Part shown: in pieces, positions 1 through 64,000 of the stretch
How positions within the stretch are numbered: position 1 is the first letter of the stretch
Layout of the letters: every line of letters starts with the position of its first letter
NCBI RefSeq assembly: GCF_000488255.1
Contig: NZ_KI530754.1
Location: 124,001 to 188,000 of the forward strand
DNA: 64,000 nucleotides
Direction: 5' to 3'
From: Acinetobacter indicus CIP 110367
GTDB taxonomy: Bacteria > Pseudomonadota > Gammaproteobacteria > Pseudomonadales > Moraxellaceae
The notes under the pieces: generated by a model
What the model saw: the letters and a program-made list of their open reading frames with translations, nothing else
What the model was told of the DNA's origin: nothing
Database searches by the model: none
Made by a program: the position numbers and the translations under genes

Positions 1-2
1 AG

Positions 3-347
3 GTCACGGTAATGAGCGTGATTGCGGTTGACCCATTTGTCGGCGTCGATTTTTATAAAGTTGCTCCGGCCATTACCGACTATTTCATGCAGGCCGAAAA
101 AAATGCCAAACTGCGCTTGCAGGAAATTCTTGATTCTTTCCAGCGTGAAGGCGTGCAGGTCGATCAGAAACTGGCGCACGGCGTTTCACCCTCAGATGGC
201 ATTATGCAGATTGCCGATGAAGTCGGTGCCGATCTGATTATTATGGGCTCACATGGCCGGACCGGTTTCAAGAAAATGATGCTGGGTAGCGTAGCGCAAA
301 ACGTGCTGACCCAATCGCCTATTCCGGTGCTAATTGTAAAAGTCTAA
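3..347 (+). CDS. Universal stress protein, UspA family (5' end outside window)
   Basis: The frame is open to the left edge, so the N-terminal part of the gene (roughly 35-40 residues by family length) lies outside the window. The visible part ends with the nucleotide-binding signature of the ATP-binding Usp class: GSHGRTG followed by nine-residue spacing to GS, then a PVLIVKV C-terminus. Such proteins are small cytosolic alpha/beta proteins that form dimers and help cells survive starvation or respiratory stress; the exact role of this one is not known. The ATG at 12 is internal and is not the true start. A strong hairpin terminator follows at 368-399. Confidence 0.9.
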   Translation, partial: VTVMSVIAVDPFVGVDFYKVAPAITDYFMQAEKNAKLRLQEILDSFQREGVQVDQKLAHGVSPSDGIMQIADEVGADLIIMGSHGRTGFKKMMLGSVAQNVLTQSPIPVLIVKV

Positions 348-367
348 AGTAAATCTAAAGCTGCCAT

Positions 368-399
368 AAAAAAACTCCTCAACGTGAGGAGTTTTTTTT
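368..399. terminator. Bidirectional terminator between uspA-type gene and small gene
   Basis: CTCCTCA / TGAGGAG arms with a three-base loop are flanked by A-run and T-run, so the hairpin can end transcription from both sides (the Usp gene on + and the small gene at 418-633 on -). Confidence 0.85.
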
Positions 400-417
400 A
401 AATCTGCTGAACAGCGG

Positions 418-633
418 TCAGGGTTTGGAAATTTCCTGATGCAATGCCTGTAAAAACAGTTCTGCTTCAATTTTATTCGGAAAGATGCGCTGATACAGCC
501 CCTTGTCCTGCATCGAGTGTGGTGTATATTCAATAGACACCATAAAACGCTCTTCATTCAATATTCTGTTCACTCTTAACGCAATAATATGTCGTGAATT
601 CAAGTAAAAACCATCTTCAATTTTAACCAGCAT
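418..633 (-). CDS. Small hypothetical protein (71 aa)
   Basis: A short acidic-basic cytosolic-looking protein with no signal peptide or membrane segment; I do not recognise a domain. The longest frame begins at a GTG at 636, but the ATG at 633 sits seven bases after AGAGG and is the better start. The protein begins MLVKIEDGFYLNSRH and ends in a helix-like segment rich in E, L and Q. It is convergent with the Usp gene and is separated from pepN by that gene's terminator, so it is probably a single-gene unit. The good ribosome site and the terminator on its 3' side support a real gene. Function unknown. Confidence 0.6.
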   Translation of the reverse strand: MLVKIEDGFYLNSRHIIALRVNRILNEERFMVSIEYTPHSMQDKGLYQRIFPNKIEAELFLQALHQEISKP

Positions 634-696
634 CACTCAACCTCTTGTTCACGCCAGAACCCGGCTTTTTCACCTGAACCTTTCCAGGCTAAAAAT

Positions 697-728
697 AAAA
701 AAGCTCACCACAATGATGAGCTTTTTTA
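697..728. terminator. Terminator downstream of pepN
   Basis: AAAAAGCTCA / TGAGCTTTTT hairpin with T-runs readable on both strands. It lies about 145 bases after the pepN stop on the minus strand. Confidence 0.75.
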
Positions 729-873
729 TTTAAATTATCTAAACACGTTTCAGCCTTAATTTAGCATACTCCCCGCGAATATGCGGGAAAGTTCACATAA
801 AGTTACAGCTAAATACCGAGAAAATAAAATAAATCTTCATTATTCTATTTTTTCGAGCGAAAGCTGCACCGGT

Positions 874-3480
874 TTAGACATTCAGCATACTGTTTAAAGT
901 TTCAACCACGTTTTTCGATTTCACCAAGGGCTTCAAGGTTTCCAGGGCCACCTGTACCTGACTGCGCTGTGGTTCATCCAGCGTATACCAGCGTGACAGC
1001 ACCTGCAGCAAACGTGAACCTAAAATCGGGTTCTTTTCATCGAGGTATTTGGCCAGATGGATATAATGCTGCACCCCAAAACTCCAGGTATTTACCGGAT
1101 TCATATTCAGACCACCACTGACCGAACGAATGCGGTTTGGCGTACCCAGATCATAGTCCGGATGCTGGGTTAAGGTATGAATGGTTTCAGCCGTTGCATT
1201 TGGATGGGAGGCCTGTACAGTAAACCACTGGTCTAAAGACAGCGCTTCATCTTTAAAGCGGTCATAGAAATCCTGCAGGCAGGATTCGGCTTGCGGTGCA
1301 TCATTCCAGACCAGTACACGTAGCGCGCCTAAACGTTCTGACATATTGCCAGTATTCTGATACTGCTGATGCGCCAGATCAAAGGCTTCGGTATCGCCCT
1401 GACGTGCCATCAGACTGAGCATAATATTCTTCAGCGCACGCACGCCCATGGCCTGTGAAAACTCTTTTTGCAGGTCCGGGTCCAGACTTAGGTAAGTTTC
1501 CTTACAGAAAGCACCCAATTCACGCGCCAGCGTATTTAACAAGGCTTCACGTTTTTCCTGAATGTCCACCGGACTATAGTGCTGATCAATCCGGCTGCCC
1601 AAATAACCTTCGGTTGGTACATCAAAAATTCGTGAAGCCAGTAACGGGTCCTGATTGACCAGTGCCGGTACCGTGTTTTTCATGGCCTGAAGATAACTTT
1701 CTACCGCATGACCATTTAGCAAAATACGCTCCAGCAAGGTCTGGGTCGCCTGCCACTGGTTAAAGCCGTTGGTTTCATACTGCATCAGGAAGGCCAATTC
1801 GGCATCACTGGCATCAAATTCCAGATTCACTGGTGCCGAGAAATTACGTAACAGCGACACCACCGGTTTGGCGTTAATGCCGCTAAATTCGATAGTTGCC
1901 TCATCCTGATCAAACAGGTACACGCCATCTTTTACGCCATTTTCAAACAGGGCCTCAGATTGCAGCGTATATTGCTCGCCGGTTTCGGCATTAAACAGCG
2001 CCAAAGCCACCGGAATTGGCACGGCTTTCAGGTCTGGATATTTCGGATGCGCTTTCAGGCTCTGTTTAAAGCTTAAACGATAGGTTTGAGTCGAAGCCTC
2101 ATATTCGCCATGTGCCTGCAGTTTTGGAGTACCCGGCTGGTTATACCAAGTTAAAAATGCCGATAAATCAACGCCTGAACCGGCAGTCAGTGCCGCAACC
2201 CAGTCTTCGACCGTCACCGCCTGACCATCATGACGGCGGAAATACTCATCGGTACCCGCGCGGAATTTTTCCTTGCCGAGCAAGGTCGACATCATGCGGT
2301 TAATTTCCGCCCCTTTTTCATACACCGTGGCGGTATAAAAGTTATTAATTTCAACAAAATGATCTGGACGTGGCGGATGCGATAATGGGCCAGAATCTTC
2401 CGGGAACTGATGCGCTTTTAATACAGCGACATCATCAATCCGTTGTACTGCGGCCGATTGTAAATCTTCTGAAAACGACTGGTCACGGAAAACGGTCAAG
2501 CCTTCTTTTAGACACAGCTGGAACCAGTCACGACAGGTAATCCGGTTACCGGTCCAGTTATGGAAATATTCGTGTGCGATGACCGACTGAACCCGCATAA
2601 TTGCCGCATCGGTGGTGTATTCTTCATCGGCCAGCACGCAAGAGGTGTTAAAGATGTTCAGGCCCTTGTTTTCCATCGCGCCCATATTGAACTGGCTAAC
2701 CGCCACAATCATATAGTTGTCGAGGTCATACGGCAGACCATAATGTTCTTCATCCCAGCGCATGGAATGTTTTAACGTTTCCATGGCGATGTGACATTTA
2801 GGAATATCTTTTTCTACCGCATAAATTTCCAGTGCCACATTACGGCCTTCAGAAGTCACATAGCTGTCTTTCAGCACCGCTAAATCGCCGACCACACAGG
2901 CAAACAGATAACTTGGCTTTTTGGTCGGGTCCTGCCAGATCGCATAATGACGCTGGGCATCGACCTCGCCTTTTTCAATCAGGTTACCATTGGCCAGCAG
3001 CACCGGATATTTTTTATCGGCTTCCACCCGGGTAGTAAATACCGACAGCACATCCGGACGGTCCGGATAGAAGGTAATTTTACGGAAACCTTCCGGCTCA
3101 TTCTGGGTCACAAACAGATCACCAGCCTGATACAGACCTTCCAGCATGGTGTTGCTTTCCGGATGAATCACCACCTGGGTTTCAATACGTGCACGATCTG
3201 GCGCATTCTGAATTACCAGCTGTTCAGCATCAAGCTGATAGTCATTTTCGGTCAGTTGCTGACTGTTCAGATGAATAGATTTCAGCTCAAGGTCACGGCC
3301 CAGCAGCACCAGATCACCTTCGGTCTGGCGCTGCATCTCCAAAATAGCATTGACGATGGTGTGGTCTGCATACACCTGAATATCCAGATTAATTGAATCC
3401 ACCAGAAATGCAGGTTTTTGATAATCTTTTAAATAAATAGTTTGGTCTGCTTCAACCACTGGATTTGCTGCGATATTCAT
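874..3480 (-). CDS. pepN: Aminopeptidase N (M1 family zinc peptidase)
   Basis: This 868-residue protein has the length and layout of the long bacterial M1 aminopeptidase (E. coli PepN is 870). The exopeptidase motif GAMEN is at residues 267-271 and the zinc motif HEYFH at 303-307, with the third zinc ligand Glu about residue 326 in LKEGLTVF. The C-terminal half is the all-helical domain typical of PepN. It removes N-terminal residues from peptides in the cytoplasm during protein turnover; no signal peptide is seen. It is alone in its transcription unit, with a terminator at 697-728 and a 660-base gene-free stretch upstream. Confidence 0.97.
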   Translation of the reverse strand: MNIAANPVVEADQTIYLKDYQKPAFLVDSINLDIQVYADHTIVNAILEMQRQTEGDLVLLGRDLELKSIHLNSQQLTENDYQLDAEQLVIQNAPDRARIETQVVIHPESNTMLEGLYQAGDLFVTQNEPEGFRKITFYPDRPDVLSVFTTRVEADKKYPVLLANGNLIEKGEVDAQRHYAIWQDPTKKPSYLFACVVGDLAVLKDSYVTSEGRNVALEIYAVEKDIPKCHIAMETLKHSMRWDEEHYGLPYDLDNYMIVAVSQFNMGAMENKGLNIFNTSCVLADEEYTTDAAIMRVQSVIAHEYFHNWTGNRITCRDWFQLCLKEGLTVFRDQSFSEDLQSAAVQRIDDVAVLKAHQFPEDSGPLSHPPRPDHFVEINNFYTATVYEKGAEINRMMSTLLGKEKFRAGTDEYFRRHDGQAVTVEDWVAALTAGSGVDLSAFLTWYNQPGTPKLQAHGEYEASTQTYRLSFKQSLKAHPKYPDLKAVPIPVALALFNAETGEQYTLQSEALFENGVKDGVYLFDQDEATIEFSGINAKPVVSLLRNFSAPVNLEFDASDAELAFLMQYETNGFNQWQATQTLLERILLNGHAVESYLQAMKNTVPALVNQDPLLASRIFDVPTEGYLGSRIDQHYSPVDIQEKREALLNTLARELGAFCKETYLSLDPDLQKEFSQAMGVRALKNIMLSLMARQGDTEAFDLAHQQYQNTGNMSERLGALRVLVWNDAPQAESCLQDFYDRFKDEALSLDQWFTVQASHPNATAETIHTLTQHPDYDLGTPNRIRSVSGGLNMNPVNTWSFGVQHYIHLAKYLDEKNPILGSRLLQVLSRWYTLDEPQRSQVQVALETLKPLVKSKNVVETLNSMLNV

Positions 3481-4144
3481 ATCATGTCCTAATTGTTTAT
3501 ACGCCGGGGCATTATGCGGATGATGTCTTGATCATACGCCAACTTTTTCAGTCTGTCTGCTGAATGCGCTTCTGTTCTAATATGGGCATCCGGCCACAAC
3601 TTTTCAATTCATCATTCAACTAAATCTGTTTAAAAATACAGAGATGCTGAATTATGCAGCGAATCCAACAGCTTAATCTGCCCGCTAAAATCTTCTCGCG
3701 CTGGTGTTGCGCCATGCTGGTGCTGTTCTGCCCATCTGACCTGAAATTCTGCGCTATTGAGATACAAGTTCCTACATAAAGCTGCCACTTGACTACATTC
3801 TGTAATCAAAGACCTGTGATCTGTGCAGCTAAAAATATACTGCGAGATAAAACCGGATAATTTCCCAAGTCTAAACAGAGGCTTATTTAGACTTCGTCAA
3901 GATAAATCCGGTGACAATTCGCCAGCATTTGCGAAGGGAGATTTATTCAAATTTAGCTTTTCAATTTCACGTCTAGACTCAAACAGTTATCGGCTAAATG
4001 ACGCTTTCAGTTGGATGGATCGCCATTTCAGCGTAGGTCATTACATTATTTTCAAATCGGCTACATTTTGTGCACGCTTCTTGCTTGTATTTAAAGGCGC
4101 CGAGCGCATGATAACAATGATGAAAAAACGAGAAGAGGTGTGAG
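3481..4144. other. Gene-free stretch between pepN and a small + strand gene
   Basis: Only one open frame over 100 codons is present (3823-4143, +) and its composition is not protein-like, so I did not call it. The stretch should hold the pepN promoter on the minus strand and the leader of the gene at 4145. A nested hairpin (3852-3912) is listed separately. Confidence 0.5.
3836..3935 (+). ncRNA. Candidate structured 5' leader or small RNA
   Basis: A consensus-like -10 box TATACT lies at 3836-3841. Just after it the outer arms ACCGGAT (3852-3858) and ATCCGGT (3906-3912) enclose the inner arms AAGTCTAAA (3867-3875) and TTTAGACTT (3886-3894), all perfectly complementary. A third small stem TTCGC/GCGAA follows. 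No T-run ends it, so a long leader for the gene at 4145 is as likely as a separate RNA. No clear -35 box is seen. Confidence 0.35.
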
Positions 4145-4402
4145 ATGTATTTAAAAGAGCATATCGTCCGTGTAGAAAATATTAAAACCCTGCAAACCCT
4201 CGATCAGGCCAACATCGACCATAAAGTGATTGCCCTCTTTATGAGCTGTGAAGGCATTCCCATGCAGACCAATGAAGTTACCTCTATTTTGAATACCTAT
4301 GATGCCCTGGGCAGCAAGAAAATCCCAAGCAAAAAAGTACAGGCGCTGATTCAGGCCAAGCAACTTGGTGAGGAGGATGATTCGCTACCGTGTCCGGTAT
4401 AA
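4145..4402 (+). CDS. Hypothetical protein (85 aa)
   Basis: A small soluble protein beginning MYLKEHIVRVENIKTL with no signal peptide, membrane helix or known motif. The start is supported by GAGGTG eight bases upstream. Sequence is mixed helix and turn with many charged residues and a single CP pair near the C-terminus (LPCPV). It has a clean hairpin terminator just after it and may carry a long structured leader (see 3836-3935). I do not recognise a family; it probably is a genus-level conserved protein of unknown role. Confidence 0.65.
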   Translation: MYLKEHIVRVENIKTLQTLDQANIDHKVIALFMSCEGIPMQTNEVTSILNTYDALGSKKIPSKKVQALIQAKQLGEEDDSLPCPV

Positions 4403-4426
4403 TCTTCTCTCCTCTAACTTCCATTT

Positions 4427-4453
4427 AAAATACGGCGTCCTGCCGTATTTTTT
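4427..4453 (+). terminator. Terminator after the 85-aa gene
   Basis: AAAATACGGC / GCCGTATTTT hairpin with a five-base loop and trailing T-run. Confidence 0.85.
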
Positions 4454-4597
4454 ATGAAAAAGAGCTGTTCAAGTCAGGGCGTTTAAATTCAGCATAGTGT
4501 CCAAGTTTTCTGCTTTATGTTTTTTTGAGCAAACCAATGCGGCCCAGCCATGTATAATCCAGACATCCTATTTCTAAAATGATGACTGCACCTGAAT

Positions 4598-5764
4598 ATG
4601 CTCCAGATTCTGCAAAAACAGTTAGATGAAAGCACCTCGTGTCCGCTGTGCCGCGCTGCCATGTATTGGGTGGAAGCCGAACAGTACGATCAGGAGCTGA
4701 GCTATCACGAGTGCAGTTACTGCGAACATAAAGTGTATCCGGGCAATTTGCACAGTTGTCATTGCCCGGCCTGTGAAAAAAAACGCAAACAGCTGATTAA
4801 AGAAGCGCTGGTACAGGAAAACCGCAAGCTCAAAAATAAAGGCAAAGATAAAGACATGATTGAGCACAAGCTGAATCAGTTAAGCTTTATCCAGAAACTG
4901 TTTTTATTGTCGATGCTGGACGATCAGGTACATGAAAATACCCAGCATGATGAATATATTTACTGGGAGCGAATTAAATTCCAGCCTTTTTCACCCAACT
5001 ATTTATATCAGAAACAGCTGATCAAACAGCTGCTTGACCAGCAGATTCTGGTGGCCAAGGAATTTGCCGATGAAGCCGGCCAGTATTATGTGAATGTGCG
5101 GCTGGACGGTTATTCGGAGCCGAGCCTGTTCAGTATTACCCATCAGCTTCGACAATGGTTTTACCAGAATTTGAGTCAGGGCGTGCCCTTTCACAGTTCA
5201 GATGAAGTCAAAGATGCCATCTATGAACTGATGTATGAAAAAGTGGTGCAGTTCATGCAGTTTTATTGCCGCATCTGGCAGGTGCAAATTTCTGGCAATA
5301 ACAGTTTTAAAAGCCTGTGTTTTCGCCTGCTGGACAGCCTGGCAGCGGGTCAGATTTTTTATCTGGTACAAACCGCGCTGGATTATCTGCATGGCCAGAA
5401 ATTATTACAGCCGCGCAATGAAAAATTCATTAATACCAATCTGCTGAAAAAAACCGTAGAACAGTACCGTGAACGTGGCCTGCAAGAAAAATGGATGACC
5501 ACCACGCTGCCACATCCACCACAACTACTGATGAGCAAAATGGTGGAAATTCTATTTTTCCGTTTTCTCAATTATGATGAAATGATCTTTGTACAACCGA
5601 TCTGGAAAATCTGGGAAAAGATTGAACCGCGCTTAAAATTTTATGCCTTAAAACGCTGTATGCACTGCGGCTCGGATGAACTGGATGTCGATTATGATGC
5701 CCAGCATTATGTGTCCTTGTTCTGCCGTCGCTGTAAACAGCAAGACCACTACTTTACCCAATAA
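4598..5764 (+). CDS. Cysteine-rich protein with paired zinc-binding knuckles at both ends (388 aa)
   Basis: I do not recognise a named family. The N-terminus holds CPLC at residues 15-18, CSYC at 39-42 and CHCPAC at 54-59, which together could form one or two zinc ribbons. The C-terminus has another ribbon: CMHC (354-357) and CRRC (376-379). The roughly 290 residues between are helical, lysine- and glutamine-rich, without membrane segments or signal peptide. This layout suggests a cytosolic nucleic-acid or protein-binding scaffold, but that is inference. Only 11 bases separate it from thiM, so the two are probably co-transcribed; the functional link to thiamine salvage is unclear. The ribosome site is weak. 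Confidence 0.7.
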   Translation: MLQILQKQLDESTSCPLCRAAMYWVEAEQYDQELSYHECSYCEHKVYPGNLHSCHCPACEKKRKQLIKEALVQENRKLKNKGKDKDMIEHKLNQLSFIQKLFLLSMLDDQVHENTQHDEYIYWERIKFQPFSPNYLYQKQLIKQLLDQQILVAKEFADEAGQYYVNVRLDGYSEPSLFSITHQLRQWFYQNLSQGVPFHSSDEVKDAIYELMYEKVVQFMQFYCRIWQVQISGNNSFKSLCFRLLDSLAAGQIFYLVQTALDYLHGQKLLQPRNEKFINTNLLKKTVEQYRERGLQEKWMTTTLPHPPQLLMSKMVEILFFRFLNYDEMIFVQPIWKIWEKIEPRLKFYALKRCMHCGSDELDVDYDAQHYVSLFCRRCKQQDHYFTQ

Positions 5765-5775
5765 AGGGGTAACTG

Positions 5776-6639
5776 ATGAATTATCCAGAACAGCTTTCCA
5801 CTCTTGACAGCAGCCTGCCCGATGAAACCGCGGCAATGATTGAAAAAATTATTGAAGCCTGGAGCCTGCTTAAAACCCGGCAACCACTGGTGCAATGTAT
5901 CACCAACAGTGTCGCCACCAATTACACCGCCAATATTCTGCTGGCTGCCGGTGCATCACCGGCCATGATTGATAATCCTTTTGAAGCAGAAAGCTTTAGC
6001 AGTATTTGCAGCGCCTTAAGTATTAATTTGGGCACACCGACCAGCGAACAGATGCAGGCCATGCAGATTTCGGCAGAAACGGCCCAGCGTCTTGCCAAAC
6101 CGTGGGTGCTGGACCCGGTCGGTTATGGGCCCGTCTTAAAATGGCGCTCAGATATGGTTGATGCGCTATTGGCCTTTCAACCGAGTGTGATTCGCGGCAA
6201 TGCGTCGGAAATTGGCGGCTTGGCCGGCGCACAGGTAGAATCCAAAGGTGTTGATTCGACCCTGGACAGCACCGCGGTATATGCACAGGCCAAAAGCCTC
6301 TTGGCGCATGCCGAATGTATTGCCATTTCCGGTGAATCCGATTTTATTCTGTCCAGACAGCTTGAACAGGTGGTGCAGGTGAATGGTGGCTCGGAATTAC
6401 AGCCCAAAGTCACCGCAACCGGCTGTGCCCTAGGCGCTTTAATTGCGGCGTATGCCGCGGTCAGTCCGGTGACCATTGCCACCATTGCCGCGCATGTCCA
6501 TTTTGCCATTGCCGGAAAACTGGCCCACGCGCAAAGTTCACAGGTTGGCAGTTTTAATGTGGCGTTTATAGATGCAATTTTCAGTCTGGATGCGGACACC
6601 ATCCGTGAACATGCCGATTTAAAATTTCTGGCGCCTTAA
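5776..6639 (+). CDS. thiM: Hydroxyethylthiazole kinase
   Basis: This 287-residue protein matches the ribokinase-like ThiM family. It starts with the substrate-side motif QCITNSVATNYTANILLAAG, keeps GASPAMIDNPFE, the DPVGYG segment, and the late anion-hole motif TATGCALGAL with the catalytic-type Cys. ThiM phosphorylates the thiazole alcohol THZ so that it can be joined to the pyrimidine by ThiE; it is a salvage enzyme. The start has AAGGGG six bases upstream. No TPP riboswitch is visible ahead of this gene or the one before it, and thiD/thiE are not adjacent. Its 3' end overlaps the convergent gene at 6636 by four bases. Confidence 0.95.
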   Translation: MNYPEQLSTLDSSLPDETAAMIEKIIEAWSLLKTRQPLVQCITNSVATNYTANILLAAGASPAMIDNPFEAESFSSICSALSINLGTPTSEQMQAMQISAETAQRLAKPWVLDPVGYGPVLKWRSDMVDALLAFQPSVIRGNASEIGGLAGAQVESKGVDSTLDSTAVYAQAKSLLAHAECIAISGESDFILSRQLEQVVQVNGGSELQPKVTATGCALGALIAAYAAVSPVTIATIAAHVHFAIAGKLAHAQSSQVGSFNVAFIDAIFSLDADTIREHADLKFLAP

Positions 6640-7373
6640 GACACCTTCCGGTCCAAAGCAAAGTTGAGTGCCGTTTCGGTCAGGGTTTTACTGTCTAAAC
6701 GGCAAATACACATCAGGCCGATGCCATCAAAATAGTCCGGTGCGTGTTGCAGAAAAAAATCGCAATGCGGATTGGCATGCACTCTTAACTGTTGCAGCTC
6801 CTCTTCACTGCGCAGCGGCACACAGGTCTGATGCACATAAATATCTTCATCACGCTTCTGGATGTCGTGTTGCCGGCTGGCTATCACCTGCAACACGCTT
6901 AAATAATCCTCCGGCATCCGGATATCACTGCGTGGATAAAAGCCCCGAACACGTGATACAAAATGTGCATAAAGCTTCGGCTGGTTGATGGTGGCAATAA
7001 ACCACATGGGCGTTAAAGGATATTTAAAGCGCTGGTTCAGCATGGCTTTGAGCGCACTGTTGATGATTTTATGGTTGTATTGATGGCGATAGCTTTTTAA
7101 AAAACTGGCGCGTGAGTTGACCACCAGAGTTGGCTGATGTAACAGGGTTAAGGCCAACAGTGGAATAATGGTCTGCCCGACCAGTTTGCCACGATGATGA
7201 TATTGAATAATAGTGACCGAAATTGCCTGCGGGTCATACAGATATTTCTTTAGCTCCTTTTCACAGGTTAACGTAAACACCTGCTGATCAAACTCGGCAA
7301 TTTTTTCAAAAAAATAATCTTGTTGTTGTGTGGATAAGGCTTTGAAGTCAAACACCGTCTCAGTGATATCCAT
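6636..7373 (-). CDS. Hypothetical protein (245 aa)
   Basis: A soluble protein beginning MDITETVFDFKALSTQQQ. A central stretch (about residues 58-115) shows a beta strand GKLVGQTIIPLL, then VVNSRASF and a basic helix ending in KAMLNQRF. That pattern recalls an acetyltransferase (GNAT-like) fold, but no clear acetyl-CoA loop is seen and I would not assign activity. The C-terminus has several Cys and His residues (HANPHCDFF, GLMCICRL). GAAGGA precedes the ATG. It is convergent with thiM and overlaps its stop by four bases. Role unknown. Confidence 0.7.
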   Translation of the reverse strand: MDITETVFDFKALSTQQQDYFFEKIAEFDQQVFTLTCEKELKKYLYDPQAISVTIIQYHHRGKLVGQTIIPLLALTLLHQPTLVVNSRASFLKSYRHQYNHKIINSALKAMLNQRFKYPLTPMWFIATINQPKLYAHFVSRVRGFYPRSDIRMPEDYLSVLQVIASRQHDIQKRDEDIYVHQTCVPLRSEEELQQLRVHANPHCDFFLQHAPDYFDGIGLMCICRLDSKTLTETALNFALDRKVS

Positions 7374-7768
7374 AATCCTTCACCCTATGATTGTTTTAAT
7401 TTTTCAGACTCATTTTAGTGTCACAACCCGGAATCAGTTATCACTATTTTCCTGGATTTGTCCATTTTGTGATAAATCATTGTAATTATATGAAATAATT
7501 CATATTAATCAACATAATTGTGAGTAAATTTAATCTAATGATTTTACAACGCTTATCTGGGCTTTCTCGCTAAAAAACCTGATAATTCAGCGAATTAATG
7601 AGATCTGGTTAACATTTTAATTCGACCAAAGGTTATCTGCCTGCCATCTACACAACGGCGAAATAACCGTCGTTATATTACATGAATTTTCAACTAAAAA
7701 TCAAAATGAATCATAAAAAAACCAGTGAAAAACCACTGGTTTTTGTGAAACAAAAAATGTGTGAAGAA
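7374..7768. other. A+T-rich gene-free stretch
   Basis: No open frame of protein-like character is seen on either strand. It should hold the promoter of the minus-strand gene at 6636-7373. At its right end is the terminator of the lipoprotein gene (7715-7745). A small TAAC/GTTA hairpin near 7665 is the only other symmetry noticed. Confidence 0.6.
7715..7745. terminator. Terminator after the lipoprotein hydrolase gene
   Basis: AAAACCAGTG / CACTGGTTTT hairpin with A- and T-runs on the two sides. It follows the minus-strand stop at 7769 by about 25 bases. Confidence 0.85.
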
Positions 7769-9991
7769 TTAAAACAACTGGAAAGCTTTAGATGCCCAGC
7801 CGCGTGCAGCCGATGAACTGACCGCAGGCAAAGGTTGTCCTCCATAAACTACGCTGCCCTGCCGATCCTGATAACTCATCCAGCCAATGGTGTCAGCAAA
7901 GCCAACTGGGGCTTGGCTATAGTCACACACGCCTTGCGGGAAAACCCGATGCAATCGCTGGAGCTGTTCATTGCTAAAGCGGACCGTATTGCCATAATCC
8001 GACACATTTAAAGGTTTCAGCTGACACTTGTTGGCATAGGTGGTCAGGCTGTCCCCGGCCACCATACGCGGTGTGCCATATACCGGTAATCTGAGCGTGC
8101 TGCACAGATTCTCGCGGTTAATGATGCCTGCAGTAATACAGGCATCTTTTACATCTGCCGGTTTGTTTTGGGTCAGTTTGGCAGCAATAGGCAAATCACT
8201 TAAGTCTTTTTCGACATTGCTTAACCAGCGGTCCATATCATTAAAGCTGATTTCCAGACATTTGGCATCGGCAATCATGACCAGATCACCGCCATAAATC
8301 ACATGGTTATTATAATTGCCATGCGCTTTTTCCAGTCGTGCCCGAATAGCAAAGGCACGATAGGCATCATGGAACAGCGCCGGGTCCGGACCTCGACAGT
8401 CAATAATCGCCACTTTATTCAGGTTGTTTCCGACATTAATTAAGCCACTGCGATAGGCATTATTCAGCGCCGTATAATTGGCTTCTAGACGTTCAGGCAC
8501 CGCCTGAATATCAATATCCACACCGCCTATTTTTTCGTTTAACTGTACAAACTGTTCTGGGGTGATGATATTTTTCATCAAGCTGTCTAGGCCATATTGT
8601 ACCCCGACATTATCCATCGGCAGGCCGGCAAAACCGCGACCAATGCGTTTCTCAGTTTCGGTCCACAGCTCCGTTGGACGTGGGGCCAGCAAATTAATTG
8701 CAGCATCCTGAATCGAGCAACGAATGCCTTGAGGATTATTGGTGGCATGATATAACTGCGCCGATGAAATTCCCTTGCAGATGGTATTTGGCCGCGCCAC
8801 ATCAAACTGGGCCAGCTCACTGACATAGCCATTAATTTCAGAAATATGTCCCTGAACATGCGCAATCTGATGCGGCAAGAAGCTTAAACGACCTTCTGGA
8901 GTCTGGAAATAATTAATCATCAGGTGATAATCGGCGAACTGTGAAGCGGTACTCCAGGCATCAGGGAATGAGCAAGTGGGTAAAATCCCCTGATAAATTC
9001 CCGGATAGGCATTGGCCACCCATTGTGCTGCCAGCGCACCACCTGAACAGCCCTGCCCGATGGTATAGCGCAAGGTGCCATACTGCTCAATAAAACGCTC
9101 TTTGGCCATAATCAGCGATTCTGCCTGAATCGCCAGATTACAGTTATGACCGCTATGAGACAGTGCAGTCGACATCACCCCAAAGCCGCGGCCTAAAGCC
9201 AAAATGGTGACATCAGGCAAAATGGAACTTGAAGTGGCAATGACCGTTGGCGCAGAGGCAGACTGGTAATCATTACCACAGCTTTGGCCATGCGTGACCA
9301 CCAGTTTATGGTTAAATTGCGCTTGTGGCTTTAAGGCGGTCCACGGCTGGTTCGGATCATACAACACCGCAAAACGGTATTCATCGCGGTTCTGATAGCC
9401 CACTTCCTCACGCACAATAAATGGCACCGTTAGTCCTTCATCGGTAGTGGTGGTGGCAATATTCTGACTGGCCGGCGGTTGTGCCGGGTCATAACTTTTA
9501 ATGAGTCCCAAGCGATCTTTATAGTAATAGTTATATTGCACAGCCTTTTGACAGAACTGATCGGTCGACGCATTAGTACAGGTCCAGGGCTTTAACTGCG
9601 GGCCAGACAGTAACGGCCCACTTGAAGGATGATTGATCAGGCTTAAATTCTGATAATAACGCCCTGCTTCAACCTTGAGTTGATTATCGCCCAGTTTAAG
9701 TCCTTCAACTAAGGCTTGGCGCTGCTCATTGGCAAATGCATCACTAATATTTTGTCCATTCAGGGACACTTTCAATGCCGTAGTTTGAATATCATCGGGC
9801 AGATCCAGTTTCAGCAATACATCCGAGTCTGTAATTAAATCTGGCCGGGTGGATAACACCTCCACCATTTCCCGTTCTACTTTTGAAGATGTTCCTGAAC
9901 CGGAAGAATCTCCACCTCCGCCACCACAGCCATACAATATGACACTACACACCGCAATATTGAGGCTATTGAATACCAGTTTTCCTTTCAT
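7769..9991 (-). CDS. Secreted lipoprotein, DUF6351 / hydroxybutyrate-oligomer-hydrolase-like
   Basis: The protein begins with a lipoprotein signal (MKGKLVFNSLNIAVCSVILYGC in outline) whose lipidated Cys is followed by a flexible run of Gly and Ser. Starting at the ATG at 9991 gives a 740-residue precursor; an ATG four codons earlier (10003) lacks a ribosome site. The core looks like an alpha/beta hydrolase: an oxyanion-type HGQSCGND segment and a nucleophile elbow GQGCSGGALA with the Ser near residue 316, in the style of DUF6351 proteins and tannase-like or 3-hydroxybutyrate oligomer esterases. It is probably anchored in the outer or inner membrane and hydrolyses an ester substrate, which I cannot name. 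It stands alone, with its own terminator. Confidence 0.75.
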   Translation of the reverse strand: MKGKLVFNSLNIAVCSVILYGCGGGGGDSSGSGTSSKVEREMVEVLSTRPDLITDSDVLLKLDLPDDIQTTALKVSLNGQNISDAFANEQRQALVEGLKLGDNQLKVEAGRYYQNLSLINHPSSGPLLSGPQLKPWTCTNASTDQFCQKAVQYNYYYKDRLGLIKSYDPAQPPASQNIATTTTDEGLTVPFIVREEVGYQNRDEYRFAVLYDPNQPWTALKPQAQFNHKLVVTHGQSCGNDYQSASAPTVIATSSSILPDVTILALGRGFGVMSTALSHSGHNCNLAIQAESLIMAKERFIEQYGTLRYTIGQGCSGGALAAQWVANAYPGIYQGILPTCSFPDAWSTASQFADYHLMINYFQTPEGRLSFLPHQIAHVQGHISEINGYVSELAQFDVARPNTICKGISSAQLYHATNNPQGIRCSIQDAAINLLAPRPTELWTETEKRIGRGFAGLPMDNVGVQYGLDSLMKNIITPEQFVQLNEKIGGVDIDIQAVPERLEANYTALNNAYRSGLINVGNNLNKVAIIDCRGPDPALFHDAYRAFAIRARLEKAHGNYNNHVIYGGDLVMIADAKCLEISFNDMDRWLSNVEKDLSDLPIAAKLTQNKPADVKDACITAGIINRENLCSTLRLPVYGTPRMVAGDSLTTYANKCQLKPLNVSDYGNTVRFSNEQLQRLHRVFPQGVCDYSQAPVGFADTIGWMSYQDRQGSVVYGGQPLPAVSSSAARGWASKAFQLF

Positions 9992-10577
9992 ACGCTCATC
10001 CATAAATTATTATTTTTCTGAAGTTTTTATATGTATAACTTCATTCATGAGCATAAAGATAATTTGACAACAACTATTGTCATTATTGTTATTTATTGTT
10101 TTATGGGCTGTTTTAAAAAATCACCAAAATCAGGGATAAAAACCAAATTCTGCTTCTGAATATCTGATTTAATTTCAAGCTATTTTGCATGACTAAAAAG
10201 ATGAATAGTTATATAACTTTTACTTTAATTAACAAGGTAAATGATTAAATTCTTTTATTCCCGTGTAATATTTTCCGTCTTATTGGAAAATTTTTGTAAC
10301 CATTTAACGATGAAATGAGAAATTCAAAACATCCAAGTTCCAGATAAAAAATGCTTATTTTTGAGCAATAAAACTTTCTCCCCCCACTTTTAACTGTGAT
10401 CTTCTCCTTATGATCAGAAGATCAGAAAAAACTTTCGTAGGTTGAATTGAAAGAGTGTGCTTTAATACGCTGAGTATGAGATGAGCCTCTTACAGTATGT
10501 GCCTCAGATGTGCATACGACTAGCCCCTAACCATGGGGCTTTTTAATGTCTATATGATTTTGAAGTCGTATTAAAAT
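9992..10577. other. A+T-rich gene-free stretch
   Basis: No credible coding frame is seen. It holds the promoter side of the lipoprotein gene (minus strand) and the 3' flank of gltS. A plus-strand terminator with no plus-strand gene before it marks a candidate small RNA, listed separately. Confidence 0.6.
10465..10545 (+). ncRNA. Candidate small RNA ending in an orphan terminator
   Basis: The hairpin AGCCCC (10522-10527) / GGGGCT (10535-10540) followed by TTTT is readable only on the plus strand, where no gene precedes it. Just upstream, TATGTGC and GTGCATA (about 10496-10516) can pair with two G-U pairs, giving a second stem. The 5' end is a guess: TTGAAT at 10442 and TAATAC at 10463 are a weak promoter with short spacing. 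Confidence 0.4.
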
Positions 10578-11801
10578 TTAACCGAAAAATGCAATGATAC
10601 TCTGAATCACCACAGCATTCACAATATCAATAAAAAATGCACCACATAGCGGTACGATTAAAAAGGCTTTGTGCGATGGACCATAGCTATTGGTAACTGC
10701 CTGAATATTGGCAATCGCAGTCGGGGTTGCTCCCATACCAAAACCACAATGCCCTGCTACCAATACAGCTGCATCGTAATTTTTTCCCATAATCCTAAAG
10801 GTCACAATTGCGGTAAATAAAATCAGTACCGCTGTCTGCGCAAACAAAATGGTAATGAGCGGGCCTGCCAAATCGGCCAGTAACCAGAGTTGCAGTGACA
10901 GTAAAGCCATAGATAAATACAGGGATAATGACGCATTTCCGAATACATCAATGGCACGGTCGAAAATATCGACTTTCAGTACATGCTCTAGGAAGTTACG
11001 TACAATCACCCCTGTCCCTAAAGCCCAGACAAAGGTCGGTAGTTCAAACCATCTTCCCTGACTGATCTCTGTCATTTCATTCGCAACAAATATACATAGT
11101 GCAAACATCCCCAAAGTCGACACTGCATTACTGGCTGTAATCAACCGGGTTTTCTTTGGATATTCGAAGGGTGCGGTGTTGATGCTAGTATCGAGTTGTT
11201 GTTCATTGGTCTCTTGCGCTACTGTCTCTGCCAACTGATTTCGTTTAATCAAGAATTTGGCAACCGGACCACCCACAAGCCCACCAATAACCAAACCAAA
11301 AGTAGCACTTGCCATTCCGAGGACAATTGCCCCCTGTATTCCATATTGAGTTTCAAGCACTTCACCCCAAGCACCGGCAGTACCATGTCCACCCGTTAAG
11401 GTAACAGAACCGACAATCAGACCAATCAATGGATCAAGCCCAAGTGCTGTGGCTAAACTCATGCCAACCGCATTTTGTACAACTACAAATAGAATGACAC
11501 AGACCAGAAAGATCAGCAGTGATTTCCCACCTTCTTTGAGCTTGGTAAAGTCTGCACTTAAACCAACAGAGGTAAAGAACATCAGCATCAGAATGGTTTG
11601 AATTTCTGAGTCAAATGTGGCACTGATATTAAAAAATTTATAGAGAATAAAAGCTGTAATCGCTGCGATTAGACCGCCGATTACAGGTTCAGGTAAGTTA
11701 TAGTTTCTAAAGAAGCTAATTTTACTAACAAGATACCGCCCAATAAAAAGAAAAAATACTGCAATCACCAAGGTGCCAAAGGCATCGATTTCATAATTCA
11801 T
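10578..11801 (-). CDS. gltS: Sodium/glutamate symporter
   Basis: This 407-residue protein has the GltS (ESS family) pattern: about ten or more hydrophobic helices, with two inverted halves containing the Gly-rich re-entrant loops GGHGTAGAWGE and GHCGFGMGATPTAIANIQA. It imports glutamate with Na+ across the inner membrane. The longest frame starts at 11828, but the ATG at 11801 (MNYEIDAFGTL) has AGGGA seven bases upstream and matches the family N-terminus. A single-gene unit: no clear minus-strand terminator is seen downstream, and the upstream neighbour is separated by about 120 A+T-rich bases. Confidence 0.95.
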   Translation of the reverse strand: MNYEIDAFGTLVIAVFFLFIGRYLVSKISFFRNYNLPEPVIGGLIAAITAFILYKFFNISATFDSEIQTILMLMFFTSVGLSADFTKLKEGGKSLLIFLVCVILFVVVQNAVGMSLATALGLDPLIGLIVGSVTLTGGHGTAGAWGEVLETQYGIQGAIVLGMASATFGLVIGGLVGGPVAKFLIKRNQLAETVAQETNEQQLDTSINTAPFEYPKKTRLITASNAVSTLGMFALCIFVANEMTEISQGRWFELPTFVWALGTGVIVRNFLEHVLKVDIFDRAIDVFGNASLSLYLSMALLSLQLWLLADLAGPLITILFAQTAVLILFTAIVTFRIMGKNYDAAVLVAGHCGFGMGATPTAIANIQAVTNSYGPSHKAFLIVPLCGAFFIDIVNAVVIQSIIAFFG

Positions 11802-11925
11802 AACATTCCCTATTAGCTTTATTTTCATACAGTTTTAGGAAAACAGTATGAAAAATCAATTTTAGAAATGTTATGCAAGTTATTGTTTCTAGTAATTGTT
11901 TAATTTATGTCCTAAATAGATTCAA

Positions 11926-12147
11926 TTAATACGATGGAATATCATAAACCCAATTGTGTGCTTGCTGGTCTGTCGTACTTTCACAAACATAATAATCATG
12001 ATCCCAAGCATCTTGATGGAAAATTTCCTTTTTGGTATAGGTGACATTTTTACCTTCTTCGACACAGATAAAGCTGTCACCTTGGTCTTTGACTTGGGTT
12101 CCATTGAGGAAACCACCAATACAGAGGAAGCGGGATTTTTTTGCCAT
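11926..12147 (-). CDS. Small hypothetical protein (73 aa)
   Basis: The frame begins MAKKSRFLCIGGFLNG and is rich in polar and aromatic residues, with three Cys. A second overlapping frame (11922-12119) is less protein-like, so this one is preferred. The ribosome site is weak. It lies in the A+T-rich stretch between gltS and the nuclease-like gene. No family is recognised; it may be a foreign gene or remnant. Confidence 0.5.
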   Translation of the reverse strand: MAKKSRFLCIGGFLNGTQVKDQGDSFICVEEGKNVTYTKKEIFHQDAWDHDYYVCESTTDQQAHNWVYDIPSY

Positions 12148-12313
12148 GTATTTACTTCAACTTTTCATTTATTTAAATATACGTGGATTGAACGATCGAA
12201 TGAGCCAACTGTAAAGTTTAAGTTATAAAGTGCGGAGATTACATCCAAATAGCAAACTCAAAATCTAGTTAAAAAATGCAGCATCCAATTTTGCTATCGC
12301 TGCTTTGAGTAAT

Positions 12314-12547
12314 TTAATGTTCATATAGACATAGTTTTTTTTTGACATTATATATGACTTTCATAGGTGGAACATTTTCATATTCAAATTCTTGTAGATT
12401 TGGAAAAGTGTGTTTTAATGTTTTCCAATACTCAACATCATTGTATGTAATATCAATCAGACCAAGGAATTTTTGATCTGATTGATTAAAATTGTGTTCA
12501 ATGCCAATGATTTGGTTTTGAAAGTACCAAAATATACCTATTTTCAT
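12314..12547 (-). CDS. Small hypothetical protein, partner of nuclease-like gene (77 aa)
   Basis: The protein starts MKIGIFWYFQNQIIGIEHNF, continues with an acidic-aromatic middle (DVEYWKTLKHTFPNL) and an ENVPPMKVIYNVKKK segment. The pattern recalls a family of small proteins of unknown role that begin with MKIGIFW-like strands and carry a PRGRVIY-like strand, but I cannot name it. Its ATG overlaps the stop of the nuclease-like gene in ATGA, so translation is probably coupled and the two form one unit. Very A+T-rich. An accessory or immunity-like role is only a guess. Confidence 0.65.
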   Translation of the reverse strand: MKIGIFWYFQNQIIGIEHNFNQSDQKFLGLIDITYNDVEYWKTLKHTFPNLQEFEYENVPPMKVIYNVKKKLCLYEH

Positions 12548-13785
12548 AAATGAATTAATAGATCCAACTCACTTAAACAATCATTAATAAAATCATTTAA
12601 ATCCTTATTATCTTTGATTGATAATAATTTAAAGGCATCGCCCGAAAAGCCTCTTAAATCACCTATAGCTTTACTAACCCATCCGTTAGGAATCTTTTTC
12701 CAATATTTAGGCTCTCCCCATGTCGGATTAAGTTTTAATATATCTTCCAATTTAGTGGAACTTTCTTCAGATAAAGCAATTCCATAGTGAAAATAATCTG
12801 TTGCAGCTACAAATATAAAATTAATGTCTGGCCTTTTCTTACTTTTCAATACACAGCCTATAACATCCCTTTCTGCAGCAGGATTTGAATTACTAATTTG
12901 TTTAAACCACTTTTTACAATTATTAGCTGTGTAGTGGATACTCTTAAATTCTGATGATTTTTCAAAATTTCCCGTTTCTAAAAATTTGCTTTCAACATAT
13001 TCAAATAATTTAAAAAGCAATTCGCCACGATATGCGCTACTATTAAATTGAGTAGATAGCTTTCTGATTGCTTCTAATTCAACAGGTGTTATATCAACTA
13101 ACATCTTTTTCAATTCCTTATTTACTGTTATCAATTCGCCAGTCAAAATTTTTAACAAATTTAAATATTGTCTAATTGCAGACTCTATATTAGGAGTTTC
13201 TTTAACCAAATATAAAATATGATTTTCAAGCCATTTTGTTATATCTTCTTTATAACTCAAACATTGTAAATCTATAGAATTTATTTCATTGTTAGTTATT
13301 AAAAAGTATTTATCATCCTTATTTATTATTTTACCTAAAGATGATTGAGAAGGTTTATTGCCTTGTAAAGTAAGATATATGATTGAAGGTGCTTTTTTCT
13401 TCTCAATACAATAATCATAGTATCTATTTAACTGTTTACTTTGATCCCCTGCATAAATCTTATTTTCTATTATTATCGCCTTATTTTTATTCTCTAACAA
13501 CAAATCAATTTGACCTTGCGCACACCTAAATTCCCTTTTAATAGAAAAGAAATTATCTATCTCAAAATCCAACTTAAAATAACTAATGAAACTTTTTAAA
13601 AATAAATCCTTTTGCCCGTGTGTTCCGTTTGGATCTAATAATTCTTTAAGAATAGGTGTATGTGTAAATACTTCACTACTCCCAACACCTGATAACATCA
13701 ATAAATTAAAAAAATCCCCATGAGCTTTATTTTTATTAATAATTTCTACAGTCTGCTTTATTAACTTATCAATGTATTCTTGCAT
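12544..13785 (-). CDS. PD-(D/E)XK nuclease superfamily protein (PF14281-like)
   Basis: A 413-residue protein with a visible nuclease core. THTPILKELLDPNGTHG (about residues 41-57, with Glu48) is followed by GQIDLLLENK (Asp94), then IIIENK (Glu107, Lys109) and QLNRYYDY (Gln118). This E...D...ExK...QxxxY order is the PD-(D/E)XK fold of the PDDEXK_4 type. Such proteins are often found in defence or mobile regions; DNA cleavage here is inferred from intact residues. The gene is much more A+T-rich than its neighbours, which suggests transfer. It begins only about 10 bases after the acnB terminator hairpin, with no good ribosome site, so its expression may depend on read-through. Confidence 0.8.
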   Translation of the reverse strand: MQEYIDKLIKQTVEIINKNKAHGDFFNLLMLSGVGSSEVFTHTPILKELLDPNGTHGQKDLFLKSFISYFKLDFEIDNFFSIKREFRCAQGQIDLLLENKNKAIIIENKIYAGDQSKQLNRYYDYCIEKKKAPSIIYLTLQGNKPSQSSLGKIINKDDKYFLITNNEINSIDLQCLSYKEDITKWLENHILYLVKETPNIESAIRQYLNLLKILTGELITVNKELKKMLVDITPVELEAIRKLSTQFNSSAYRGELLFKLFEYVESKFLETGNFEKSSEFKSIHYTANNCKKWFKQISNSNPAAERDVIGCVLKSKKRPDINFIFVAATDYFHYGIALSEESSTKLEDILKLNPTWGEPKYWKKIPNGWVSKAIGDLRGFSGDAFKLLSIKDNKDLNDFINDCLSELDLLIHL

Positions 13786-13796
13786 TTAAATACTCA

Positions 13797-13828
13797 AAAA
13801 ATAAGGGCTGATTACTCAGCCCTTATCT
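13797..13828 (-). terminator. Terminator of acnB
   Basis: ATAAGGGCTG / CAGCCCTTAT, ten perfect base pairs with a six-base loop, followed on the minus strand by a six-T run. It lies between the acnB stop and the nuclease-like gene. Confidence 0.9.
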
Positions 13829-13858
13829 TATACCGCTTATTGCTTAATTATCAATTAA

Positions 13859-16498
13859 TTAAGACAATTGAGCAGCAGCAATTTTTTTCGTATCTACATT
13901 TTTAGCAGCATCTGTATATTCAGACATTTGATCAAAGTTCAAGTACTTGTAAATGTCAGCAGACATGCTGTCGATTTGAGAAGCGTATTGTTGATACTCT
14001 TCTGGAGTTGGTAATTTACCAAGAACCGCAGCAACAGATGCAAGCTCAGCAGAAGCCAAGTATACATTCGCGCCTTGACCTAAACGGTTCGGGAAGTTAC
14101 GTGTAGATGTAGACACTACAGTCGTGTTCGGAGCAACACGTGCTTGGTTACCCATACATAATGAACAACCTGGCATTTCAGTACGCGCGCCAGCTTTACC
14201 ATAAATGTTGAAGAAACCTTCTTCCATTAACTGGTGTTCGTCCATACGCGTTGGAGGAGCCAACCATAGACGAGTAGATAAAGAACCACCAGGAACTTTA
14301 TCTAGAAGTTTACCAGCTGCACGGAAGTGACCGATGTTCGTCATACAAGAACCGATGAATACTTCATCAATCTTGTCGCCTTGAACGTCAGAAAGCAGTT
14401 TCGCATCATCTGGATCGTTCGGGCAGCACAGGATAGGTTCGTTGATGTCAGCAAGGTCAATTTCATACACTTTAGTGTATTCAGCGTCAGCATCAGCTTT
14501 AAGCAGTGATGGGTTCGCTAACCATTTTTCCATGTTCTCAACACGGCGCGCCATAGTACGAGCATCGCCATAACCTTGTGAAATCATCCACTTCAGCATG
14601 GTGATGTTAGAACGTAGGTATTCAGCAACTTTCTCTTCAGAAAGTGTGATCGCACAGCCTGCAGCAGAACGTTCAGCAGAAGCATCAGACAATTCGAATG
14701 CTTGCTCAACAGTTAAGTCAGTTTCCATTTCTGTTAAGTCGATCTCTAAGATACGACCAGAGAAGATGTTTTTCTTACCTTTCTTCTCTACAGTCAGGTC
14801 ACCTTCTTTAATTGCGTAGTAAGGAATCGCATGTACCAGGTCACGTAGAGTGATACCAGGCTGCATTTTACCTTTGAACTTCACAAGTACAGATTCAGGC
14901 ATATCCAGTGGCATAACACCAGTCGCAGCAGCGAACGCTACCAGACCAGAACCCGCTGGGAATGAAATACCAATTGGGAAACGAGTATGCGAGTCACCAC
15001 CAGTACCTACTGTATCTGGAAGAAGCATACGGTTTAACCAAGAGTGGATAATACCGTCGCCTGGACGTAAAGATACACCACCACGGTTCATGATGAAGTC
15101 AGGTAGTGTGTGTTGCATTTGCACGTCAACTGGTTTTGGATACGCAGCTGTGTGACAGAAAGATTGCATTACCAGGTCAGCAGAGAAGCCCAAGCAAGCC
15201 AGGTCTTTTAACTCGTCACGAGTCATAGGACCAGTTGTATCTTGAGAACCAACAGTGGTCATCTTCGGTTCGCAGTAAGTACCAGGGCGAACGCCTTGAC
15301 CTTCTGGAAGACCACATGCACGACCAACCATCTTCTGCGCTAAAGTGAAGCCTTTGCCAGAGTCAGCAGGTTGTACTGGAGTACGGAATAAAGAAGATGG
15401 CTCAAGACCTAAAGCTTCACGTGCTTTACCAGTTAAACCACGACCAATGATCAGGTTAATACGGCCACCGGCACGTACTTCATCTAGAAGCACTGGAGTT
15501 TTCAGTTCAGATTCAGCAATTTGTTCGCCGTTTTTGAACGCAGTTACTTTTGCAGCAGCGTGATCGATTTTCAGAGTGATTTCATCACCCATGTTCATGT
15601 TAGAAACATCGATCTCAACTGGTAATGCACCCGCATCTTCCATGGTGTTGAAGAAAATCGGAGCAATTTTACCGCCTAAGCAGTAACCGCCGTCTTTTTT
15701 GTTGGGAATGTGTGGAAGTTCGTCACCGAAGAACCAAAGCACAGAGTTCGTTGCAGATTTACGAGAAGAACCTGTACCAACAACGTCACCAACGTAAGCA
15801 ACCTGGTTGCCTTTCGCGATCAGTTCTTTAATTTGGTTTAATGGACCAACTTCACCAGGAACTTCTGGGTTGATACCATCACGAACGTTTTTCAGCATTG
15901 CATTTGCGTGCAATGGAATGTCTGGACGGCTCCACGCGTCTTGTGCAGGTGACAAGTCGTCAGTATTCGTTTCGCCTGTTACTTTGAAAACAGTCAGTTT
16001 GATTTCTTCTGGAACGTCTGGACGGCTAGTGAACCATTCAGCTTCAGCCCATGATTGAAGTACTGCTTTCGCATTGTCATTACCCGCTTTTGCTTTTTCA
16101 GCAACGTCGTGGAATGCATCAAATACAAGCAGGGTTTTCTTCAGAGCGTCAGCCGCTAAACCACCAAGTTCAGCATTTTCCAGAAGTTCAACTAAAGGCG
16201 CTACGTTATAACCACCAAGCATAGTACCTAGTAAGTAAACCGCACGTTCTTTAGAAACTAATGGAGAAGTCGCTTCGCCTTTTGCAACAGCAGACAGGAA
16301 AGCAGCTTTTACATAAGCAGCTTGGTCTACACCCGCTGGAACACGGTTTTCAAGCAAATCAACCAAGAAAGCTTCTTCACCAGCTGGCGGGTTTTTTAAT
16401 AATTCAACTAATGCAGCGGTTTGAGCATCATCAAGTGGCTTCGGTGGGACTCCGAGTGCGGCACGTTCTTCAACGTGTTGGCGGTAAGCTTCTAGCAC
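13859..16498 (-). CDS. acnB: Aconitate hydratase B
   Basis: This is the AcnB type of aconitase, which interconverts citrate and isocitrate in the TCA and glyoxylate cycles. The N-terminal HEAT-like domain begins VLEAYRQHVEERAALG, then the swivel domain and the iron-sulfur domain with GSCMTNIGHF and PGCSLCMGN; the three cluster Cys are near residues 718, 778 and 781. The longest frame starts at 16549, but a GTG at 16498, eight bases after AGAGGA, matches the family N-terminus and gives 879 residues. It is a single-gene unit with a strong terminator downstream. Confidence 0.97.
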   Translation of the reverse strand: MLEAYRQHVEERAALGVPPKPLDDAQTAALVELLKNPPAGEEAFLVDLLENRVPAGVDQAAYVKAAFLSAVAKGEATSPLVSKERAVYLLGTMLGGYNVAPLVELLENAELGGLAADALKKTLLVFDAFHDVAEKAKAGNDNAKAVLQSWAEAEWFTSRPDVPEEIKLTVFKVTGETNTDDLSPAQDAWSRPDIPLHANAMLKNVRDGINPEVPGEVGPLNQIKELIAKGNQVAYVGDVVGTGSSRKSATNSVLWFFGDELPHIPNKKDGGYCLGGKIAPIFFNTMEDAGALPVEIDVSNMNMGDEITLKIDHAAAKVTAFKNGEQIAESELKTPVLLDEVRAGGRINLIIGRGLTGKAREALGLEPSSLFRTPVQPADSGKGFTLAQKMVGRACGLPEGQGVRPGTYCEPKMTTVGSQDTTGPMTRDELKDLACLGFSADLVMQSFCHTAAYPKPVDVQMQHTLPDFIMNRGGVSLRPGDGIIHSWLNRMLLPDTVGTGGDSHTRFPIGISFPAGSGLVAFAAATGVMPLDMPESVLVKFKGKMQPGITLRDLVHAIPYYAIKEGDLTVEKKGKKNIFSGRILEIDLTEMETDLTVEQAFELSDASAERSAAGCAITLSEEKVAEYLRSNITMLKWMISQGYGDARTMARRVENMEKWLANPSLLKADADAEYTKVYEIDLADINEPILCCPNDPDDAKLLSDVQGDKIDEVFIGSCMTNIGHFRAAGKLLDKVPGGSLSTRLWLAPPTRMDEHQLMEEGFFNIYGKAGARTEMPGCSLCMGNQARVAPNTTVVSTSTRNFPNRLGQGANVYLASAELASVAAVLGKLPTPEEYQQYASQIDSMSADIYKYLNFDQMSEYTDAAKNVDTKKIAAAQLS

Positions 16499-16743
16499 GG
16501 TGTTATTCCTCTTTTTTAAAAAATTACCTGTGAATTCCAGCTTGTTCAAAGCTTCACAAGTAATATGGACTGCAAAATTTTACTAAAATTCCAGTTAAAA
16601 GTTAATGCAAGGAAGGTGTTTCTTTGTGATGCTCATTATTTTATAACTAAATGATGTTCATATTGTTTATACAATAATCAAGCGGAGCACGTTTAGACCC
16701 GTCATTGCTGCTTTTAATCCACTTTAACCGAATTCTAAATAGA

Positions 16744-16771
16744 AAAAAGGCAACACTATGCTGCCTTTTCC
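16744..16771. terminator. Terminator of the 89-aa gene
   Basis: AAAAGGCA / TGCCTTTT hairpin with A-run on one side, about 25 bases after the minus-strand stop at 16794. Confidence 0.75.
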
Positions 16772-16793
16772 GGGTTCCAATTACTATTCAACC

Positions 16794-17063
16794 TTAGTGT
16801 ACCGTTGTACTGTTTAAATATTGCTGTAGATGTTCGCGACTGCCCTCAAATTTGACCTGAATTTCATCTTCATGCAGGGTACTATGCCCGGCACTGGCAA
16901 AGGAGATATTGACCTGATAACGCTTGCTGTCAGCATCAATAAGTTGTTGAAAATAGACTTTATCTCCAATACTGAGCACATAGTTGCTATTGCCAATAAT
17001 GGTCACGCCCTGTTCATCTTCCAAGAGCAAATCTGCATGATGCAGATAACCAATCACGTCCAT
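16794..17063 (-). CDS. Hypothetical protein (89 aa)
   Basis: A small soluble, beta-rich protein beginning MDVIGYLHHADLLLEDEQG and containing GNSNYVLSIGDKVYF and a HEDEIQVKFEG strand. No signal peptide or membrane helix. The longest frame starts at 17099, but the ATG at 17063 has AAAGGAG at ideal spacing. It stands between acnB and a small lipoprotein gene with its own terminator. I do not recognise a family. Confidence 0.7.
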   Translation of the reverse strand: MDVIGYLHHADLLLEDEQGVTIIGNSNYVLSIGDKVYFQQLIDADSKRYQVNISFASAGHSTLHEDEIQVKFEGSREHLQQYLNSTTVH

Positions 17064-17285
17064 GATGTGCTCCTTTCTTCTGGCTATTGTTAAATCCATT
17101 ATTCATTAAAAAGATAAGCTTTTCTATATTGGTGCTAAAGAAAAGTGTCACAATATATATTTATATTGCTTAGGCTATTTAGAAATAAGTAGAGGAAGGA
17201 AAATTAGGTTAAATATCCGCTTAAAAAAATAGATCATCGCAGCGAATTTTGATTATTGTTATCTATATGCAGAAATAGTGAGCAC

Positions 17286-17324
17286 AAAAAAATGCCAGAT
17301 TACAAATATGTCATCTGGCATTTT
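17286..17324. terminator. Terminator of the small lipoprotein gene
   Basis: AAATGCCAGAT / ATCTGGCATTT hairpin with a twelve-base loop, just after the minus-strand stop at 17336. Confidence 0.8.
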
Positions 17325-17335
17325 GGGTTCATGAC

Positions 17336-17695
17336 TTAAAAACGTCGATAATCCGGCATTTCGTCATACGGCGTAGCCAGACATTTTTCTGTATATTGCG
17401 TTTTAATTTTCTCACGCGCGGCATCTACATCACCCTTCACTTCCTGTTCAGGCATGGCATAGACCGTTTCAATAATCTCAAAAATAAATTTGCGTGTGGT
17501 TTCATCTTCTACTTTGTCCGCATGGGCCAGTGCCTGATCTTTTTCAATGGCATTTTGACGATCCAGCATGATGGTTCGTGCTGCATTGCCAACACTGGTA
17601 CAGTAACCTTTCCATTGCTCTTCCGGGGTTAAGGGCTTTTTCTCTGCACAGCCAGCCAATGCAATTACGGCAGCCAAAGCGAATAGTTTGTTCAT
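17336..17695 (-). CDS. Small lipoprotein of unknown function (119 aa)
   Basis: The N-terminus MNKLFALAAVIALAGC is a textbook lipoprotein signal with lipobox LAGC and the modified Cys at residue 16. The mature part is helical and charged, with further Cys at the positions in GYCTSVG and EKCLATP, which could form a disulfide in the periplasm. It ends DEMPDYRRF. It is a single-gene unit; tamB lies about 110 bases upstream of it in the same direction. No known domain recognised. Confidence 0.8.
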   Translation of the reverse strand: MNKLFALAAVIALAGCAEKKPLTPEEQWKGYCTSVGNAARTIMLDRQNAIEKDQALAHADKVEDETTRKFIFEIIETVYAMPEQEVKGDVDAAREKIKTQYTEKCLATPYDEMPDYRRF

Positions 17696-17802
17696 GCATA
17701 CTCTCCTATTTCCGCTATGATAATCAAAGTTATCCTGAATGAGAAATCGGCCAGAAAAAATGCGCCCGTGTTGAGCGCATTTTCAAGTTAAGGTCATACA
17801 GC

Positions 17803-20800
17803 TTAGAAACGCCAGTTATAGAAAATATCCACGGCACGTTCCAGCGACTGACTGGCTTCCAGATACAGACGTTTGTTCATCTGATAACGCAAGGTCAGCT
17901 TGTTCACCGGGGTAAACACGCCCACGCCATAACGGATAAACAGATCCGGAGTGATATAACCGGTCAGGCTGACCTGGGTATCATCCCCCGTACCCTGTGC
18001 ATCTAAAGCCAACCCACTTAAACCAAAGGTACGCCCAATCTGGTTGGTCAGGGCACGCGTGCCGCCTAAACCAAGACTGATACCTGCCGCCGCAATGGTA
18101 TTGTTGACATCGGAACGGAAACTGTCGGTCTGGCTTAAACCGCTGGCACCTTCGTTAATCCGGCCGGTAATCAGGGCATTTAGTGCTTCCTGCTCGGACA
18201 AGCCGGCATCGTTATAGACCTGAATATTCGGACCAGAAGCCGTTCCGGTCACCCGCACCCCGACTACGCTGCCCTGTACGCTCTTGTTGGCATCAATATC
18301 CAGACTCGGATTAGCTAATGGTCCATTAAAACGGGCGATGGCACGGTTTAAATCCAGACTTTGGCCATAGGCTTCAATCTTGACGCGCTGGCTAACCCCA
18401 ATTGCACCATTGGCGCGCATGGCGGTTTCCAGACCACGCTGACTCAGATACAGACGGCCCACCAGTGGAATACGGCTGTCAAAGCCCTGGAAGATGACCT
18501 GATCGCCCAGATTCAGTTCCAGATCGGCACGAATATCCCAAGGACGCGCAGAGCGTAATACCGCCAGCTGGTCTTGCCCTTCATGCACCACACGCACATC
18601 CGAAGACAGATTCACCACCGGATCGGAAGCCTCAGGCATGGAAATTAACGCACGCGGCACATCGACCTTGCCATTTAAGCTTAAACGTTTCTGAGTCGGA
18701 AAAACCTCCATGGATAAATCCGGCGTCACAATGGCAGTAATTAGCGGCGCCTGACGCACCAGCAGATTATCCCCTTTTAAGTTCAGCTGAATTTTCGGTA
18801 CGCCTTTCCAGTCAACATGACCGGTTAAATGTCCCACGCCCTGACCACTGTTAAATGCGCCATTAATTGTGGCCGAATCCTGTCGAATCGAGGAATACAG
18901 CTGCACATTGGTCAGGTTCACCGGCAGGGAAATCATACTGATGGCACCATCTTTCAGACGCATTTCACCGGTCAGTAATGGCTGGGTTAACGTACCGCCG
19001 ACCTTACCGGCAAAGGACAATACCCCAGCCATAGAACGCACATCGGCAATAAACGGCTTAAAGACTTTTAACTGCACTTCATTAAAGGCAATTTCACCGC
19101 GCATCGGCTTACGCTCGGTATATGGATCAATAATAACATTGGCATAACCGGCACCAATTTCCGGGGTTTTCACATCCAGTCGAATTTGCAGACCTTCGGC
19201 AATACTTTTAGCCACCACAGCCACCTGATCATAGCTTAAGGTCGAACCCAGTTCTTGCGGGTCATCACCTGCCAGACCAATGACCCCATTACGGGTTACC
19301 AGACGTGCATCAATTTTTGGCCGCTGGCCTTGTGCCCAGGAGGCTTTGGCATGTCCATTGACTTTACCGGTAATCGCCAGACCTTCCGGCATAAAGGCGG
19401 CAAAATCGTTCAGGTCGACATTGCGCGTTACAAAGGACACATTGCCTCGGTTTTTATTGACCCGAATTGGCTGGTCAAAACACAACTGGCTTTGCTGGCT
19501 CATCCAGCAATGCGCACCCACAAACAGATCACTGGTTTTGGTCTGGAAGATGACCGAGGCATTCTGACGCTGCACCAGACGGGTTCTTAAGGAGTCAAAA
19601 TCACCTTTCTGGATTTGACCCAGCCAGTTATTTTCAGCATTAAAGCCGCCGGCCAGCTGCACATAGAAGCTACTTAAACGGTTTTCCGCTTTCACTTTCA
19701 GCAGATGCGCCTGGCGGGTACCGGCCAGTGAAATCTCGCCTTTTTGAATTTCACGGTTGCCGCTACGTAAATTTTCCAGACTGGCCGTAAGCAAGGTTGG
19801 GGTATTTTCCGAGGTCGGCAATTCACCGCGTAAACGCATTTTGCGTACGCTAAACAGGTTATTTAAACCAAAATCATCGACCACCAGATTGGCGGTGGCC
19901 TGCAAACGTGGTTGCGACTGCACATTTAAATAGCCATAAGCACGGCCACGCAAACCGGCATACAGTTCATACAGTGCTGGTGCATTCAGTTTGATTCTCA
20001 GGTTTTGTGCATTACCAGTAGCCTGAATCTGGTTCTTGGCATAGGCCAGATATAAATTATTGGCCTCAAACTGCTGCGGCAGGAAACCTTGCTGATTGGC
20101 ATCCATCAACAGGGCCAGATTACCGGTACCACGTACCGGTTTATTGTTGATCATGCCGGCCAGATTGAGCTTTTCAATATTGATGCGTTTAAGCTGATCT
20201 GACCAAACCCCTTGGGTACGTACATTTCCCGACAGCTCGCCGCGCACACTCGAGACAAAATAATGCGGTTTAAAGCGGATTAAAGAGGCGTTCAGGTTCC
20301 AGCCAATGCCATTTTTCAGGTTCAGCATACCATTGGCCAGAATCTGCCCGGCCACACCGTCATGACGCAGGTCTGAAATCTTGATCAGCTCCGGTGTACC
20401 GGACAGTTTCAGCTTTAAACTGCCCTGACTGGCTTCCAGCAGACTGCTGTTGAGCGCGCCATCATAATTGACCGCGAAGCTCTTGAAGCCGCCACCCGCA
20501 CGTTCATCATGGAACAGCAAGGCCACGGTACTGTTCCCGGTCAAATGCACTGTTTCATCCTGCTCGGCCAGACGACCGCGTAAATCAATATTGTTTAAAT
20601 GAATAATCTGCTGGTTTGGACTGGCAAAACCATTGGCCTGCAAACGGCCATTCAGCAGATTGACCGGAGCAGCATCAGCAATGATTTTCGGATTAAAATT
20701 ATCCGCGTTTAAGGTAGCATTCCATTTGAGCTGGCGTTTGTCGGTTGGCAGTTCAATCAGCGCACGGCCCGTCAAGGTGCCGGCGCCGGCGTTATAACTA

Positions 20801-22314
20801 AAGCTTGGTACATCCAGATTATTGTTCTTCAGATTCAGCTCAGCCTTATACATGCCCGCTGGTAAAGCACCCTGCTCATGCTGCGCCACCTGGGTTGCGA
20901 CAAAAATCTTTTGCTGGCCTTCGACCAGGGCCATCTGCACATCACCCGATTCACTGGATAACCAGCCAATATAAGGCATCGCGCGGTCAATATTGTTCCA
21001 GCGCACATCCAGTACCATGGGGTTTGGCTGGCGGTTTTTCGGCGCATTCTGATCCAGTTTCAGGTTCCAGGTTTCATAGCGGTCGAAATCGACCTGCGCC
21101 GTCAGATGAGTTCCATTTTCTAAATGGCCTTTAGAGGCAATTTGAGCATCCAGACTTGGCGGCAGAAAATCCTGCACCACTTGCGGAATGAGTGGGTCTT
21201 TCGGATTAATCTTGTCCAGGCGACCGGTAATATCCCAGCTGACGCGCTCGTTCCAGCCGACCACACCAGCCACATTCACGGCGCCCTGCATCAGCTGGCC
21301 ATTTAAGTTGCTGATGTTCAGCTGATTGACCAGATCGGTATGCATGAGCGCGGTATATTGTCCTTTTGGAATATCTTTACCTGTCAGATCGGTAGCGACA
21401 TCTAAATCCAGACGCTTGATATCACCCTTAAACTTGGCTGTGCCGTCTTCTGTATACAGCTCCCAGTCTTGTAACAGCGGCCAATGGTATTGATTGAACT
21501 GCAGCTCGCCAAACATGGGCACATTTTTACGCATTGGATGCAGCACCACCCAACCGGTGAGCAAATCGGGCGTATAGGTCGCCACCCCGGCCTGAATGGT
21601 ATCTAAAGACCCTTTGGCCACCACTTTAATATCATGAATATTCAGGCTGTTATTTAACGAAGGTAAATTCACATCACCAATGGCATTCAGCGGATATTTG
21701 CCATAAAAATCCATATCTCCGCTGGCATTTTTGACCGACAGATAATCCATACGCATACTGGAATCTTCAAATTCCAGTTTGGTGCCCGACCACAGCGCAT
21801 CGTTCAGGATCACATCATAAAAATTGACTTTGCTGCCACCTGAAGTCTGAATCAGCAAACGGTCCAGATCGGCATGATCAAGCCGGAGTACAAAAGGCAG
21901 ACGGATTTCATTAAACTTGAATGGTCCATCACTTGGCGGTCCTTTGGTGGTAATTTGCAGATTACGCACATCGGCATGGGTAAAATGGATTTCCTTATTC
22001 AGCACGGCGCGCCAGCCCAGCATGACATCAGCGCGGTCAATTTTGACATCGACTGATTTTAGCGTAACCAGAATATTGCGCAGAATAATACCGCGTAATA
22101 AGTTTCCGCCTTCATATTCATACTGAATGATCTGCTGACGTTCCAGCACCCGGTCAAGCAGGAATTTACTGCCACGGTCGGTCGAGAACATGATTGCCAA
22201 AGCCGATACCAGCAACACCACCATAAACAGCAGTGACAACAAGGCACTTCTGACTATTCTGCGCTTTTTGGGTACAGGCGCGGGTGTATTTGGTTGCTGT
22301 TCAACTTCAGCCAT
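17803..22314 (-). CDS. tamB: Translocation and assembly module inner-membrane subunit TamB
   Basis: A 1503-residue protein with an N-terminal membrane anchor (about residues 24-45) after a short basic-proline stretch, then a very long repeating beta structure, and the TamB (DUF490) domain in the last 350 or so residues, which ends with the aromatic C-terminus NWRF. TamB forms a groove-like bridge across the periplasm and works with TamA in outer-membrane protein and lipid homeostasis. Length is larger than E. coli TamB (1259) but usual for this group as far as I recall. It starts 21 bases after the tamA stop, so the two form an operon. Confidence 0.95.
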   Translation of the reverse strand: MAEVEQQPNTPAPVPKKRRIVRSALLSLLFMVVLLVSALAIMFSTDRGSKFLLDRVLERQQIIQYEYEGGNLLRGIILRNILVTLKSVDVKIDRADVMLGWRAVLNKEIHFTHADVRNLQITTKGPPSDGPFKFNEIRLPFVLRLDHADLDRLLIQTSGGSKVNFYDVILNDALWSGTKLEFEDSSMRMDYLSVKNASGDMDFYGKYPLNAIGDVNLPSLNNSLNIHDIKVVAKGSLDTIQAGVATYTPDLLTGWVVLHPMRKNVPMFGELQFNQYHWPLLQDWELYTEDGTAKFKGDIKRLDLDVATDLTGKDIPKGQYTALMHTDLVNQLNISNLNGQLMQGAVNVAGVVGWNERVSWDITGRLDKINPKDPLIPQVVQDFLPPSLDAQIASKGHLENGTHLTAQVDFDRYETWNLKLDQNAPKNRQPNPMVLDVRWNNIDRAMPYIGWLSSESGDVQMALVEGQQKIFVATQVAQHEQGALPAGMYKAELNLKNNNLDVPSFSYNAGAGTLTGRALIELPTDKRQLKWNATLNADNFNPKIIADAAPVNLLNGRLQANGFASPNQQIIHLNNIDLRGRLAEQDETVHLTGNSTVALLFHDERAGGGFKSFAVNYDGALNSSLLEASQGSLKLKLSGTPELIKISDLRHDGVAGQILANGMLNLKNGIGWNLNASLIRFKPHYFVSSVRGELSGNVRTQGVWSDQLKRINIEKLNLAGMINNKPVRGTGNLALLMDANQQGFLPQQFEANNLYLAYAKNQIQATGNAQNLRIKLNAPALYELYAGLRGRAYGYLNVQSQPRLQATANLVVDDFGLNNLFSVRKMRLRGELPTSENTPTLLTASLENLRSGNREIQKGEISLAGTRQAHLLKVKAENRLSSFYVQLAGGFNAENNWLGQIQKGDFDSLRTRLVQRQNASVIFQTKTSDLFVGAHCWMSQQSQLCFDQPIRVNKNRGNVSFVTRNVDLNDFAAFMPEGLAITGKVNGHAKASWAQGQRPKIDARLVTRNGVIGLAGDDPQELGSTLSYDQVAVVAKSIAEGLQIRLDVKTPEIGAGYANVIIDPYTERKPMRGEIAFNEVQLKVFKPFIADVRSMAGVLSFAGKVGGTLTQPLLTGEMRLKDGAISMISLPVNLTNVQLYSSIRQDSATINGAFNSGQGVGHLTGHVDWKGVPKIQLNLKGDNLLVRQAPLITAIVTPDLSMEVFPTQKRLSLNGKVDVPRALISMPEASDPVVNLSSDVRVVHEGQDQLAVLRSARPWDIRADLELNLGDQVIFQGFDSRIPLVGRLYLSQRGLETAMRANGAIGVSQRVKIEAYGQSLDLNRAIARFNGPLANPSLDIDANKSVQGSVVGVRVTGTASGPNIQVYNDAGLSEQEALNALITGRINEGASGLSQTDSFRSDVNNTIAAAGISLGLGGTRALTNQIGRTFGLSGLALDAQGTGDDTQVSLTGYITPDLFIRYGVGVFTPVNKLTLRYQMNKRLYLEASQSLERAVDIFYNWRF

Positions 22315-22335
22315 AGTTCTCTCTAAATCTTAATT

Positions 22336-25086
22336 TTATAATTGCGAGCCAATAAAGAAATGCAGACGAATTGGATGATTCTCATCCGAAATGCCCGAAG
22401 CAACATCGACCCGAATTGGGCCAATCGGTGATGCCCAGCGTACCCCTAAACCGATACTGTATTCGGTCGGATTGCTAAAATCGGCATCATAGGCATTACC
22501 AAAATCGCTAAAAATTGCGGCGCGCCAGCCTTCCCTGAATTGATAGTTATATTCCAGCGAGCCCACCCCAAGTGCTTGTCCACCAATTTTAAAGCCATCA
22601 ATTTGCGGAGACAGGCTCTTAAAGTCAAAACCGCGAATGGTCTGATCCCCACCAGCAAAGTAACGCAGATTATAAGGCACTTTGCTAAAATCTTCGGTCA
22701 CGATATAACCCAAATCGGCACGACCGACAAACTGATGATCGTTATTTTCACCCAGAGAATAAATAAAACGCCAGCCGGCATTTAAGATTGCCATATCGGC
22801 ATCGGACAACAGGCTTTCACTGCCGAGTTCAACTTTATAAATCTGCTTGAAACCACGGGTCGGATTGACACGCGGACTGCTGTCAGTACGCGACAGTTCA
22901 TAACCAAACAGTAAAGATTGCTGCTCGGTGGAACCATTGCCAATAAAGGCGTCAGGAATCTTGTCAATATCGACCACACCGTTCTGGGTTAAACGGTCCA
23001 GACGGTAACGCAGACCATAAGCATGTTGCCAGCTGCCACGCGGGTTTTTAATAATCCGGTCGGCGCCGGCCACTGCCGATTCAATTAACAGGTCATTGCC
23101 GGCAGAAACATCGCTACGCTCTTCACGCTCATAACCGGCCACCAAAGTAATATAGTCATTCAGTGGATGATTATAGGGAATGCTATAGCGGCCATCTAAA
23201 GACTGGCGGATTTCAGATAGTTCCAGGTTGGCATCGAAGGAGTGACCACGACGGTTAACAATGGCCCGGCGATACTGGCCACGTACACGCATTCCGGTAT
23301 CTGTGCCATAACCGGCACCGACTTCTGCACTGTTCAGCTTGTCGGCGTTCAAAGTCACAATCACCGGAATTTTCTTTTCCAGACGTGCCTGTTCTTTTAG
23401 CCGTTCTTCTTCTGACTGCTGGGTTTCCTGTTCGACTCGCAGCTGACGGATGTTTTCATTCTGCTCGGCTTCCTGAGTGCCGGCAAACTGGTCTTCATCC
23501 ACCACTGACTGGGTCACTTCTTCAGTCGAGCTTAAATCTTTCTGGTCCTGAACCGGCTGGAAGTCTTCAGCGGAAAGTTTGCGCTGATCAACCAGGGCCT
23601 GAATATCCGGTGGCAACTCTGTTGGGCGTCCCAGCGGATCGGGACGCATGGTATCGACCAACGTATAGTTAAAATAACGTGAGTTGGTCAGGTTATTGGC
23701 CAGACCGTTGACCCGCCAGAAAGTATAATCGGCGCCATCTTCCCACGGCACCATGCTTTCCAGAATATCCATATCCAGAGGAAATTCTTTGCTCGGATCG
23801 CTCATCCGGAACTGGGCCGGCCCCAACGTATAACGCTCGCCGGTTTCATAGCGCAGATTAATATCGGCAGTATTTTGCGGCTGCGCCACTTTCACGTCAT
23901 GCAGGCGCCAATAGCCATCAAAGAAACCGTTATTGGAGGCAGCATCATTAATCCGGGTTTTGGTCTCTTCATACAGACCGTGGTGAAACACATCGCCCAC
24001 ATCCTGATCGGGCAGGACGCGAATTACCTGGAACTGTGCCAGATTCTCACCTGGGCCGCTAAATTCAATATTCTGCTCCTGCACACGCACCGGTGTATTT
24101 GGTGTGACCAGAACCCGCACCCGGCTGTCATTCAGCTTTTCAAACTTGAATTCGGCATGATAAAAGCCGACGGCCTGTGCCGCCTGATTAGATAAAGAAC
24201 GCAGCTGTGGTAAAGCCGAGGGAAAATCGGCAAAAGATTCCTGGGTAAAACTGGACAGTTTGCCGCGCACATTGGCACGCAGATTTTCCAGTGCCGTGGC
24301 ATAGGCCTCTGCGGAAACTTCACCACTATTTTCGGCGCCGGTAATCACCACATCGGCACTAATCCGGGGCACCCGTGCAGTATTTAACTCACGCGGTGGA
24401 CGTACCTTATACAGCAAGCGCCGGAAAAACCCCGGTTTATCGGCATCGGCCACTTCTGTATTCAGGCCCAATTCAGTCAGGGTTCGGCCGGAGGTATTCG
24501 CTTCCACCACAATCTGGCTGTCGGCGCGAATACTGTCCATGAGCTGGTCGACATTGACCGGAGACTGGTTAATTTCGGCCAGTTCCTGCTGGGTGGCATC
24601 ATTAATCAGTACTTCGGTATTCTGCTCGGCGCGATACTGGCGTGCTTCCTGTTTGGCCTGTTCAGCGATCTGGAAAATTTCTGCGGCCATATTGGCATCG
24701 ACCGGCATTACCGGTAAATCATCCAGATTTTCCAGTTCAATTGGCTGAAACGCGGCTATCGGTTCACTGCTATTTTGCTGCTGTTGCAACATCTCCAGAC
24801 TGTCCGGCTCAGTGCTGGGCACCTGAAAATTCTCAATTTTTTCTAATTCTTCAGGGGTATCTTTGCCTTGGCTGAGCGCCAGATCGCGAATTTCCTGTTT
24901 CATGTCGGCCGATGCGACCGGATCGCTCACCGCTTCCGCCACTGCGGGAGGATTTTGACTAAAGCCCTGCTGTGCGACTAAACTTAAAAAGATGCTCAGA
25001 CAAAGTTGTCTGGAATGCCTCCACTGAATTATGGCATGCATACTGTTAGACAGCGCAGACTTTTTAAAAGTTCGGTTCACAAGCAT
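22336..25086 (-). CDS. tamA: Outer-membrane assembly protein TamA (BamA/TamA family)
   Basis: The C-terminal part (last 350 residues) is an Omp85 barrel with motifs such as VNPTRGFKQIYKVELG and RYFAGGDQTIRGFDFKSL, the latter being the conserved loop-6 RGF motif. It is preceded by POTRA-like domains. The protein is unusually long (916 residues against about 577 in E. coli): a Q/E-rich region of about 170 residues follows the signal, and another Q/E-rich insert lies before the barrel. The open frame extends to a TTG at 25128, but the ATG at 25086 is a better start; an ATG 15 codons later would give a more compact signal peptide. It is the first gene of the tamA-tamB operon. Confidence 0.93.
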   Translation of the reverse strand: MLVNRTFKKSALSNSMHAIIQWRHSRQLCLSIFLSLVAQQGFSQNPPAVAEAVSDPVASADMKQEIRDLALSQGKDTPEELEKIENFQVPSTEPDSLEMLQQQQNSSEPIAAFQPIELENLDDLPVMPVDANMAAEIFQIAEQAKQEARQYRAEQNTEVLINDATQQELAEINQSPVNVDQLMDSIRADSQIVVEANTSGRTLTELGLNTEVADADKPGFFRRLLYKVRPPRELNTARVPRISADVVITGAENSGEVSAEAYATALENLRANVRGKLSSFTQESFADFPSALPQLRSLSNQAAQAVGFYHAEFKFEKLNDSRVRVLVTPNTPVRVQEQNIEFSGPGENLAQFQVIRVLPDQDVGDVFHHGLYEETKTRINDAASNNGFFDGYWRLHDVKVAQPQNTADINLRYETGERYTLGPAQFRMSDPSKEFPLDMDILESMVPWEDGADYTFWRVNGLANNLTNSRYFNYTLVDTMRPDPLGRPTELPPDIQALVDQRKLSAEDFQPVQDQKDLSSTEEVTQSVVDEDQFAGTQEAEQNENIRQLRVEQETQQSEEERLKEQARLEKKIPVIVTLNADKLNSAEVGAGYGTDTGMRVRGQYRRAIVNRRGHSFDANLELSEIRQSLDGRYSIPYNHPLNDYITLVAGYEREERSDVSAGNDLLIESAVAGADRIIKNPRGSWQHAYGLRYRLDRLTQNGVVDIDKIPDAFIGNGSTEQQSLLFGYELSRTDSSPRVNPTRGFKQIYKVELGSESLLSDADMAILNAGWRFIYSLGENNDHQFVGRADLGYIVTEDFSKVPYNLRYFAGGDQTIRGFDFKSLSPQIDGFKIGGQALGVGSLEYNYQFREGWRAAIFSDFGNAYDADFSNPTEYSIGLGVRWASPIGPIRVDVASGISDENHPIRLHFFIGSQL

Positions 25087-25263
25087 AGAAAACTCTAAAT
25101 TTAATCTTTTTAATGGAAAAATCCGCAATGAAATGTTCGCTAACAGACTCTAATTTATTGGATTTTTTCAACAGTGAAAACACTGCAAAATATCATACAT
25201 GATTTTCGGGCAATTATATCAATTGGTCACATTTCTTAATAAAACTAATGAAGTCCACTTCTT

Positions 25264-26583
25264 ATGGAAAAAAATGAAAATTTGCTAGCCACACGACGCT
25301 TCTTGCCCATGTTCTGTACCCAGTTTCTGGGCGCGCTGAATGACAACGTGTTTAAGCAGGCTTTGCTGCTGGTGATTACCTATGGCTGGATCAGTCAGCA
25401 ATCTGGCAGTATCAGCACCCTGAATAATCTGGCGGCACTGCTGTTCATTTTACCCTATTTTATTTTCTCGGCCACAGCCGGACAAATTGCCGATAAATAT
25501 GAACGCTCGCAGCTGGTGCGTTATTTAAAACTGCTGGAAATTGCGGTGATGTTACTGGCCACGGTCGGCTTCCTGATTGGCAACTTATGGTTACTGATGT
25601 TTGCCCTGTTTTTAATGGGTACCCAATCGACCTTTTTTGGTCCCATCAAATATGCGATTTTGCCAGAAATCCTGAAACCGAATGAGTTGATGTCGGGAAA
25701 TGCGCTGTTCCAGTCCGGCACCTCAATTGCCATTCTGGTCGGGATGATTCTAGGCGGCGCGGTGATTTCCCTCTCCGCTGGTAATTTACTCTGGATCAGC
25801 CTGACCGTGCTGGCTATTGCCGTGGTCGGTTATCTTGCCAGCCGTTTTATTTTAAAACAGCCGATTGCTGCACCGCAGTTACAGGTGGACTGGAACTTTT
25901 TCCGTACCAGTATTCAAACCTTAAAATATGCCAAAAACCTGCCGCTGATTTTTCTGATTTTACTCGGTAACTCCTGGTACTGGTTTTATGGCGCGACGTA
26001 TCTGACCCAAATTCCGCAGCTGACCCAGCAAAACCTGCATGCGTCTGAAAATGTGGTCAGCTTATTGCTAACTTTCTTCTCGGTCGGGATTGGTGTCGGT
26101 TCATTACTCTGTCGTAAAATTGGCGGCACCGAGGTAAATATCAAGATGGTGCCGATTGGTGCGGTCGGTTTAACCGTATTTGCGTTTTATCTGGCTGCTG
26201 CACTGGCCTTTGTACCACCACAAACTGGTGAACTACTGGGCTTAAGCGAAGTCTTTCAGCAAGGCTGGAGTTATTATCATGTGATGCTAGCCGTGACCTT
26301 GCTCGGTATTAGTGGCGGTTTTTATATTGTGCCCCTATATGCCATGATGCAAGCCTATTCACCGCGCTCGCATCGTGCCCGGGTGGTGGCAGCCAATAAT
26401 ATTTTAAATGCGATTTTTATGGTTTCTTCAGCCATCTTCTCGATTATTATTTTAAGCGTGCTGCAAATTGACCTTAAAATTCTGTTTTGCATTACTGCTG
26501 TTTTAAGCGCCATATTCACCATCTGGCTCTTGTTTAAACTCAAGTCTATGCTTGATACTGCAGCAGACCCTCTGGAGGATTAA
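25264..26583 (+). CDS. MFS transporter, lysophospholipid carrier LplT-like
   Basis: A 439-residue membrane protein with about twelve helices. The start RRFLPMFCTQFLGALNDNVF and the later GPIKYAILPEIL are the pattern of LplT and of the carrier half of Aas fusions, which flip lysophospholipids across the inner membrane for re-acylation. No acyltransferase domain is fused or adjacent, so the substrate is inferred from family. It ends four bases before coq7, so these two are likely one unit. Divergent from tamA, with 180 bases between them. Confidence 0.8.
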   Translation: MEKNENLLATRRFLPMFCTQFLGALNDNVFKQALLLVITYGWISQQSGSISTLNNLAALLFILPYFIFSATAGQIADKYERSQLVRYLKLLEIAVMLLATVGFLIGNLWLLMFALFLMGTQSTFFGPIKYAILPEILKPNELMSGNALFQSGTSIAILVGMILGGAVISLSAGNLLWISLTVLAIAVVGYLASRFILKQPIAAPQLQVDWNFFRTSIQTLKYAKNLPLIFLILLGNSWYWFYGATYLTQIPQLTQQNLHASENVVSLLLTFFSVGIGVGSLLCRKIGGTEVNIKMVPIGAVGLTVFAFYLAAALAFVPPQTGELLGLSEVFQQGWSYYHVMLAVTLLGISGGFYIVPLYAMMQAYSPRSHRARVVAANNILNAIFMVSSAIFSIIILSVLQIDLKILFCITAVLSAIFTIWLLFKLKSMLDTAADPLED

Positions 26584-26587
26584 ATTC

Positions 26588-27223
26588 ATGCGTCATTACA
26601 CCGGTCTCGACAAGTTTATTCATTCATTTGATCAGGCCTTACGCAGCCTGGTTCCGGGCGTCACCTCGGCTCAGCGCGATAATCCTGGGCAAAATACTCC
26701 AACTCAATTAGCAGTGAGTGAAGCGCGTCATGTGGCGGGATTAATGCGGGTCAATCATAGTGGTGAAGTTTGTGCGCAGGCGCTGTATCATGGTCAGGCA
26801 CTGACAGCGAAGCTCCCGAATGTACGCCGCGAAATGGAACAGGCCGCCATTGAAGAACAGGATCATTTGGCCTGGTGTGAAGACCGTTTAAAAGAACTGG
26901 ATAGCCATACCAGCCTGCTCAATCCGGTCTGGTACGGACTATCTTTTGGCATGGGCGCTATTGCCGGAATTGCCGGAGACAAATATAGCTTAGGTTTTGT
27001 CGCTGAAACTGAGCGTCAGGTCAGCCTGCATTTAGAAGATCATATTCGTCAATTGCCAGCACATGATGAACGCTCGCGCAAAATTCTGGAACAAATGAAC
27101 GAGGATGAGCTGCATCATCGTGATACGGCGCTAAATGCAGGCGGGGTTGATCTCCCTGCACCTGTACATATTGCTATGACCGGTATTTCAAAACTGATGA
27201 CCAAGACTAGTTATTATATTTAA
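26588..27223 (+). CDS. coq7: 2-polyprenyl-3-methyl-6-methoxy-1,4-benzoquinone monooxygenase
   Basis: This 211-residue protein is a Coq7-type di-iron hydroxylase, the aerobic C6 hydroxylation step of ubiquinone synthesis. The iron-ligand motifs are visible: RVNHSGEVCAQALYHGQ, EEQDHLAWCEDRL, the HLEDHI segment and NEDELHHRDTA. The frame runs further upstream, but ATG 26588 has GGAGG at good spacing and fits the family start MRHYTGLDKF. A hairpin terminator follows at 27262-27292. It probably is co-transcribed with the LplT-like carrier. Confidence 0.95.
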   Translation: MRHYTGLDKFIHSFDQALRSLVPGVTSAQRDNPGQNTPTQLAVSEARHVAGLMRVNHSGEVCAQALYHGQALTAKLPNVRREMEQAAIEEQDHLAWCEDRLKELDSHTSLLNPVWYGLSFGMGAIAGIAGDKYSLGFVAETERQVSLHLEDHIRQLPAHDERSRKILEQMNEDELHHRDTALNAGGVDLPAPVHIAMTGISKLMTKTSYYI

Positions 27224-27261
27224 GCGTTTTATCTTCATCATGTTTGATGAAAGATTCCAAA

Positions 27262-27292
27262 AACAGCCTGCATCCTCGCAGGCTGTTTTATC
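27262..27292 (+). terminator. Terminator of coq7
   Basis: AACAGCCTGC / GCAGGCTGTT hairpin with trailing T-run. Confidence 0.85.
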
Positions 27293-27345
27293 ATGCGTGT
27301 GCAAGCTTAAGTAAAATCAACACGACCAATTTATCTACTTAATTT

Positions 27346-27374
27346 AAAAAGCCCGGTATAAAAACCGGGCTTGC
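27346..27374. terminator. Terminator of folB-folK
   Basis: AAGCCCGGT / ACCGGGCTT hairpin preceded by A-run, so T-run on the minus strand; lies about 20 bases after the folK stop. Confidence 0.75.
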
Positions 27375-27392
27375 TGATAAACCATGTCATCT

Positions 27393-27830
27393 TCACGCTG
27401 AACATTGAATTACAGGAAATGGATGGGGCTGATGAGCAAATGCCGCATTGTGCCACAGCTCGAACATCGGGATTTTTACATCCAGCGCCAGCGGTAATTT
27501 TTTCGGATTAAATTGCATTTGCTCCAGGCTTGTCCCCCAAGCAATTAAATCCACATCTAAACTGATTTGATGTGAAGGTCGTACCCGCCCGGAATCTGCT
27601 TCTAACTGTTTTAGCAAGGCCAGAATCTGCTCGACACTGTGTTCACTCTTGAGCAGACAGGCGGCATTCCAGTAATCCGCACCAATCCCATCCCGGCACG
27701 GAATCAGATAAATCGAGGAACACTGCAAACGCCCCAAACGCGACAGCGCAGCAAATGCCTGTTGAAAATGCTGTTCAGGATGAGAATTACTCGCCAGTGC
27801 TAGGGCGAAAATCGTTTCGGTGGCGTTCAA
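27393..27830 (-). CDS. folK: FolK-like pyrophosphokinase (divergent HPPK)
   Basis: A 145-residue protein resembling 6-hydroxymethyl-dihydropterin pyrophosphokinase, which makes the activated pterin for folate. Kept are the N-terminal strand ALALASNSHPEQHF and the metal-binding pair in SLDVDLIAWG. The usual GPRxLDLD loop is shortened to VRPSHQISLDVDL, and the C-terminal PHxxxxxRxFVLxPL motif is absent (MFELWHNAAF is in its place). It may therefore be a second, altered copy with the main folK elsewhere in the genome; this is inference. Its start overlaps the end of folB by 44 bases, so the two are translationally linked. Confidence 0.8.
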   Translation of the reverse strand: MNATETIFALALASNSHPEQHFQQAFAALSRLGRLQCSSIYLIPCRDGIGADYWNAACLLKSEHSVEQILALLKQLEADSGRVRPSHQISLDVDLIAWGTSLEQMQFNPKKLPLALDVKIPMFELWHNAAFAHQPHPFPVIQCSA

Positions 27831-28167
27831 GACGAATTCCTACAGATTGGGCTTGCGGGATAATGGCAGGCTTGCGGATGCTAATCATAATCGATTCAAC
27901 TGTAGGATAGTGAGCAAAAAGTGCATCCAGCACCAGCTTTGCTGCATGTTCAATCAATTTTGGCTGAGCGGCCTGAATCACTTGCGCAGAAATTTCGCAA
28001 ATTTCGGCATAGTTCAGGGTATCTTCCAGTTCATCAGAACAGGCAGCCTGCTCCAGACTGCACTGAATGCTTAAGTCCAGCAGCAAAGGCTGGATAATCT
28101 GACGCTCCCAGTTAAAACAGCCCACCACTGTTTCGACCTTTAAGCCTTCAATAATAATTGCGTCCAT
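27787..28167 (-). CDS. folB: Dihydroneopterin aldolase
   Basis: This 126-residue protein has the FolB tunnelling fold pattern: MDAIIIEGLKVETVVGCFNWER with the conserved Glu-rich start, LNYAEICEI, the active-site region and SIRKPAIIPQAQSVGIRLER near the end. It cleaves 7,8-dihydroneopterin to 6-hydroxymethyl-dihydropterin plus glycolaldehyde, directly ahead of the FolK step. It overlaps folK by 44 bases. A hairpin-forming sequence lies in the 120 bases between it and the ABC1 kinase gene upstream. Confidence 0.93.
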   Translation of the reverse strand: MDAIIIEGLKVETVVGCFNWERQIIQPLLLDLSIQCSLEQAACSDELEDTLNYAEICEISAQVIQAAQPKLIEHAAKLVLDALFAHYPTVESIMISIRKPAIIPQAQSVGIRLERHRNDFRPSTGE

Positions 28168-28207
28168 CGGATTACTCGGGCGTGTATAACGTGAATCATC
28201 ACCTGCT

Positions 28208-28247
28208 TGCTACATCAGCATCACGTGTGTCGCTTTGCGATGTAGCA
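28208..28247. repeat. Inverted repeat between ABC1 kinase gene and folB
   Basis: TGCTACATC (28208-28216) and GATGTAGCA (28239-28247) are perfect complements with a 22-base loop. No T-run follows on the minus strand, so it does not look like a simple terminator; it could be a leader or mRNA-processing structure ahead of folB. Confidence 0.5.
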
Positions 28248-28287
28248 GCAACAGCTTGTTGTATAAAAGCTGGGCGATGTCTATAAA

Positions 28288-29586
28288 TTAATGTTTGAGC
28301 AACAGATTTGGGTCCATACTTTGTACCATCTGCAAGCGCTGGTCGGCATAAATGTCGGTATACGGCGCCAGGATACGCATGAAACGGTCAAAGTACAGCA
28401 TTTGCTTGAACAGCAGCGCGAAATCACGCGGGAAACGGATGCCATGACGTTCACCAACCGCCACCATATCCATCATGATGTCATTTAAATCGGCCGGATT
28501 TGAACTGAGGATTTCCTGTGGATCGGCCAGCAGTACACCACTAAACAGACGTTCCAAATCTTGCGCCAGCACTTGGGTGTTAATCTGGGTATCGGTCATG
28601 CCCATTTTCAGCATGTTTTCCGCCATCAGCGTGTAGTCGGTATTCTGCAAGGCATCCATAAAGGCGATACAGGCCGTCCAGACTTCAGGCTTCAGCTGCC
28701 CGACAATACCAAAATCAATAAAACCGACGCGGCCATCTTCCAGCAGCATCAGGTTGCCAGCATGCAGGTCGGCATGGAAACTGTTACACATCATCAGGCT
28801 GCCAAACCAGGTATTCATGGCGGTAATTAACACCTGCGACGGGTCTTTGGCGTACTGCTTCACCACTTCAAAATCGGTTAAAGGCACCCCGAAAAGACGC
28901 TGCATGGTCAACACCCGGCGAGTGGAATACTGATGATACACCTTTGGCGCTGTTGCGGCCTGATTCTGGGTCAGGTTCAGATAATTGACAAAATCATCCA
29001 GGTTTTTGGCTTCTTCAATAAAGTCGACTTCGCGCACCATACGGACTTTAATTTCTTCGACAATATCGGCCAGAGAGGCGAATTTCACTTTCGGTACGGC
29101 TTTTTCCAGCAACTTGGTGGCCCAATGCAATACATTCAGGTCGGTATATAAAATGGTTTCCACACCCGGCTTCTGAACTTTAATCACCACATCTTCGCCC
29201 GAGACCAGCTTGGCAGCATGCACCTGGGCAATAGAAGCCGAAGCCAGCGGGGTTTCATCAATCGAGGCAAAAATTTCGCCTAAATCACGCCCGGCGAATT
29301 CTGAAGCCAGCACCTGCTGTACATAGCTAAACGGCAATGATGGAGTTTGATCTAAACAGCCCTGAAACTCTTCCACATACTCACGTGGAAACAAAGATGG
29401 CGTGCTGGCAATAAACTGTCCCAGCTTGATATAGGTTGAACCGAGCGATTCAAAGGTTTCACGCATCAGTTTGGCGTTGCTGGGTTTTTCAGTCGCATAT
29501 TTCAGGCCGGCTTTGGCCGCCACGACCGCCGTTTCGCCCATACGCGCCACGGAACGAAGGCCATCTAACCAGATATTGTTTTTCAT
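28288..29586 (-). CDS. AarF/UbiB family ABC1 kinase-like protein
   Basis: A 432-residue protein of the atypical ABC1 kinase family. It shows the family motif KLGQ near residue 56, an Ala-rich loop ASASIAQVHAAKL in place of the Gly-rich loop, VIKVQKPGV with the Lys, the catalytic-type FHADLHAGN, and FIDFGIVG as the DFG region. Family members support ubiquinone synthesis or act on lipids. It lacks the C-terminal membrane helices of UbiB, so it should be a separate ABC1 protein rather than UbiB. The upstream MoeB-like gene ends 59 bases before it and folB follows after 120 bases. Confidence 0.88.
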   Translation of the reverse strand: MKNNIWLDGLRSVARMGETAVVAAKAGLKYATEKPSNAKLMRETFESLGSTYIKLGQFIASTPSLFPREYVEEFQGCLDQTPSLPFSYVQQVLASEFAGRDLGEIFASIDETPLASASIAQVHAAKLVSGEDVVIKVQKPGVETILYTDLNVLHWATKLLEKAVPKVKFASLADIVEEIKVRMVREVDFIEEAKNLDDFVNYLNLTQNQAATAPKVYHQYSTRRVLTMQRLFGVPLTDFEVVKQYAKDPSQVLITAMNTWFGSLMMCNSFHADLHAGNLMLLEDGRVGFIDFGIVGQLKPEVWTACIAFMDALQNTDYTLMAENMLKMGMTDTQINTQVLAQDLERLFSGVLLADPQEILSSNPADLNDIMMDMVAVGERHGIRFPRDFALLFKQMLYFDRFMRILAPYTDIYADQRLQMVQSMDPNLLLKH

Positions 29587-29645
29587 AATGTCTTCGATGA
29601 AATTAAATTTGAGTCAGTGTAGCAAAAATTTGATGTCAGATAGAT

Positions 29646-30419
29646 TTATCTTACCTGACAGCATGGGCAATTTCGGTCTTTTTCAAATGCCAGCAGGCGC
29701 TGTTTTAAACTCAGCCCATCCCAGAGCAGCAGCTTCTGTTTTAACGCAGCAATTCCCAGTCCTAAATAGATCAAGGCATGATGTGCCTGTAAACTGGCCA
29801 TCACATTCGGAGTCGTGGTCAGCACACCGGAATCGGCGCAGCGCAGGCTTTCATTGGCCTGATCTTCTTTTGGAAACAGGCATTCATAACAAGCCGAATC
29901 GCCTTCCACCATAAACAGCTGGCCCTGAAAACCAATAGCCGAGGCGCTAATCAGCGCCACCTGATGCTGCACACAAACACGGTTGACCAGATAACGGGTA
30001 CTGAAATTATCGCAGCCATCCAAAACCAGATCCTGCTGGGCAATCAGTTCGGCAGCATTGCTGTCATCCAGTTTGGCTGTGATGGCATGCACCTGAATAT
30101 GCGGATTAATCTTTTGCAGACGCTTGGCCAGAATGTCGGCCTTATAGAAGCCTAAATCTTCTGCGCTATAGGCAATTTGACGTTGCAGGTTACTGATTTC
30201 AATCGTATCTGCATCAATGAGGGTGATTTTTCCGACCCCGGCGCGCGCCAACAGTTCGGCACTGCTACAGCCTATACCGCCACAACCGACAATCAGCACA
30301 TTGGCCAGTTTTAATTTTTCCTGCGCTTCGATATCCCAACCATCCAGCAAAATCTGGCGACTATATAAATGCATTTCTGCATCGTTCAGTTCCTGCCAGT
30401 TATCCTCAAGTGTCACCAT
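29646..30419 (-). CDS. HesA/MoeB/ThiF family adenylyltransferase
   Basis: A 257-residue E1-like enzyme that should adenylate the C-terminal Gly-Gly of a small sulfur carrier (MoaD or ThiS). The nucleotide loop GCGGIGCSSAELLARAGVG is near residues 47-65, followed by DADTIEISNLQRQ. Zinc-type pairs CYEC and CPCC are visible, the last near the C-terminus. There is no fused rhodanese domain. Neither moaD nor thiS is adjacent, so MoeB versus ThiF cannot be settled; the MoeB-type layout is the closer match. Confidence 0.85.
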   Translation of the reverse strand: MVTLEDNWQELNDAEMHLYSRQILLDGWDIEAQEKLKLANVLIVGCGGIGCSSAELLARAGVGKITLIDADTIEISNLQRQIAYSAEDLGFYKADILAKRLQKINPHIQVHAITAKLDDSNAAELIAQQDLVLDGCDNFSTRYLVNRVCVQHQVALISASAIGFQGQLFMVEGDSACYECLFPKEDQANESLRCADSGVLTTTPNVMASLQAHHALIYLGLGIAALKQKLLLWDGLSLKQRLLAFEKDRNCPCCQVR

Positions 30420-30713
30420 TTATCTTCCTGTTTTTTGCTGGCTATAGTGTAATTCGATTGATTTTTTTTAACAGCCTTACCCGCTGTTTTTTCGGTTTTC
30501 GCCACCCTTCGTTTTATGTACAACCTCTTGGTCTGGATGATATGTAAACAACTGTCTTGCCTGATGCGCTTTTGTTGAGCGCAGATATTGTTTTACCCTG
30601 AATCTGTATGAGTTAGGTGAGACCGCTACGCGAAGCACAAAAATCGTTTTACTCTGCTTGTGAATGAGTTCTTTTGCGTAAAAGCGCATTTACTGACATC
30701 AGGAGCAAAGCAC

Positions 30714-31214
30714 ATGAACGATCAACATAACCGCGACAAATTATGGGAACTGATTAAAGATGTACGCTTCACCATGATCAGTCACCACACCGAAACCCAA
30801 GAAATTCATGCACAGCCAATGACCATGCTCAATTCTGAAAAGCTGCATGAACGTCAGAATTTGTATTTTATTTTGCGTGACAGCAATGATCTGGTGACAG
30901 CAGTGACCAGCGGCCGTAACCAGATTGGTCTGGCGTTTTCCAAACCTTCAGACGGGATTTATGTGTCGATGAGTGCACATGCGCAAATCAGTACCGATCG
31001 CGCCCTGATTGATCAGCTCTGGAATCCATGGGCGGAAAACTGGTTTAATGGCAAGGATGATCCTTCGGTACGTGTTCTGGTGGCAGAAGCGATTAGTGCC
31101 GAATACTGGAATGTCACCGACAATAAAGTCACCCAGTTATTTAAAGTACTGAAAGGCAATCTGACCGGTAAAACTGGTGAACCCAATTCTGAACACCAGA
31201 AAATGGATTTATAA
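30714..31214 (+). CDS. Pyridoxamine 5'-phosphate oxidase-like general stress protein
   Basis: A 166-residue soluble protein with the split-barrel PNPOx-like pattern of general stress protein 26: WELIKDVRFTMISHH, AQPMTMLNSEKLHE, LYFILRDSNDL, then SMSAHAQISTDR and LWNPWAENWF. Such proteins bind a flavin; the substrate is usually unknown. The frame runs further upstream, but ATG 30714 with AGGAG at good spacing is chosen. It is a single unit, ended by a terminator shared with the convergent acyl-CoA synthetase gene. Confidence 0.88.
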   Translation: MNDQHNRDKLWELIKDVRFTMISHHTETQEIHAQPMTMLNSEKLHERQNLYFILRDSNDLVTAVTSGRNQIGLAFSKPSDGIYVSMSAHAQISTDRALIDQLWNPWAENWFNGKDDPSVRVLVAEAISAEYWNVTDNKVTQLFKVLKGNLTGKTGEPNSEHQKMDL

Positions 31215-31242
31215 CAGCCACATATACGCCTTGAAATAGCCC

Positions 31243-31293
31243 TAAAAAGTCACGCCTTGACCTATTTTTCGCAGGCGCTAGCGTGACTTTTTA
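31243..31293. terminator. Bidirectional hairpin between convergent genes
   Basis: AAAAAGTCACGC (31244-31255) and GCGTGACTTTTT (31281-31292) pair over twelve bases. The loop is 25 bases. It can serve both the PNPOx-like gene and the acyl-CoA synthetase gene, although it lies about 100 bases after the stop of the latter. Confidence 0.7.
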
Positions 31294-31393
31294 TAGATAA
31301 AAATAAAACTGATAAAAATCAATATCAAGAAACCAAATGTAATGACATACAAATTACATAAATTAAATAATTTTAATTGTCTTCTATCTCCTC

Positions 31394-33034
31394 TTAACTG
31401 ACTTTTTCCAACAGTATCTGTTTATCAATTTCCTGCTGCTTAAGGATATTGCGTTGAATCTTGCCGCTGGAGGTTTTGGGTAAAGCCTCAACAAATTCAA
31501 TCTCTTTCGGATAGGCATGTTTGGATAAACGTGAACGCACATAATGCTGCAGTTTTTGTTCCAGTGCTGGACTCGCAGCAAATTGCGCTTTTAGCACCAC
31601 AAAGGCTTTGACGATTTCAGTACGTTCCGGGTCCGGTTTACCGATCACCGCCGATTCCAGCACTTCTTCACATTCCAGCAAGGTGCTTTCCACATCAAAT
31701 GGACCGACCCGATAGCCCGAAGTTGTAATGACATCGTCCGCACGTCCAATAAAATCAATCCCGCCCAGTTCATTTAAACGTACCGTATCACCAGTTAAAT
31801 AATACTGGCCCACAAAGGATTTACGGTTATGTCCGGCATAGCCTTTAAACCACATTAATGGAGATTGTGATTCATCCAGCGCCAGCGTGCCAATTTCACC
31901 CGCGGCAACTTCCTGATGCTGTGCATTTAATACCGCAAAACGATGTCCCGGAATGGCATAACCGGCCGAGCCCACTTTTTTGTGATGTTCCAGCGCATGA
32001 TGATTGGCAATCACCATGCCCAGTTCAGTTTGTCCGTACTGATCGTAAACATTGACCTCGAGATCCTGTTTAAACCAGTGAATAACTTCTGGGGTTAGTG
32101 GCTCACCGGCACTGCTGACCACGCGCAAGGTTTTAGGTACACCGGCAAATTTTTCTTTAAAGCCAAAGAACATACGAAATGCTGTGGGTGAACCGGCCAA
32201 ATTGCTAACCTGATATTTTTGAATAACTTCCAGTGCGTGATCGACACTAAATGGTCGTTCATCCATGATAATACTATGCCCCAGACTGAGCGGCCCGGTA
32301 ATACCATAATACAGCCCATAGGCCCAGCCTGGATCAGCCAGATTCCAGAACGAATCTTCAGCACGTAAATCCACCGCATGCTGCATATAACCTTTAAAGG
32401 CCAGCAAGGCTTTTAAAGGCACCGGCACCGATTTTGCCAGACCCGTAGTACCCGAAGTAAACATCATCAGGAAGTCATCATCAAAGCTGCGCAGTACCGG
32501 CTCAAAACTGGCTGAATACTGATTCAGCTGCTGCCAGAAATCGGCATCACTTGTTCCGGCTGCTTCGGCACCGACAGTTAATATACCAATCTGCTGCAAC
32601 GAACTCAGTTTGGCGCGTTGCTCGGTATGGGTCACAATAAAGCGGGTATTGGCAGTCTCGAGCCGGTGTTCAATCGCTTTCGACTCAAAGGCCGTAAATA
32701 GCGGCTGATAGACCGCGCCCATCCGCCAGGTGGCCAATACGGTAATCAGTAATTCCGGAGTTCTTGGCAGCAGACCGGCAATACAGTCGCCTGCTCTTAA
32801 ACCCTTAGCCTGAAAATAATTGGCCAGCTTGCCCGAAGCCTCAGCCAGCTGATCAAAACTCCAACGAGCTGATTCACCCTGCTTGCCTTCCCAGATCAGT
32901 GCAGTATGCTGCTGTCCAGAATATCGGCCACAGCATTCGGTATAGGCATTCAGTGCCTGTGCCGTTCCCTGTAACTGGGTAGCAATCAGTTGTTCCAAAT
33001 TAAAATCTTGATAGGCGTCTTGCAACGTTTTCAT
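31394..33034 (-). CDS. Acyl-CoA synthetase (AMP-forming)
   Basis: A 546-residue AMP-binding enzyme. The phosphate-binding motif TSGTTGLAKS is at residues 193-202, YDQYGQTELG is the A5 motif, YLTGDTVR the A7 motif, and PKTSSGKIQR near the C-terminus holds the Lys needed for adenylation. This is the acetyl/medium-chain acyl-CoA synthetase subgroup; the actual acid cannot be read from the sequence. It activates a carboxylic acid for the acyl-CoA dehydrogenase and SDR genes upstream in the same direction. The 298-base gap ahead of it holds two inverted repeats and may contain its own promoter. Confidence 0.9.
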   Translation of the reverse strand: MKTLQDAYQDFNLEQLIATQLQGTAQALNAYTECCGRYSGQQHTALIWEGKQGESARWSFDQLAEASGKLANYFQAKGLRAGDCIAGLLPRTPELLITVLATWRMGAVYQPLFTAFESKAIEHRLETANTRFIVTHTEQRAKLSSLQQIGILTVGAEAAGTSDADFWQQLNQYSASFEPVLRSFDDDFLMMFTSGTTGLAKSVPVPLKALLAFKGYMQHAVDLRAEDSFWNLADPGWAYGLYYGITGPLSLGHSIIMDERPFSVDHALEVIQKYQVSNLAGSPTAFRMFFGFKEKFAGVPKTLRVVSSAGEPLTPEVIHWFKQDLEVNVYDQYGQTELGMVIANHHALEHHKKVGSAGYAIPGHRFAVLNAQHQEVAAGEIGTLALDESQSPLMWFKGYAGHNRKSFVGQYYLTGDTVRLNELGGIDFIGRADDVITTSGYRVGPFDVESTLLECEEVLESAVIGKPDPERTEIVKAFVVLKAQFAASPALEQKLQHYVRSRLSKHAYPKEIEFVEALPKTSSGKIQRNILKQQEIDKQILLEKVS

Positions 33035-33130
33035 GGGGGCAACCTCTTATCCTTCGGGGCGATTGATCTGCAAAAACATCCGTATTGCAGGACGTGTTCC
33101 TTGTTGTTTTCATGCCATCGGGCTGATGGT

Positions 33131-33151
33131 CTGCAGTCCATCCGACTGCAG
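33131..33151. promoter_or_regulatory. Inverted repeat, possible operator
   Basis: CTGCAGT / ACTGCAG with a seven-base spacer lies about 100 bases upstream of the acyl-CoA synthetase start. Confidence 0.35.
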
Positions 33152-33235
33152 GGTTATTTCTTATACGGCTATTTTTAGGTTGTGCCCATGCAAAGTGGTC
33201 TTCACATGGGAGATGGGTTAGATGATGAATAGCAT

Positions 33236-33258
33236 CTTATGCTTCAGTTCAGCATAAG
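33236..33258. promoter_or_regulatory. Inverted repeat, possible operator or mRNA hairpin
   Basis: CTTATGCT / AGCATAAG with a seven-base spacer lies about 75 bases after the acyl-CoA dehydrogenase stop. There is no T-run, so it is not a standard terminator. Confidence 0.4.
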
Positions 33259-33332
33259 GACAGCGCGACTGCAATTTCCATTGGCCTCAATCGTGATGCC
33301 GTGTTTGGACATATTGCTGTATCAATGCCGGT

Positions 33333-34469
33333 TTAAGGCTGGGTCACAGCCCGGGCGATTACCAAACGCTGAATATCCGAAGCGCCTTCATAAATCTGGC
33401 TAACCCGAACATCGCGGTAAATCCGTTCTACCGGGAAGTCGGACACATAACCATAACCGCCATGAATCTGGATGGCATCGGAGCAGACGCGCTCTGCCAT
33501 GGTTGAAGCAAACAGTTTGGCCATCGAAGCCTCTTTTAAACACGGTAAACCGGCATCTTTTAAGCTGGCTGCATGCAAAATCAACTGACGCGCCGCTTCA
33601 ATTTGCGTGGCCATATCGGCCAGACGAAAAGCCACTGCCTGATGTTGCACGATCTCAACCCCAAAGGCTTTACGTTCATTGGCATATTCCACGGCGGCAT
33701 CTAAAGCAGCACGCGCCATCCCCACCGATTGGGCAGCAATCCCGATCCGGCCTGACTCCAGATTGGACAAAGCAATTTTATAGCCTTCGCCTTCCTGACC
33801 GAGCAGATGATCAGCTGGAATACGGCATTGATCCAGCACAATAGTCGCCGTATCGGAACAATGCTGCCCCATTTTGTCTTCTAAACGCGATACGATATAT
33901 CCGGGGTTCTCGGTCGGGACCAAAAAGCAGGAAATGCCTTTTTTGCCAGCAGATTTATCGGTCACAGCAAAGACCAAAGCCAGCTGGGCGTGTTTACCAG
34001 TGGTAATAAACTGCTTAGTGCCATTTAATATCCAGCTGTCACCATCACGTTCAGCCTTGCATTCGATGGCACTAGCATCGGAACCGACTTGCGGTTCGGT
34101 CAGGCAAAAACAGCCTAACCATTCACCGGTCGCCAGTTTGGTCAGATAATGCTGTTTTTGCGCTTCAGTGCCATAACGCTGAATGATGCCGCACGGTAAA
34201 GAGTTTTGCACACTCACAATCGTCGAAATCGCACCATCTCCTGCGGCAATTTCCTCTAAAGCCAGCACCAGCGAGATATAATCCAGACCGGCACCACCCC
34301 ACTGTTCCGATACAGTCATACCCAGTGCACCTAAAGCGCCCAGCTCTTTCAGTTCCTGTGCCGGAAACTGTGCGGTTTTATCGCGTTCGGCTGCGGTCGG
34401 TTTCAATTTCTCCTGCGCATAGCTACGCATCATGTCCTGAACCATTTTTTGTTGTTCATTTAAAATCAT
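33333..34469 (-). CDS. Acyl-CoA dehydrogenase
   Basis: A 378-residue flavoprotein of the short/medium-chain acyl-CoA dehydrogenase type. It shows the family signatures CFCLTEPQVGSDASAI and QIHGGYGYVSDFPVERIYRD, with the catalytic Glu in QIYEGASDIQRLVIAR near the C-terminus (position as in short-chain and short/branched-chain enzymes). It introduces the first double bond into an acyl-CoA and passes electrons to ETF. It lies between the SDR and the acyl-CoA synthetase genes, all in one direction, and probably works on the same substrate. Confidence 0.93.
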   Translation of the reverse strand: MILNEQQKMVQDMMRSYAQEKLKPTAAERDKTAQFPAQELKELGALGALGMTVSEQWGGAGLDYISLVLALEEIAAGDGAISTIVSVQNSLPCGIIQRYGTEAQKQHYLTKLATGEWLGCFCLTEPQVGSDASAIECKAERDGDSWILNGTKQFITTGKHAQLALVFAVTDKSAGKKGISCFLVPTENPGYIVSRLEDKMGQHCSDTATIVLDQCRIPADHLLGQEGEGYKIALSNLESGRIGIAAQSVGMARAALDAAVEYANERKAFGVEIVQHQAVAFRLADMATQIEAARQLILHAASLKDAGLPCLKEASMAKLFASTMAERVCSDAIQIHGGYGYVSDFPVERIYRDVRVSQIYEGASDIQRLVIARAVTQP

Positions 34470-34647
34470 TGCTTTCTCGTTCTCATTACGTTGGATTCGG
34501 CTGAAGTACGCTGGCTGATCTAAAAACTTGGGGGATGGTCTAGCTGCAGCATCAGCACGACAACCAGACCAGATGGGTTTATCTTATTTTTATTTACTTA
34601 GGCTATTTATTTAACCCAGCAAAGGGCTGCTTTTTTAAGCATTGTAC

Positions 34648-35418
34648 TTATTTAGGCTGCATCCGGATCGCACCATCCAGACGAATCACCTCACCATTCA
34701 AATAGCCATTTTCAAAAATCTGTCCTACCAACTGGGCAAACTCATGTGGCTTAGCCAGACGCGGTGGATATGGCACCATCTGCCCCAAAGCATCCTGCAC
34801 ATGCTGTGGAAAGGCTTTCAGCATTGGTGTTTCCATAATCCCCGGTGCAATGGTCATCACGCGGATCGATTCACGGGCCAGTTCACGCGCTAGCGGCAAG
34901 GTCATCGCCACAATCGCACCTTTGGACGCAGAATAGGCCGCCTGACCAATCTGTCCTTCATACGCCGCCACTGAAGCGGTATTGACAATTACACCGCGCT
35001 CTTCTTCACCAGCTTGCAGTTGATATTTGGCCATCAGCTGCGCAGCAAAACGAATCATGTTAAAGCTGCCACTGACATTAATGTCCAGCACTTTCTGGAA
35101 CATGCTTAAGCTATGTAAGCCTTCTTTGCCCAGCACTTTGGCTGAAGGTGCGATGCCGGCACAGTTGACCAGACCATTTAACTGGCCATAGTGCTGCTCA
35201 ATCTCGGCAAAGAATTGCTCTACCGCGGCTTCATCGGTCACATCCAGCGCCTTAAACTGGGCTTTTTCACCCAATTGCTGTGCCATTTGCGTACCCAGCT
35301 CCTGATTCATATCGACCAGAATGACATTGGCCCCCTGCTCCACCAGATACTGTGCAGTAGCAGCGCCCAAACCAGATGCACCACCGGTAACCACACATAC
35401 TTTTCCTTGAATCTTCAT
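34648..35418 (-). CDS. SDR family 3-hydroxyacyl-CoA dehydrogenase-like protein
   Basis: A 256-residue short-chain dehydrogenase similar to the HSD17B10 type (2-methyl-3-hydroxybutyryl-CoA or 3-hydroxyacyl-CoA dehydrogenase). The cofactor motif TGGASGLG is near residues 12-19, an Asp at the end of strand two (LVDMN) indicates NAD preference, and the active site is NTASVAAYEGQIGQAAYSASK. It would oxidise the hydroxyacyl-CoA later in the same degradation path as the acyl-CoA dehydrogenase. No enoyl-CoA hydratase or thiolase is adjacent. It is the first gene of the module and is divergent from the AraC-type regulator. Confidence 0.9.
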   Translation of the reverse strand: MKIQGKVCVVTGGASGLGAATAQYLVEQGANVILVDMNQELGTQMAQQLGEKAQFKALDVTDEAAVEQFFAEIEQHYGQLNGLVNCAGIAPSAKVLGKEGLHSLSMFQKVLDINVSGSFNMIRFAAQLMAKYQLQAGEEERGVIVNTASVAAYEGQIGQAAYSASKGAIVAMTLPLARELARESIRVMTIAPGIMETPMLKAFPQHVQDALGQMVPYPPRLAKPHEFAQLVGQIFENGYLNGEVIRLDGAIRMQPK

Positions 35419-35577
35419 TTTATTTTCCCAAATAGTTTTGTTATCAATGACACATACTCGACTTAAGATGCAGAGTAATCAGACTCCAGCTTGAGTACAA
35501 TTTCCAAATACAGCATCCTGCATGATGCCTTTGAACAATAGCATTTTTAACATAATTTTAAATTGAATAGACACGCG

Positions 35578-36597
35578 ATGACGCCATCCCATTTGCATTA
35601 TAGTAAAGGCACCATTTCTATTGCACTGGTGCATGAAGCACTGCAAGCCGCCCAGCAGCAAGGGGTGGAAATTCACTCCATTCTGACCCGGGCCGGTATT
35701 CCGCTGGAGCTGATGCATTCGGCCAAAGCGCGGGTGTCGGTGCTGCAATATGGGCAGCTGTGGATTGCCCTGGCCGATGCCATGAATGATGAGTTTTTTG
35801 GTATGGACAGCCATCCGCTGCGCCGTGGCAGTTATCGTTTATTGTCCAAATGGGTCTACTCTGCCGATACCATTGAAACCGCACTGAAAGAGATTCTAAA
35901 GTTTTTCAACCTAATTCTGGATGATCTGCGCGGGGAACTGCAGCTCAACAAAGATGCTGCTGTGCTGACCCTTCATGATCGGGCGCAGCCCAAAGCCATG
36001 TTCAGTTATGCGACTTATTTAATGCTGGTGCATAGCCTGATCTGCTGGCTCAGTGGACAGCGCATTGCCATTCAAAAAATCGAACTAAAATGCCCGGCTC
36101 CAAGCGATGATGCAGATTATCGGGTGCGCTTTTGTGAAAACATTCGCTATGAACAACCCGACAACCGAATCTATTTTGATGCGCAGGCTTTGGGTCTAAA
36201 AATCAAGCAGGATGAGCGCAGCTGGAAACGCTTTTTACAGCAAACCCCGTATAACCTGCTGGTGCGTTTTAAAAATCCGCATGCGTTAAGCACGATGATT
36301 CGCAAACAACTGATGCAGCGTCCGCCAAGTGAATGGCTGGAACTGCATGAACTGACCCGACAACTGAATATGTCAGGCGCCACTTTTCAGCGCCGTTTAA
36401 AACAGGAAGGTACCAGCTATCAGCAACTGAAAAATGAAATCCGCCGCGATACCGCGATTGAACTGCTATCGAAAACCGAGCTATCGCTACAAGATATTAG
36501 TGAACGGCTGAATTTTCATGATCCAAGTGCCTTTCACCGAGCCTTTAAAAAGTGGACTGGCTTAAATCCGGGGGCCTACCGGCAGAATCAAAGCTAG
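35578..36597 (+). CDS. AraC family transcriptional regulator
   Basis: A 339-residue regulator with an N-terminal ligand domain of the OruR/ArgR-like Arabinose_bd type and a C-terminal double helix-turn-helix (about residues 235-335). The second HTH reads LQDISERLNFHDPSAFHRAFKKWTG in outline, with the typical SxFHRAFKKWTGxxPxxYR signature. The frame opens at a TTG (35563), but the ATG at 35578 is more likely. It is divergent from the acyl-CoA module, with 159 bases between them, so it is the natural candidate to control that module, probably in response to its acid or acyl-CoA. Confidence 0.9.
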   Translation: MTPSHLHYSKGTISIALVHEALQAAQQQGVEIHSILTRAGIPLELMHSAKARVSVLQYGQLWIALADAMNDEFFGMDSHPLRRGSYRLLSKWVYSADTIETALKEILKFFNLILDDLRGELQLNKDAAVLTLHDRAQPKAMFSYATYLMLVHSLICWLSGQRIAIQKIELKCPAPSDDADYRVRFCENIRYEQPDNRIYFDAQALGLKIKQDERSWKRFLQQTPYNLLVRFKNPHALSTMIRKQLMQRPPSEWLELHELTRQLNMSGATFQRRLKQEGTSYQQLKNEIRRDTAIELLSKTELSLQDISERLNFHDPSAFHRAFKKWTGLNPGAYRQNQS

Positions 36598-36750
36598 CCG
36601 TTATTTATGCTGATATTTTTAACTCAGAACTTTTAAATATAAGTTGCAATATGAAGCACTTGGCATTTCAAGTGCAGTATTTGAACCGGTCATTCATCGT
36701 AACAGCATTGCCAATCACCCCAAAATAGATTAATTTTCACTCAATTTATC

Positions 36751-36765
36751 GCATAGATTCTATGC
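36751..36765. promoter_or_regulatory. Short palindrome upstream of the 116-aa gene
   Basis: GCATAGA and TCTATGC face each other with one central base, 56 bases ahead of the start at 36821. It could be an operator; there is no direct evidence. Confidence 0.3.
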
Positions 36766-36820
36766 AATTTTGGCTGTAATCCCTCCTCCTCCTTGTTGTA
36801 CTCCATCTTTAGAGGTTCCC

Positions 36821-37171
36821 ATGCTTAAGATGATTGATGTGCTTGCACAAAATCTGGTTCAAAATTTTAATCACGCACTTTCTACTCCTTCAGAGCAACT
36901 TGATGAATTGCTGAATCAAGGCATTCTCAACACCTCTGAAGATCAGTTACGTAATGCGATGGCGGCATTTTTTGATCGTGAAGATGCGCTAGAAGCGGCA
37001 CAAGCCTTAGATATTCCTCAGGAAGATCTGCACGCCTTACAAGCAGGCTTAGCACTTAAAGATGAAAACCTGAGCGAAACGGCAAAAATTGTAGCGCTGT
37101 GTCTGGCTTTAGAAACCGATAGCCTGGCTCAAGTGGAAGTATCTGACTGTCTGCAAGATTATCCAATGTAA
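36821..37171 (+). CDS. Hypothetical protein (116 aa)
   Basis: An acidic, helical, soluble protein beginning MLKMIDVLAQNLVQNFNHAL and rich in Leu, Glu, Asp and Ala, with no signal peptide or membrane segment. The longest frame starts at 36770, but ATG 36821 has AGAGG at good spacing. It is followed by a strong terminator. I do not recognise a family; the repeated DxLxxL-type helices suggest a helical bundle. Confidence 0.75.
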   Translation: MLKMIDVLAQNLVQNFNHALSTPSEQLDELLNQGILNTSEDQLRNAMAAFFDREDALEAAQALDIPQEDLHALQAGLALKDENLSETAKIVALCLALETDSLAQVEVSDCLQDYPM

Positions 37172-37200
37172 ATCTTGAGCAGTTACCCAACGCCTTATTC

Positions 37201-37228
37201 AAGTGACGCTACGGCGTCACTTTTTTTG
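37201..37228 (+). terminator. Terminator of the 116-aa gene
   Basis: AAGTGACGC / GCGTCACTT perfect nine-pair hairpin with a four-base loop and T-run. Confidence 0.9.
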
Positions 37229-37320
37229 ACTGGATTATACTGAATCATCCCAACGTATACGGCTTGCATTGCCTTGTCCGGCTATGGAACACTACGGCTG
37301 AGCATCCGCGCAGAAGCACT

Positions 37321-38232
37321 ATGATTATTCGGGATAAAAGCAACAGTTTCGCATTACTTTTTGCATGGTCAGGCACCATCTTGCCCAAGGTCATGCCGGC
37401 CTTAATGATGGTGGTGTTCATTTCCACCGTGCTGGTCTATCTGTCCTCGCATCATTATGTACAGGCGCCGACCGTGCCCGCGATTGGCTTTACCATTTTC
37501 GGGGTTATCCTGTCGATTTTCCTCAGTTTCAGAAATACTGCCAGTTATGAACGCTGGTGGGAAGGCCGCAAATTATGGGGGCAGCTGATTGCCACCTCAC
37601 GCCATCTTGCCCGTGATTCCTATGTGTTGCCGCCCGCCGAACGTCAGGTGCTGATGTATCGGGTAATGCTGTTTAGCAATTTACTGAAAAACCGGCTGCG
37701 CACCCAGAATGAGCCGATTGATTTTTATCATAACAAGGTCAATTTAAGCCCGGCCGATTATCAGGCGCTGTTTGGGCATATTAATGCAGCCCAGTTTATT
37801 CTGGAACAGATTCAGAAAGATCTGGTCAAGGCCCTGCACAGCGGCGAACTGTCAGATATTGTCTATCATGGCCTGAACAAGCACATTATCAGCTTAGGGG
37901 ATATTCAGGCCGGTTGTGACCGGATTCTGACCACACCTTTGCCGTTTTCGTATTCGGTATTGCTACACCGCACCGTGTACTGTTTCTGCTTTATTCTGCC
38001 TTTTAGTTTAGAGGCGAATTTAGGTATCTGGACCCCCATTCTGGTGGGATTGATTGCCTATCTGTTTTTGGGCTTGGATGCCTTAAGCGAACAGCTGGAA
38101 GAACCGTTTGGCCTGCAAGACAATGACCTGCCACTGAGTGCCATGGTCCGGCTAATCGAACGGGAAATGCTGAGTGCCTTGGGTGAAGAATTACCTCCGG
38201 CCATTCAGGCGATTAAAGGCAACCTGACTTAA
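37321..38232 (+). CDS. Bestrophin-like (YneE/DUF2254-unrelated, UPF0187) channel protein
   Basis: A 303-residue membrane protein of the bacterial bestrophin family. It has the N-terminal MIIRDKSNSFALLFAWSGT start, helix two with FLSFRNTASYERWWEGRKLWG, which is the family signature, and paired helices near residues 220-265 (PFSYSVLLHRTVYCFCF). The family forms pentameric anion or cation channels in the inner membrane; ion preference is not readable here. The frame extends to 37264, but ATG 37321 matches the family N-terminus. Its stop overlaps that of convergent prmC by a few bases. Confidence 0.9.
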   Translation: MIIRDKSNSFALLFAWSGTILPKVMPALMMVVFISTVLVYLSSHHYVQAPTVPAIGFTIFGVILSIFLSFRNTASYERWWEGRKLWGQLIATSRHLARDSYVLPPAERQVLMYRVMLFSNLLKNRLRTQNEPIDFYHNKVNLSPADYQALFGHINAAQFILEQIQKDLVKALHSGELSDIVYHGLNKHIISLGDIQAGCDRILTTPLPFSYSVLLHRTVYCFCFILPFSLEANLGIWTPILVGLIAYLFLGLDALSEQLEEPFGLQDNDLPLSAMVRLIEREMLSALGEELPPAIQAIKGNLT

Positions 38233-39056
38233 TCGCCGAGTTGGCCGATAGTCACCCGATCATTACCGCCATAATCCAGAATGGTGCGTACCGCAACAAA
38301 ACCGGCATCGTTAAAGATATTTTGCACAGCTACTGCCTGATCATAACCATGCTCTACAGCAATCCAGCCTTGCGGTTTTAACCAGTGCTTGCCTTGCTGA
38401 ATAATAATCTCAAGATCAGATAAGCCCTGCTTGGCCGCCACTAAGGCCCGTTCAGGTTCGGTGGCCAAATCTTTCATATGTACATCATCAGCCGCAATAT
38501 ACGGTGGATTCGACACAATCAGATCAAACCTCGGTTCGGCAGGAACGCCTAAAGCAGCAAACCAGGCGCCCAGCTTAAACTCTACCCGCTCAAAGTTATG
38601 CGTCTGCGCATTTTCTTTGGCAACCGCCAGAGTCGGCGGATAAATATCGGTTGCAGTCACCTGCCAATCCGGACGTTCCGATGCCAAGGCCAAGGCAATC
38701 GCACCGGTGCCGGTACCCAAGTCGATAATCGCCGCTTGTGCCGGTAAATCCAGTTGCAAACAGCTTTCTACCAGTACTTCGGTATCTGGTCTTGGCACCA
38801 GGGTATCTGGTGTGACTTTTAAATCCAGTGTCCAGAATGGCTGTGAACCGGTGACATAGGCCAAGGGTTCACCTGCTTCAATCCGGGCAATACCCGCAAG
38901 ATATTGCTGTTCCTGTTCTGGGCTTAGCTCACGATCGGCCTGATATTTCAGCGCCAAGGCAGATAAACCTAGAATATGCTCCAGTAGCCAGAGATTTTCC
39001 TGACGTTCGTAGCTGTCTGCTACGCCACGAATGGCCAGTGCATCGGCAATTTTCAT
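38229..39056 (-). CDS. prmC: Release factor glutamine methyltransferase
   Basis: A 275-residue SAM-dependent methyltransferase that methylates the Gln of the GGQ motif in release factors. The SAM motif DLGTGTGAIA is at residues 112-121 and the substrate motif NPPY at 183-186; the N-terminal helical domain is present. Its ATG overlaps the prfA stop by one base (TAATG), so translation is coupled with its substrate's gene. Confidence 0.96.
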   Translation of the reverse strand: MKIADALAIRGVADSYERQENLWLLEHILGLSALALKYQADRELSPEQEQQYLAGIARIEAGEPLAYVTGSQPFWTLDLKVTPDTLVPRPDTEVLVESCLQLDLPAQAAIIDLGTGTGAIALALASERPDWQVTATDIYPPTLAVAKENAQTHNFERVEFKLGAWFAALGVPAEPRFDLIVSNPPYIAADDVHMKDLATEPERALVAAKQGLSDLEIIIQQGKHWLKPQGWIAVEHGYDQAVAVQNIFNDAGFVAVRTILDYGGNDRVTIGQLGD

Positions 39057-40144
39057 TAGCCACCATTTTGCTGGGCAAGTAACGCCAGCTGATCGGCCTG
39101 ATATTCACGGTGCAGGCTGTCCAGCAATTCGGTTAAATCACCTTCCATCACTGCATCTAACTTATATAAAGTTAAGTTAATACGATGATCGGTCATCCGC
39201 CCTTGCGGATAGTTATAGGTGCGAATACGCTCGGAACGGTCACCGGAACCGACCAAGTCACGACGCATTTCCGAAGTGGCAGCATCTGCTGCAGCACGTT
39301 TGGCATTTTCCAGACGTGAGGCCAATAAGGCCATGGCTTTGGCTTTGTTCTTGTGCTGCGAACGTTCTTCCTGACATTCCACTACCGTTCCGGTTGGAAT
39401 ATGGGTAATACGCACCGCAGAGTCAGTTTTGTTGACGTGCTGACCACCGGCACCCGACGCGCGGTAGGTATCAATACGTAAATCTGCCGGGTTAATATCC
39501 ACCGTGGTATCGACATCAATTTCAGGCAAAATAGCCACGGTACAGGCGGACGTATGTACACGGCCTTGCGATTCAGTTGCCGGAACACGCTGGACACGAT
39601 GTGCGCCACTTTCAAATTTCAGGCGGCCATAGACCCCGTCACCATTAACCAGACAAATCACTTCTTTATAGCCGCCGTGTTCGCCTTCGTTTTCTGACAG
39701 CACTTCAATACGCCAGCCTTGAGATTCGGCATATTTGCTGTACATGCGGAATAAATCGCCGGAGAAAATTGCTGCTTCATCACCACCGGTGCCGGCACGA
39801 ATTTCCAGATAGGCCGAGTTGGCATCATTGGGATCTTTAGGAATCATCAGGATGTTTAAATCCGCTTCCAGCTGTTCAATCAGTGCCTTGTTTTCCTTGA
39901 TCTCTTCCTGCGCCATCTCTTTAAAGTCAGGATCGGACAGCATTGCTTCAGCCGTTTCAATATCGGCTTCGGCCTGGGTATATTTGCCCCAGACTTCGGT
40001 AATTTCGCTCAGGTCATTGTGTTCGCGCGACAGCTGGCGAAAGCGTTTGTTATCGGAAATGACTTCAGCATCGGCCAAGAGTGCTGTTAATTCTTCGTGA
40101 CGGTCAGAAAGTTGATCTAATCGTAAACGTAACGATTCTTTCAT
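39056..40144 (-). CDS. prfA: Peptide chain release factor 1
   Basis: A 362-residue class I release factor for UAA and UAG codons. The anticodon-like PAT motif is at residues 188-190 and the catalytic GGQ at 233-235 in [15 protein letters not shown]. It is the first gene of the prfA-prmC operon; hemA, often found upstream in other gammaproteobacteria, is not here. Confidence 0.98.
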
Positions 40145-40502
40145 TGTGCAAATTATCTCAATATACAGGCTGTCGCCCTAATTCAATAAGGCCAGCGAAA
40201 TCAAAAAATTGCCATAGTTTAACGATTCTGGCCAGCAAATAACATCTTTATTCGTAGCAGAAACTGCGTGGTTGATGGCCAAATCCGGCAAATACGCTAC
40301 AGCGTGCAAGAGATGCATCCTGCCTCTTTCAATTTAAAGTCTGGGCTGCCGATAAAATCGACAGTTTTAATACAACTTATACAAAGCCGAAACCAAAGCA
40401 CTGAATTATGAAGGTGCCTCTCCATATTTGCAGGGAATCCTTTTGTTACATTTACTGCCATCAAATGACATTAAAAAGTCCGCTCTTGGACATGGAGTGA
40501 AT
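40145..40502. other. Gene-free stretch between prfA and the first glycine-zipper gene
   Basis: It must carry divergent promoters for prfA and for the glycine-zipper gene. A seven-base direct repeat GGCCAGC occurs at 40190 and 40230. No coding frame or clear RNA was seen. Confidence 0.5.
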
Positions 40503-40925
40503 ATGAAACTCAATGCTGTTTTATTAAGTGCAACGCTTGCTGCCACTTCTTTCATGACGGTGAATGCACATGCTGACAATGCGACCCGTGTAGCTGCAGC
40601 CAGTGCCTTAGGTAGTGTCGCAGGTACAGCCTTAGGTAAAAACATGGGCGGTACCACGGGTGCAACCATTGGTGCGGCTTTAGGTGGTGCAGGTGGCGCA
40701 GCTGTAGCCAGTAACAAACGCCATCGTACTGAATCTGCCATTGGCGGTGCCTTAGGTGGCGGTGCGGGTTATACCGTGGGTCAGAACATGGGCGGTACGA
40801 ATGGTGGTTATATTGGTGCAGCGCTCGGTGCAGCCGGTGGTGCAGCGCTGGGTAACAAGATTTCCAAAGATAAAGAATACGACCGTTACCAGGAACGTAA
40901 ATGGAAGAAAAAACGTCGTCGTTAA
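40503..40925 (+). CDS. Exported glycine-zipper protein (140 aa), first of a tandem pair
   Basis: The N-terminus has a Sec signal peptide ending about AHA at residue 24 (MKLNAVLLSATLAATSFMTV then NAHAD). The mature part has repeated Gly-zipper segments such as AGTALGKNMGGTTGATIGAALGG and a second set after a basic linker, typical of the OmpA-like/YMGG or 17 kDa surface-antigen type. The C-terminus is strongly basic (ERKWKKKRRR). Likely envelope-associated; role unknown. GGAG lies at good spacing before ATG 40503. A terminator follows, so it is expressed separately from its paralogue downstream. Confidence 0.85.
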   Translation: MKLNAVLLSATLAATSFMTVNAHADNATRVAAASALGSVAGTALGKNMGGTTGATIGAALGGAGGAAVASNKRHRTESAIGGALGGGAGYTVGQNMGGTNGGYIGAALGAAGGAALGNKISKDKEYDRYQERKWKKKRRR

Positions 40926-40935
40926 TTCTCCCCTT

Positions 40936-40968
40936 GTAAAAAAAGCATCTTCAGGATGCTTTTTTTAC
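40936..40968 (+). terminator. Terminator of the first glycine-zipper gene
   Basis: GTAAAAAAAGCATC and GATGCTTTTTTTAC pair over fourteen bases with a five-base loop. Confidence 0.92.
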
Positions 40969-41148
40969 GCCTGGGATTTCATTTTTTCAGTAGATGGATG
41001 AGGAGGCAATTATGAAGAGATTCGACAGAAAAATTACACAGCGTTGACCAAAATTAGCATTTTGACACCTGTGCCCTCCACGATCTTTTCTCAAAGTTTT
41101 TCTACATTAAAGTCAAGACAAATTGAATGTGCTCTTTGGAGTGTAAGC

Positions 41149-41652
41149 ATGAAGATCAACAAAATTTTATTGAGTACAGTACTGGCCAGCTCAGCGCTTA
41201 TGATGGGTACAGCACACGCCGACAACAACACCCGTGTCGCAGTAGGTTCCGCTTTAGGTGGTGTGGTCGGTGCAGCCATTGGCCAGCAAATGGGCGGCTC
41301 AACCGGTGCGTTAATTGGTTCTGCCTTGGGTGGTGCCGGTGGTGCAGCAGTCTCTGCCGATAAACGTGACCGCAATGGTGCAGCCATTGGTGCCGCTTTA
41401 GGTAGCGCTGGTGGTTATAGTGTCGGTAAAAACATGGCCGGCAGCAATGGTGGTTATATTGGCGCAGCCTTAGGTGGTGGTGCCGGTGCAGTATTAGGCA
41501 CCAAAGTCAGCGAAGATCGCCGTTATGATGACCGTTATGACCGTCGCTACGACAGCCGTGGCTACCGTTACAACGACTATCGTTATAATGACCGTTACCG
41601 CAGTGATAATGGCCTGCATCTGGGTCATTATAAAAACGGAAAACGCCGTTAA
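41149..41652 (+). CDS. Exported glycine-zipper protein (167 aa), second of a tandem pair
   Basis: The signal peptide (MKINKILLSTVLASSALMMG then TAHAD) is followed by two Gly-zipper blocks almost parallel to the first copy, including NMAGSNGGYIGAALGGG, then a C-terminal extension of about 45 residues made of Tyr-Asp-Arg repeats (YDDRYDRRYDSRG in outline). The pair surely arose by duplication; the tails differ. It is probably in the periplasm or outer membrane. GGAG precedes ATG 41149. The UUCG-loop terminator at 41679 ends it. Confidence 0.85.
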   Translation: MKINKILLSTVLASSALMMGTAHADNNTRVAVGSALGGVVGAAIGQQMGGSTGALIGSALGGAGGAAVSADKRDRNGAAIGAALGSAGGYSVGKNMAGSNGGYIGAALGGGAGAVLGTKVSEDRRYDDRYDRRYDSRGYRYNDYRYNDRYRSDNGLHLGHYKNGKRR

Positions 41653-41678
41653 TTTCAAAGTTCAGAATCTAAACCTAT

Positions 41679-41710
41679 CACAAGCACCTTCGGGTGCTTG
41701 TGTTGTTTTA
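41679..41710 (+). terminator. Terminator of the second glycine-zipper gene
   Basis: CACAAGCACC / GGTGCTTGTG with a TTCG loop, followed by a T-rich stretch. Confidence 0.9.
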
Positions 41711-41802
41711 CACGATGAAACCTTATATCGAAAAAAAGCGATATACAAACATCGGAACACAACGTATGCTGTGAGCCATAGATATGTGAATAGAGAACGC
41801 CA

Positions 41803-42798
41803 ATGCGCAGTTTAAAAGACACACAATTTTCCATTCTGGAACTGGCACCGGTTCGTGACGATAAAACCATTCAATTTTCCCTGCATCATGCGCTAGAGCT
41901 GGCGCAACGGGCAGAAAAACTGGGCTATGCCCGCTTCTGGCTGGCTGAACATCATAATATGGACGGCATTGCCAGCTCGGCCACAGCGGTGCTGCTCAGC
42001 TACATTCTGGCCAACACCCAGACTTTAAAAGTCGGCTCTGGCGGGATTATGTTGCCCAACCACGCCCCTTTAGTGGTGGCAGAACAGTTCGGTACGCTGG
42101 CCACACTCTATCCAGACCGGATTGAGCTGGGTCTCGGTCGTGCGCCCGGCACCGATCAGACCACCATGCGTGCCTTGCGTCGTGGCCGTCAGGAAACTGA
42201 AGACCAGTTCCCGCAAGATGTGCTGGAAATTCTGCACTATTTCAAAGAACCTGAACCGCAGCAACGCATTGTAGCGACGCCGGGACAAGGCACCCATGTT
42301 CCGGTCTGGTTACTCGGTTCCAGCCTGTTTAGTGCCCAGCTGGCGGCCCGACTGGGTCTGCCTTACTCGTTTGCCTCGCACTTTGCACCGCGGATGCTCG
42401 GTCAGGCCATTCAGCTGTATCGGGACAACTTCCAGCCGTCTGAATATCTAGATCGGCCTTATGTATCGATGGGCGTGCCAACGGTCGTGGCGGCCACCGA
42501 TGAAGAAGCGCAGTTTTTGGCCACCAGTGCCTATCAGCGGGTTTTAGGTTTAATGCGTGGTCAGAGCCTGAAATTAAAAGCGCCAGTCGCCAGCATGGAC
42601 GGTTTATGGTCACCGGCTGAAAAAATGTCGGTGGATAACTTCTATGCCATGGGTCAAATTGGCTCACCAGCGACTGTCAAAGCCGGCTTAGAACAGTTGT
42701 TGAGCCGTTATGAGGTCGATGAGTTTATCTTTACCTGTGATGTCTATGACACCGAAAAACGTCTGCAAAACTTTGACTACCTGATGCAGCTCAAATAA
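41803..42798 (+). CDS. LLM class flavin-dependent oxidoreductase (luciferase-like)
   Basis: A 331-residue protein of the bacterial luciferase-like group closest to the YhbW type. Signatures are [20 protein letters not shown] near residues 46-65, [20 protein letters not shown], and [20 protein letters not shown]. These proteins use reduced flavin on small substrates that remain unknown for the YhbW type. A clear terminator follows. It is a single-gene unit. Confidence 0.9.
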
Positions 42799-42818
42799 GT
42801 TTCATCGAGCTGTGATGG

Positions 42819-42855
42819 AGCCTGTAAACCGTGTCGATTTACAGGCTTTTTTTAT
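42819..42855 (+). terminator. Terminator of the LLM oxidoreductase gene
   Basis: AGCCTGTAAA / TTTACAGGCT hairpin with seven-T run. Confidence 0.92.
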
Positions 42856-43018
42856 TGTGATGGTGAATCTATTCTCACCCCATCCTGCACTGATATTTTC
42901 GTCACCGTGACCGAAATGACTGGCCAGATAGTTAAAGCGCTTTACCTTCCAGCAAGAGCTGACTAAAAATAGAGTAAAACATCTAAATTGATAAAACCAA
43001 GAATGAAAGGATGCCCTC

Positions 43019-43588
43019 ATGGTCGTTAAACAGCAGGATACCGGCAAAAGCGTATTTGAAAATTGTGCAGCAGACTTTCATGCCTTTCAGGGGCTTTGCA
43101 TTAGTGCCAAAGACAGCAAACAGCATGACTTCAGTCAACGCAGCGTGGCGATTATTGGTGCCAATCAGGACAGTGTCTCGCAGCTGGACAAAATTGCCCA
43201 GGTCGCTAGCCAGGTTAAAGTCTTTCAGATTGAACCGCACTTTGTATTACCAAGTACCGAACGCGGTATCCATCGTTTAATCAGCCATCCACTGGTATTT
43301 AAAAACCGCCGGCTGTTTAACAACCGGGTCAAGAATATTCTGGCCTTGCGCTTTTTAGATGCGCAGGTGGTAGATACCTGGCTAAAACGTCAGCTAACCC
43401 CGAATATTGCCGATACCCAGCACGCCTATTTTAAATCGGACAGTTATTATGCTGCGCTGCAACGTGACAACTGTCAGTTAATTACCTGGCCCATTGCCCG
43501 AATTGCAGAACACAGTATTTATACCATTGATGGCAGTGAATATAAGGTCGATGTGATTATTACGACTCACCGTAATCCGGAAAAGTAA
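43019..43588 (+). CDS. Truncated flavin monooxygenase-like protein (189 aa), probable remnant
   Basis: The frame matches only the middle and late part of Baeyer-Villiger-type flavin monooxygenases. FQGLCISAKD stands where the FxGxxxHxxxW fingerprint should be, with the His and Trp lost. SVAIIGANQDSV stands for the NADP loop GSGATA, with the Gly pattern broken. RVKNILALRFLDAQV, LTPNIADTQHAYFKSDSYYAAL and VDVIITTH align with later family segments. The N-terminal FAD domain and the C-terminal third are missing (full enzymes have about 500 residues). Activity is therefore unlikely. The frame is open over 189 codons, so it may be kept for another role. No ribosome site of note is seen; upstream is the terminator of the LLM gene. 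Confidence 0.6.
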   Translation: MVVKQQDTGKSVFENCAADFHAFQGLCISAKDSKQHDFSQRSVAIIGANQDSVSQLDKIAQVASQVKVFQIEPHFVLPSTERGIHRLISHPLVFKNRRLFNNRVKNILALRFLDAQVVDTWLKRQLTPNIADTQHAYFKSDSYYAALQRDNCQLITWPIARIAEHSIYTIDGSEYKVDVIITTHRNPEK

Positions 43589-43726
43589 ATACAGGTACAA
43601 GTAAATTAAAAGAGCGGTAAATTAAGAGAAAAGTGTTATTAATTTTCAAGCCGATGAGAGCAATGGATGAAACAGGATTTTAGGCCGATTTTTTAGTTTT
43701 TTAATTTATTTCCAGTCTAATATCTA

Positions 43727-43755
43727 CTGGAATACTGCAGCCTGTAGTATTCCAG
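43727..43755. terminator. Hairpin after ppsR
   Basis: CTGGAATACT / AGTATTCCAG, ten perfect pairs, 17 bases after the ppsR stop on the minus strand. It lacks a T-run, so termination may be weak or factor-dependent. Confidence 0.5.
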
Positions 43756-43771
43756 CTTTAACAACAATTAC

Positions 43772-44608
43772 TTAACCAATACGACGTTTCAGACCGGTCA
43801 TTTGCAGGACACGGGTCGAAATTTCTTCAATCGACATTTCAGACACGTTCAGGTATTTAATACCTTCAGAAATATAAATGCCTTCAATGGCGCGTAATTC
43901 CATCTGGCACTGGTTAAAGCTGGCATAACGGCTATTGGCTTTACGTTCGGTACGAATTGCCACCAGACGCTCGGCATCAATCATCAAACCGAATAATTTA
44001 TGTTTGTGTGGACGCAGCACAGCTGGCAAACGGTTATCATCCAAATCTTCTTCGGTCAGTGGATAGTTGGCCACACGTATACCAAACTGTAATGACAAAT
44101 AAATCGAGGTTGGGGTTTTACCAGAACGGGATACGCCAATGAGAATCAGATCAGCTTTGTCATAGTGACGGGTACGTGCGCCATCATCATTGTCCAAAGC
44201 AAAATGTACCGCATCAATTCGCGCTTTATACGATTCTGAATCAGTTACAGCATGGGTCTGCCCCACCAGCGTGGTTGGCTGTGTGCCCAGCTCATCGGCC
44301 AGTTTGCTGATCAACCCCTCAAATACGTCCAGATTGACGGCATTGGCGGTGTTGATAATATCGCGCACATACGGATCGACCAACGTATCAAATACCAGTG
44401 GCGGCTGACCGTCTAATTCAGCACGTCGGTTAATTTCTGACACCACATCGGTGGCTGCTTCTTCCGAGCTGATATAGGGAATAATATGAATGTCAAAATC
44501 GACATTCGGAAACTGCGCTAAAAGGGAGTGTCCCAAGGTTTCGGCTGTAATTGCGGTTCCATCGGAAATAAAGAACACACTCCGCTTAATTTGTTTACCT
44601 TCGGACAT
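43772..44608 (-). CDS. ppsR: Phosphoenolpyruvate synthase regulatory protein (kinase/pyrophosphorylase)
   Basis: A 278-residue DUF299 protein that switches PEP synthase off by ADP-dependent phosphorylation of a Thr next to its catalytic His, and on again by phosphate-dependent removal. The P-loop GVSRSGKT is at residues 158-165, followed by TSIYLSLQFGIRVANYPL. It is divergent from ppsA, its target gene, with 155 bases between, which fixes the assignment. Confidence 0.96.
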   Translation of the reverse strand: MSEGKQIKRSVFFISDGTAITAETLGHSLLAQFPNVDFDIHIIPYISSEEAATDVVSEINRRAELDGQPPLVFDTLVDPYVRDIINTANAVNLDVFEGLISKLADELGTQPTTLVGQTHAVTDSESYKARIDAVHFALDNDDGARTRHYDKADLILIGVSRSGKTPTSIYLSLQFGIRVANYPLTEEDLDDNRLPAVLRPHKHKLFGLMIDAERLVAIRTERKANSRYASFNQCQMELRAIEGIYISEGIKYLNVSEMSIEEISTRVLQMTGLKRRIG

Positions 44609-44678
44609 TAAAATTCTCCTTAAACATTTGTCTTAGTGCTATATAATCTTTATAGTAAACTGATCTTACATGACTGTC

Positions 44679-44703
44679 GCTTAGTTAAATCAAAAAGCTA
44701 AGC
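44679..44703. promoter_or_regulatory. ppsR-ppsA divergent control region, inverted repeat
   Basis: GCTTAG / CTAAGC with a 13-base spacer lies mid-way between the two genes, next to TATAAT at 44712-44717, which is a likely -10 box for ppsA. The -35 box is weak, suggesting activator control. Confidence 0.4.
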
Positions 44704-44763
44704 ATATTCAATATAATTTCATGCCAAGATAGTGATTAATACTGCAAAAGTGGAGTAATAACT

Positions 44764-47142
44764 TTGGAAGCGCGCGTAATTGGTCTAGAAAAATTAGGGA
44801 AACACGACGTTGAGCTCGTAGGTGGGAAAAACTCATCTCTGGGCGAAATGATCAGCCATTTGTCTAATGCTGGCGTCTCTGTACCAGGTGGCTTTGCGAC
44901 AACGGCTCAAGCTTATCGTGAATTTCTCGAGCAAAGTGGCCTAAACGCTAAAATTCAAGCCGAGCTTAAAACGTTAAATGTAGATGACGTCAATGCTCTT
45001 GCTGAGACAGGCGCAAAAATCCGTCAATGGATTGTCGACACTCCGCTTACGGCAGAACTTGAAAAAGAAATCCGCGATGCTTTCGCAGAACTTTCTAACG
45101 GCAACCCTGACATCGCGGTTGCCGTTCGTTCATCTGCTACCGCAGAAGATTTGCCAGATGCTTCTTTCGCGGGCCAGCAGGAAACTTTCCTGAACATCCG
45201 TGGCATCGACAACGTCCTGATTGCCATTAAAGAAGTATTTGCCTCTTTGTACAACGACCGCGCAATTTCTTACCGTGTACACCAAAACTTTGACCATGAT
45301 GTTGTTGCCCTGTCTGCTGGCGTACAACGCATGGTGCGCTCAGAAACAGGTGCTGCAGGTGTAATGTTCACCCTGGATACAGAATCTGGTTTCCGTGATG
45401 CAGTCTTTATTACGGCTTCTTACGGTCTGGGTGAAATGGTAGTACAAGGTGCGGTTAACCCGGACGAATTCTATATCTCTAAGCCGCTGTTAAGAGCAGG
45501 TAAACACGCAGTTTTACGTCGTAACCTTGGTTCTAAACACCAGAAAATGATTTATGGTGAAGAAGGTGCGGCTGGTAAATCTGTGGTTGTGGTTGATGTT
45601 GAAAAAGCGGATCGTCAACAGTTCGCCTTAAATGATCACGAACTGCAAGAACTGGCAAAACAGGCGTTAATCATTGAAGAGCACTACGGTGCACCAATGG
45701 ACATCGAATGGGCCAAAGATGGTGATGACGGTTTAATTTATATTGTTCAGGCGCGTCCAGAAACAGTGAAAAGTCGTCAAAACGTGGGCACCATGGAACG
45801 TTACCTGCTGAAACAACGCGGCACTGTATTGTGTGAAGGCCGTTCAATTGGTCAGCGTATCGGTTCTGGTAAAGTCCGCATCGTAACCTCGATTAAAGAA
45901 ATGGACAAAGTCCAGGACGGTGATGTACTGGTTTCTGACATGACCGACCCGGATTGGGAACCAGTGATGAAACGTGCCGCTGCCATTGTCACGAACCGTG
46001 GTGGTCGTACCTGTCACGCCGCGATTATTGCGCGTGAATTAGGTGTTCCTGCAATTGTGGGTTGTGGTAATGCCACTGAAGTCTTGACTGACGGTCAGGA
46101 AGTGACAGTATCTTGTGCTGAAGGTGATACCGGTTTCATTTACGAAGGTGCTTTAGATTTTGAAGTACAACGTAACTCAATCGAGTCGATGCCTGCGCTG
46201 CCGTTCAAGATCATGATGAACGTGGGTAACCCGGACCGTGCGTTTGACTTCGCGCAAATTCCAAACGAAGGCATTGGCCTGGCACGTCTTGAGTTCATCA
46301 TTAACCGTATGATTGGTGTGCATCCAAAAGCACTACTGAATATTGACAGCTTGCCACGTGAAACACGTGCAGCCGTAATGGCACGTACTGCGGGTTATAC
46401 TTCTCCAGTTGAATTCTATGTGGAAAAACTGGTGGAAGGTATTTCAACGCTGGCAGCCGCGTTTGCAGACAAGCCAGTCATCGTGCGTATGTCTGACTTC
46501 AAATCAAACGAATATGCTAACCTGATTGGCGGTAAGTTATACGAGCCGGAAGAAGAAAACCCGATGCTGGGCTTCCGTGGTGCAAGCCGTTATGTATCAG
46601 ACAACTTCCGTGACTGCTTCGAGCTTGAATGTCGCGCACTGAAAAAAGTCCGTGATGAAATGGGCTTGACCAACGTACAAATCATGATTCCATTTGTACG
46701 TACTGTGGCTGAAGCGAAACGCGTGATGGAACTGCTGGCACAAAATGGCCTGAAACGTGGTGAAAATGGTCTGAAAGTGATCATGATGTGTGAATTACCA
46801 ACCAACGCCCTGTTGGCTGAGCAATTCCTTGAACACTTCGATGGCTTCTCAATCGGTTCAAACGACTTGACCCAGTTAACCCTTGGTTTAGACCGTGACT
46901 CAGGTATTGTTTCTCATCTGTTTGATGAACGTGATGCAGCGGTAAAAGCCCTGCTGTCGATGGCGATTCATGCTTGCCGTAAAGCCGGTAAATATGTCGG
47001 CATCTGTGGTCAAGGTCCTTCTGACCACCCTGACCTGGCAAAATGGCTGATGGAACAAGGGATTGAATCTGTATCGCTGAACCCAGACTCAGTATTAGAC
47101 ACCTGGTTCTTCCTTGCTGAAGAAAAAGCTCAACAAGCTTAA
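44764..47142 (+). CDS. ppsA: Phosphoenolpyruvate synthase
   Basis: A 792-residue enzyme that turns pyruvate and ATP into PEP, AMP and phosphate, the entry to gluconeogenesis. Domains in order: N-terminal ATP-grasp ([34 protein letters not shown]), the mobile phospho-His domain with [15 protein letters not shown], and the C-terminal PEP/pyruvate barrel with [16 protein letters not shown] and the catalytic Cys in GICGQGPSD. The start codon is TTG, with TGGAG about nine bases upstream; length and alignment agree. Divergent from ppsR. Confidence 0.98.
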
Positions 47143-47153
47143 TAAAACATGTT

Positions 47154-47183
47154 AAAAAAGACCCATTCATTGGGTCTTTTTTA
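47154..47183 (+). terminator. Terminator of ppsA
   Basis: AAAAAGACCCA / TGGGTCTTTTT hairpin with a short loop. Confidence 0.9.
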
Positions 47184-47208
47184 TTTATAGATTTGAGATT
47201 TAAACTTT

Positions 47209-48003
47209 ATGCAGATTTACTTGGCACGAAATAATCAACAAGCCGGTCCATATACCCTGGAGCAAGTAAACCAGATGCTTGCCAGCCAGCAAGTGTTACT
47301 GACAGATCTTGCATGGCATCAAGGGATGACAGAATGGAAAGCTTTAGGTGAGCTCACCCAAGGTAAACTTGTATATCAACCTGAAGGCTACGAGCCTGCG
47401 CCGGCCACACCAGAAGCATCACCGTTTCAGCAGCCACAGAATACCGCCAGCTATAACAATTCAAGCCTGAACCAGCCGCAAGCAAAAGCTGCTCAAACTG
47501 AACTGGCCTCTATCGGTACGCGTGCACTGGCGAAAATTATTGACCTGTTGCTGTGGTTACCGGCTGCCGCCATTCCATCTTTCTTTTTAACGCAGGACCA
47601 GTTTGGTCAACTGTCTGAACTGCAACAGAAAATGCAGTCAGCCACCAGCTCTGATCAGGCGGTGCAATTACAGTCGGAACTGTTTCGCCTGATTCCTGCC
47701 GATGCCTGGCAAATGATGGCCATTTACCTGTTGATTATGCTCGGGATTCAGGCGTTTCTGCTGGCCAAAAGTGGCCAGAGTATTGGTAAACGTTTAACCA
47801 AAATCAAGATTGTCGACGCTGAAGACCACAGCAAAGTAGGCCTGACCCGCGTGTTTGCGCTGCGTACCCTGGTTTTCATTATTTTGAATCTGTTATTCAT
47901 GCCATTTATTACAATTGCTGATTATATCTTCGCTTTGGGTGAAAAACGTCAGACCCTGCATGACAAACTGGCCAAAACCAAAGTCGTAAAGCAAGAAAAA
48001 TAA
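47209..48003 (+). CDS. GYF and RDD domain membrane protein
   Basis: A 264-residue protein. Residues 1-55 form a GYF_2-type domain (MQIYLARNNQQAGPYTLEQV with later WHQGMTEWKALGEL), followed by a Pro/Gln-rich linker and an RDD membrane domain starting near residue 103 (ASIGTRALAKIIDLLLWLPA) with three to four helices and the usual GQSIGKRLTKIKIVD segment. RDD proteins are poorly understood membrane proteins, some linked to ion transport. It starts about 25 bases after the ppsA terminator and has its own terminator. Confidence 0.9.
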   Translation: MQIYLARNNQQAGPYTLEQVNQMLASQQVLLTDLAWHQGMTEWKALGELTQGKLVYQPEGYEPAPATPEASPFQQPQNTASYNNSSLNQPQAKAAQTELASIGTRALAKIIDLLLWLPAAAIPSFFLTQDQFGQLSELQQKMQSATSSDQAVQLQSELFRLIPADAWQMMAIYLLIMLGIQAFLLAKSGQSIGKRLTKIKIVDAEDHSKVGLTRVFALRTLVFIILNLLFMPFITIADYIFALGEKRQTLHDKLAKTKVVKQEK

Positions 48004-48008
48004 AAGAT

Positions 48009-48042
48009 CAAAAAAAGGGATGAAATTTCATCCCTTTTTTAT
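48009..48042. terminator. Terminator of the RDD gene
   Basis: A near-perfect palindrome of 30 bases, AAAAAAGGGATGAAA mirrored by TTTCATCCCTTTTTT. Confidence 0.92.
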
Positions 48043-48192
48043 TCATTACATTGATATACAAATAAAAATATTTCGTAAAAAAGTTAATTCCGAGTGACAA
48101 AATCGGTTTTTATTACAATCCTTTAAAGGCGCTTTTTGAGTAGCTTAGTTTGTCGATATCAGGCATAATGCCCTACAACGTAGCGGTGTATC

Positions 48193-48237
48193 ATGATTGA
48201 CAAGGATTTTTGCGTCAAAAAAATACTTATCAATCAT
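48193..48237. promoter_or_regulatory. Long inverted repeat upstream of cyoA
   Basis: ATGATTGACAAG (48193-48204) and CTTATCAATCAT (48226-48237) pair over twelve positions with one mismatch. It lies just ahead of a consensus -10 box, so it is placed like an operator. Confidence 0.5.
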
Positions 48238-48244
48238 GCGACAC

Positions 48245-48250
48245 TATAAT
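48245..48250 (+). promoter_or_regulatory. Likely -10 box of the cyo operon
   Basis: A perfect TATAAT, about 50 bases upstream of the cyoA start. No matching -35 box is at normal spacing, which again hints at activator control. Confidence 0.45.
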
Positions 48251-48301
48251 CGCTATCCCATAATTAAATTAGGGAATGGGACTCTTCACCGAGGTTGTAA
48301 A

Positions 48302-49378
48302 ATGAGACAAACGATTTTAGCTGTATTGTCTTTATCTACGATGGCTGCACTCTTAACCGGGTGTGGCGGTGATATGGTACTTCTAAACTCGCAAGGTCCA
48401 GTTGCTGAAGGTCAATCGAACCTGATGATGACTGCGATCTACTTGATGCTATTAGTGGTGATTCCTTCAATCATCATGGCATTATGGTTTGGTTGGAAAT
48501 ATCGCGCATCAAATAAAGATGCAGACTATAAACCAACATGGGCACACTCTACTGCGATTGAAATCGTGGTTTGGGGTATCCCGGTTATTATTATTGGTAT
48601 TCTAGCTTGGTTAACTTGGTGGGGTTCCCACAAGTATGACCCATACCGTCCAATTGAGTCAGATAAGGCTCCATTAACTGTTCAGGTTATTGCTGAACAA
48701 TTCAAATGGATCTTCATCTACCCAGAACAGAACATTGCGACTGTTAACGAAATCCGCTTCCCAGAGCAAACGCCGGTAAGCCTTCGCTTAACATCCAACT
48801 TTACAATGAACTCGTTCTTTATCCCTGCATTGTCTGGTCAGATTTATGCAATGGCGGGTATGCAGACTCACCTAAACCTATTAGCGAACAGCACCGGTCA
48901 ATACCGCGGCTTCTCGTCTAACTACTCAGGTTACGGTTTCTCTCAAATGCGCTTCCTTGCTCACTCTGTAACTGAAGCCGATTTTGATCAATGGGTAACT
49001 GCGGTTAAAGCCGGACAAGGCACAACGATCAATCCTGAAGCTGTTCAAAAAACAGTTCTAGATCAAGCTGAATTTGCATCTTTACGTGACGGTAACCGTT
49101 CACAGAAACAAATTGATGCAATGGTTCGTAACGCGAAAACAGAACTAGAGAAAAAACTTGCTGCAACTGCTGAAGCAGAAGGTCCTTATAAGACTCAGCC
49201 ACATCCTGTGACTTATTACTCTTCTGTAGAGCAAGGCTTGTTTGAATCTGTGATCAATAAATACATGAGTAACTATCATGGTGCAGACCATTCAGCTCAA
49301 GCTGAAACTGCGCTTGAAGCGCCTGCTTCAGAAGCTCATGTAAACGTTGAACATGCGACTGCTTCTGTAGAGGAATAA
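48302..49378 (+). CDS. cyoA: Cytochrome bo3 ubiquinol oxidase subunit II
   Basis: A 358-residue lipoprotein subunit. The signal MRQTILAVLSLSTMAALLTGC ends in lipobox LTGC; two membrane helices follow (about residues 40-63 and 85-105), then the periplasmic cupredoxin fold without the CuA ligands, as expected for a quinol oxidase. The frame is open to 48197, but ATG 48302 after GAGG gives the right signal peptide. It contains a longer acidic-Ala C-terminal tail (after residue 330). First gene of cyoABCDE. Confidence 0.96.
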   Translation: MRQTILAVLSLSTMAALLTGCGGDMVLLNSQGPVAEGQSNLMMTAIYLMLLVVIPSIIMALWFGWKYRASNKDADYKPTWAHSTAIEIVVWGIPVIIIGILAWLTWWGSHKYDPYRPIESDKAPLTVQVIAEQFKWIFIYPEQNIATVNEIRFPEQTPVSLRLTSNFTMNSFFIPALSGQIYAMAGMQTHLNLLANSTGQYRGFSSNYSGYGFSQMRFLAHSVTEADFDQWVTAVKAGQGTTINPEAVQKTVLDQAEFASLRDGNRSQKQIDAMVRNAKTELEKKLAATAEAEGPYKTQPHPVTYYSSVEQGLFESVINKYMSNYHGADHSAQAETALEAPASEAHVNVEHATASVEE

Positions 49379-49381
49379 GAC

Positions 49382-51364
49382 ATGTTTGGTAAGTTAGGAC
49401 TAGATGCAATTCCGTACGATCCAATCGTACAGGCTACAGTTGTAATGATGATCCTGGGCGGTCTCGTTCTTGTTGCAGGTATTACCTACTTCAAGAAATG
49501 GGGTTACCTGTGGAATGAATGGTTCACATCTGTAGACCATAAAAAAATTGGTATCATGTATATCATCGTGTCTGTGGTCATGCTGCTGCGTGGTTTCGCC
49601 GATGCGATCATGATGCGTCTTCAGCAATTCCTTGCACGAGGTGGTGGCGAAGGTTATTTACACCCTGAGCACTACGACCAGATCTTCACCGCGCACGGTG
49701 TGATCATGATCTTCTTCGTGGCAATGGGTCTTGTAGTAGGCTTGATGAACATCTCTGTACCTTTACAGATTGGTGCTCGTGACGTTGCCTTCCCATTATT
49801 AAACTCTTTAAGCTTCTGGCTGTTCGCTGGTGCTGCGGGTCTGATGATGGTTTCACTTGCACTTGGTGAGTTCGCTGCAACAGGTTGGATGGCTTATCCT
49901 CCACTGTCAGGTATTGAATACTCTCCAGGCGTAGGTATGGACTACTACATCTGGGCATTACAGATCTCCGGTTTAGGTACGCTTCTAACGGGTGTTAACT
50001 TCTTCGTTACCATCATCAAGATGCGTGCGCCTGGCATGAAGTTAATGGACATGCCGATCTTTACCTGGACATCTTTATGTACAGCGGTACTGATCATTGC
50101 TGCGTTCCCTGTGTTAACTGCAACAATTGCAATGTTAACGCTTGACCGTTACTTCGGTTTCCACTTCTTTACAAACGACATGGGTGGTAGCCCAATGTTG
50201 TATGTAAACCTGATCTGGACTTGGGGTCACCCTGAAGTTTACATCTTGGTATTACCAGCATTTGGTATTTACTCAGAAGTTGTTGCGACGTTCTCTCGTA
50301 AAACGTTGTTCGGCTACAAATCAATGGTGTATGCAACTGTAGCAATTACTGTATTGTCTTTCGTTGTATGGGTTCACCACTTCTTTACCATGGGTGCAGG
50401 TGCCAACGTTAACGCGTTCTTCGGTATCATGACCATGATTATTGCGATCCCGACTGGTGTGAAAATCTTCTCTTGGTTATTCACCATGTACAAGGGTCGC
50501 ATCACCTACACAACTCCAATGCTGTGGACACTTGGCTTCCTGGTGACTTTCGGTATCGGTGGTTTAACAGGTGTATTAATGGCAGTTCCACCAGCGGACT
50601 TCCTGGTACACAACTCTTTATTCCTGATCGCTCACTTCCATAACGTAATTATTGGTGGTGTAGTATTCGCGATGTTCGCAGGTATCATTTTCTACTGGCC
50701 AAAAATGTTTGGTTGGAGACTGAATGAAACTTGGGGTAAAGCTGCATTCTGGTTCTGGTTCTTAGGTTTCTACTTTGCGTTCATGCCGCTGTATATCCTT
50801 GGTTTCATGGGTATGACGCGTCGTCTGAACACATATGACAACCCAGATTGGGACCCATATGTCATGATCGCGATGGTGGGTGCGGTAATGATTGCCATTG
50901 GTATTGCATGCTTCTTGATGCAAATCATTGTTGGCTTCTTGCAACGTAACCAGCGTCTTGATCACACTGGCGACCCTTGGGATGGCCGTACCCTTGAATG
51001 GGCGACTTCATCTCCTGCTCCGTTCTATAACTTTGCGCATCTTCCAAAGATCAATGGCATTGATACTTTCTGGACTGACAAAGAGAATGGCGTAGCTTAC
51101 GCGAAACCAGCGAAGTACGAAGACATCCACATGCCAACCAACCGTGCTGCGGGCTTTGTGATTGCTATGTTTATCACAGTAATGGGCTTTGCACTTATCT
51201 GGCACATCTGGTGGTTAGTAGTTGTAACGTTTATCGCGTCTATCATTTCGTTCATCGTGAGCTCGTTCACGAAGAAAGTGGACTACTATGTTCCTGCAGC
51301 AGAAGTAGAACGCATTGAAAACGAACGTTATGCCTTACTTGAAAAACACTTGAAGAAGGACTAA
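49382..51364 (+). CDS. cyoB: Cytochrome bo3 ubiquinol oxidase subunit I
   Basis: This 660-residue catalytic subunit reduces O2 to water and pumps protons. Haem and CuB ligand motifs are visible: the early His in [28 protein letters not shown] with the cross-linked His-Tyr, WVHHFFT (CuB pair), and [15 protein letters not shown] for the two haem His residues. About 15 membrane helices. It starts three bases after cyoA. Confidence 0.98.
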
Positions 51365-51368
51365 GACA

Positions 51369-51989
51369 ATGGCTGAGGTACTTCATCACGACAACCACGG
51401 ACACGATGAGCATCATCATCACGATGATACTGACATCACTGTCTTTGGTTTCTGGACTTACTTGATGAGTGACTTGATCATTTTCGGTACACTCTTCATT
51501 GCATTCGCTGTATTAAGCAGCCACGTTCCAGTTGGTACTCCAAGTGCAAAAGATCTTTTTGGCGAGTCTTTAGGTTTCGTTTTAACTGAAACCTTCGCCC
51601 TGCTGATCTCTTCAGTAACCTTTGGTTTTGCAGTTCTGGCTGCATACAAAAAAGATGTTGCTAAAGTTTTAACTTGGTTAGGCATCACATGGATCTTCGG
51701 TGCGATCTTTATTGGCATGGAACTATATGAGTTCAATCATTTAGTTCACGCTGGTCATGGCCCAAGCGTTAGTGCGTTCTTATCTGCGTTCTTTACTTTA
51801 GTTGGTACGCACGGTATTCACGTTACTTCTGGTCTGGTATGGATGATCGTGTTAATGATTCAAATCAAGAAATATGGTTTGACTCTACCTAACATGCGTC
51901 GTCTTGCTTGCCTAAGCTTGTTCTGGCACTTCCTTGACATCGTATGGATCTGTGTATTCAGCGTCGTTTACTTGATGGGAGTTCTATAA
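51369..51989 (+). CDS. cyoC: Cytochrome bo3 ubiquinol oxidase subunit III
   Basis: A 206-residue membrane subunit with five helices and the subunit III motifs [13 protein letters not shown] and [14 protein letters not shown]. The N-terminus is His- and Asp-rich ([15 protein letters not shown]). Its stop overlaps the cyoD start (TAATG), so translation is coupled. Confidence 0.97.
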
Positions 51990-52315
51990 TGGGTCACGAT
52001 CACAACGCTGCTGGCGCATCACACGGTAACTTCAAGCAGTACTCTGTTGGTTTTATCCTGTCTGTTATTTTAACCGTTATTCCTTTTGGTATGGTTATGG
52101 CAGGTGGTTTTAGCCGCGGTCTGCTGGTCACAGTTATTGCGATTACTGCGGTTGCTCAGGTTCTTGTACAGTTAGTTTACTTCCTGCACATGAACTCGTC
52201 TTCAGAACAACGCTGGAACGTGATTGCGTTTATTTATACAATCCTCTGTATCGCTATTCTGTTAGTCGGTTCAGTATGGATTATGAACTACCTTCACTAC
52301 AACATGATGATCTAA
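51989..52315 (+). CDS. cyoD: Cytochrome bo3 ubiquinol oxidase subunit IV
   Basis: A 109-residue protein with three membrane helices and the family segments SVGFILSVILTVIPFGMVM and QLVYFLHMNSSSEQRWN. ATG 51989 overlaps the cyoC stop. It helps CuB binding and assembly. Confidence 0.96.
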   Translation: MGHDHNAAGASHGNFKQYSVGFILSVILTVIPFGMVMAGGFSRGLLVTVIAITAVAQVLVQLVYFLHMNSSSEQRWNVIAFIYTILCIAILLVGSVWIMNYLHYNMMI

Positions 52316-52325
52316 ACTGGTTGTC

Positions 52326-53204
52326 ATGCTGAAAAAGTATTTATTCCTGACTAAGCCAGGAATTCTCTTCGGTAACTTCGTTACCACTTTGGGTGGCTAC
52401 TTTGTAGCCACTCAAGGTTCTGTAGATTTCCTTCTCCTGCTTCTTACCCTTCTGGGCACTACCCTGGTAGTGGCATCTGGATGTGTGGTTAATAACGTAA
52501 TTGACCAAGACATCGACCAAAAAATGCAACGTACACAAAATCGTGCGATGGTAAAAAAAACCATTTCAGTTCCGGTTGCTTTAGTGTTTGCTTTAGTGCT
52601 GGGTGTACTGGGTTTTAGCATTTTATGGTTTGGGGTAAATGCGTACGCTTTCCTTTTTGCCGTGATTGGTTTTGTAGTTTATGTCGGCTTTTATAGCTTA
52701 TGGACCAAACGCACCACCATTCATCAGACCATTATTGGTAGTATTTCGGGCGCAAGCCCACCGGTTATTGGTTATACTGCGGTTGCAAACCAGTTTGACC
52801 TGGCTGCCCTGCTTATTTTTCTGGGCTATGCACTGTGGCAAATGCCGCATTCCTGGGCGATTGCCATTTACCGCTTCGATGACTACAAAAATGCAGGTAT
52901 TCCAATTTTACCTGTGGCGCGTTCTGTGTATCGCACCAAAGTAGAGTCGCTAATTTATGTGATTCTGTTTACAGTGGTCATGAATGCCTTATTTGTATTT
53001 GGATATGCCAACTGGTTATATCTGCTGATTTTAAATGCCCTGTGTATTTACTGGCTGTACATTGCCATCCTCGGCTTTAAAGCAGAAAATGATCAGCTGT
53101 GGGCAAAACGCTTTTTCCTGTTCTCTGTAATTTTAATTACCGTGATCAGTTTAAGCTTCAGCATTACTGCGCAAGCTCCTGCAAATTCAATCATCCTCTT
53201 TTAA
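52326..53204 (+). CDS. cyoE: Haem O synthase (protohaem IX farnesyltransferase)
   Basis: A 292-residue UbiA-type prenyltransferase that makes haem O for CyoB. The first Asp-rich motif is NNVIDQDIDQKMQRTQNR (about residues 58-75) and the second region is YRFDDYKNAGIPILPVARS. Seven to nine membrane helices. Last gene of the cyo operon, ended by a perfect hairpin. Confidence 0.97.
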   Translation: MLKKYLFLTKPGILFGNFVTTLGGYFVATQGSVDFLLLLLTLLGTTLVVASGCVVNNVIDQDIDQKMQRTQNRAMVKKTISVPVALVFALVLGVLGFSILWFGVNAYAFLFAVIGFVVYVGFYSLWTKRTTIHQTIIGSISGASPPVIGYTAVANQFDLAALLIFLGYALWQMPHSWAIAIYRFDDYKNAGIPILPVARSVYRTKVESLIYVILFTVVMNALFVFGYANWLYLLILNALCIYWLYIAILGFKAENDQLWAKRFFLFSVILITVISLSFSITAQAPANSIILF

Positions 53205-53230
53205 AAGATAGAGCCCTCTCTATCTTTTAA
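53201..53230 (+). terminator. Terminator of the cyo operon
   Basis: TTAAAAGATAGAG and CTCTATCTTTTAA pair over thirteen bases with a four-base loop; overlaps the cyoE stop. Confidence 0.85.
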
Positions 53231-53469
53231 GATGGGACTCCCCTTCTAATTCCAGTTTTCTTTTCTTCGATCTCTTTTTCTGATTTATAGATACTTACTC
53301 TCTATTAGTAAGCTTATTACCATAATTCCCCCACCTCACTCTTTTGTTGAAATAAGTGATCAAGCTCTTTGTTCAATGGCTTGTATTTCGTTAGCAAAAG
53401 CACTAAAATTCACGCTTCGCAATTTTGCGACACAACCCTGGTTGTGACTCCTTGCTTCTGGCTATTTGG

Positions 53470-53501
53470 TCAGGGGCTGCATAAACCGTAAGGAGCTGAC
53501 A
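53470..53501 (+). promoter_or_regulatory. Possible S6:S18-binding leader of rpsF
   Basis: Just ahead of rpsF, GGCT and AGCT can pair around a loop that holds CCG, the signature of the rpsF leader motif known from many bacteria. The ribosome site AAGGAG is within the structure. The match is short, so this is tentative. Confidence 0.3.
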
Positions 53502-53891
53502 ATGCGTCACTACGAAATCGTACTTTTGGTACACCCAGACCAAAGCGATCAAGTTGTGGGTATGGTAGAACGTTACCTGACTCACATCAAAGAAGCTGAA
53601 GGTCAAATTCACCGTTTAGAAGATTGGGGCCGTCGTCAATTGGCTTACCCAATTAACAAAATTCACAAAGCGCACTACATTTTAATGAACGTTGAATGTG
53701 GTCAAACGACTCTTGATGAACTTGAAGAATTGTTCCGTTATAACGACGCGATCCTTCGTAGCTTAATCATCCGTCGTGAAAACGCTATCACTGAAGAGTC
53801 TTTACTGGCTAAGAGTGCTGAAGAAAAACGTGCGCGTAAAGCTCAACGTGAAGAAGCACAACAAGTTAACCAAGACTCTGCTGAAGCATAA
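53502..53891 (+). CDS. rpsF: 30S ribosomal protein S6
   Basis: A 129-residue S6 protein: [33 protein letters not shown] and the later [15 protein letters not shown] are typical. The C-terminal tail is charged ([15 protein letters not shown]). ATG 53502 follows AAGGAG; the open frame beginning at 53466 is too long. First gene of rpsF-rpsR-rplI. Confidence 0.98.
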
Positions 53892-53902
53892 GGAGAACAT
53901 CA

Positions 53903-54130
53903 ATGGCACGTTTTTACCGTCGTCGCAAGTTCTGCCGCTTTACAGCTGAGAACGTTACGTACATCGACTACAAAGATATCGATACTTTAAAACAGTACAT
54001 CACTGAAAACGGCAAGATCGTTCCTAGCCGTATTACAGGTACTAAAGCTCGTTACCAACGTCAATTAGCGCTTGCGATCAAACAAGCTCGCTACTTAGCG
54101 TTGATCCCTTACACTGACAATCATAAGTGA
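53903..54130 (+). CDS. rpsR: 30S ribosomal protein S18
   Basis: A 75-residue basic protein with the family pattern [20 protein letters not shown] and [18 protein letters not shown]. It binds next to S6 on the small subunit platform. It starts 11 bases after rpsF, with AAGGAG ahead of it. Confidence 0.98.
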
Positions 54131-54139
54131 GGTTGAGCT

Positions 54140-54586
54140 GTGGATATTATCTTATTACAACGCATTAAAAACCTTGGTAAATTAGGCGATAAAGTATCAG
54201 TTAAAGCTGGTTACGGCCGTAACTTCCTTATCCCTCAAGGTAAAGCAGTTGCTGCGACTGAAGCAAACACTGCTGCTTTTGAAGCTCGTCGTGCTGAACT
54301 TGAGAAGCAAGAAGCTGAAGTATTGGCTGCTGCTCAAGCACGTGCTGACCAACTGAACGAAGTAAATATCGTAATCACTGCGAAAGCGGGTGACGAAGGT
54401 AAATTATTCGGTTCAATCGGTACTCGTGACATCGCTGACGCGTTAACGAACGCTGGTTTAGAAGTAGACCGTTCAGAAGTTCGTTTACCAAACGGTGCGC
54501 TTCGTCACACTGGTGAATTCAACATCGCAATCCAATTGCACCATGATGTTGTTGCTGAAGTTCTCGTTACTATCGTATCTGAGTAA
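54140..54586 (+). CDS. rplI: 50S ribosomal protein L9
   Basis: A 148-residue two-domain protein: [34 protein letters not shown], a central helix, and the C-terminal domain with [19 protein letters not shown] start at 54140, nine bases after rpsR. A terminator follows. Confidence 0.98.
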
Positions 54587-54599
54587 TTTCTCGCAAGAA

Positions 54600-54632
54600 A
54601 AAAGGGCATGCCTTGGCATGCTCTTTTTTTAT
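54600..54632 (+). terminator. Terminator of rpsF-rpsR-rplI
   Basis: AAAGGGCATGCC / GGCATGCTCTTT hairpin (one G-U pair) with T-run. Confidence 0.88.
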
Positions 54633-54795
54633 TTCTGTAAAAATCTCCTCACCTTTTTGTAAGCTATCCGTTCTTAAAATCTGCTCGCTTTTTTTGCCAG
54701 AGCGCGTATGATTTGTGGTTACACCGTTTATTGAATTCATGCTATAAGACCACCGGTTTTATTTGGTATTCATCGTATTAAAATCAGGGAATTAT

Positions 54796-56241
54796 ATGTC
54801 ACAGGCGCTGGCCAACACCAAACCAACTCCAGTCAAAACAGAGAGTTCCAGCAACGATTCCGGTGCGCTCAAAGAGTTTCGCACCCCGCCGCATAACCTG
54901 GCCATTGAGCAGGCCGTTCTGGCTGCCCTCATGACCGTGGCCGAATCACTGGAACAGGTCGGAGATGTATTACAGGAATCCGATTTCTACGCCACGCGAC
55001 ACAAATATATTTACCGTGCCATTGATACCCTGGCCAAAGAAAACTCCCCTTATGATGCCGTTCTGGTCAATGACTGGCTGATCAAGCACAATCTGCTTGA
55101 TGCCATTGGTGGTGAAGAATATCTCATGCAGCTGATGGCCGATTCACCATCGAGTTTCTATAACCTGGAAACTTATGCGGCTAAAATTAAAGAGTTTTCG
55201 ACCTTAAGAAACATGATTAAAGTCAGCTCGGAAATTCTGCAAAATGCCTATGACACCAAAGGCCGCACTGTCAGTGAAATTCTAGACCTCGCTGAAACCA
55301 ATATTTTCCAGATTGCCGAGCAGCACAATAACAACAAGAAAAATGCCGGTCCGAAAGCCATTAATACCGTCGTGGCCGATGTCTTCGACAAGTTAAATGA
55401 ACTGTCGCAAATGGATGGCAACATTACCGGTCTGACCACCGGCTTTGTCGAGCTGGACAATAAAACTTCGGGGATGCAAGCTGGCGACCTGATTATTGTT
55501 GCGGCCCGTCCGTCAATGGGTAAAACCACCTTTGCCATGAACCTGGTTGAAAGTGTACTGTTCAATAACGACCTGCCGGCGCTGGTTTACTCCATGGAAA
55601 TGCCAGCCGATTCAATTGCCATGCGTCTGATTTCCTCGTATGGCAAAGTGCATCAGGGGAATTTACGTTCCGGCAAACTCAGCGGCGATGAATGGTCCAA
55701 AGTCACCGGCACCATTTTACAGCTACAAGAAAAGCATTTATACATTGATGACTCATCAGCGCTCCCTCCAACCGAAGTACGTTCGCGTGCGCGCCGAATT
55801 GCCAAACAGCACGGCGGCAAACTCGGCTGTATCATGGTCGACTATTTGCAGCTGATGAAAGTACCGGGCATGGGCGATAACCGTGTCGGCGAGATTTCAG
55901 AAATTTCGCGTAGCTTGAAAGCCCTGGCCAAAGAAATGCAATGTCCGGTCATTGCCCTCTCCCAGCTCAACCGCTCGCTGGAAAACCGTCCCAACAAACG
56001 CCCGGTGATGTCCGACTTACGTGAATCGGGTGCGATTGAGCAGGATGCCGACTTGATCATGTTCATTTACCGTGATGAGGTCTATAACAAGGAATCTAAA
56101 GAAGCCGGTACTGCCGAAATTATTATTGGTAAGCAGCGTAACGGCCCGATTGGCACCGTGCGTCTGGCGTTTGAAGGCCAATACACCCGCTTTAGTAACC
56201 TTTCCCCTGAGTTTTATGCTCAGTACGATGATGATGAATAA
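54796..56241 (+). CDS. dnaB: Replicative DNA helicase
   Basis: A 481-residue hexameric helicase that unwinds DNA at the fork. The N-terminal helical domain begins TPPHNLAIEQAVLAALM; the RecA-like domain has Walker A ARPSMGKTT near residues 237-245, Walker B CIMVDYLQLM, and the later SDLRESGAIEQDADLIMFIYRD motif. No intein is present. The frame opens at 54763, but ATG 54796 has AGGGA at good spacing. alr follows after 45 bases. Confidence 0.98.
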   Translation: MSQALANTKPTPVKTESSSNDSGALKEFRTPPHNLAIEQAVLAALMTVAESLEQVGDVLQESDFYATRHKYIYRAIDTLAKENSPYDAVLVNDWLIKHNLLDAIGGEEYLMQLMADSPSSFYNLETYAAKIKEFSTLRNMIKVSSEILQNAYDTKGRTVSEILDLAETNIFQIAEQHNNNKKNAGPKAINTVVADVFDKLNELSQMDGNITGLTTGFVELDNKTSGMQAGDLIIVAARPSMGKTTFAMNLVESVLFNNDLPALVYSMEMPADSIAMRLISSYGKVHQGNLRSGKLSGDEWSKVTGTILQLQEKHLYIDDSSALPPTEVRSRARRIAKQHGGKLGCIMVDYLQLMKVPGMGDNRVGEISEISRSLKALAKEMQCPVIALSQLNRSLENRPNKRPVMSDLRESGAIEQDADLIMFIYRDEVYNKESKEAGTAEIIIGKQRNGPIGTVRLAFEGQYTRFSNLSPEFYAQYDDDE

Positions 56242-56286
56242 TTCAGCCATCATTGCCTTTTCATGACCCTGTAGGAGTAAATAAGG

Positions 56287-57357
56287 GTGCGCCAAGCTAC
56301 AGTTTATATTGATCGTGCTGCGCTTCAATATAATTTAAACCGTGTCAGACAACTTGCCCCGACTGCCAAAATTGTCAGTATGGTCAAAGCCAATGCTTAT
56401 GGACATGGCGTTAAAGACTGCTTAGCAGCCTTACAAGACAGCGATGCCTTTGGTGTCGCCTGTTTACAAGAAGCACTGGAAATTCGTGAACTGGGGTTCC
56501 AGCAACCCATCACCCTGATTGAAGGCGTGTTCACTGAAGATGAAATGCCAATTGTCATTGAACAGAATATCGAGATTGTGGTGCATCAGCCTGAACAGGT
56601 TACATGGCTCATTGCGCACAAAGATGCCTATATCTCTAAAAATCTGAAAGTCTGGGTTAAGCTCAACAGCGGCATGAACCGTCTGGGCTTTAAACTTGAG
56701 GTGATTAAAGAGGTCATTCAGCAATTAAAATCGGCCGGCTTTACCTGTGTTCTGGCGATGCACTTCGCCAATGCAGATGCCGATCATCCACTGAATGATG
56801 AACAGATCCGTCAGTTTCTGGAAGTAAAAAACGACTGCGCACCGATTTTAGCTTCGTGCTGTAATTCTGCTGCTATTTATAAATATCCGGAACTGCATTT
56901 TGATTTTGTCCGTCCCGGCATCATGCTTTATGGCGCAACTCCGTTTGCAGACCGAGATATTTATGCACTAGATTTAAAACCGGTGATGACCTTTAGCGCA
57001 GAAATTATTGCCTTAAATGAGATTCAGGCCGGTGAACAGGTTGGTTATGGCTCGACCTTTACTGCCGATAAAGCTATGCAACTGGCTATTGTGTCCATTG
57101 GCTACGGTGATGGCTATCCACGTGCCTTCTTTGCGCAGAATTTTGTCGCCATTAAAGGCCAAAAAGCAGCTGTAGTCGGTCGTGTTGCCATGGATATGAT
57201 TGCTATTGATGTAACTGGATTGGATGTTCAGTTAGGCACGGAAGTCGAGCTTTGGGGCAAGCAACGATTAGTGGATGATGTCGCAGCGGCCAATGGCACC
57301 ATTGGTTATGAGCTGTTGTGCCGCTTAACCCAGCGTCCGGACCGTAAAGTTATTTAA
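56287..57357 (+). CDS. alr: Alanine racemase
   Basis: A 356-residue PLP enzyme that makes D-alanine for peptidoglycan. The PLP Lys is at residue 34 in MVKANAYGHG, the second catalytic residue Tyr254 lies in GYGSTFTA, and GRVAMDMIAIDVT is conserved near the C-terminus. GTG start with TAGGAG upstream. It lies directly after dnaB, as in several gammaproteobacteria. Confidence 0.97.
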   Translation: MRQATVYIDRAALQYNLNRVRQLAPTAKIVSMVKANAYGHGVKDCLAALQDSDAFGVACLQEALEIRELGFQQPITLIEGVFTEDEMPIVIEQNIEIVVHQPEQVTWLIAHKDAYISKNLKVWVKLNSGMNRLGFKLEVIKEVIQQLKSAGFTCVLAMHFANADADHPLNDEQIRQFLEVKNDCAPILASCCNSAAIYKYPELHFDFVRPGIMLYGATPFADRDIYALDLKPVMTFSAEIIALNEIQAGEQVGYGSTFTADKAMQLAIVSIGYGDGYPRAFFAQNFVAIKGQKAAVVGRVAMDMIAIDVTGLDVQLGTEVELWGKQRLVDDVAAANGTIGYELLCRLTQRPDRKVI

Positions 57358-57366
57358 TCTTTTCAA

Positions 57367-57399
57367 TAAAAGAGAATCTCAATGGAGGTTCTTTTTTTA
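57367..57399. terminator. Hairpin terminator after alr, facing the BLUF gene
   Basis: AAGAGAATCTC / GAGGTTCTTTTT pairing (one G-U) with T-run on the plus strand and A-run on the other side; may serve both convergent genes. Confidence 0.75.
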
Positions 57400-57425
57400 T
57401 TCTTTTTATAACGCAGGCAGCAGAT

Positions 57426-57860
57426 TTAAGCCACCTCATCTACCACCGAATGATTTAGCGCCTCATATAGCACCTGAAGCAATCCATCAACCTGTGTGGC
57501 ATTTAATTGATGCGGTAAAAATTGCGCATGACCGAGTTGCTGGAAATAGGCTTTGATCTCGCTATTACGCATCACATATTTCATAGCCCAATCCTGAAAA
57601 CGCTGCTGGGCAACATGATTCTCGGTAAAAATCTGGATATTCTGATGACGCGGATCACCAACAATCCCGGCAAAAATTTCCTGAACGGCCTGTTCATCAC
57701 CTTGCAGACATTGAAAAAAATAACCCTCTGCATAGCACAGCACACCCGATACCTGATGCTGGGTATTAGCATTGCGCGCTTCGATCAGAATATTGCGTAA
57801 ATCTTGCAGTAAATTTTCAGCCGTCGAGGTACTCTGGCTGGCATAGCAAAGCTGAAACAT
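57426..57860 (-). CDS. BLUF domain blue-light sensor (144 aa)
   Basis: A short BLUF protein. Aligned by eye with PixD-type proteins, the flavin-switch residues are present: Tyr6 in QLCYASQ, Asn32, Gln50 in GYFFQCLQG, and a late WAM pair in DWAMKYV. BLUF proteins bind FAD and signal blue light by a hydrogen-bond change, here without any fused output domain, so a partner protein is needed. The frame opens at 57923, but ATG 57860 with GAGGA upstream matches the family. It is 96 bases after the Anbu gene in the same direction, with no clear terminator between, so it could be read from the Anbu operon or from its own promoter. Confidence 0.9.
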   Translation of the reverse strand: MFQLCYASQSTSTAENLLQDLRNILIEARNANTQHQVSGVLCYAEGYFFQCLQGDEQAVQEIFAGIVGDPRHQNIQIFTENHVAQQRFQDWAMKYVMRNSEIKAYFQQLGHAQFLPHQLNATQVDGLLQVLYEALNHSVVDEVA

Positions 57861-57956
57861 ATTCAAGTCCTCATCATGATCTGTACGAATATTTTTTGAT
57901 TTTCTTAAGGATTTATCATTCAAGGAAAACTTGATTAAAATAAAGGGACTGAGCTT

Positions 57957-58691
57957 TTAAGTCAAATAATCTTCGGTTGGCACCGGCAATTCCTGCAACC
58001 CGCGTCTTAAGGTATCGGACCACTGCTTGCTAATATATTCAAAGTACGGGTCTTCTTCGCAAATACGTTTGCCCAAAGGAATATGCAGGCTGTCTTTATG
58101 ATAAACCATACAGTCCAGCGGCATACCCACGGACACATTGGAACGTAAAGTGGAATCAAAAGAAATCAGGCCGCAGCGTAAGGCATCTTCCAGCGACATA
58201 TCATAGCGTAAGGCCCGGTCAAGAATTGGTTTGCCATATTTGCTTTCTCCAATCTGGAAAAACGGCGTATCACGCGTGGCGCAAATAAAATTGCCTTGCG
58301 GATAAATATGATACAGCTGCATCGGCTCGCCTTTAATCTGCCCGCCCACCAGCAAATTGCAATAATAATTATGCTGCTCGTCTTTATCGTCAGTGACATC
58401 CTGAATGACTTTTTTCAGCAAGCAGCCCACCAATTCTGCCACTTCAAACATGGTTTTGACACTATATAAATGCGGTTCCTGGTTTAAAGTCAGATGATTT
58501 TTTAAATGACCGATGACTGCCTGTGTGGTCGCTAGGTTACCCGAGGTCTGAATGGTAATCAGGCGCTCGCCTTCCACCCCAAAGGTATACAGCTTGCGAA
58601 ATACCGAAATGTGATCGACCCCGGCATTGGTACGCGAATCACTAATAAACACCAGACCATCTTTTAAACGCAGCGCACAGCAATACGTCAT
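57957..58691 (-). CDS. Anbu proteasome-type peptidase
   Basis: A 244-residue protein of the Anbu group (ancestral beta-subunit, COG3484). After removal of Met1 the Thr at position 2 is the likely nucleophile; SDSRT with Asp18 and FRKLYTF with Lys33 supply the other proteasome-type residues. GVDHIS between them is typical of Anbu. Anbu assembles into open helical rings; its substrate is not established. It is the last of the four genes ATP-grasp, alpha-E, transglutaminase, Anbu, and starts about 30 bases after the transglutaminase gene. Confidence 0.92.
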   Translation of the reverse strand: MTYCCALRLKDGLVFISDSRTNAGVDHISVFRKLYTFGVEGERLITIQTSGNLATTQAVIGHLKNHLTLNQEPHLYSVKTMFEVAELVGCLLKKVIQDVTDDKDEQHNYYCNLLVGGQIKGEPMQLYHIYPQGNFICATRDTPFFQIGESKYGKPILDRALRYDMSLEDALRCGLISFDSTLRSNVSVGMPLDCMVYHKDSLHIPLGKRICEEDPYFEYISKQWSDTLRRGLQELPVPTEDYLT

Positions 58692-58721
58692 AGCATTATC
58701 CTTTTAATTGTCATCCATTAC

Positions 58722-59501
58722 TTAGCAGGCTAGAACCTGCACCATGGTCTGCATGTGCTCGATGCCGCCTTTTTCTCTTACGCCACGGACCGGCGCCACA
58801 TCCCAATAATCCCGCCCGACGGCCAGATAGACATGCGAGTCTGGCTGAAAAGCCAGATTGCTGACATCAAAACAGTACCAGTGCTGTTCTAAAAATACCT
58901 CTACCCAGGCATGGCTGGCAAGATGTGAACTGTTGCTGCTATATAAATAACCGGAAACATAACGTGCCGGGATGCCTAAAGATTTACACATGGCAATCAG
59001 CACATGGGCATGGTCCTGACAGACGCCCTGTTTGGCCTGAAAGGCTTCAATGGCGGTGGTCTGCACCGAAGTTTGGGCCGGACGGTATGGTATATGGCTT
59101 AAAATCGCTTCTGACAAACGAATCAGGTTGTCACGATTCACCTGCAACACATACTGCCGTGCAAAACACTGCATTTCAGGGCTGCACAGCGTGCTGGCTG
59201 TTGGTTGTAAAAATAGATAGGGATTCAGCTGATCTTGCAGGCCCCATCGCATCTGCGGACGCAACTCGACAATGCCCTGCGCCATAATACTCAGACTTTG
59301 ATAGCTAAAGCGCTGGGTGCTGGTCATCCAGATATTCTGAAAAGCATCCTGTTTAATCTCGGATTCCCCTGGCACACTAATCGCCCAATGATGAACCTGT
59401 TGATGGGCATTGTTCGGCGGGGTCATTTTAATATATTGAATACTGTTACAGGCCGGTGCCGAATAATGATAATGGGTCTGGTGATTAATCATGAGCCTCA
59501 T
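58722..59501 (-). CDS. Transglutaminase-like protease-fold protein of the Anbu operon
   Basis: A 259-residue protein with the N-terminal bacterial transglutaminase-associated region (MRLMINHQTHYHYS, beta-rich) and a catalytic core whose triad is intact: Cys161 in GVCQDHAHV, His197 in ASHAWVEVF, and Asp212 in CFDVSN. It may cleave or form amide bonds. The start overlaps the end of the alpha-E gene by four bases (ATGA). No signal peptide is seen, so it acts in the cytoplasm like its partners. Confidence 0.92.
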   Translation of the reverse strand: MRLMINHQTHYHYSAPACNSIQYIKMTPPNNAHQQVHHWAISVPGESEIKQDAFQNIWMTSTQRFSYQSLSIMAQGIVELRPQMRWGLQDQLNPYLFLQPTASTLCSPEMQCFARQYVLQVNRDNLIRLSEAILSHIPYRPAQTSVQTTAIEAFQAKQGVCQDHAHVLIAMCKSLGIPARYVSGYLYSSNSSHLASHAWVEVFLEQHWYCFDVSNLAFQPDSHVYLAVGRDYWDVAPVRGVREKGGIEHMQTMVQVLAC

Positions 59502-60100
59502 GCATCGGCCTCGAACAGTTGCTGAATATGGTCACTAAACTGGTAAAAATGCATGCTGTCGGGTTGCTGCTTCAGCTTCATCCAGATTTCGGGTAAAGAA
59601 TCCCAGCCGGCTTGGGTCAATAACCCTACCACCACTTCAATATAATAGACCGTGCCCTGAATATCCTGCTTTAAGCGCAATTGCCGGTCCAGTTGCTCGA
59701 GATGCTGCCCCAGTTTAAAGAACAGGAAAATATCAGATGCTTCAGCTTCTAAGACTTCATGACAATCTCCAACTACATCACAGATATAGGCTGGATTTTC
59801 TTTGGCATTTTTAATGTACTGGTTTAATTCGGCATAGGCATGTGCCGACAAGACCCCGCGTAAATCCTGAATATTATCTTTGGCATACTGAAACTGCTGA
59901 TGAAAAGAGGCGGGCTGTTCCGGATTTAGAATCAGCTCATTTAAAGATGCCGCATCAAAGGCTGGCAAACAGAAGGCGTGTGCATACTGCAAGGCATCAT
60001 CATTATATTTAAATGGAAACTGACTGCATAAATACTGGATGCGGGTCAAATAACGACCCAACCAGAAAATCTGCTGTGCATTACGACTCAGTAAAATCAC
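59498..60100 (-). CDS. Alpha-E domain protein of the Anbu operon
   Basis: A shortened alpha-E protein (200 residues against about 310 in many relatives). It starts MILLSRNAQQIFWLGRYLTR, the typical LSRxAxxxYWLGRYxER pattern, and is wholly helical. Function unknown; always found with the ATP-grasp partner, of which it is thought to be a helper. It begins 20 bases after the ATP-grasp gene and overlaps the transglutaminase gene by four bases. Confidence 0.88.
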   Translation of the reverse strand: MILLSRNAQQIFWLGRYLTRIQYLCSQFPFKYNDDALQYAHAFCLPAFDAASLNELILNPEQPASFHQQFQYAKDNIQDLRGVLSAHAYAELNQYIKNAKENPAYICDVVGDCHEVLEAEASDIFLFFKLGQHLEQLDRQLRLKQDIQGTVYYIEVVVGLLTQAGWDSLPEIWMKLKQQPDSMHFYQFSDHIQQLFEADA

Positions 60101-60120
60101 ATGATTCTCCTTGGGAGTTG

Positions 60121-61671
60121 TTATGAATGTAAGGGATCAACCACCCAGGTATCTTTAATGCCACCACCTTGAGATGAATTGACCACCAGCGAACCGGCCT
60201 GCATGGCCACACGGGTTAAGCCACCGGGAACAATTTCAGTACGATAAGGCGAGCTGAGCACAAAAGGACGTAAATCAATATGCCGTTCGGCAATGCCCTG
60301 TTCGGTTAAGGTCGGACTCACCGACAGATTCAGGGTCGGCTGGGCAATGTAGGCTTGCGGTGCGGCCAGAATTTTCATTTTAAACTCGGCCAGTTGCTCC
60401 TCGGAGGCTTGAGGACCAATCAGCATGCCATATCCACCTGAACCTTGTGCTTCTTTCACTACCAACTGTTCCAGATGTTCCAGCACATAGGCCAGATCAT
60501 CTGCTTCGCGGCATTGATAGGTCGGGACATTATTTAAGATTGGTTGTTCACCCAAATAGAAATGAATCATTTTATCGACATAAGGATAAATGGATTTGTC
60601 ATCGGCCACCCCGGTACCCGGCGCATTGGCGATGACGACGTGATGCTGTAAATAGGCCGACATCAGGCCCGGCACACCCAGGGTGCTGTCCGGTCTGAAA
60701 CAGAGCGGGTCTAAAAATGCATCATCTACCCTGCGATAAATTACATCAACCTGCTGTTTGCCCCGCACCGTTTTCACATAAACCTTGTCATTTAATACAA
60801 ACAGGTCACTCGATGTTACCAAAGGTACACCCATCTCACGGGCTAAAAATGCATGTTCATAATAGGCACTGTTATAGCGCCCCGGGGTCAGTACCACAAT
60901 AAAAGGCTGATCGACATAGGCATTTTCGGCCAGAATTTCTTTTAAAAGCTGCGGATAATGCTCGATGCCCTGAATATTATTCTGCTGATACAGCTGGGGA
61001 ATCAGTTTCTGGCTAATCTTACGGCTTTCCAGCATATAAGACACACCCGATGGCGTTCTTAAATTGTCTTCCAGCACAAAAAATTCACCGTGCTGATCAC
61101 GAATAATGTCAATGCCACTAATCTGACTATAGACCTTACCCTTCAGACCATGACCAAGCATATGTGGCTGATAGGCTTCGTGGGTCAGCACCTGCAGTTC
61201 CGGTACGATACCGGCTTTTAGAATATCCTGTTGATGATAAATATCATGTAAAAACAGATTTAGCGCCCGAGTACGCTGGGCACAGCCCAAGGCCACTGTA
61301 TTCCATTGCTGCCGGGCCATAACCCGCGGAATAATATCAAAAGGAATGGTGCGCTCGGTGCCTTCCTGATCGCCATACACGGTAAAGGTAATTCCCTGAT
61401 ACAGAAAATGTGCTTTGGCGGCATCATTCAGTGCTGTCAGTTCTTCTAAACTGTGCTGGGTCAGCCATTGTTCGATTTTCTGCGCGGCACTATCGGCAAG
61501 GCTCTGTTCGCCCGACAATTCATTAAAAAATTCAGATTTCAATTGTTCGAATAATACAGATGATTTTTGCTGCGGCAGCGAAATATCGGTCACCGAGACC
61601 TGCACCCGCTCTAAAAGATGGTCTGATGTTATTGTATCTATTGAATTTGTATCTTGATTTTCTTTCAGCAT
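60121..61671 (-). CDS. Circularly permuted ATP-grasp type 2 protein of the Anbu operon
   Basis: A 516-residue protein with the CP-ATP-grasp layout: IPFDIIPRVMARQQW near residue 112, VLEDNLRTPSGVSYMLESRK, VDVIYRRVDDAFLDPL and VKEAQGSGGYGMLIGP. ATP-grasp enzymes join a carboxylate to an amine using ATP, so this protein may make a peptide-like bond or tag. It is the first gene of the operon and is divergent from the WYL regulator. The first 40 residues are less conserved and Ser/Asp-rich. Confidence 0.92.
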   Translation of the reverse strand: MLKENQDTNSIDTITSDHLLERVQVSVTDISLPQQKSSVLFEQLKSEFFNELSGEQSLADSAAQKIEQWLTQHSLEELTALNDAAKAHFLYQGITFTVYGDQEGTERTIPFDIIPRVMARQQWNTVALGCAQRTRALNLFLHDIYHQQDILKAGIVPELQVLTHEAYQPHMLGHGLKGKVYSQISGIDIIRDQHGEFFVLEDNLRTPSGVSYMLESRKISQKLIPQLYQQNNIQGIEHYPQLLKEILAENAYVDQPFIVVLTPGRYNSAYYEHAFLAREMGVPLVTSSDLFVLNDKVYVKTVRGKQQVDVIYRRVDDAFLDPLCFRPDSTLGVPGLMSAYLQHHVVIANAPGTGVADDKSIYPYVDKMIHFYLGEQPILNNVPTYQCREADDLAYVLEHLEQLVVKEAQGSGGYGMLIGPQASEEQLAEFKMKILAAPQAYIAQPTLNLSVSPTLTEQGIAERHIDLRPFVLSSPYRTEIVPGGLTRVAMQAGSLVVNSSQGGGIKDTWVVDPLHS

Positions 61672-61916
61672 ACAAACCTCATCATTGTTATCCTTTCTAA
61701 TTTTATATAAGCAATTCCAGTGCCAATAATTGTGACTTGGTATTCACTCTTTCTTTATCGCCGATCTGTACAGATAAAACAAATCTTATTTTGCTTCATC
61801 TTGTATCAATTTATCGCCAGACCTCGTGCCTGCCACTTGCCAAAAAGCATGACATTTCTTATTGTGTGGACTATAGCCATGTACTCTCCAATATTTATCT
61901 CAGCGCTGATTCCAAT
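61672..61916. promoter_or_regulatory. Divergent control region of Anbu operon and WYL regulator
   Basis: The 245 bases carry both promoters. An open frame of the regulator runs back to 61737, but its sequence is not protein-like. I could not fix the -35/-10 boxes. It is the place to expect a binding site for the WYL regulator. Confidence 0.45.
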
Positions 61917-62915
61917 ATGTCGACACAAGAAAAAGAAACGTCCAATAGTCTCTATCGCCAGTGGCAAATCCTGTCCCGCCTTTCTACCGGAAAATGGATG
62001 GGCACCCGTGAATTACAGGAAATTCTGCAACGTGAAGGCATTGATATCAGCCTACGTACCATCCAGCGTGATTTAAACCAGATTTCGCAGCGCTTCCCGA
62101 TTGAAAATAATGGCACCGTCCCGCAAGGCTGGCGCTGGCGCTCCGATGCACCGCTACAAAGCCTGCCGCACATGACCAGCTCACAGGCAGTCACCTTTAT
62201 GATGGTGGAAGAACATCTCAAACATCTGTTACCACCTAGCCTGATTGAGGAAATGACTCCGTGGTTTGATCTGGCACGGCGCAGCCTGTCGACCCAGAAC
62301 AATGTCCGCCAGTGGATTAACCGGGTGCGGATTGTGCCGGCCATTCAGCCGCTGATTCCGCCAGTGGTCGATAAAAGCGCACAACAGGCCATTTATGAAG
62401 GCTTATTGCAGGATAAACAGCTGGAATGTGTTTACCATCCACGTACCACCGCTTCGGAAGAAAAGACCTATATTCTGAATCCGCTGGCGCTGGTACAAAA
62501 AGGTGCAGTGATTTATCTGATTTGCACCCGACACGACAAAACCGATATTCAGACCTTTGCCCTGCATCGCTTTAAATCGGCGGAGGTATTAAATTCCCGC
62601 GCCCTGCATCCGGTTAATTTTGATATTGATGCCTATATTGAATCCGGCGCGCTGGGCTTTAGAGTCGATTACAGCAAGCCGACTGAAAATATCGAGTTGA
62701 AACTGACCATGTCAGAAGCCGATGCACATTATTTTGAAGAAACCCGTTTAAGCAAAGACCAGCAGATTATCCAGCTGGACAATGGCTTGTATCAGGTCAT
62801 TTCCAATGTACCATTTACCTCGCAACTGGTGTGGTGGCTGCGCAGTTTTGGCAAAAAACTGGTACAGATTGAACCGGCAGAAGTGTCTGACGCTGTGCAT
62901 CAAGTCAATGAATAA
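61917..62915 (+). CDS. WYL domain helix-turn-helix transcriptional regulator
   Basis: A 332-residue YafY-type regulator. An N-terminal winged HTH (about residues 12-80, with LSTGKWMGTRELQEILQ and SLRTIQRDLNQIS) is followed by a linker and a WYL domain (about 150-225: NPLALVQKGAVIYLICTR, FALHRFKSAEVL) and a C-terminal extension. WYL domains sense small ligands or nucleic acids. The ATG at 61917 is chosen because the residues before it are not conserved in type. It is divergent from the Anbu operon. Confidence 0.88.
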   Translation: MSTQEKETSNSLYRQWQILSRLSTGKWMGTRELQEILQREGIDISLRTIQRDLNQISQRFPIENNGTVPQGWRWRSDAPLQSLPHMTSSQAVTFMMVEEHLKHLLPPSLIEEMTPWFDLARRSLSTQNNVRQWINRVRIVPAIQPLIPPVVDKSAQQAIYEGLLQDKQLECVYHPRTTASEEKTYILNPLALVQKGAVIYLICTRHDKTDIQTFALHRFKSAEVLNSRALHPVNFDIDAYIESGALGFRVDYSKPTENIELKLTMSEADAHYFEETRLSKDQQIIQLDNGLYQVISNVPFTSQLVWWLRSFGKKLVQIEPAEVSDAVHQVNE

Positions 62916-62917
62916 AA

Positions 62918-62940
62918 AAGGTCCCAAGTCCGGGACCTAA
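62918..62940 (-). terminator. Minus-strand terminator of a possible micro-gene
   Basis: AGGTCCC / GGGACCT hairpin with a six-base loop. The T-run follows only on the minus strand, so it ends a transcript coming from the right. The same hairpin may also block read-through from the WYL gene. Confidence 0.7.
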
Positions 62941-63023
62941 CATTTGCTTATCATTTTTTCAATTTTTTTGTTATCGCTGCTGATTTTTAGGGAAGTTGAA
63001 CAGGATGCTATTGCTGTTAGCAT
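62937..63023 (-). CDS. Possible 28-residue open frame overlapping a leader ORF
   Basis: The frame reads MLTAIASCSTSLKISS and on to a Lys/Ile-rich end (KMISKC). Its ATG overlaps the stop region of the 15-codon frame, a layout that allows coupled translation. It stops just inside the terminator stem at 62918-62940. Too short to judge by family; chance is possible. Confidence 0.25.
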   Translation of the reverse strand: MLTAIASCSTSLKISSDNKKIEKMISKC

Positions 63024-63064
63024 GCCAGTTCAGCCGTATTATAACGAATGGTTTTTAAGGTCAT
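63017..63064 (-). CDS. Possible 15-residue leader peptide
   Basis: MTLKTIRYNTAELAC follows AGAGGAG at ideal spacing, the best ribosome site in the region. Together with the downstream minus-strand terminator it suggests a short expressed transcript. Confidence 0.35.
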   Translation of the reverse strand: MTLKTIRYNTAELAC

Positions 63065-63191
63065 CGTGTACTCCTCTCTGTTTGGATAAGATGACTGTAA
63101 CGCTTCCAACATCATCTGTGAAATCATAAGATCTGCAGCTTAAATCTGTTTTTTTCTTAAACTCAATGTCCACTTTATTTATTCAGCACAT

Positions 63192-63226
63192 AAAAAAAGC
63201 CCGCGATCTCAACCGCGGGCTTTTTC
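63192..63226. terminator. Terminator of mnmG
   Basis: AAAAAGCCCGCG / CGCGGGCTTTTT hairpin, about 16 bases after the mnmG stop on the minus strand. Confidence 0.9.
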
Positions 63227-63241
63227 ACAAATTAGGATCTT

Positions 63242-64000
63242 TTAAGCAGATTTACGGGCTTGGGCATTTTTACGAATGGTGATCATCACCAATTGAACTG
63301 CCGCAGGAGTCACGCCTGGAATACGACTGGCCTGTGCCAGAGTTTCCGGCAATACCTGTTTCAGCTTCATGGTGATTTCACGCGACAGACCAGATACGCC
63401 GTCATAATCAAAATCAGCCGGGATTTTGGTTTCTTCCAGACGTTTCATCTGCGCTACATCTTCATGCTGACGGTTGATATACCCTTCGTATTTCACCGCA
63501 ATTTCAATCTGATCACCGACTTGCTGCGATACTTCTGAACCAGTCAGTTCGGCAATTTGCGCAAAAGTGATGTTTGGACGTTTTAGCAGGTCAATTGCAG
63601 AACACTCTTTAGAAAGGTCTGCACCCGTCATTTCAACGAATTTTTTACCCATCGGGTTATTTGGCGCAGCCCACAAGTGCTGTAAACGGCCTTTCTCACG
63701 CTCAACTGCATCCATTTTTTCACAGTAAGCATTCCAGCGTGCATCATCCACCAGACCCAGTTCACGGCCAATCGCGGTTAAACGCTGATCTGCGTTATCT
63801 TCACGCAGCATTAAACGGTATTCGGCACGTGAGGTGAACATCCGGTACGGTTCTTTGGTTCCCAAGGTAATCAGGTCGTCAACCAGTACGCCCATATACG
63901 CTTCATCACGTTTTGGCGTCCACTGTTCCTGATCCCAGGCACGGCGTGCAGCGTTCAAACCTGCAAGCAGACCTTGCGCACCGGCTTCTTCATAACCAGT
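63242..64000 (-). CDS. mnmG: tRNA uridine-5-carboxymethylaminomethyl synthesis enzyme MnmG, C-terminal part
   Basis: The frame is open through the right edge, so only the last 253 residues are in the window. They start TGYEEAGAQGLLAGLNAARR, continue with YMGVLVDDLITLGTKEPYRMFTSRAEYRLMLR in outline (the GidA signature) and end in the helical C-terminal domain that contacts MnmE. With MnmE it modifies U34 of several tRNAs. A terminator follows. Confidence 0.97.
   Translation of the reverse strand, partial: TGYEEAGAQGLLAGLNAARRAWDQEQWTPKRDEAYMGVLVDDLITLGTKEPYRMFTSRAEYRLMLREDNADQRLTAIGRELGLVDDARWNAYCEKMDAVEREKGRLQHLWAAPNNPMGKKFVEMTGADLSKECSAIDLLKRPNITFAQIAELTGSEVSQQVGDQIEIAVKYEGYINRQHEDVAQMKRLEETKIPADFDYDGVSGLSREITMKLKQVLPETLAQASRIPGVTPAAVQLVMITIRKNAQARKSA

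What the first reader, a model, noticed from the sequence alone, without database searches (positions are those of the whole stretch)
12314..13785. A+T-rich two-gene unit: PD-(D/E)XK nuclease-like protein with a coupled 77-residue partner
Seen: both genes are much richer in A+T than acnB and gltS on the sides, they overlap by ATGA, and the nuclease core residues (Glu48, Asp94, Glu107, Lys109, Gln118) are intact. Known: PF14281-type proteins are a nuclease superfamily often in defence or mobile contexts. Inference: a small horizontally gained unit, perhaps anti-phage or an effector with an accessory/immunity partner.
Basis: partly seen in the sequence, partly recalled or inferred. Interest (0 to 1): 0.55.

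Follow-up and report, generated by a model that had tools for sequence, protein, structure and literature searches.

The report
Swappable defence-gene slot after acnB
The A+T-rich nuclease gene is one of many different, often defence-like genes that different Acinetobacter species carry at exactly the same place just behind the housekeeping gene acnB, while its small partner gene is a decayed leftover.

Summary
Both genes exist as described and hold the lowest G+C of the window (P1 0.275, P2 0.261, window 0.456). P1 (413 aa) is a full PF14281 PD-(D/E)XK protein and a full-length match to PADLOC's untested candidate PDC-S26. It is under purifying selection.

The wider finding: in 80 Acinetobacter genomes read here, the stretch from acnB to a small conserved gene (s73) is hypervariable (207-5980 bp): 5 empty, 75 filled. 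Fillings are mostly one A+T-rich gene, 72 of 75 in acnB's direction, starting right behind a hairpin after acnB. They include OLD-, AbiC-, Mrr-, PD-T4-2-, PD-T4-4-, BovA- and PDC-S46-like genes; 33 of 75 slots match defence families. The other side of acnB is constant. For four cargo families, 27 of 27 near homologues in 175 genomes lie in this slot only; weaker relatives lie elsewhere.

The 77-residue partner is a frame-broken copy of a 111-aa family that also follows unrelated cargo and sits on plasmids. P1 is intact at 7 of 7 loci, P2 full-length at 1 of 7, so P2 is not an obligate antitoxin.

Defence itself is inferred. A published Acinetobacter hotspot survey could not be read and may already list this site.

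The parts
13859..16549 (-). acnB (aconitate hydratase B), left flank of the slot
   Evidence: Pfam aconitase domains; present in 173 of 175 genus genomes
13825..13854 (-). promoter-like element between acnB stop and hairpin (weak evidence)
   Evidence: one 9-of-12 match at 13854-13825, but 13 found against 14.6 expected in the region; a similar element recurs at the same offset in other slots
13803..13824 (-). hairpin followed by a T-run (terminator-like) between acnB and P1; left border of the cargo
   Evidence: fold -21.3 kcal/mol, z -4.3; same hairpin seen in most of 80 slots; only one other exact copy in the own genome; the consensus terminator scan did not list it
12544..13785 (-). P1, cargo gene: PD-(D/E)XK protein, PF14281 / PADLOC PDC-S26 type, 413 aa
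12314..12547 (-). P2, 77-aa frame-broken copy of a 111-aa family, overlapping P1 by ATGA
12223..12313 (-). remaining 3' part of the P2 gene, out of frame
   Evidence: nhmmer alignment runs to model position 331
12148..12222 (-). upstream region of s73, right border of the slot
   Evidence: recurring sequence upstream of s73 in many of the 80 slots, seen by eye
11926..12147 (-). s73, 73-aa conserved gene of unknown function; right flank
   Evidence: match in 96 of 175 genus genomes; no Pfam family; weak phrog_1523 match, E 5e-4
10578..11828 (-). gltS-like sodium/glutamate symporter, next gene beyond the slot
   Evidence: PF03616

Best explanation
P1 is one allele of an exchangeable cargo slot that Acinetobacter species keep directly behind acnB. 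Shown: the site is occupied by different, non-homologous, A+T-rich genes in different species, is empty in some, and near homologues of four tested cargo families occur nowhere else in the genus genomes searched. Inferred: cargo is replaced by homologous recombination in the flanking acnB and s73 DNA (natural transformation or transduction), not by a dedicated integrase, and cargo genes are expressed in acnB's direction, by read-through of acnB transcripts or from a fixed promoter-like element before the hairpin. P1 itself is most likely an anti-phage nuclease: the N-terminal PD-(D/E)XK domain cuts nucleic acid and the conserved C-terminal half (about 210-413) recognises or is triggered by the invader. 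There is no methyltransferase in the slot, so it would be a type IV-like or phage-triggered nuclease and not a classical restriction-modification enzyme. P2 is a decaying copy of an accessory gene that stays at the right edge of the slot under several unrelated cargos; P1 does not need it.
For: Slot: in 80 genomes the acnB-to-s73 stretch is 207-5980 bp, 5 empty and 75 filled, while the distance to the gene on the other side of acnB is 2921-3028 in 61 genomes, sd 16.8. 52 of 75 filled slots hold one gene of 90 aa or more, 15 two, 7 three, 1 five; 67 of 75 have G+C of 0.31 or less. First gene in acnB's direction in 72 of 75 (p 4e-18 against one half). Cargo: representatives match PADLOC or abortive-infection families; with the BLASTP clusters that is 33 of 75 slots, 41 with HEPN, SLFN/NACHT and DUF4062 counted. 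Fidelity: P1 7 of 7, OLD-like 5 of 5, 704-aa family 8 of 8, Mrr-like 7 of 7 at 52% identity or more. Seven genomes with gltS proteins 98-100% identical to the window's carry seven different cargos. Transfer between species: L100/L121 cargo 97% identical against acnB 84% and s73 77%; L073/L115 100% against 97% and 82%. P1: dN/dS 0.12-0.43 over 21 pairs. P2: present or as remnant in 19 of 80 slots, 17 of them ending 69-96 bp before s73, in 6 of 6 P1 slots; full-length in 3 of 19.
Against: No phage assay exists for P1 or PDC-S26 here, and 34 of 75 filled slots hold genes with no defence match in this work (not every cluster was scanned against both libraries). P1 copies in different species are more diverged (69-76% nt in most pairs) than their acnB ends (80-96%), which a fast-evolving, often lost ancestral gene would also give; only L091/L138 (91%) looks recently shared. 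Recombination and read-through are inferred: the promoter-like element is barely above shuffled sequence (8.91 against 8.33 matches; 13 found against 14.6 expected), and the terminator scan did not list the hairpin. Twelve weaker P1-family matches and five distant Mrr-like ones lie away from acnB, so fidelity holds at subfamily level only. P2 coupling by ATGA also occurs at a 36%-identical P1, which argues for some old functional link.
Confidence: 0.72

Rival explanations
1. P1 is an ancestral, vertically inherited, fast-evolving acnB-linked gene that most species lost, and the slot simply collects debris and new genes.
For: P1 copies diverge more than the acnB ends; the 36% relative is also behind acnB.
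Against: Only 7 of 175 genomes carry it; the other species carry unrelated intact genes at the same point; clear between-species sharing of cargo for L100/L121 and L073/L115.
Confidence: 0.15
2. P1 and P2 are a toxin/effector and its immunity or antitoxin protein.
For: ATGA overlap in the window and in L138, and a P2-like 67-aa frame overlapping the 36%-identical P1 by 4 bases.
Against: P2 is full-length in 1 of 7 P1 loci while P1 is intact in 7 of 7; P2 relatives follow unrelated genes and lie on 70 plasmid records.
Confidence: 0.06
3. The slot is a general landing place for A+T-rich genes and the defence-like share is no higher than in any hypervariable region.
For: 34 of 75 filled slots have no defence match here; four of the 80 slots hold an FGE-sulfatase-domain gene.
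Against: Full-length or near full-length matches to PD-T4-2, PD-T4-4, PDC-S46, PDC-S26 and Old models. No comparison with other variable regions was made.
Confidence: 0.2

Closest known systems
PADLOC PDC-S26 (single-gene phage defence candidate) and Pfam PF14281 (PDDEXK_4)
   Same: P1 matches PDLC04983 over residues 2-411 (model 9-403 of 413), E 2e-67, and PF14281 over 26-209, E 1.2e-26
   Different: PDC-S26 is a candidate by name only; a full-text search for the name found 0 papers in the held library, and one for PDDEXK_4/PF14281 with phage and defense found 0
Core defence hotspots cDHS1 and cDHS2 of Pseudomonas aeruginosa (PMC10250203; abstract and passages seen)
   Same: Conserved flanking core genes, variable size, lower G+C, mixed defence systems, suggested exchange by recombination in the flanks
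   Different: Those are median 26 kb and 6 kb, additive, often with mobile-element genes and tRNA or tmRNA borders; this slot has a median of about 1.6 kb, mostly one gene, and lies behind a protein gene's hairpin. That paper's discussion calls short swapped cassettes in Vibrio and E. coli 'replacement islands', which is the closer match
Defence hotspots of Acinetobacter (Yi et al. 2025, doi 10.1038/s42003-025-07459-4)
   Same: A survey of defence hotspots in this genus
   Different: Not held, so not read; known here only from a reference list. Whether the acnB site is in it is open
PD-T4-2 and PD-T4-4 two-gene systems (PADLOC models; tested in E. coli according to recall)
   Same: Found as whole cargo of the same slot in relatives: L096 matches PD-T4-2_A, E 1.8e-151; L062 matches PD-T4-4_A, E 4e-99
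   Different: Unrelated to P1; they show only what kind of gene the slot accepts

Membership tests
PF14281 PDDEXK_4 | Profile match above the curated cut-off over the domain | tested here: met
   94.2 bits against 22.3; profile 1-183 of 183
PF14281 PDDEXK_4 | Active-site residues kept | tested here: met
   D94, E107, K109, Q118 in 7 of 7; E48 in 6, D in 1; residue roles recalled
PF14281 PDDEXK_4 | Nuclease activity | not testable with these tools
   needs an enzyme assay; the P1 structure model was too poor to use (mean pLDDT 48.5)
PADLOC PDC-S26 | Full-length profile match | tested here: met
   E 2e-67, model 9-403 of 413
PADLOC PDC-S26 | Single-gene system (no required partner) | tested here: inconclusive
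   P2 or a remnant at 6 of 6 P1 slots, but full-length in only 1 of 7 P1 loci
PADLOC PDC-S26 | Protection against phage | not testable with these tools
   no assay; PDC means candidate
Core-gene-bounded defence hotspot | Same flanking genes, variable content, empty sites | tested here: met
   80 genomes, 5 empty, 75 filled; constant other side of acnB in 61 genomes
Core-gene-bounded defence hotspot | Defence genes enriched over other variable regions | not tested
   33 of 75 slots match defence families; no comparison regions were examined
Integron cassette array | Integrase and attC sites | not tested
   no dedicated attC or integrase search; none of the cargo representatives scanned against Pfam matched an integrase, one (L134) is an IS66 transposase
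Toxin-immunity or toxin-antitoxin pair (P1-P2) | Partner intact whenever the effector is intact | tested here: not met
   P1 intact 7 of 7, P2 full-length 1 of 7

The most novel reading that the evidence does not exclude
The acnB slot is an integrase-free cassette site: a fixed expression platform (hairpin, possibly with a promoter-like element, behind a strongly used gene) that only makes cargo useful when the gene starts right behind it, so a private pool of single defence genes circulates through this one chromosomal address across the genus by flank recombination, giving integron-like turnover without an integrase.
Probability: 0.3. Interest if true: 0.75.

Novelty: new member of a known kind. 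Interest (0 to 1): 0.5.

Why it matters
A single, easily found address behind acnB yields a different candidate defence gene in almost each species, so reading it across Acinetobacter is a direct way to discover defence genes, many of them without any known family. The slot fidelity makes a testable question of how defence genes are exchanged without an integrase. It also corrects the pairing: the small overlapping gene is a decaying traveller, so experiments on P1 need not include it.

Tried and rejected
Partner as antitoxin: rejected because P2 decays while P1 stays intact. P2 fold: model of a full-length relative from L184 (A. bouvetii) has mean pLDDT 85.1, but Foldseek gave no PDB match at E 0.001 or better and VIA-align a best Z of 5.0 to an ADF-H domain, rmsd 3.9 over 87 residues, which I do not trust; nothing about function follows. 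P1 fold: three-sequence model, pLDDT 48.5, not searched. PDB by sequence: no usable relative of P1 or P2. Viral contigs: no relative of P1 or P2 found by the pattern-based scans; one unannotated phage record with a 25% match to P1. Repeated hairpin as a recombination site: rejected, only two exact copies in the own genome. A promoter of the cargo's own: undecided. A uracil-DNA-glycosylase-like reading of the 238-245-aa genes before P2 came from a remembered motif; Pfam and PADLOC gave no match, so it is not claimed.

Rows dropped: of 96 genomes with s73 I read 80; the others mostly had acnB and s73 on different contigs or an acnB place not listed, and G053 and G127, on one contig, were left out by choice. 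Of 99 genomes with the gene upstream of acnB, 61 distances were copied by hand into; G104 (acnB place not listed) and G137 (partial match) were dropped. Cargo families: 40 distinct slot or P2-neighbour proteins or fewer were scanned per library; the other members were assigned by BLASTP cluster.

Full report
What is there. P1 matches PF14281 over residues 26-209 (E 1.2e-26) and PADLOC's PDC-S26 over nearly its whole length (E 2e-67). P2 has no family at a useful score in Pfam, PADLOC, PHROGs or NCBIfam. A third small gene, s73 (11926-12147), follows.

Genus. The window's assembly is G000.

P1 in the genus. 17 of 175 genomes have any match at E 0.001; seven, the own genome included, have a full-length one: 69, 59, 60, 59, 56 and 36% identity besides the own copy. 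All seven lie directly behind acnB. The 12 weaker matches (28-42% over part of the query) lie elsewhere. D94, E107, K109 and Q118 are kept in 7 of 7, E48 in 6 with D in the seventh; dN/dS is 0.12-0.43 over all 21 pairs by a simple Nei-Gojobori count, with synonymous sites near saturation for most pairs. P1 is therefore a maintained gene. Outside the genus, 11 plasmid records (Vibrio, Arcobacter, Chryseobacterium and others) hold 26-35% relatives and one phage record a 25% one.

The slot. Places of acnB (173 of 175 genomes) and s73 (96 of 175) showed a very uneven distance. I read 80 such stretches. They measure 207 to 5980 bp; five are empty (207-289 bp: L101, L108, L113, L114, L118) and 75 filled. 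52 filled slots hold one gene of 90 aa or more, 15 two, 7 three and one five; 67 of 75 have G+C of 0.31 or less, the exceptions reaching 0.41. As control, the distance to the gene on the other side of acnB is 2921-3028 in 61 genomes, sd 16.8. In 72 of 75 the first gene reads in acnB's direction. Seven genomes whose gltS protein is 98-100% identical to the window's carry seven different cargos: P1, a second PF14281 type, a PD-T4-4-like pair, PDC-S46, an unknown 273-aa gene, a SLFN-AlbA gene and the 704-aa gene.

Cargo. Representatives match OLD/GajA-like AAA15-TOPRIM (L119), putative AbiC (L135), Mrr and PDC-S02 (L077), a second PF14281/PDC-S26 type (L061), PD-T4-2_A (L096), PDC-S46 (L111), PD-T4-4_A (L062), BovA (L082), Abi_C (L127), PDC-M36A weakly (L087), HEPN (L122), SLFN-AlbA with NACHT (L123), SLFN-AlbA (L080) and DUF4062 (L084). 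With cluster members this is 33 of 75 slots under defence or abortive-infection names and 41 with HEPN, SLFN and DUF4062. The remaining 34 have no such match here; four slots hold an FGE-sulfatase-domain gene.

Slot fidelity. I searched all 175 genus genomes with three more cargos. OLD-like: 5 matches at E 1e-40, 5 at the slot. 704-aa family: 8 genomes, 8 at the slot, two of them (G156, G164) judged by s73 or contig ends. Mrr-like: 12 genomes; the 7 at 52% identity or more are at the slot (G084 by its named record, L188), the 5 at 39-43% are elsewhere. With P1 that is 27 of 27 near homologues. Cargo passes between species: L100/L121 share a gene at 97% while acnB ends are 84% and s73 77% identical; L073/L115 100% against 97% and 82%. 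In genomes without s73, I read 40 stretches behind acnB: 17 of 40 hold, within about 4.5 kb, a frame matching slot cargo at E 1e-5, among them G039 with the 36% P1 relative.

Left border. A hairpin with a T-run follows acnB (-21.3 kcal/mol, z -4.3) and recurs in most slots. In 64 slots where my pattern found a hairpin before a plus-strand first gene, 48 have that gene's start within 26 nt of it; 8 plus-strand slots were not caught by the pattern. The consensus terminator scan listed none in the window region, probably because the stem can extend into the T-run; that is my reading. A promoter-like element at a fixed offset before the hairpin is suggestive only.

P2. The family is 111-112 aa in most relatives, found in 31 of 175 genus genomes, in 70 plasmid records, 59 of them Acinetobacter, for example beside a death-on-curing toxin, and in a few other gammaproteobacteria. 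In the slots, P2 or a remnant is found in 19 of 80 (E below 1e-3; reversed sequences gave none), under P1, the second PF14281 type, Mrr-like, AbiC-like, DUF4062, HEPN, 704-aa and unnamed cargo; 17 of 19 end 69-96 bp before s73. Three of 19 are full-length (L100, L131, L138). In the window the 3' third is out of frame; intact copies exist in relatives.

How it most likely works. Shown: interchangeable cargo at one site, P1 maintained, P2 decaying. Inferred: exchange by recombination in the flanks, expression linked to the acnB side, and an anti-phage nuclease role for P1 without a methyltransferase. Not shown: any activity.

What is known. The nearest kind is a defence hotspot bounded by core genes, as in P. 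aeruginosa (PMC10250203, abstract and passages), whose discussion mentions replacement islands of short cassettes in other species. Literature searches for PDC-S26, PF14281 with phage and defense, and acnB or aconitate hydratase with hotspot or defence terms in Acinetobacter showed no paper whose listing describes this site; these were listings only, some of them cut to the best rows. A dedicated survey of Acinetobacter hotspots (Yi et al. 2025) exists but is not held. I therefore rate the site a new member of a known kind, with the integrase-free, slot-faithful reading as the bolder case.

Noticed in passing
G000 contig C14, L140:2234-2569: A second, full-length P2 relative (111 aa) in the own genome, beside a death-on-curing-like pair and a macrodomain-like gene, with transposase- and resolvase-like frames upstream, as on Acinetobacter plasmids; gene names by likeness to the annotated plasmid record or by eye.
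   Followed up: partly
11926-12147: s73 is a conserved 71-73-aa gene of unknown function in 96 of 175 genomes, with a weak match to phage family phrog_1523.
   Followed up: no
L107, L109, L110, L117: Four slots hold an FGE-sulfatase-domain gene; three of these slots have the highest G+C of all filled slots (0.41), so not all cargo is A+T-rich or defence-like.
   Followed up: no
L075:472-3664 (turned strand): The 704-aa cargo is split into 518- and 197-aa frames with a 341-aa frame on the other strand between them, which looks like an inserted element.
   Followed up: no
L134: An IS66 transposase lies in one slot.
   Followed up: no
L186:3887-4906: An integrase-like frame just beyond s73 in Acinetobacter sp. 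ANC 3832, judged by eye only.
   Followed up: no
10578-11828: The gltS-like protein is 98-100% identical in seven genomes whose cargo all differs, although acnB ends listed against the window are at most 91% identical; it may itself be spreading.
   Followed up: no
L190, L191, L195, L184, L187: P2 relatives often follow 238-251-aa genes that match no Pfam family where tested; in L100/L184 the two overlap by one base. A possible separate two-gene unit.
   Followed up: partly
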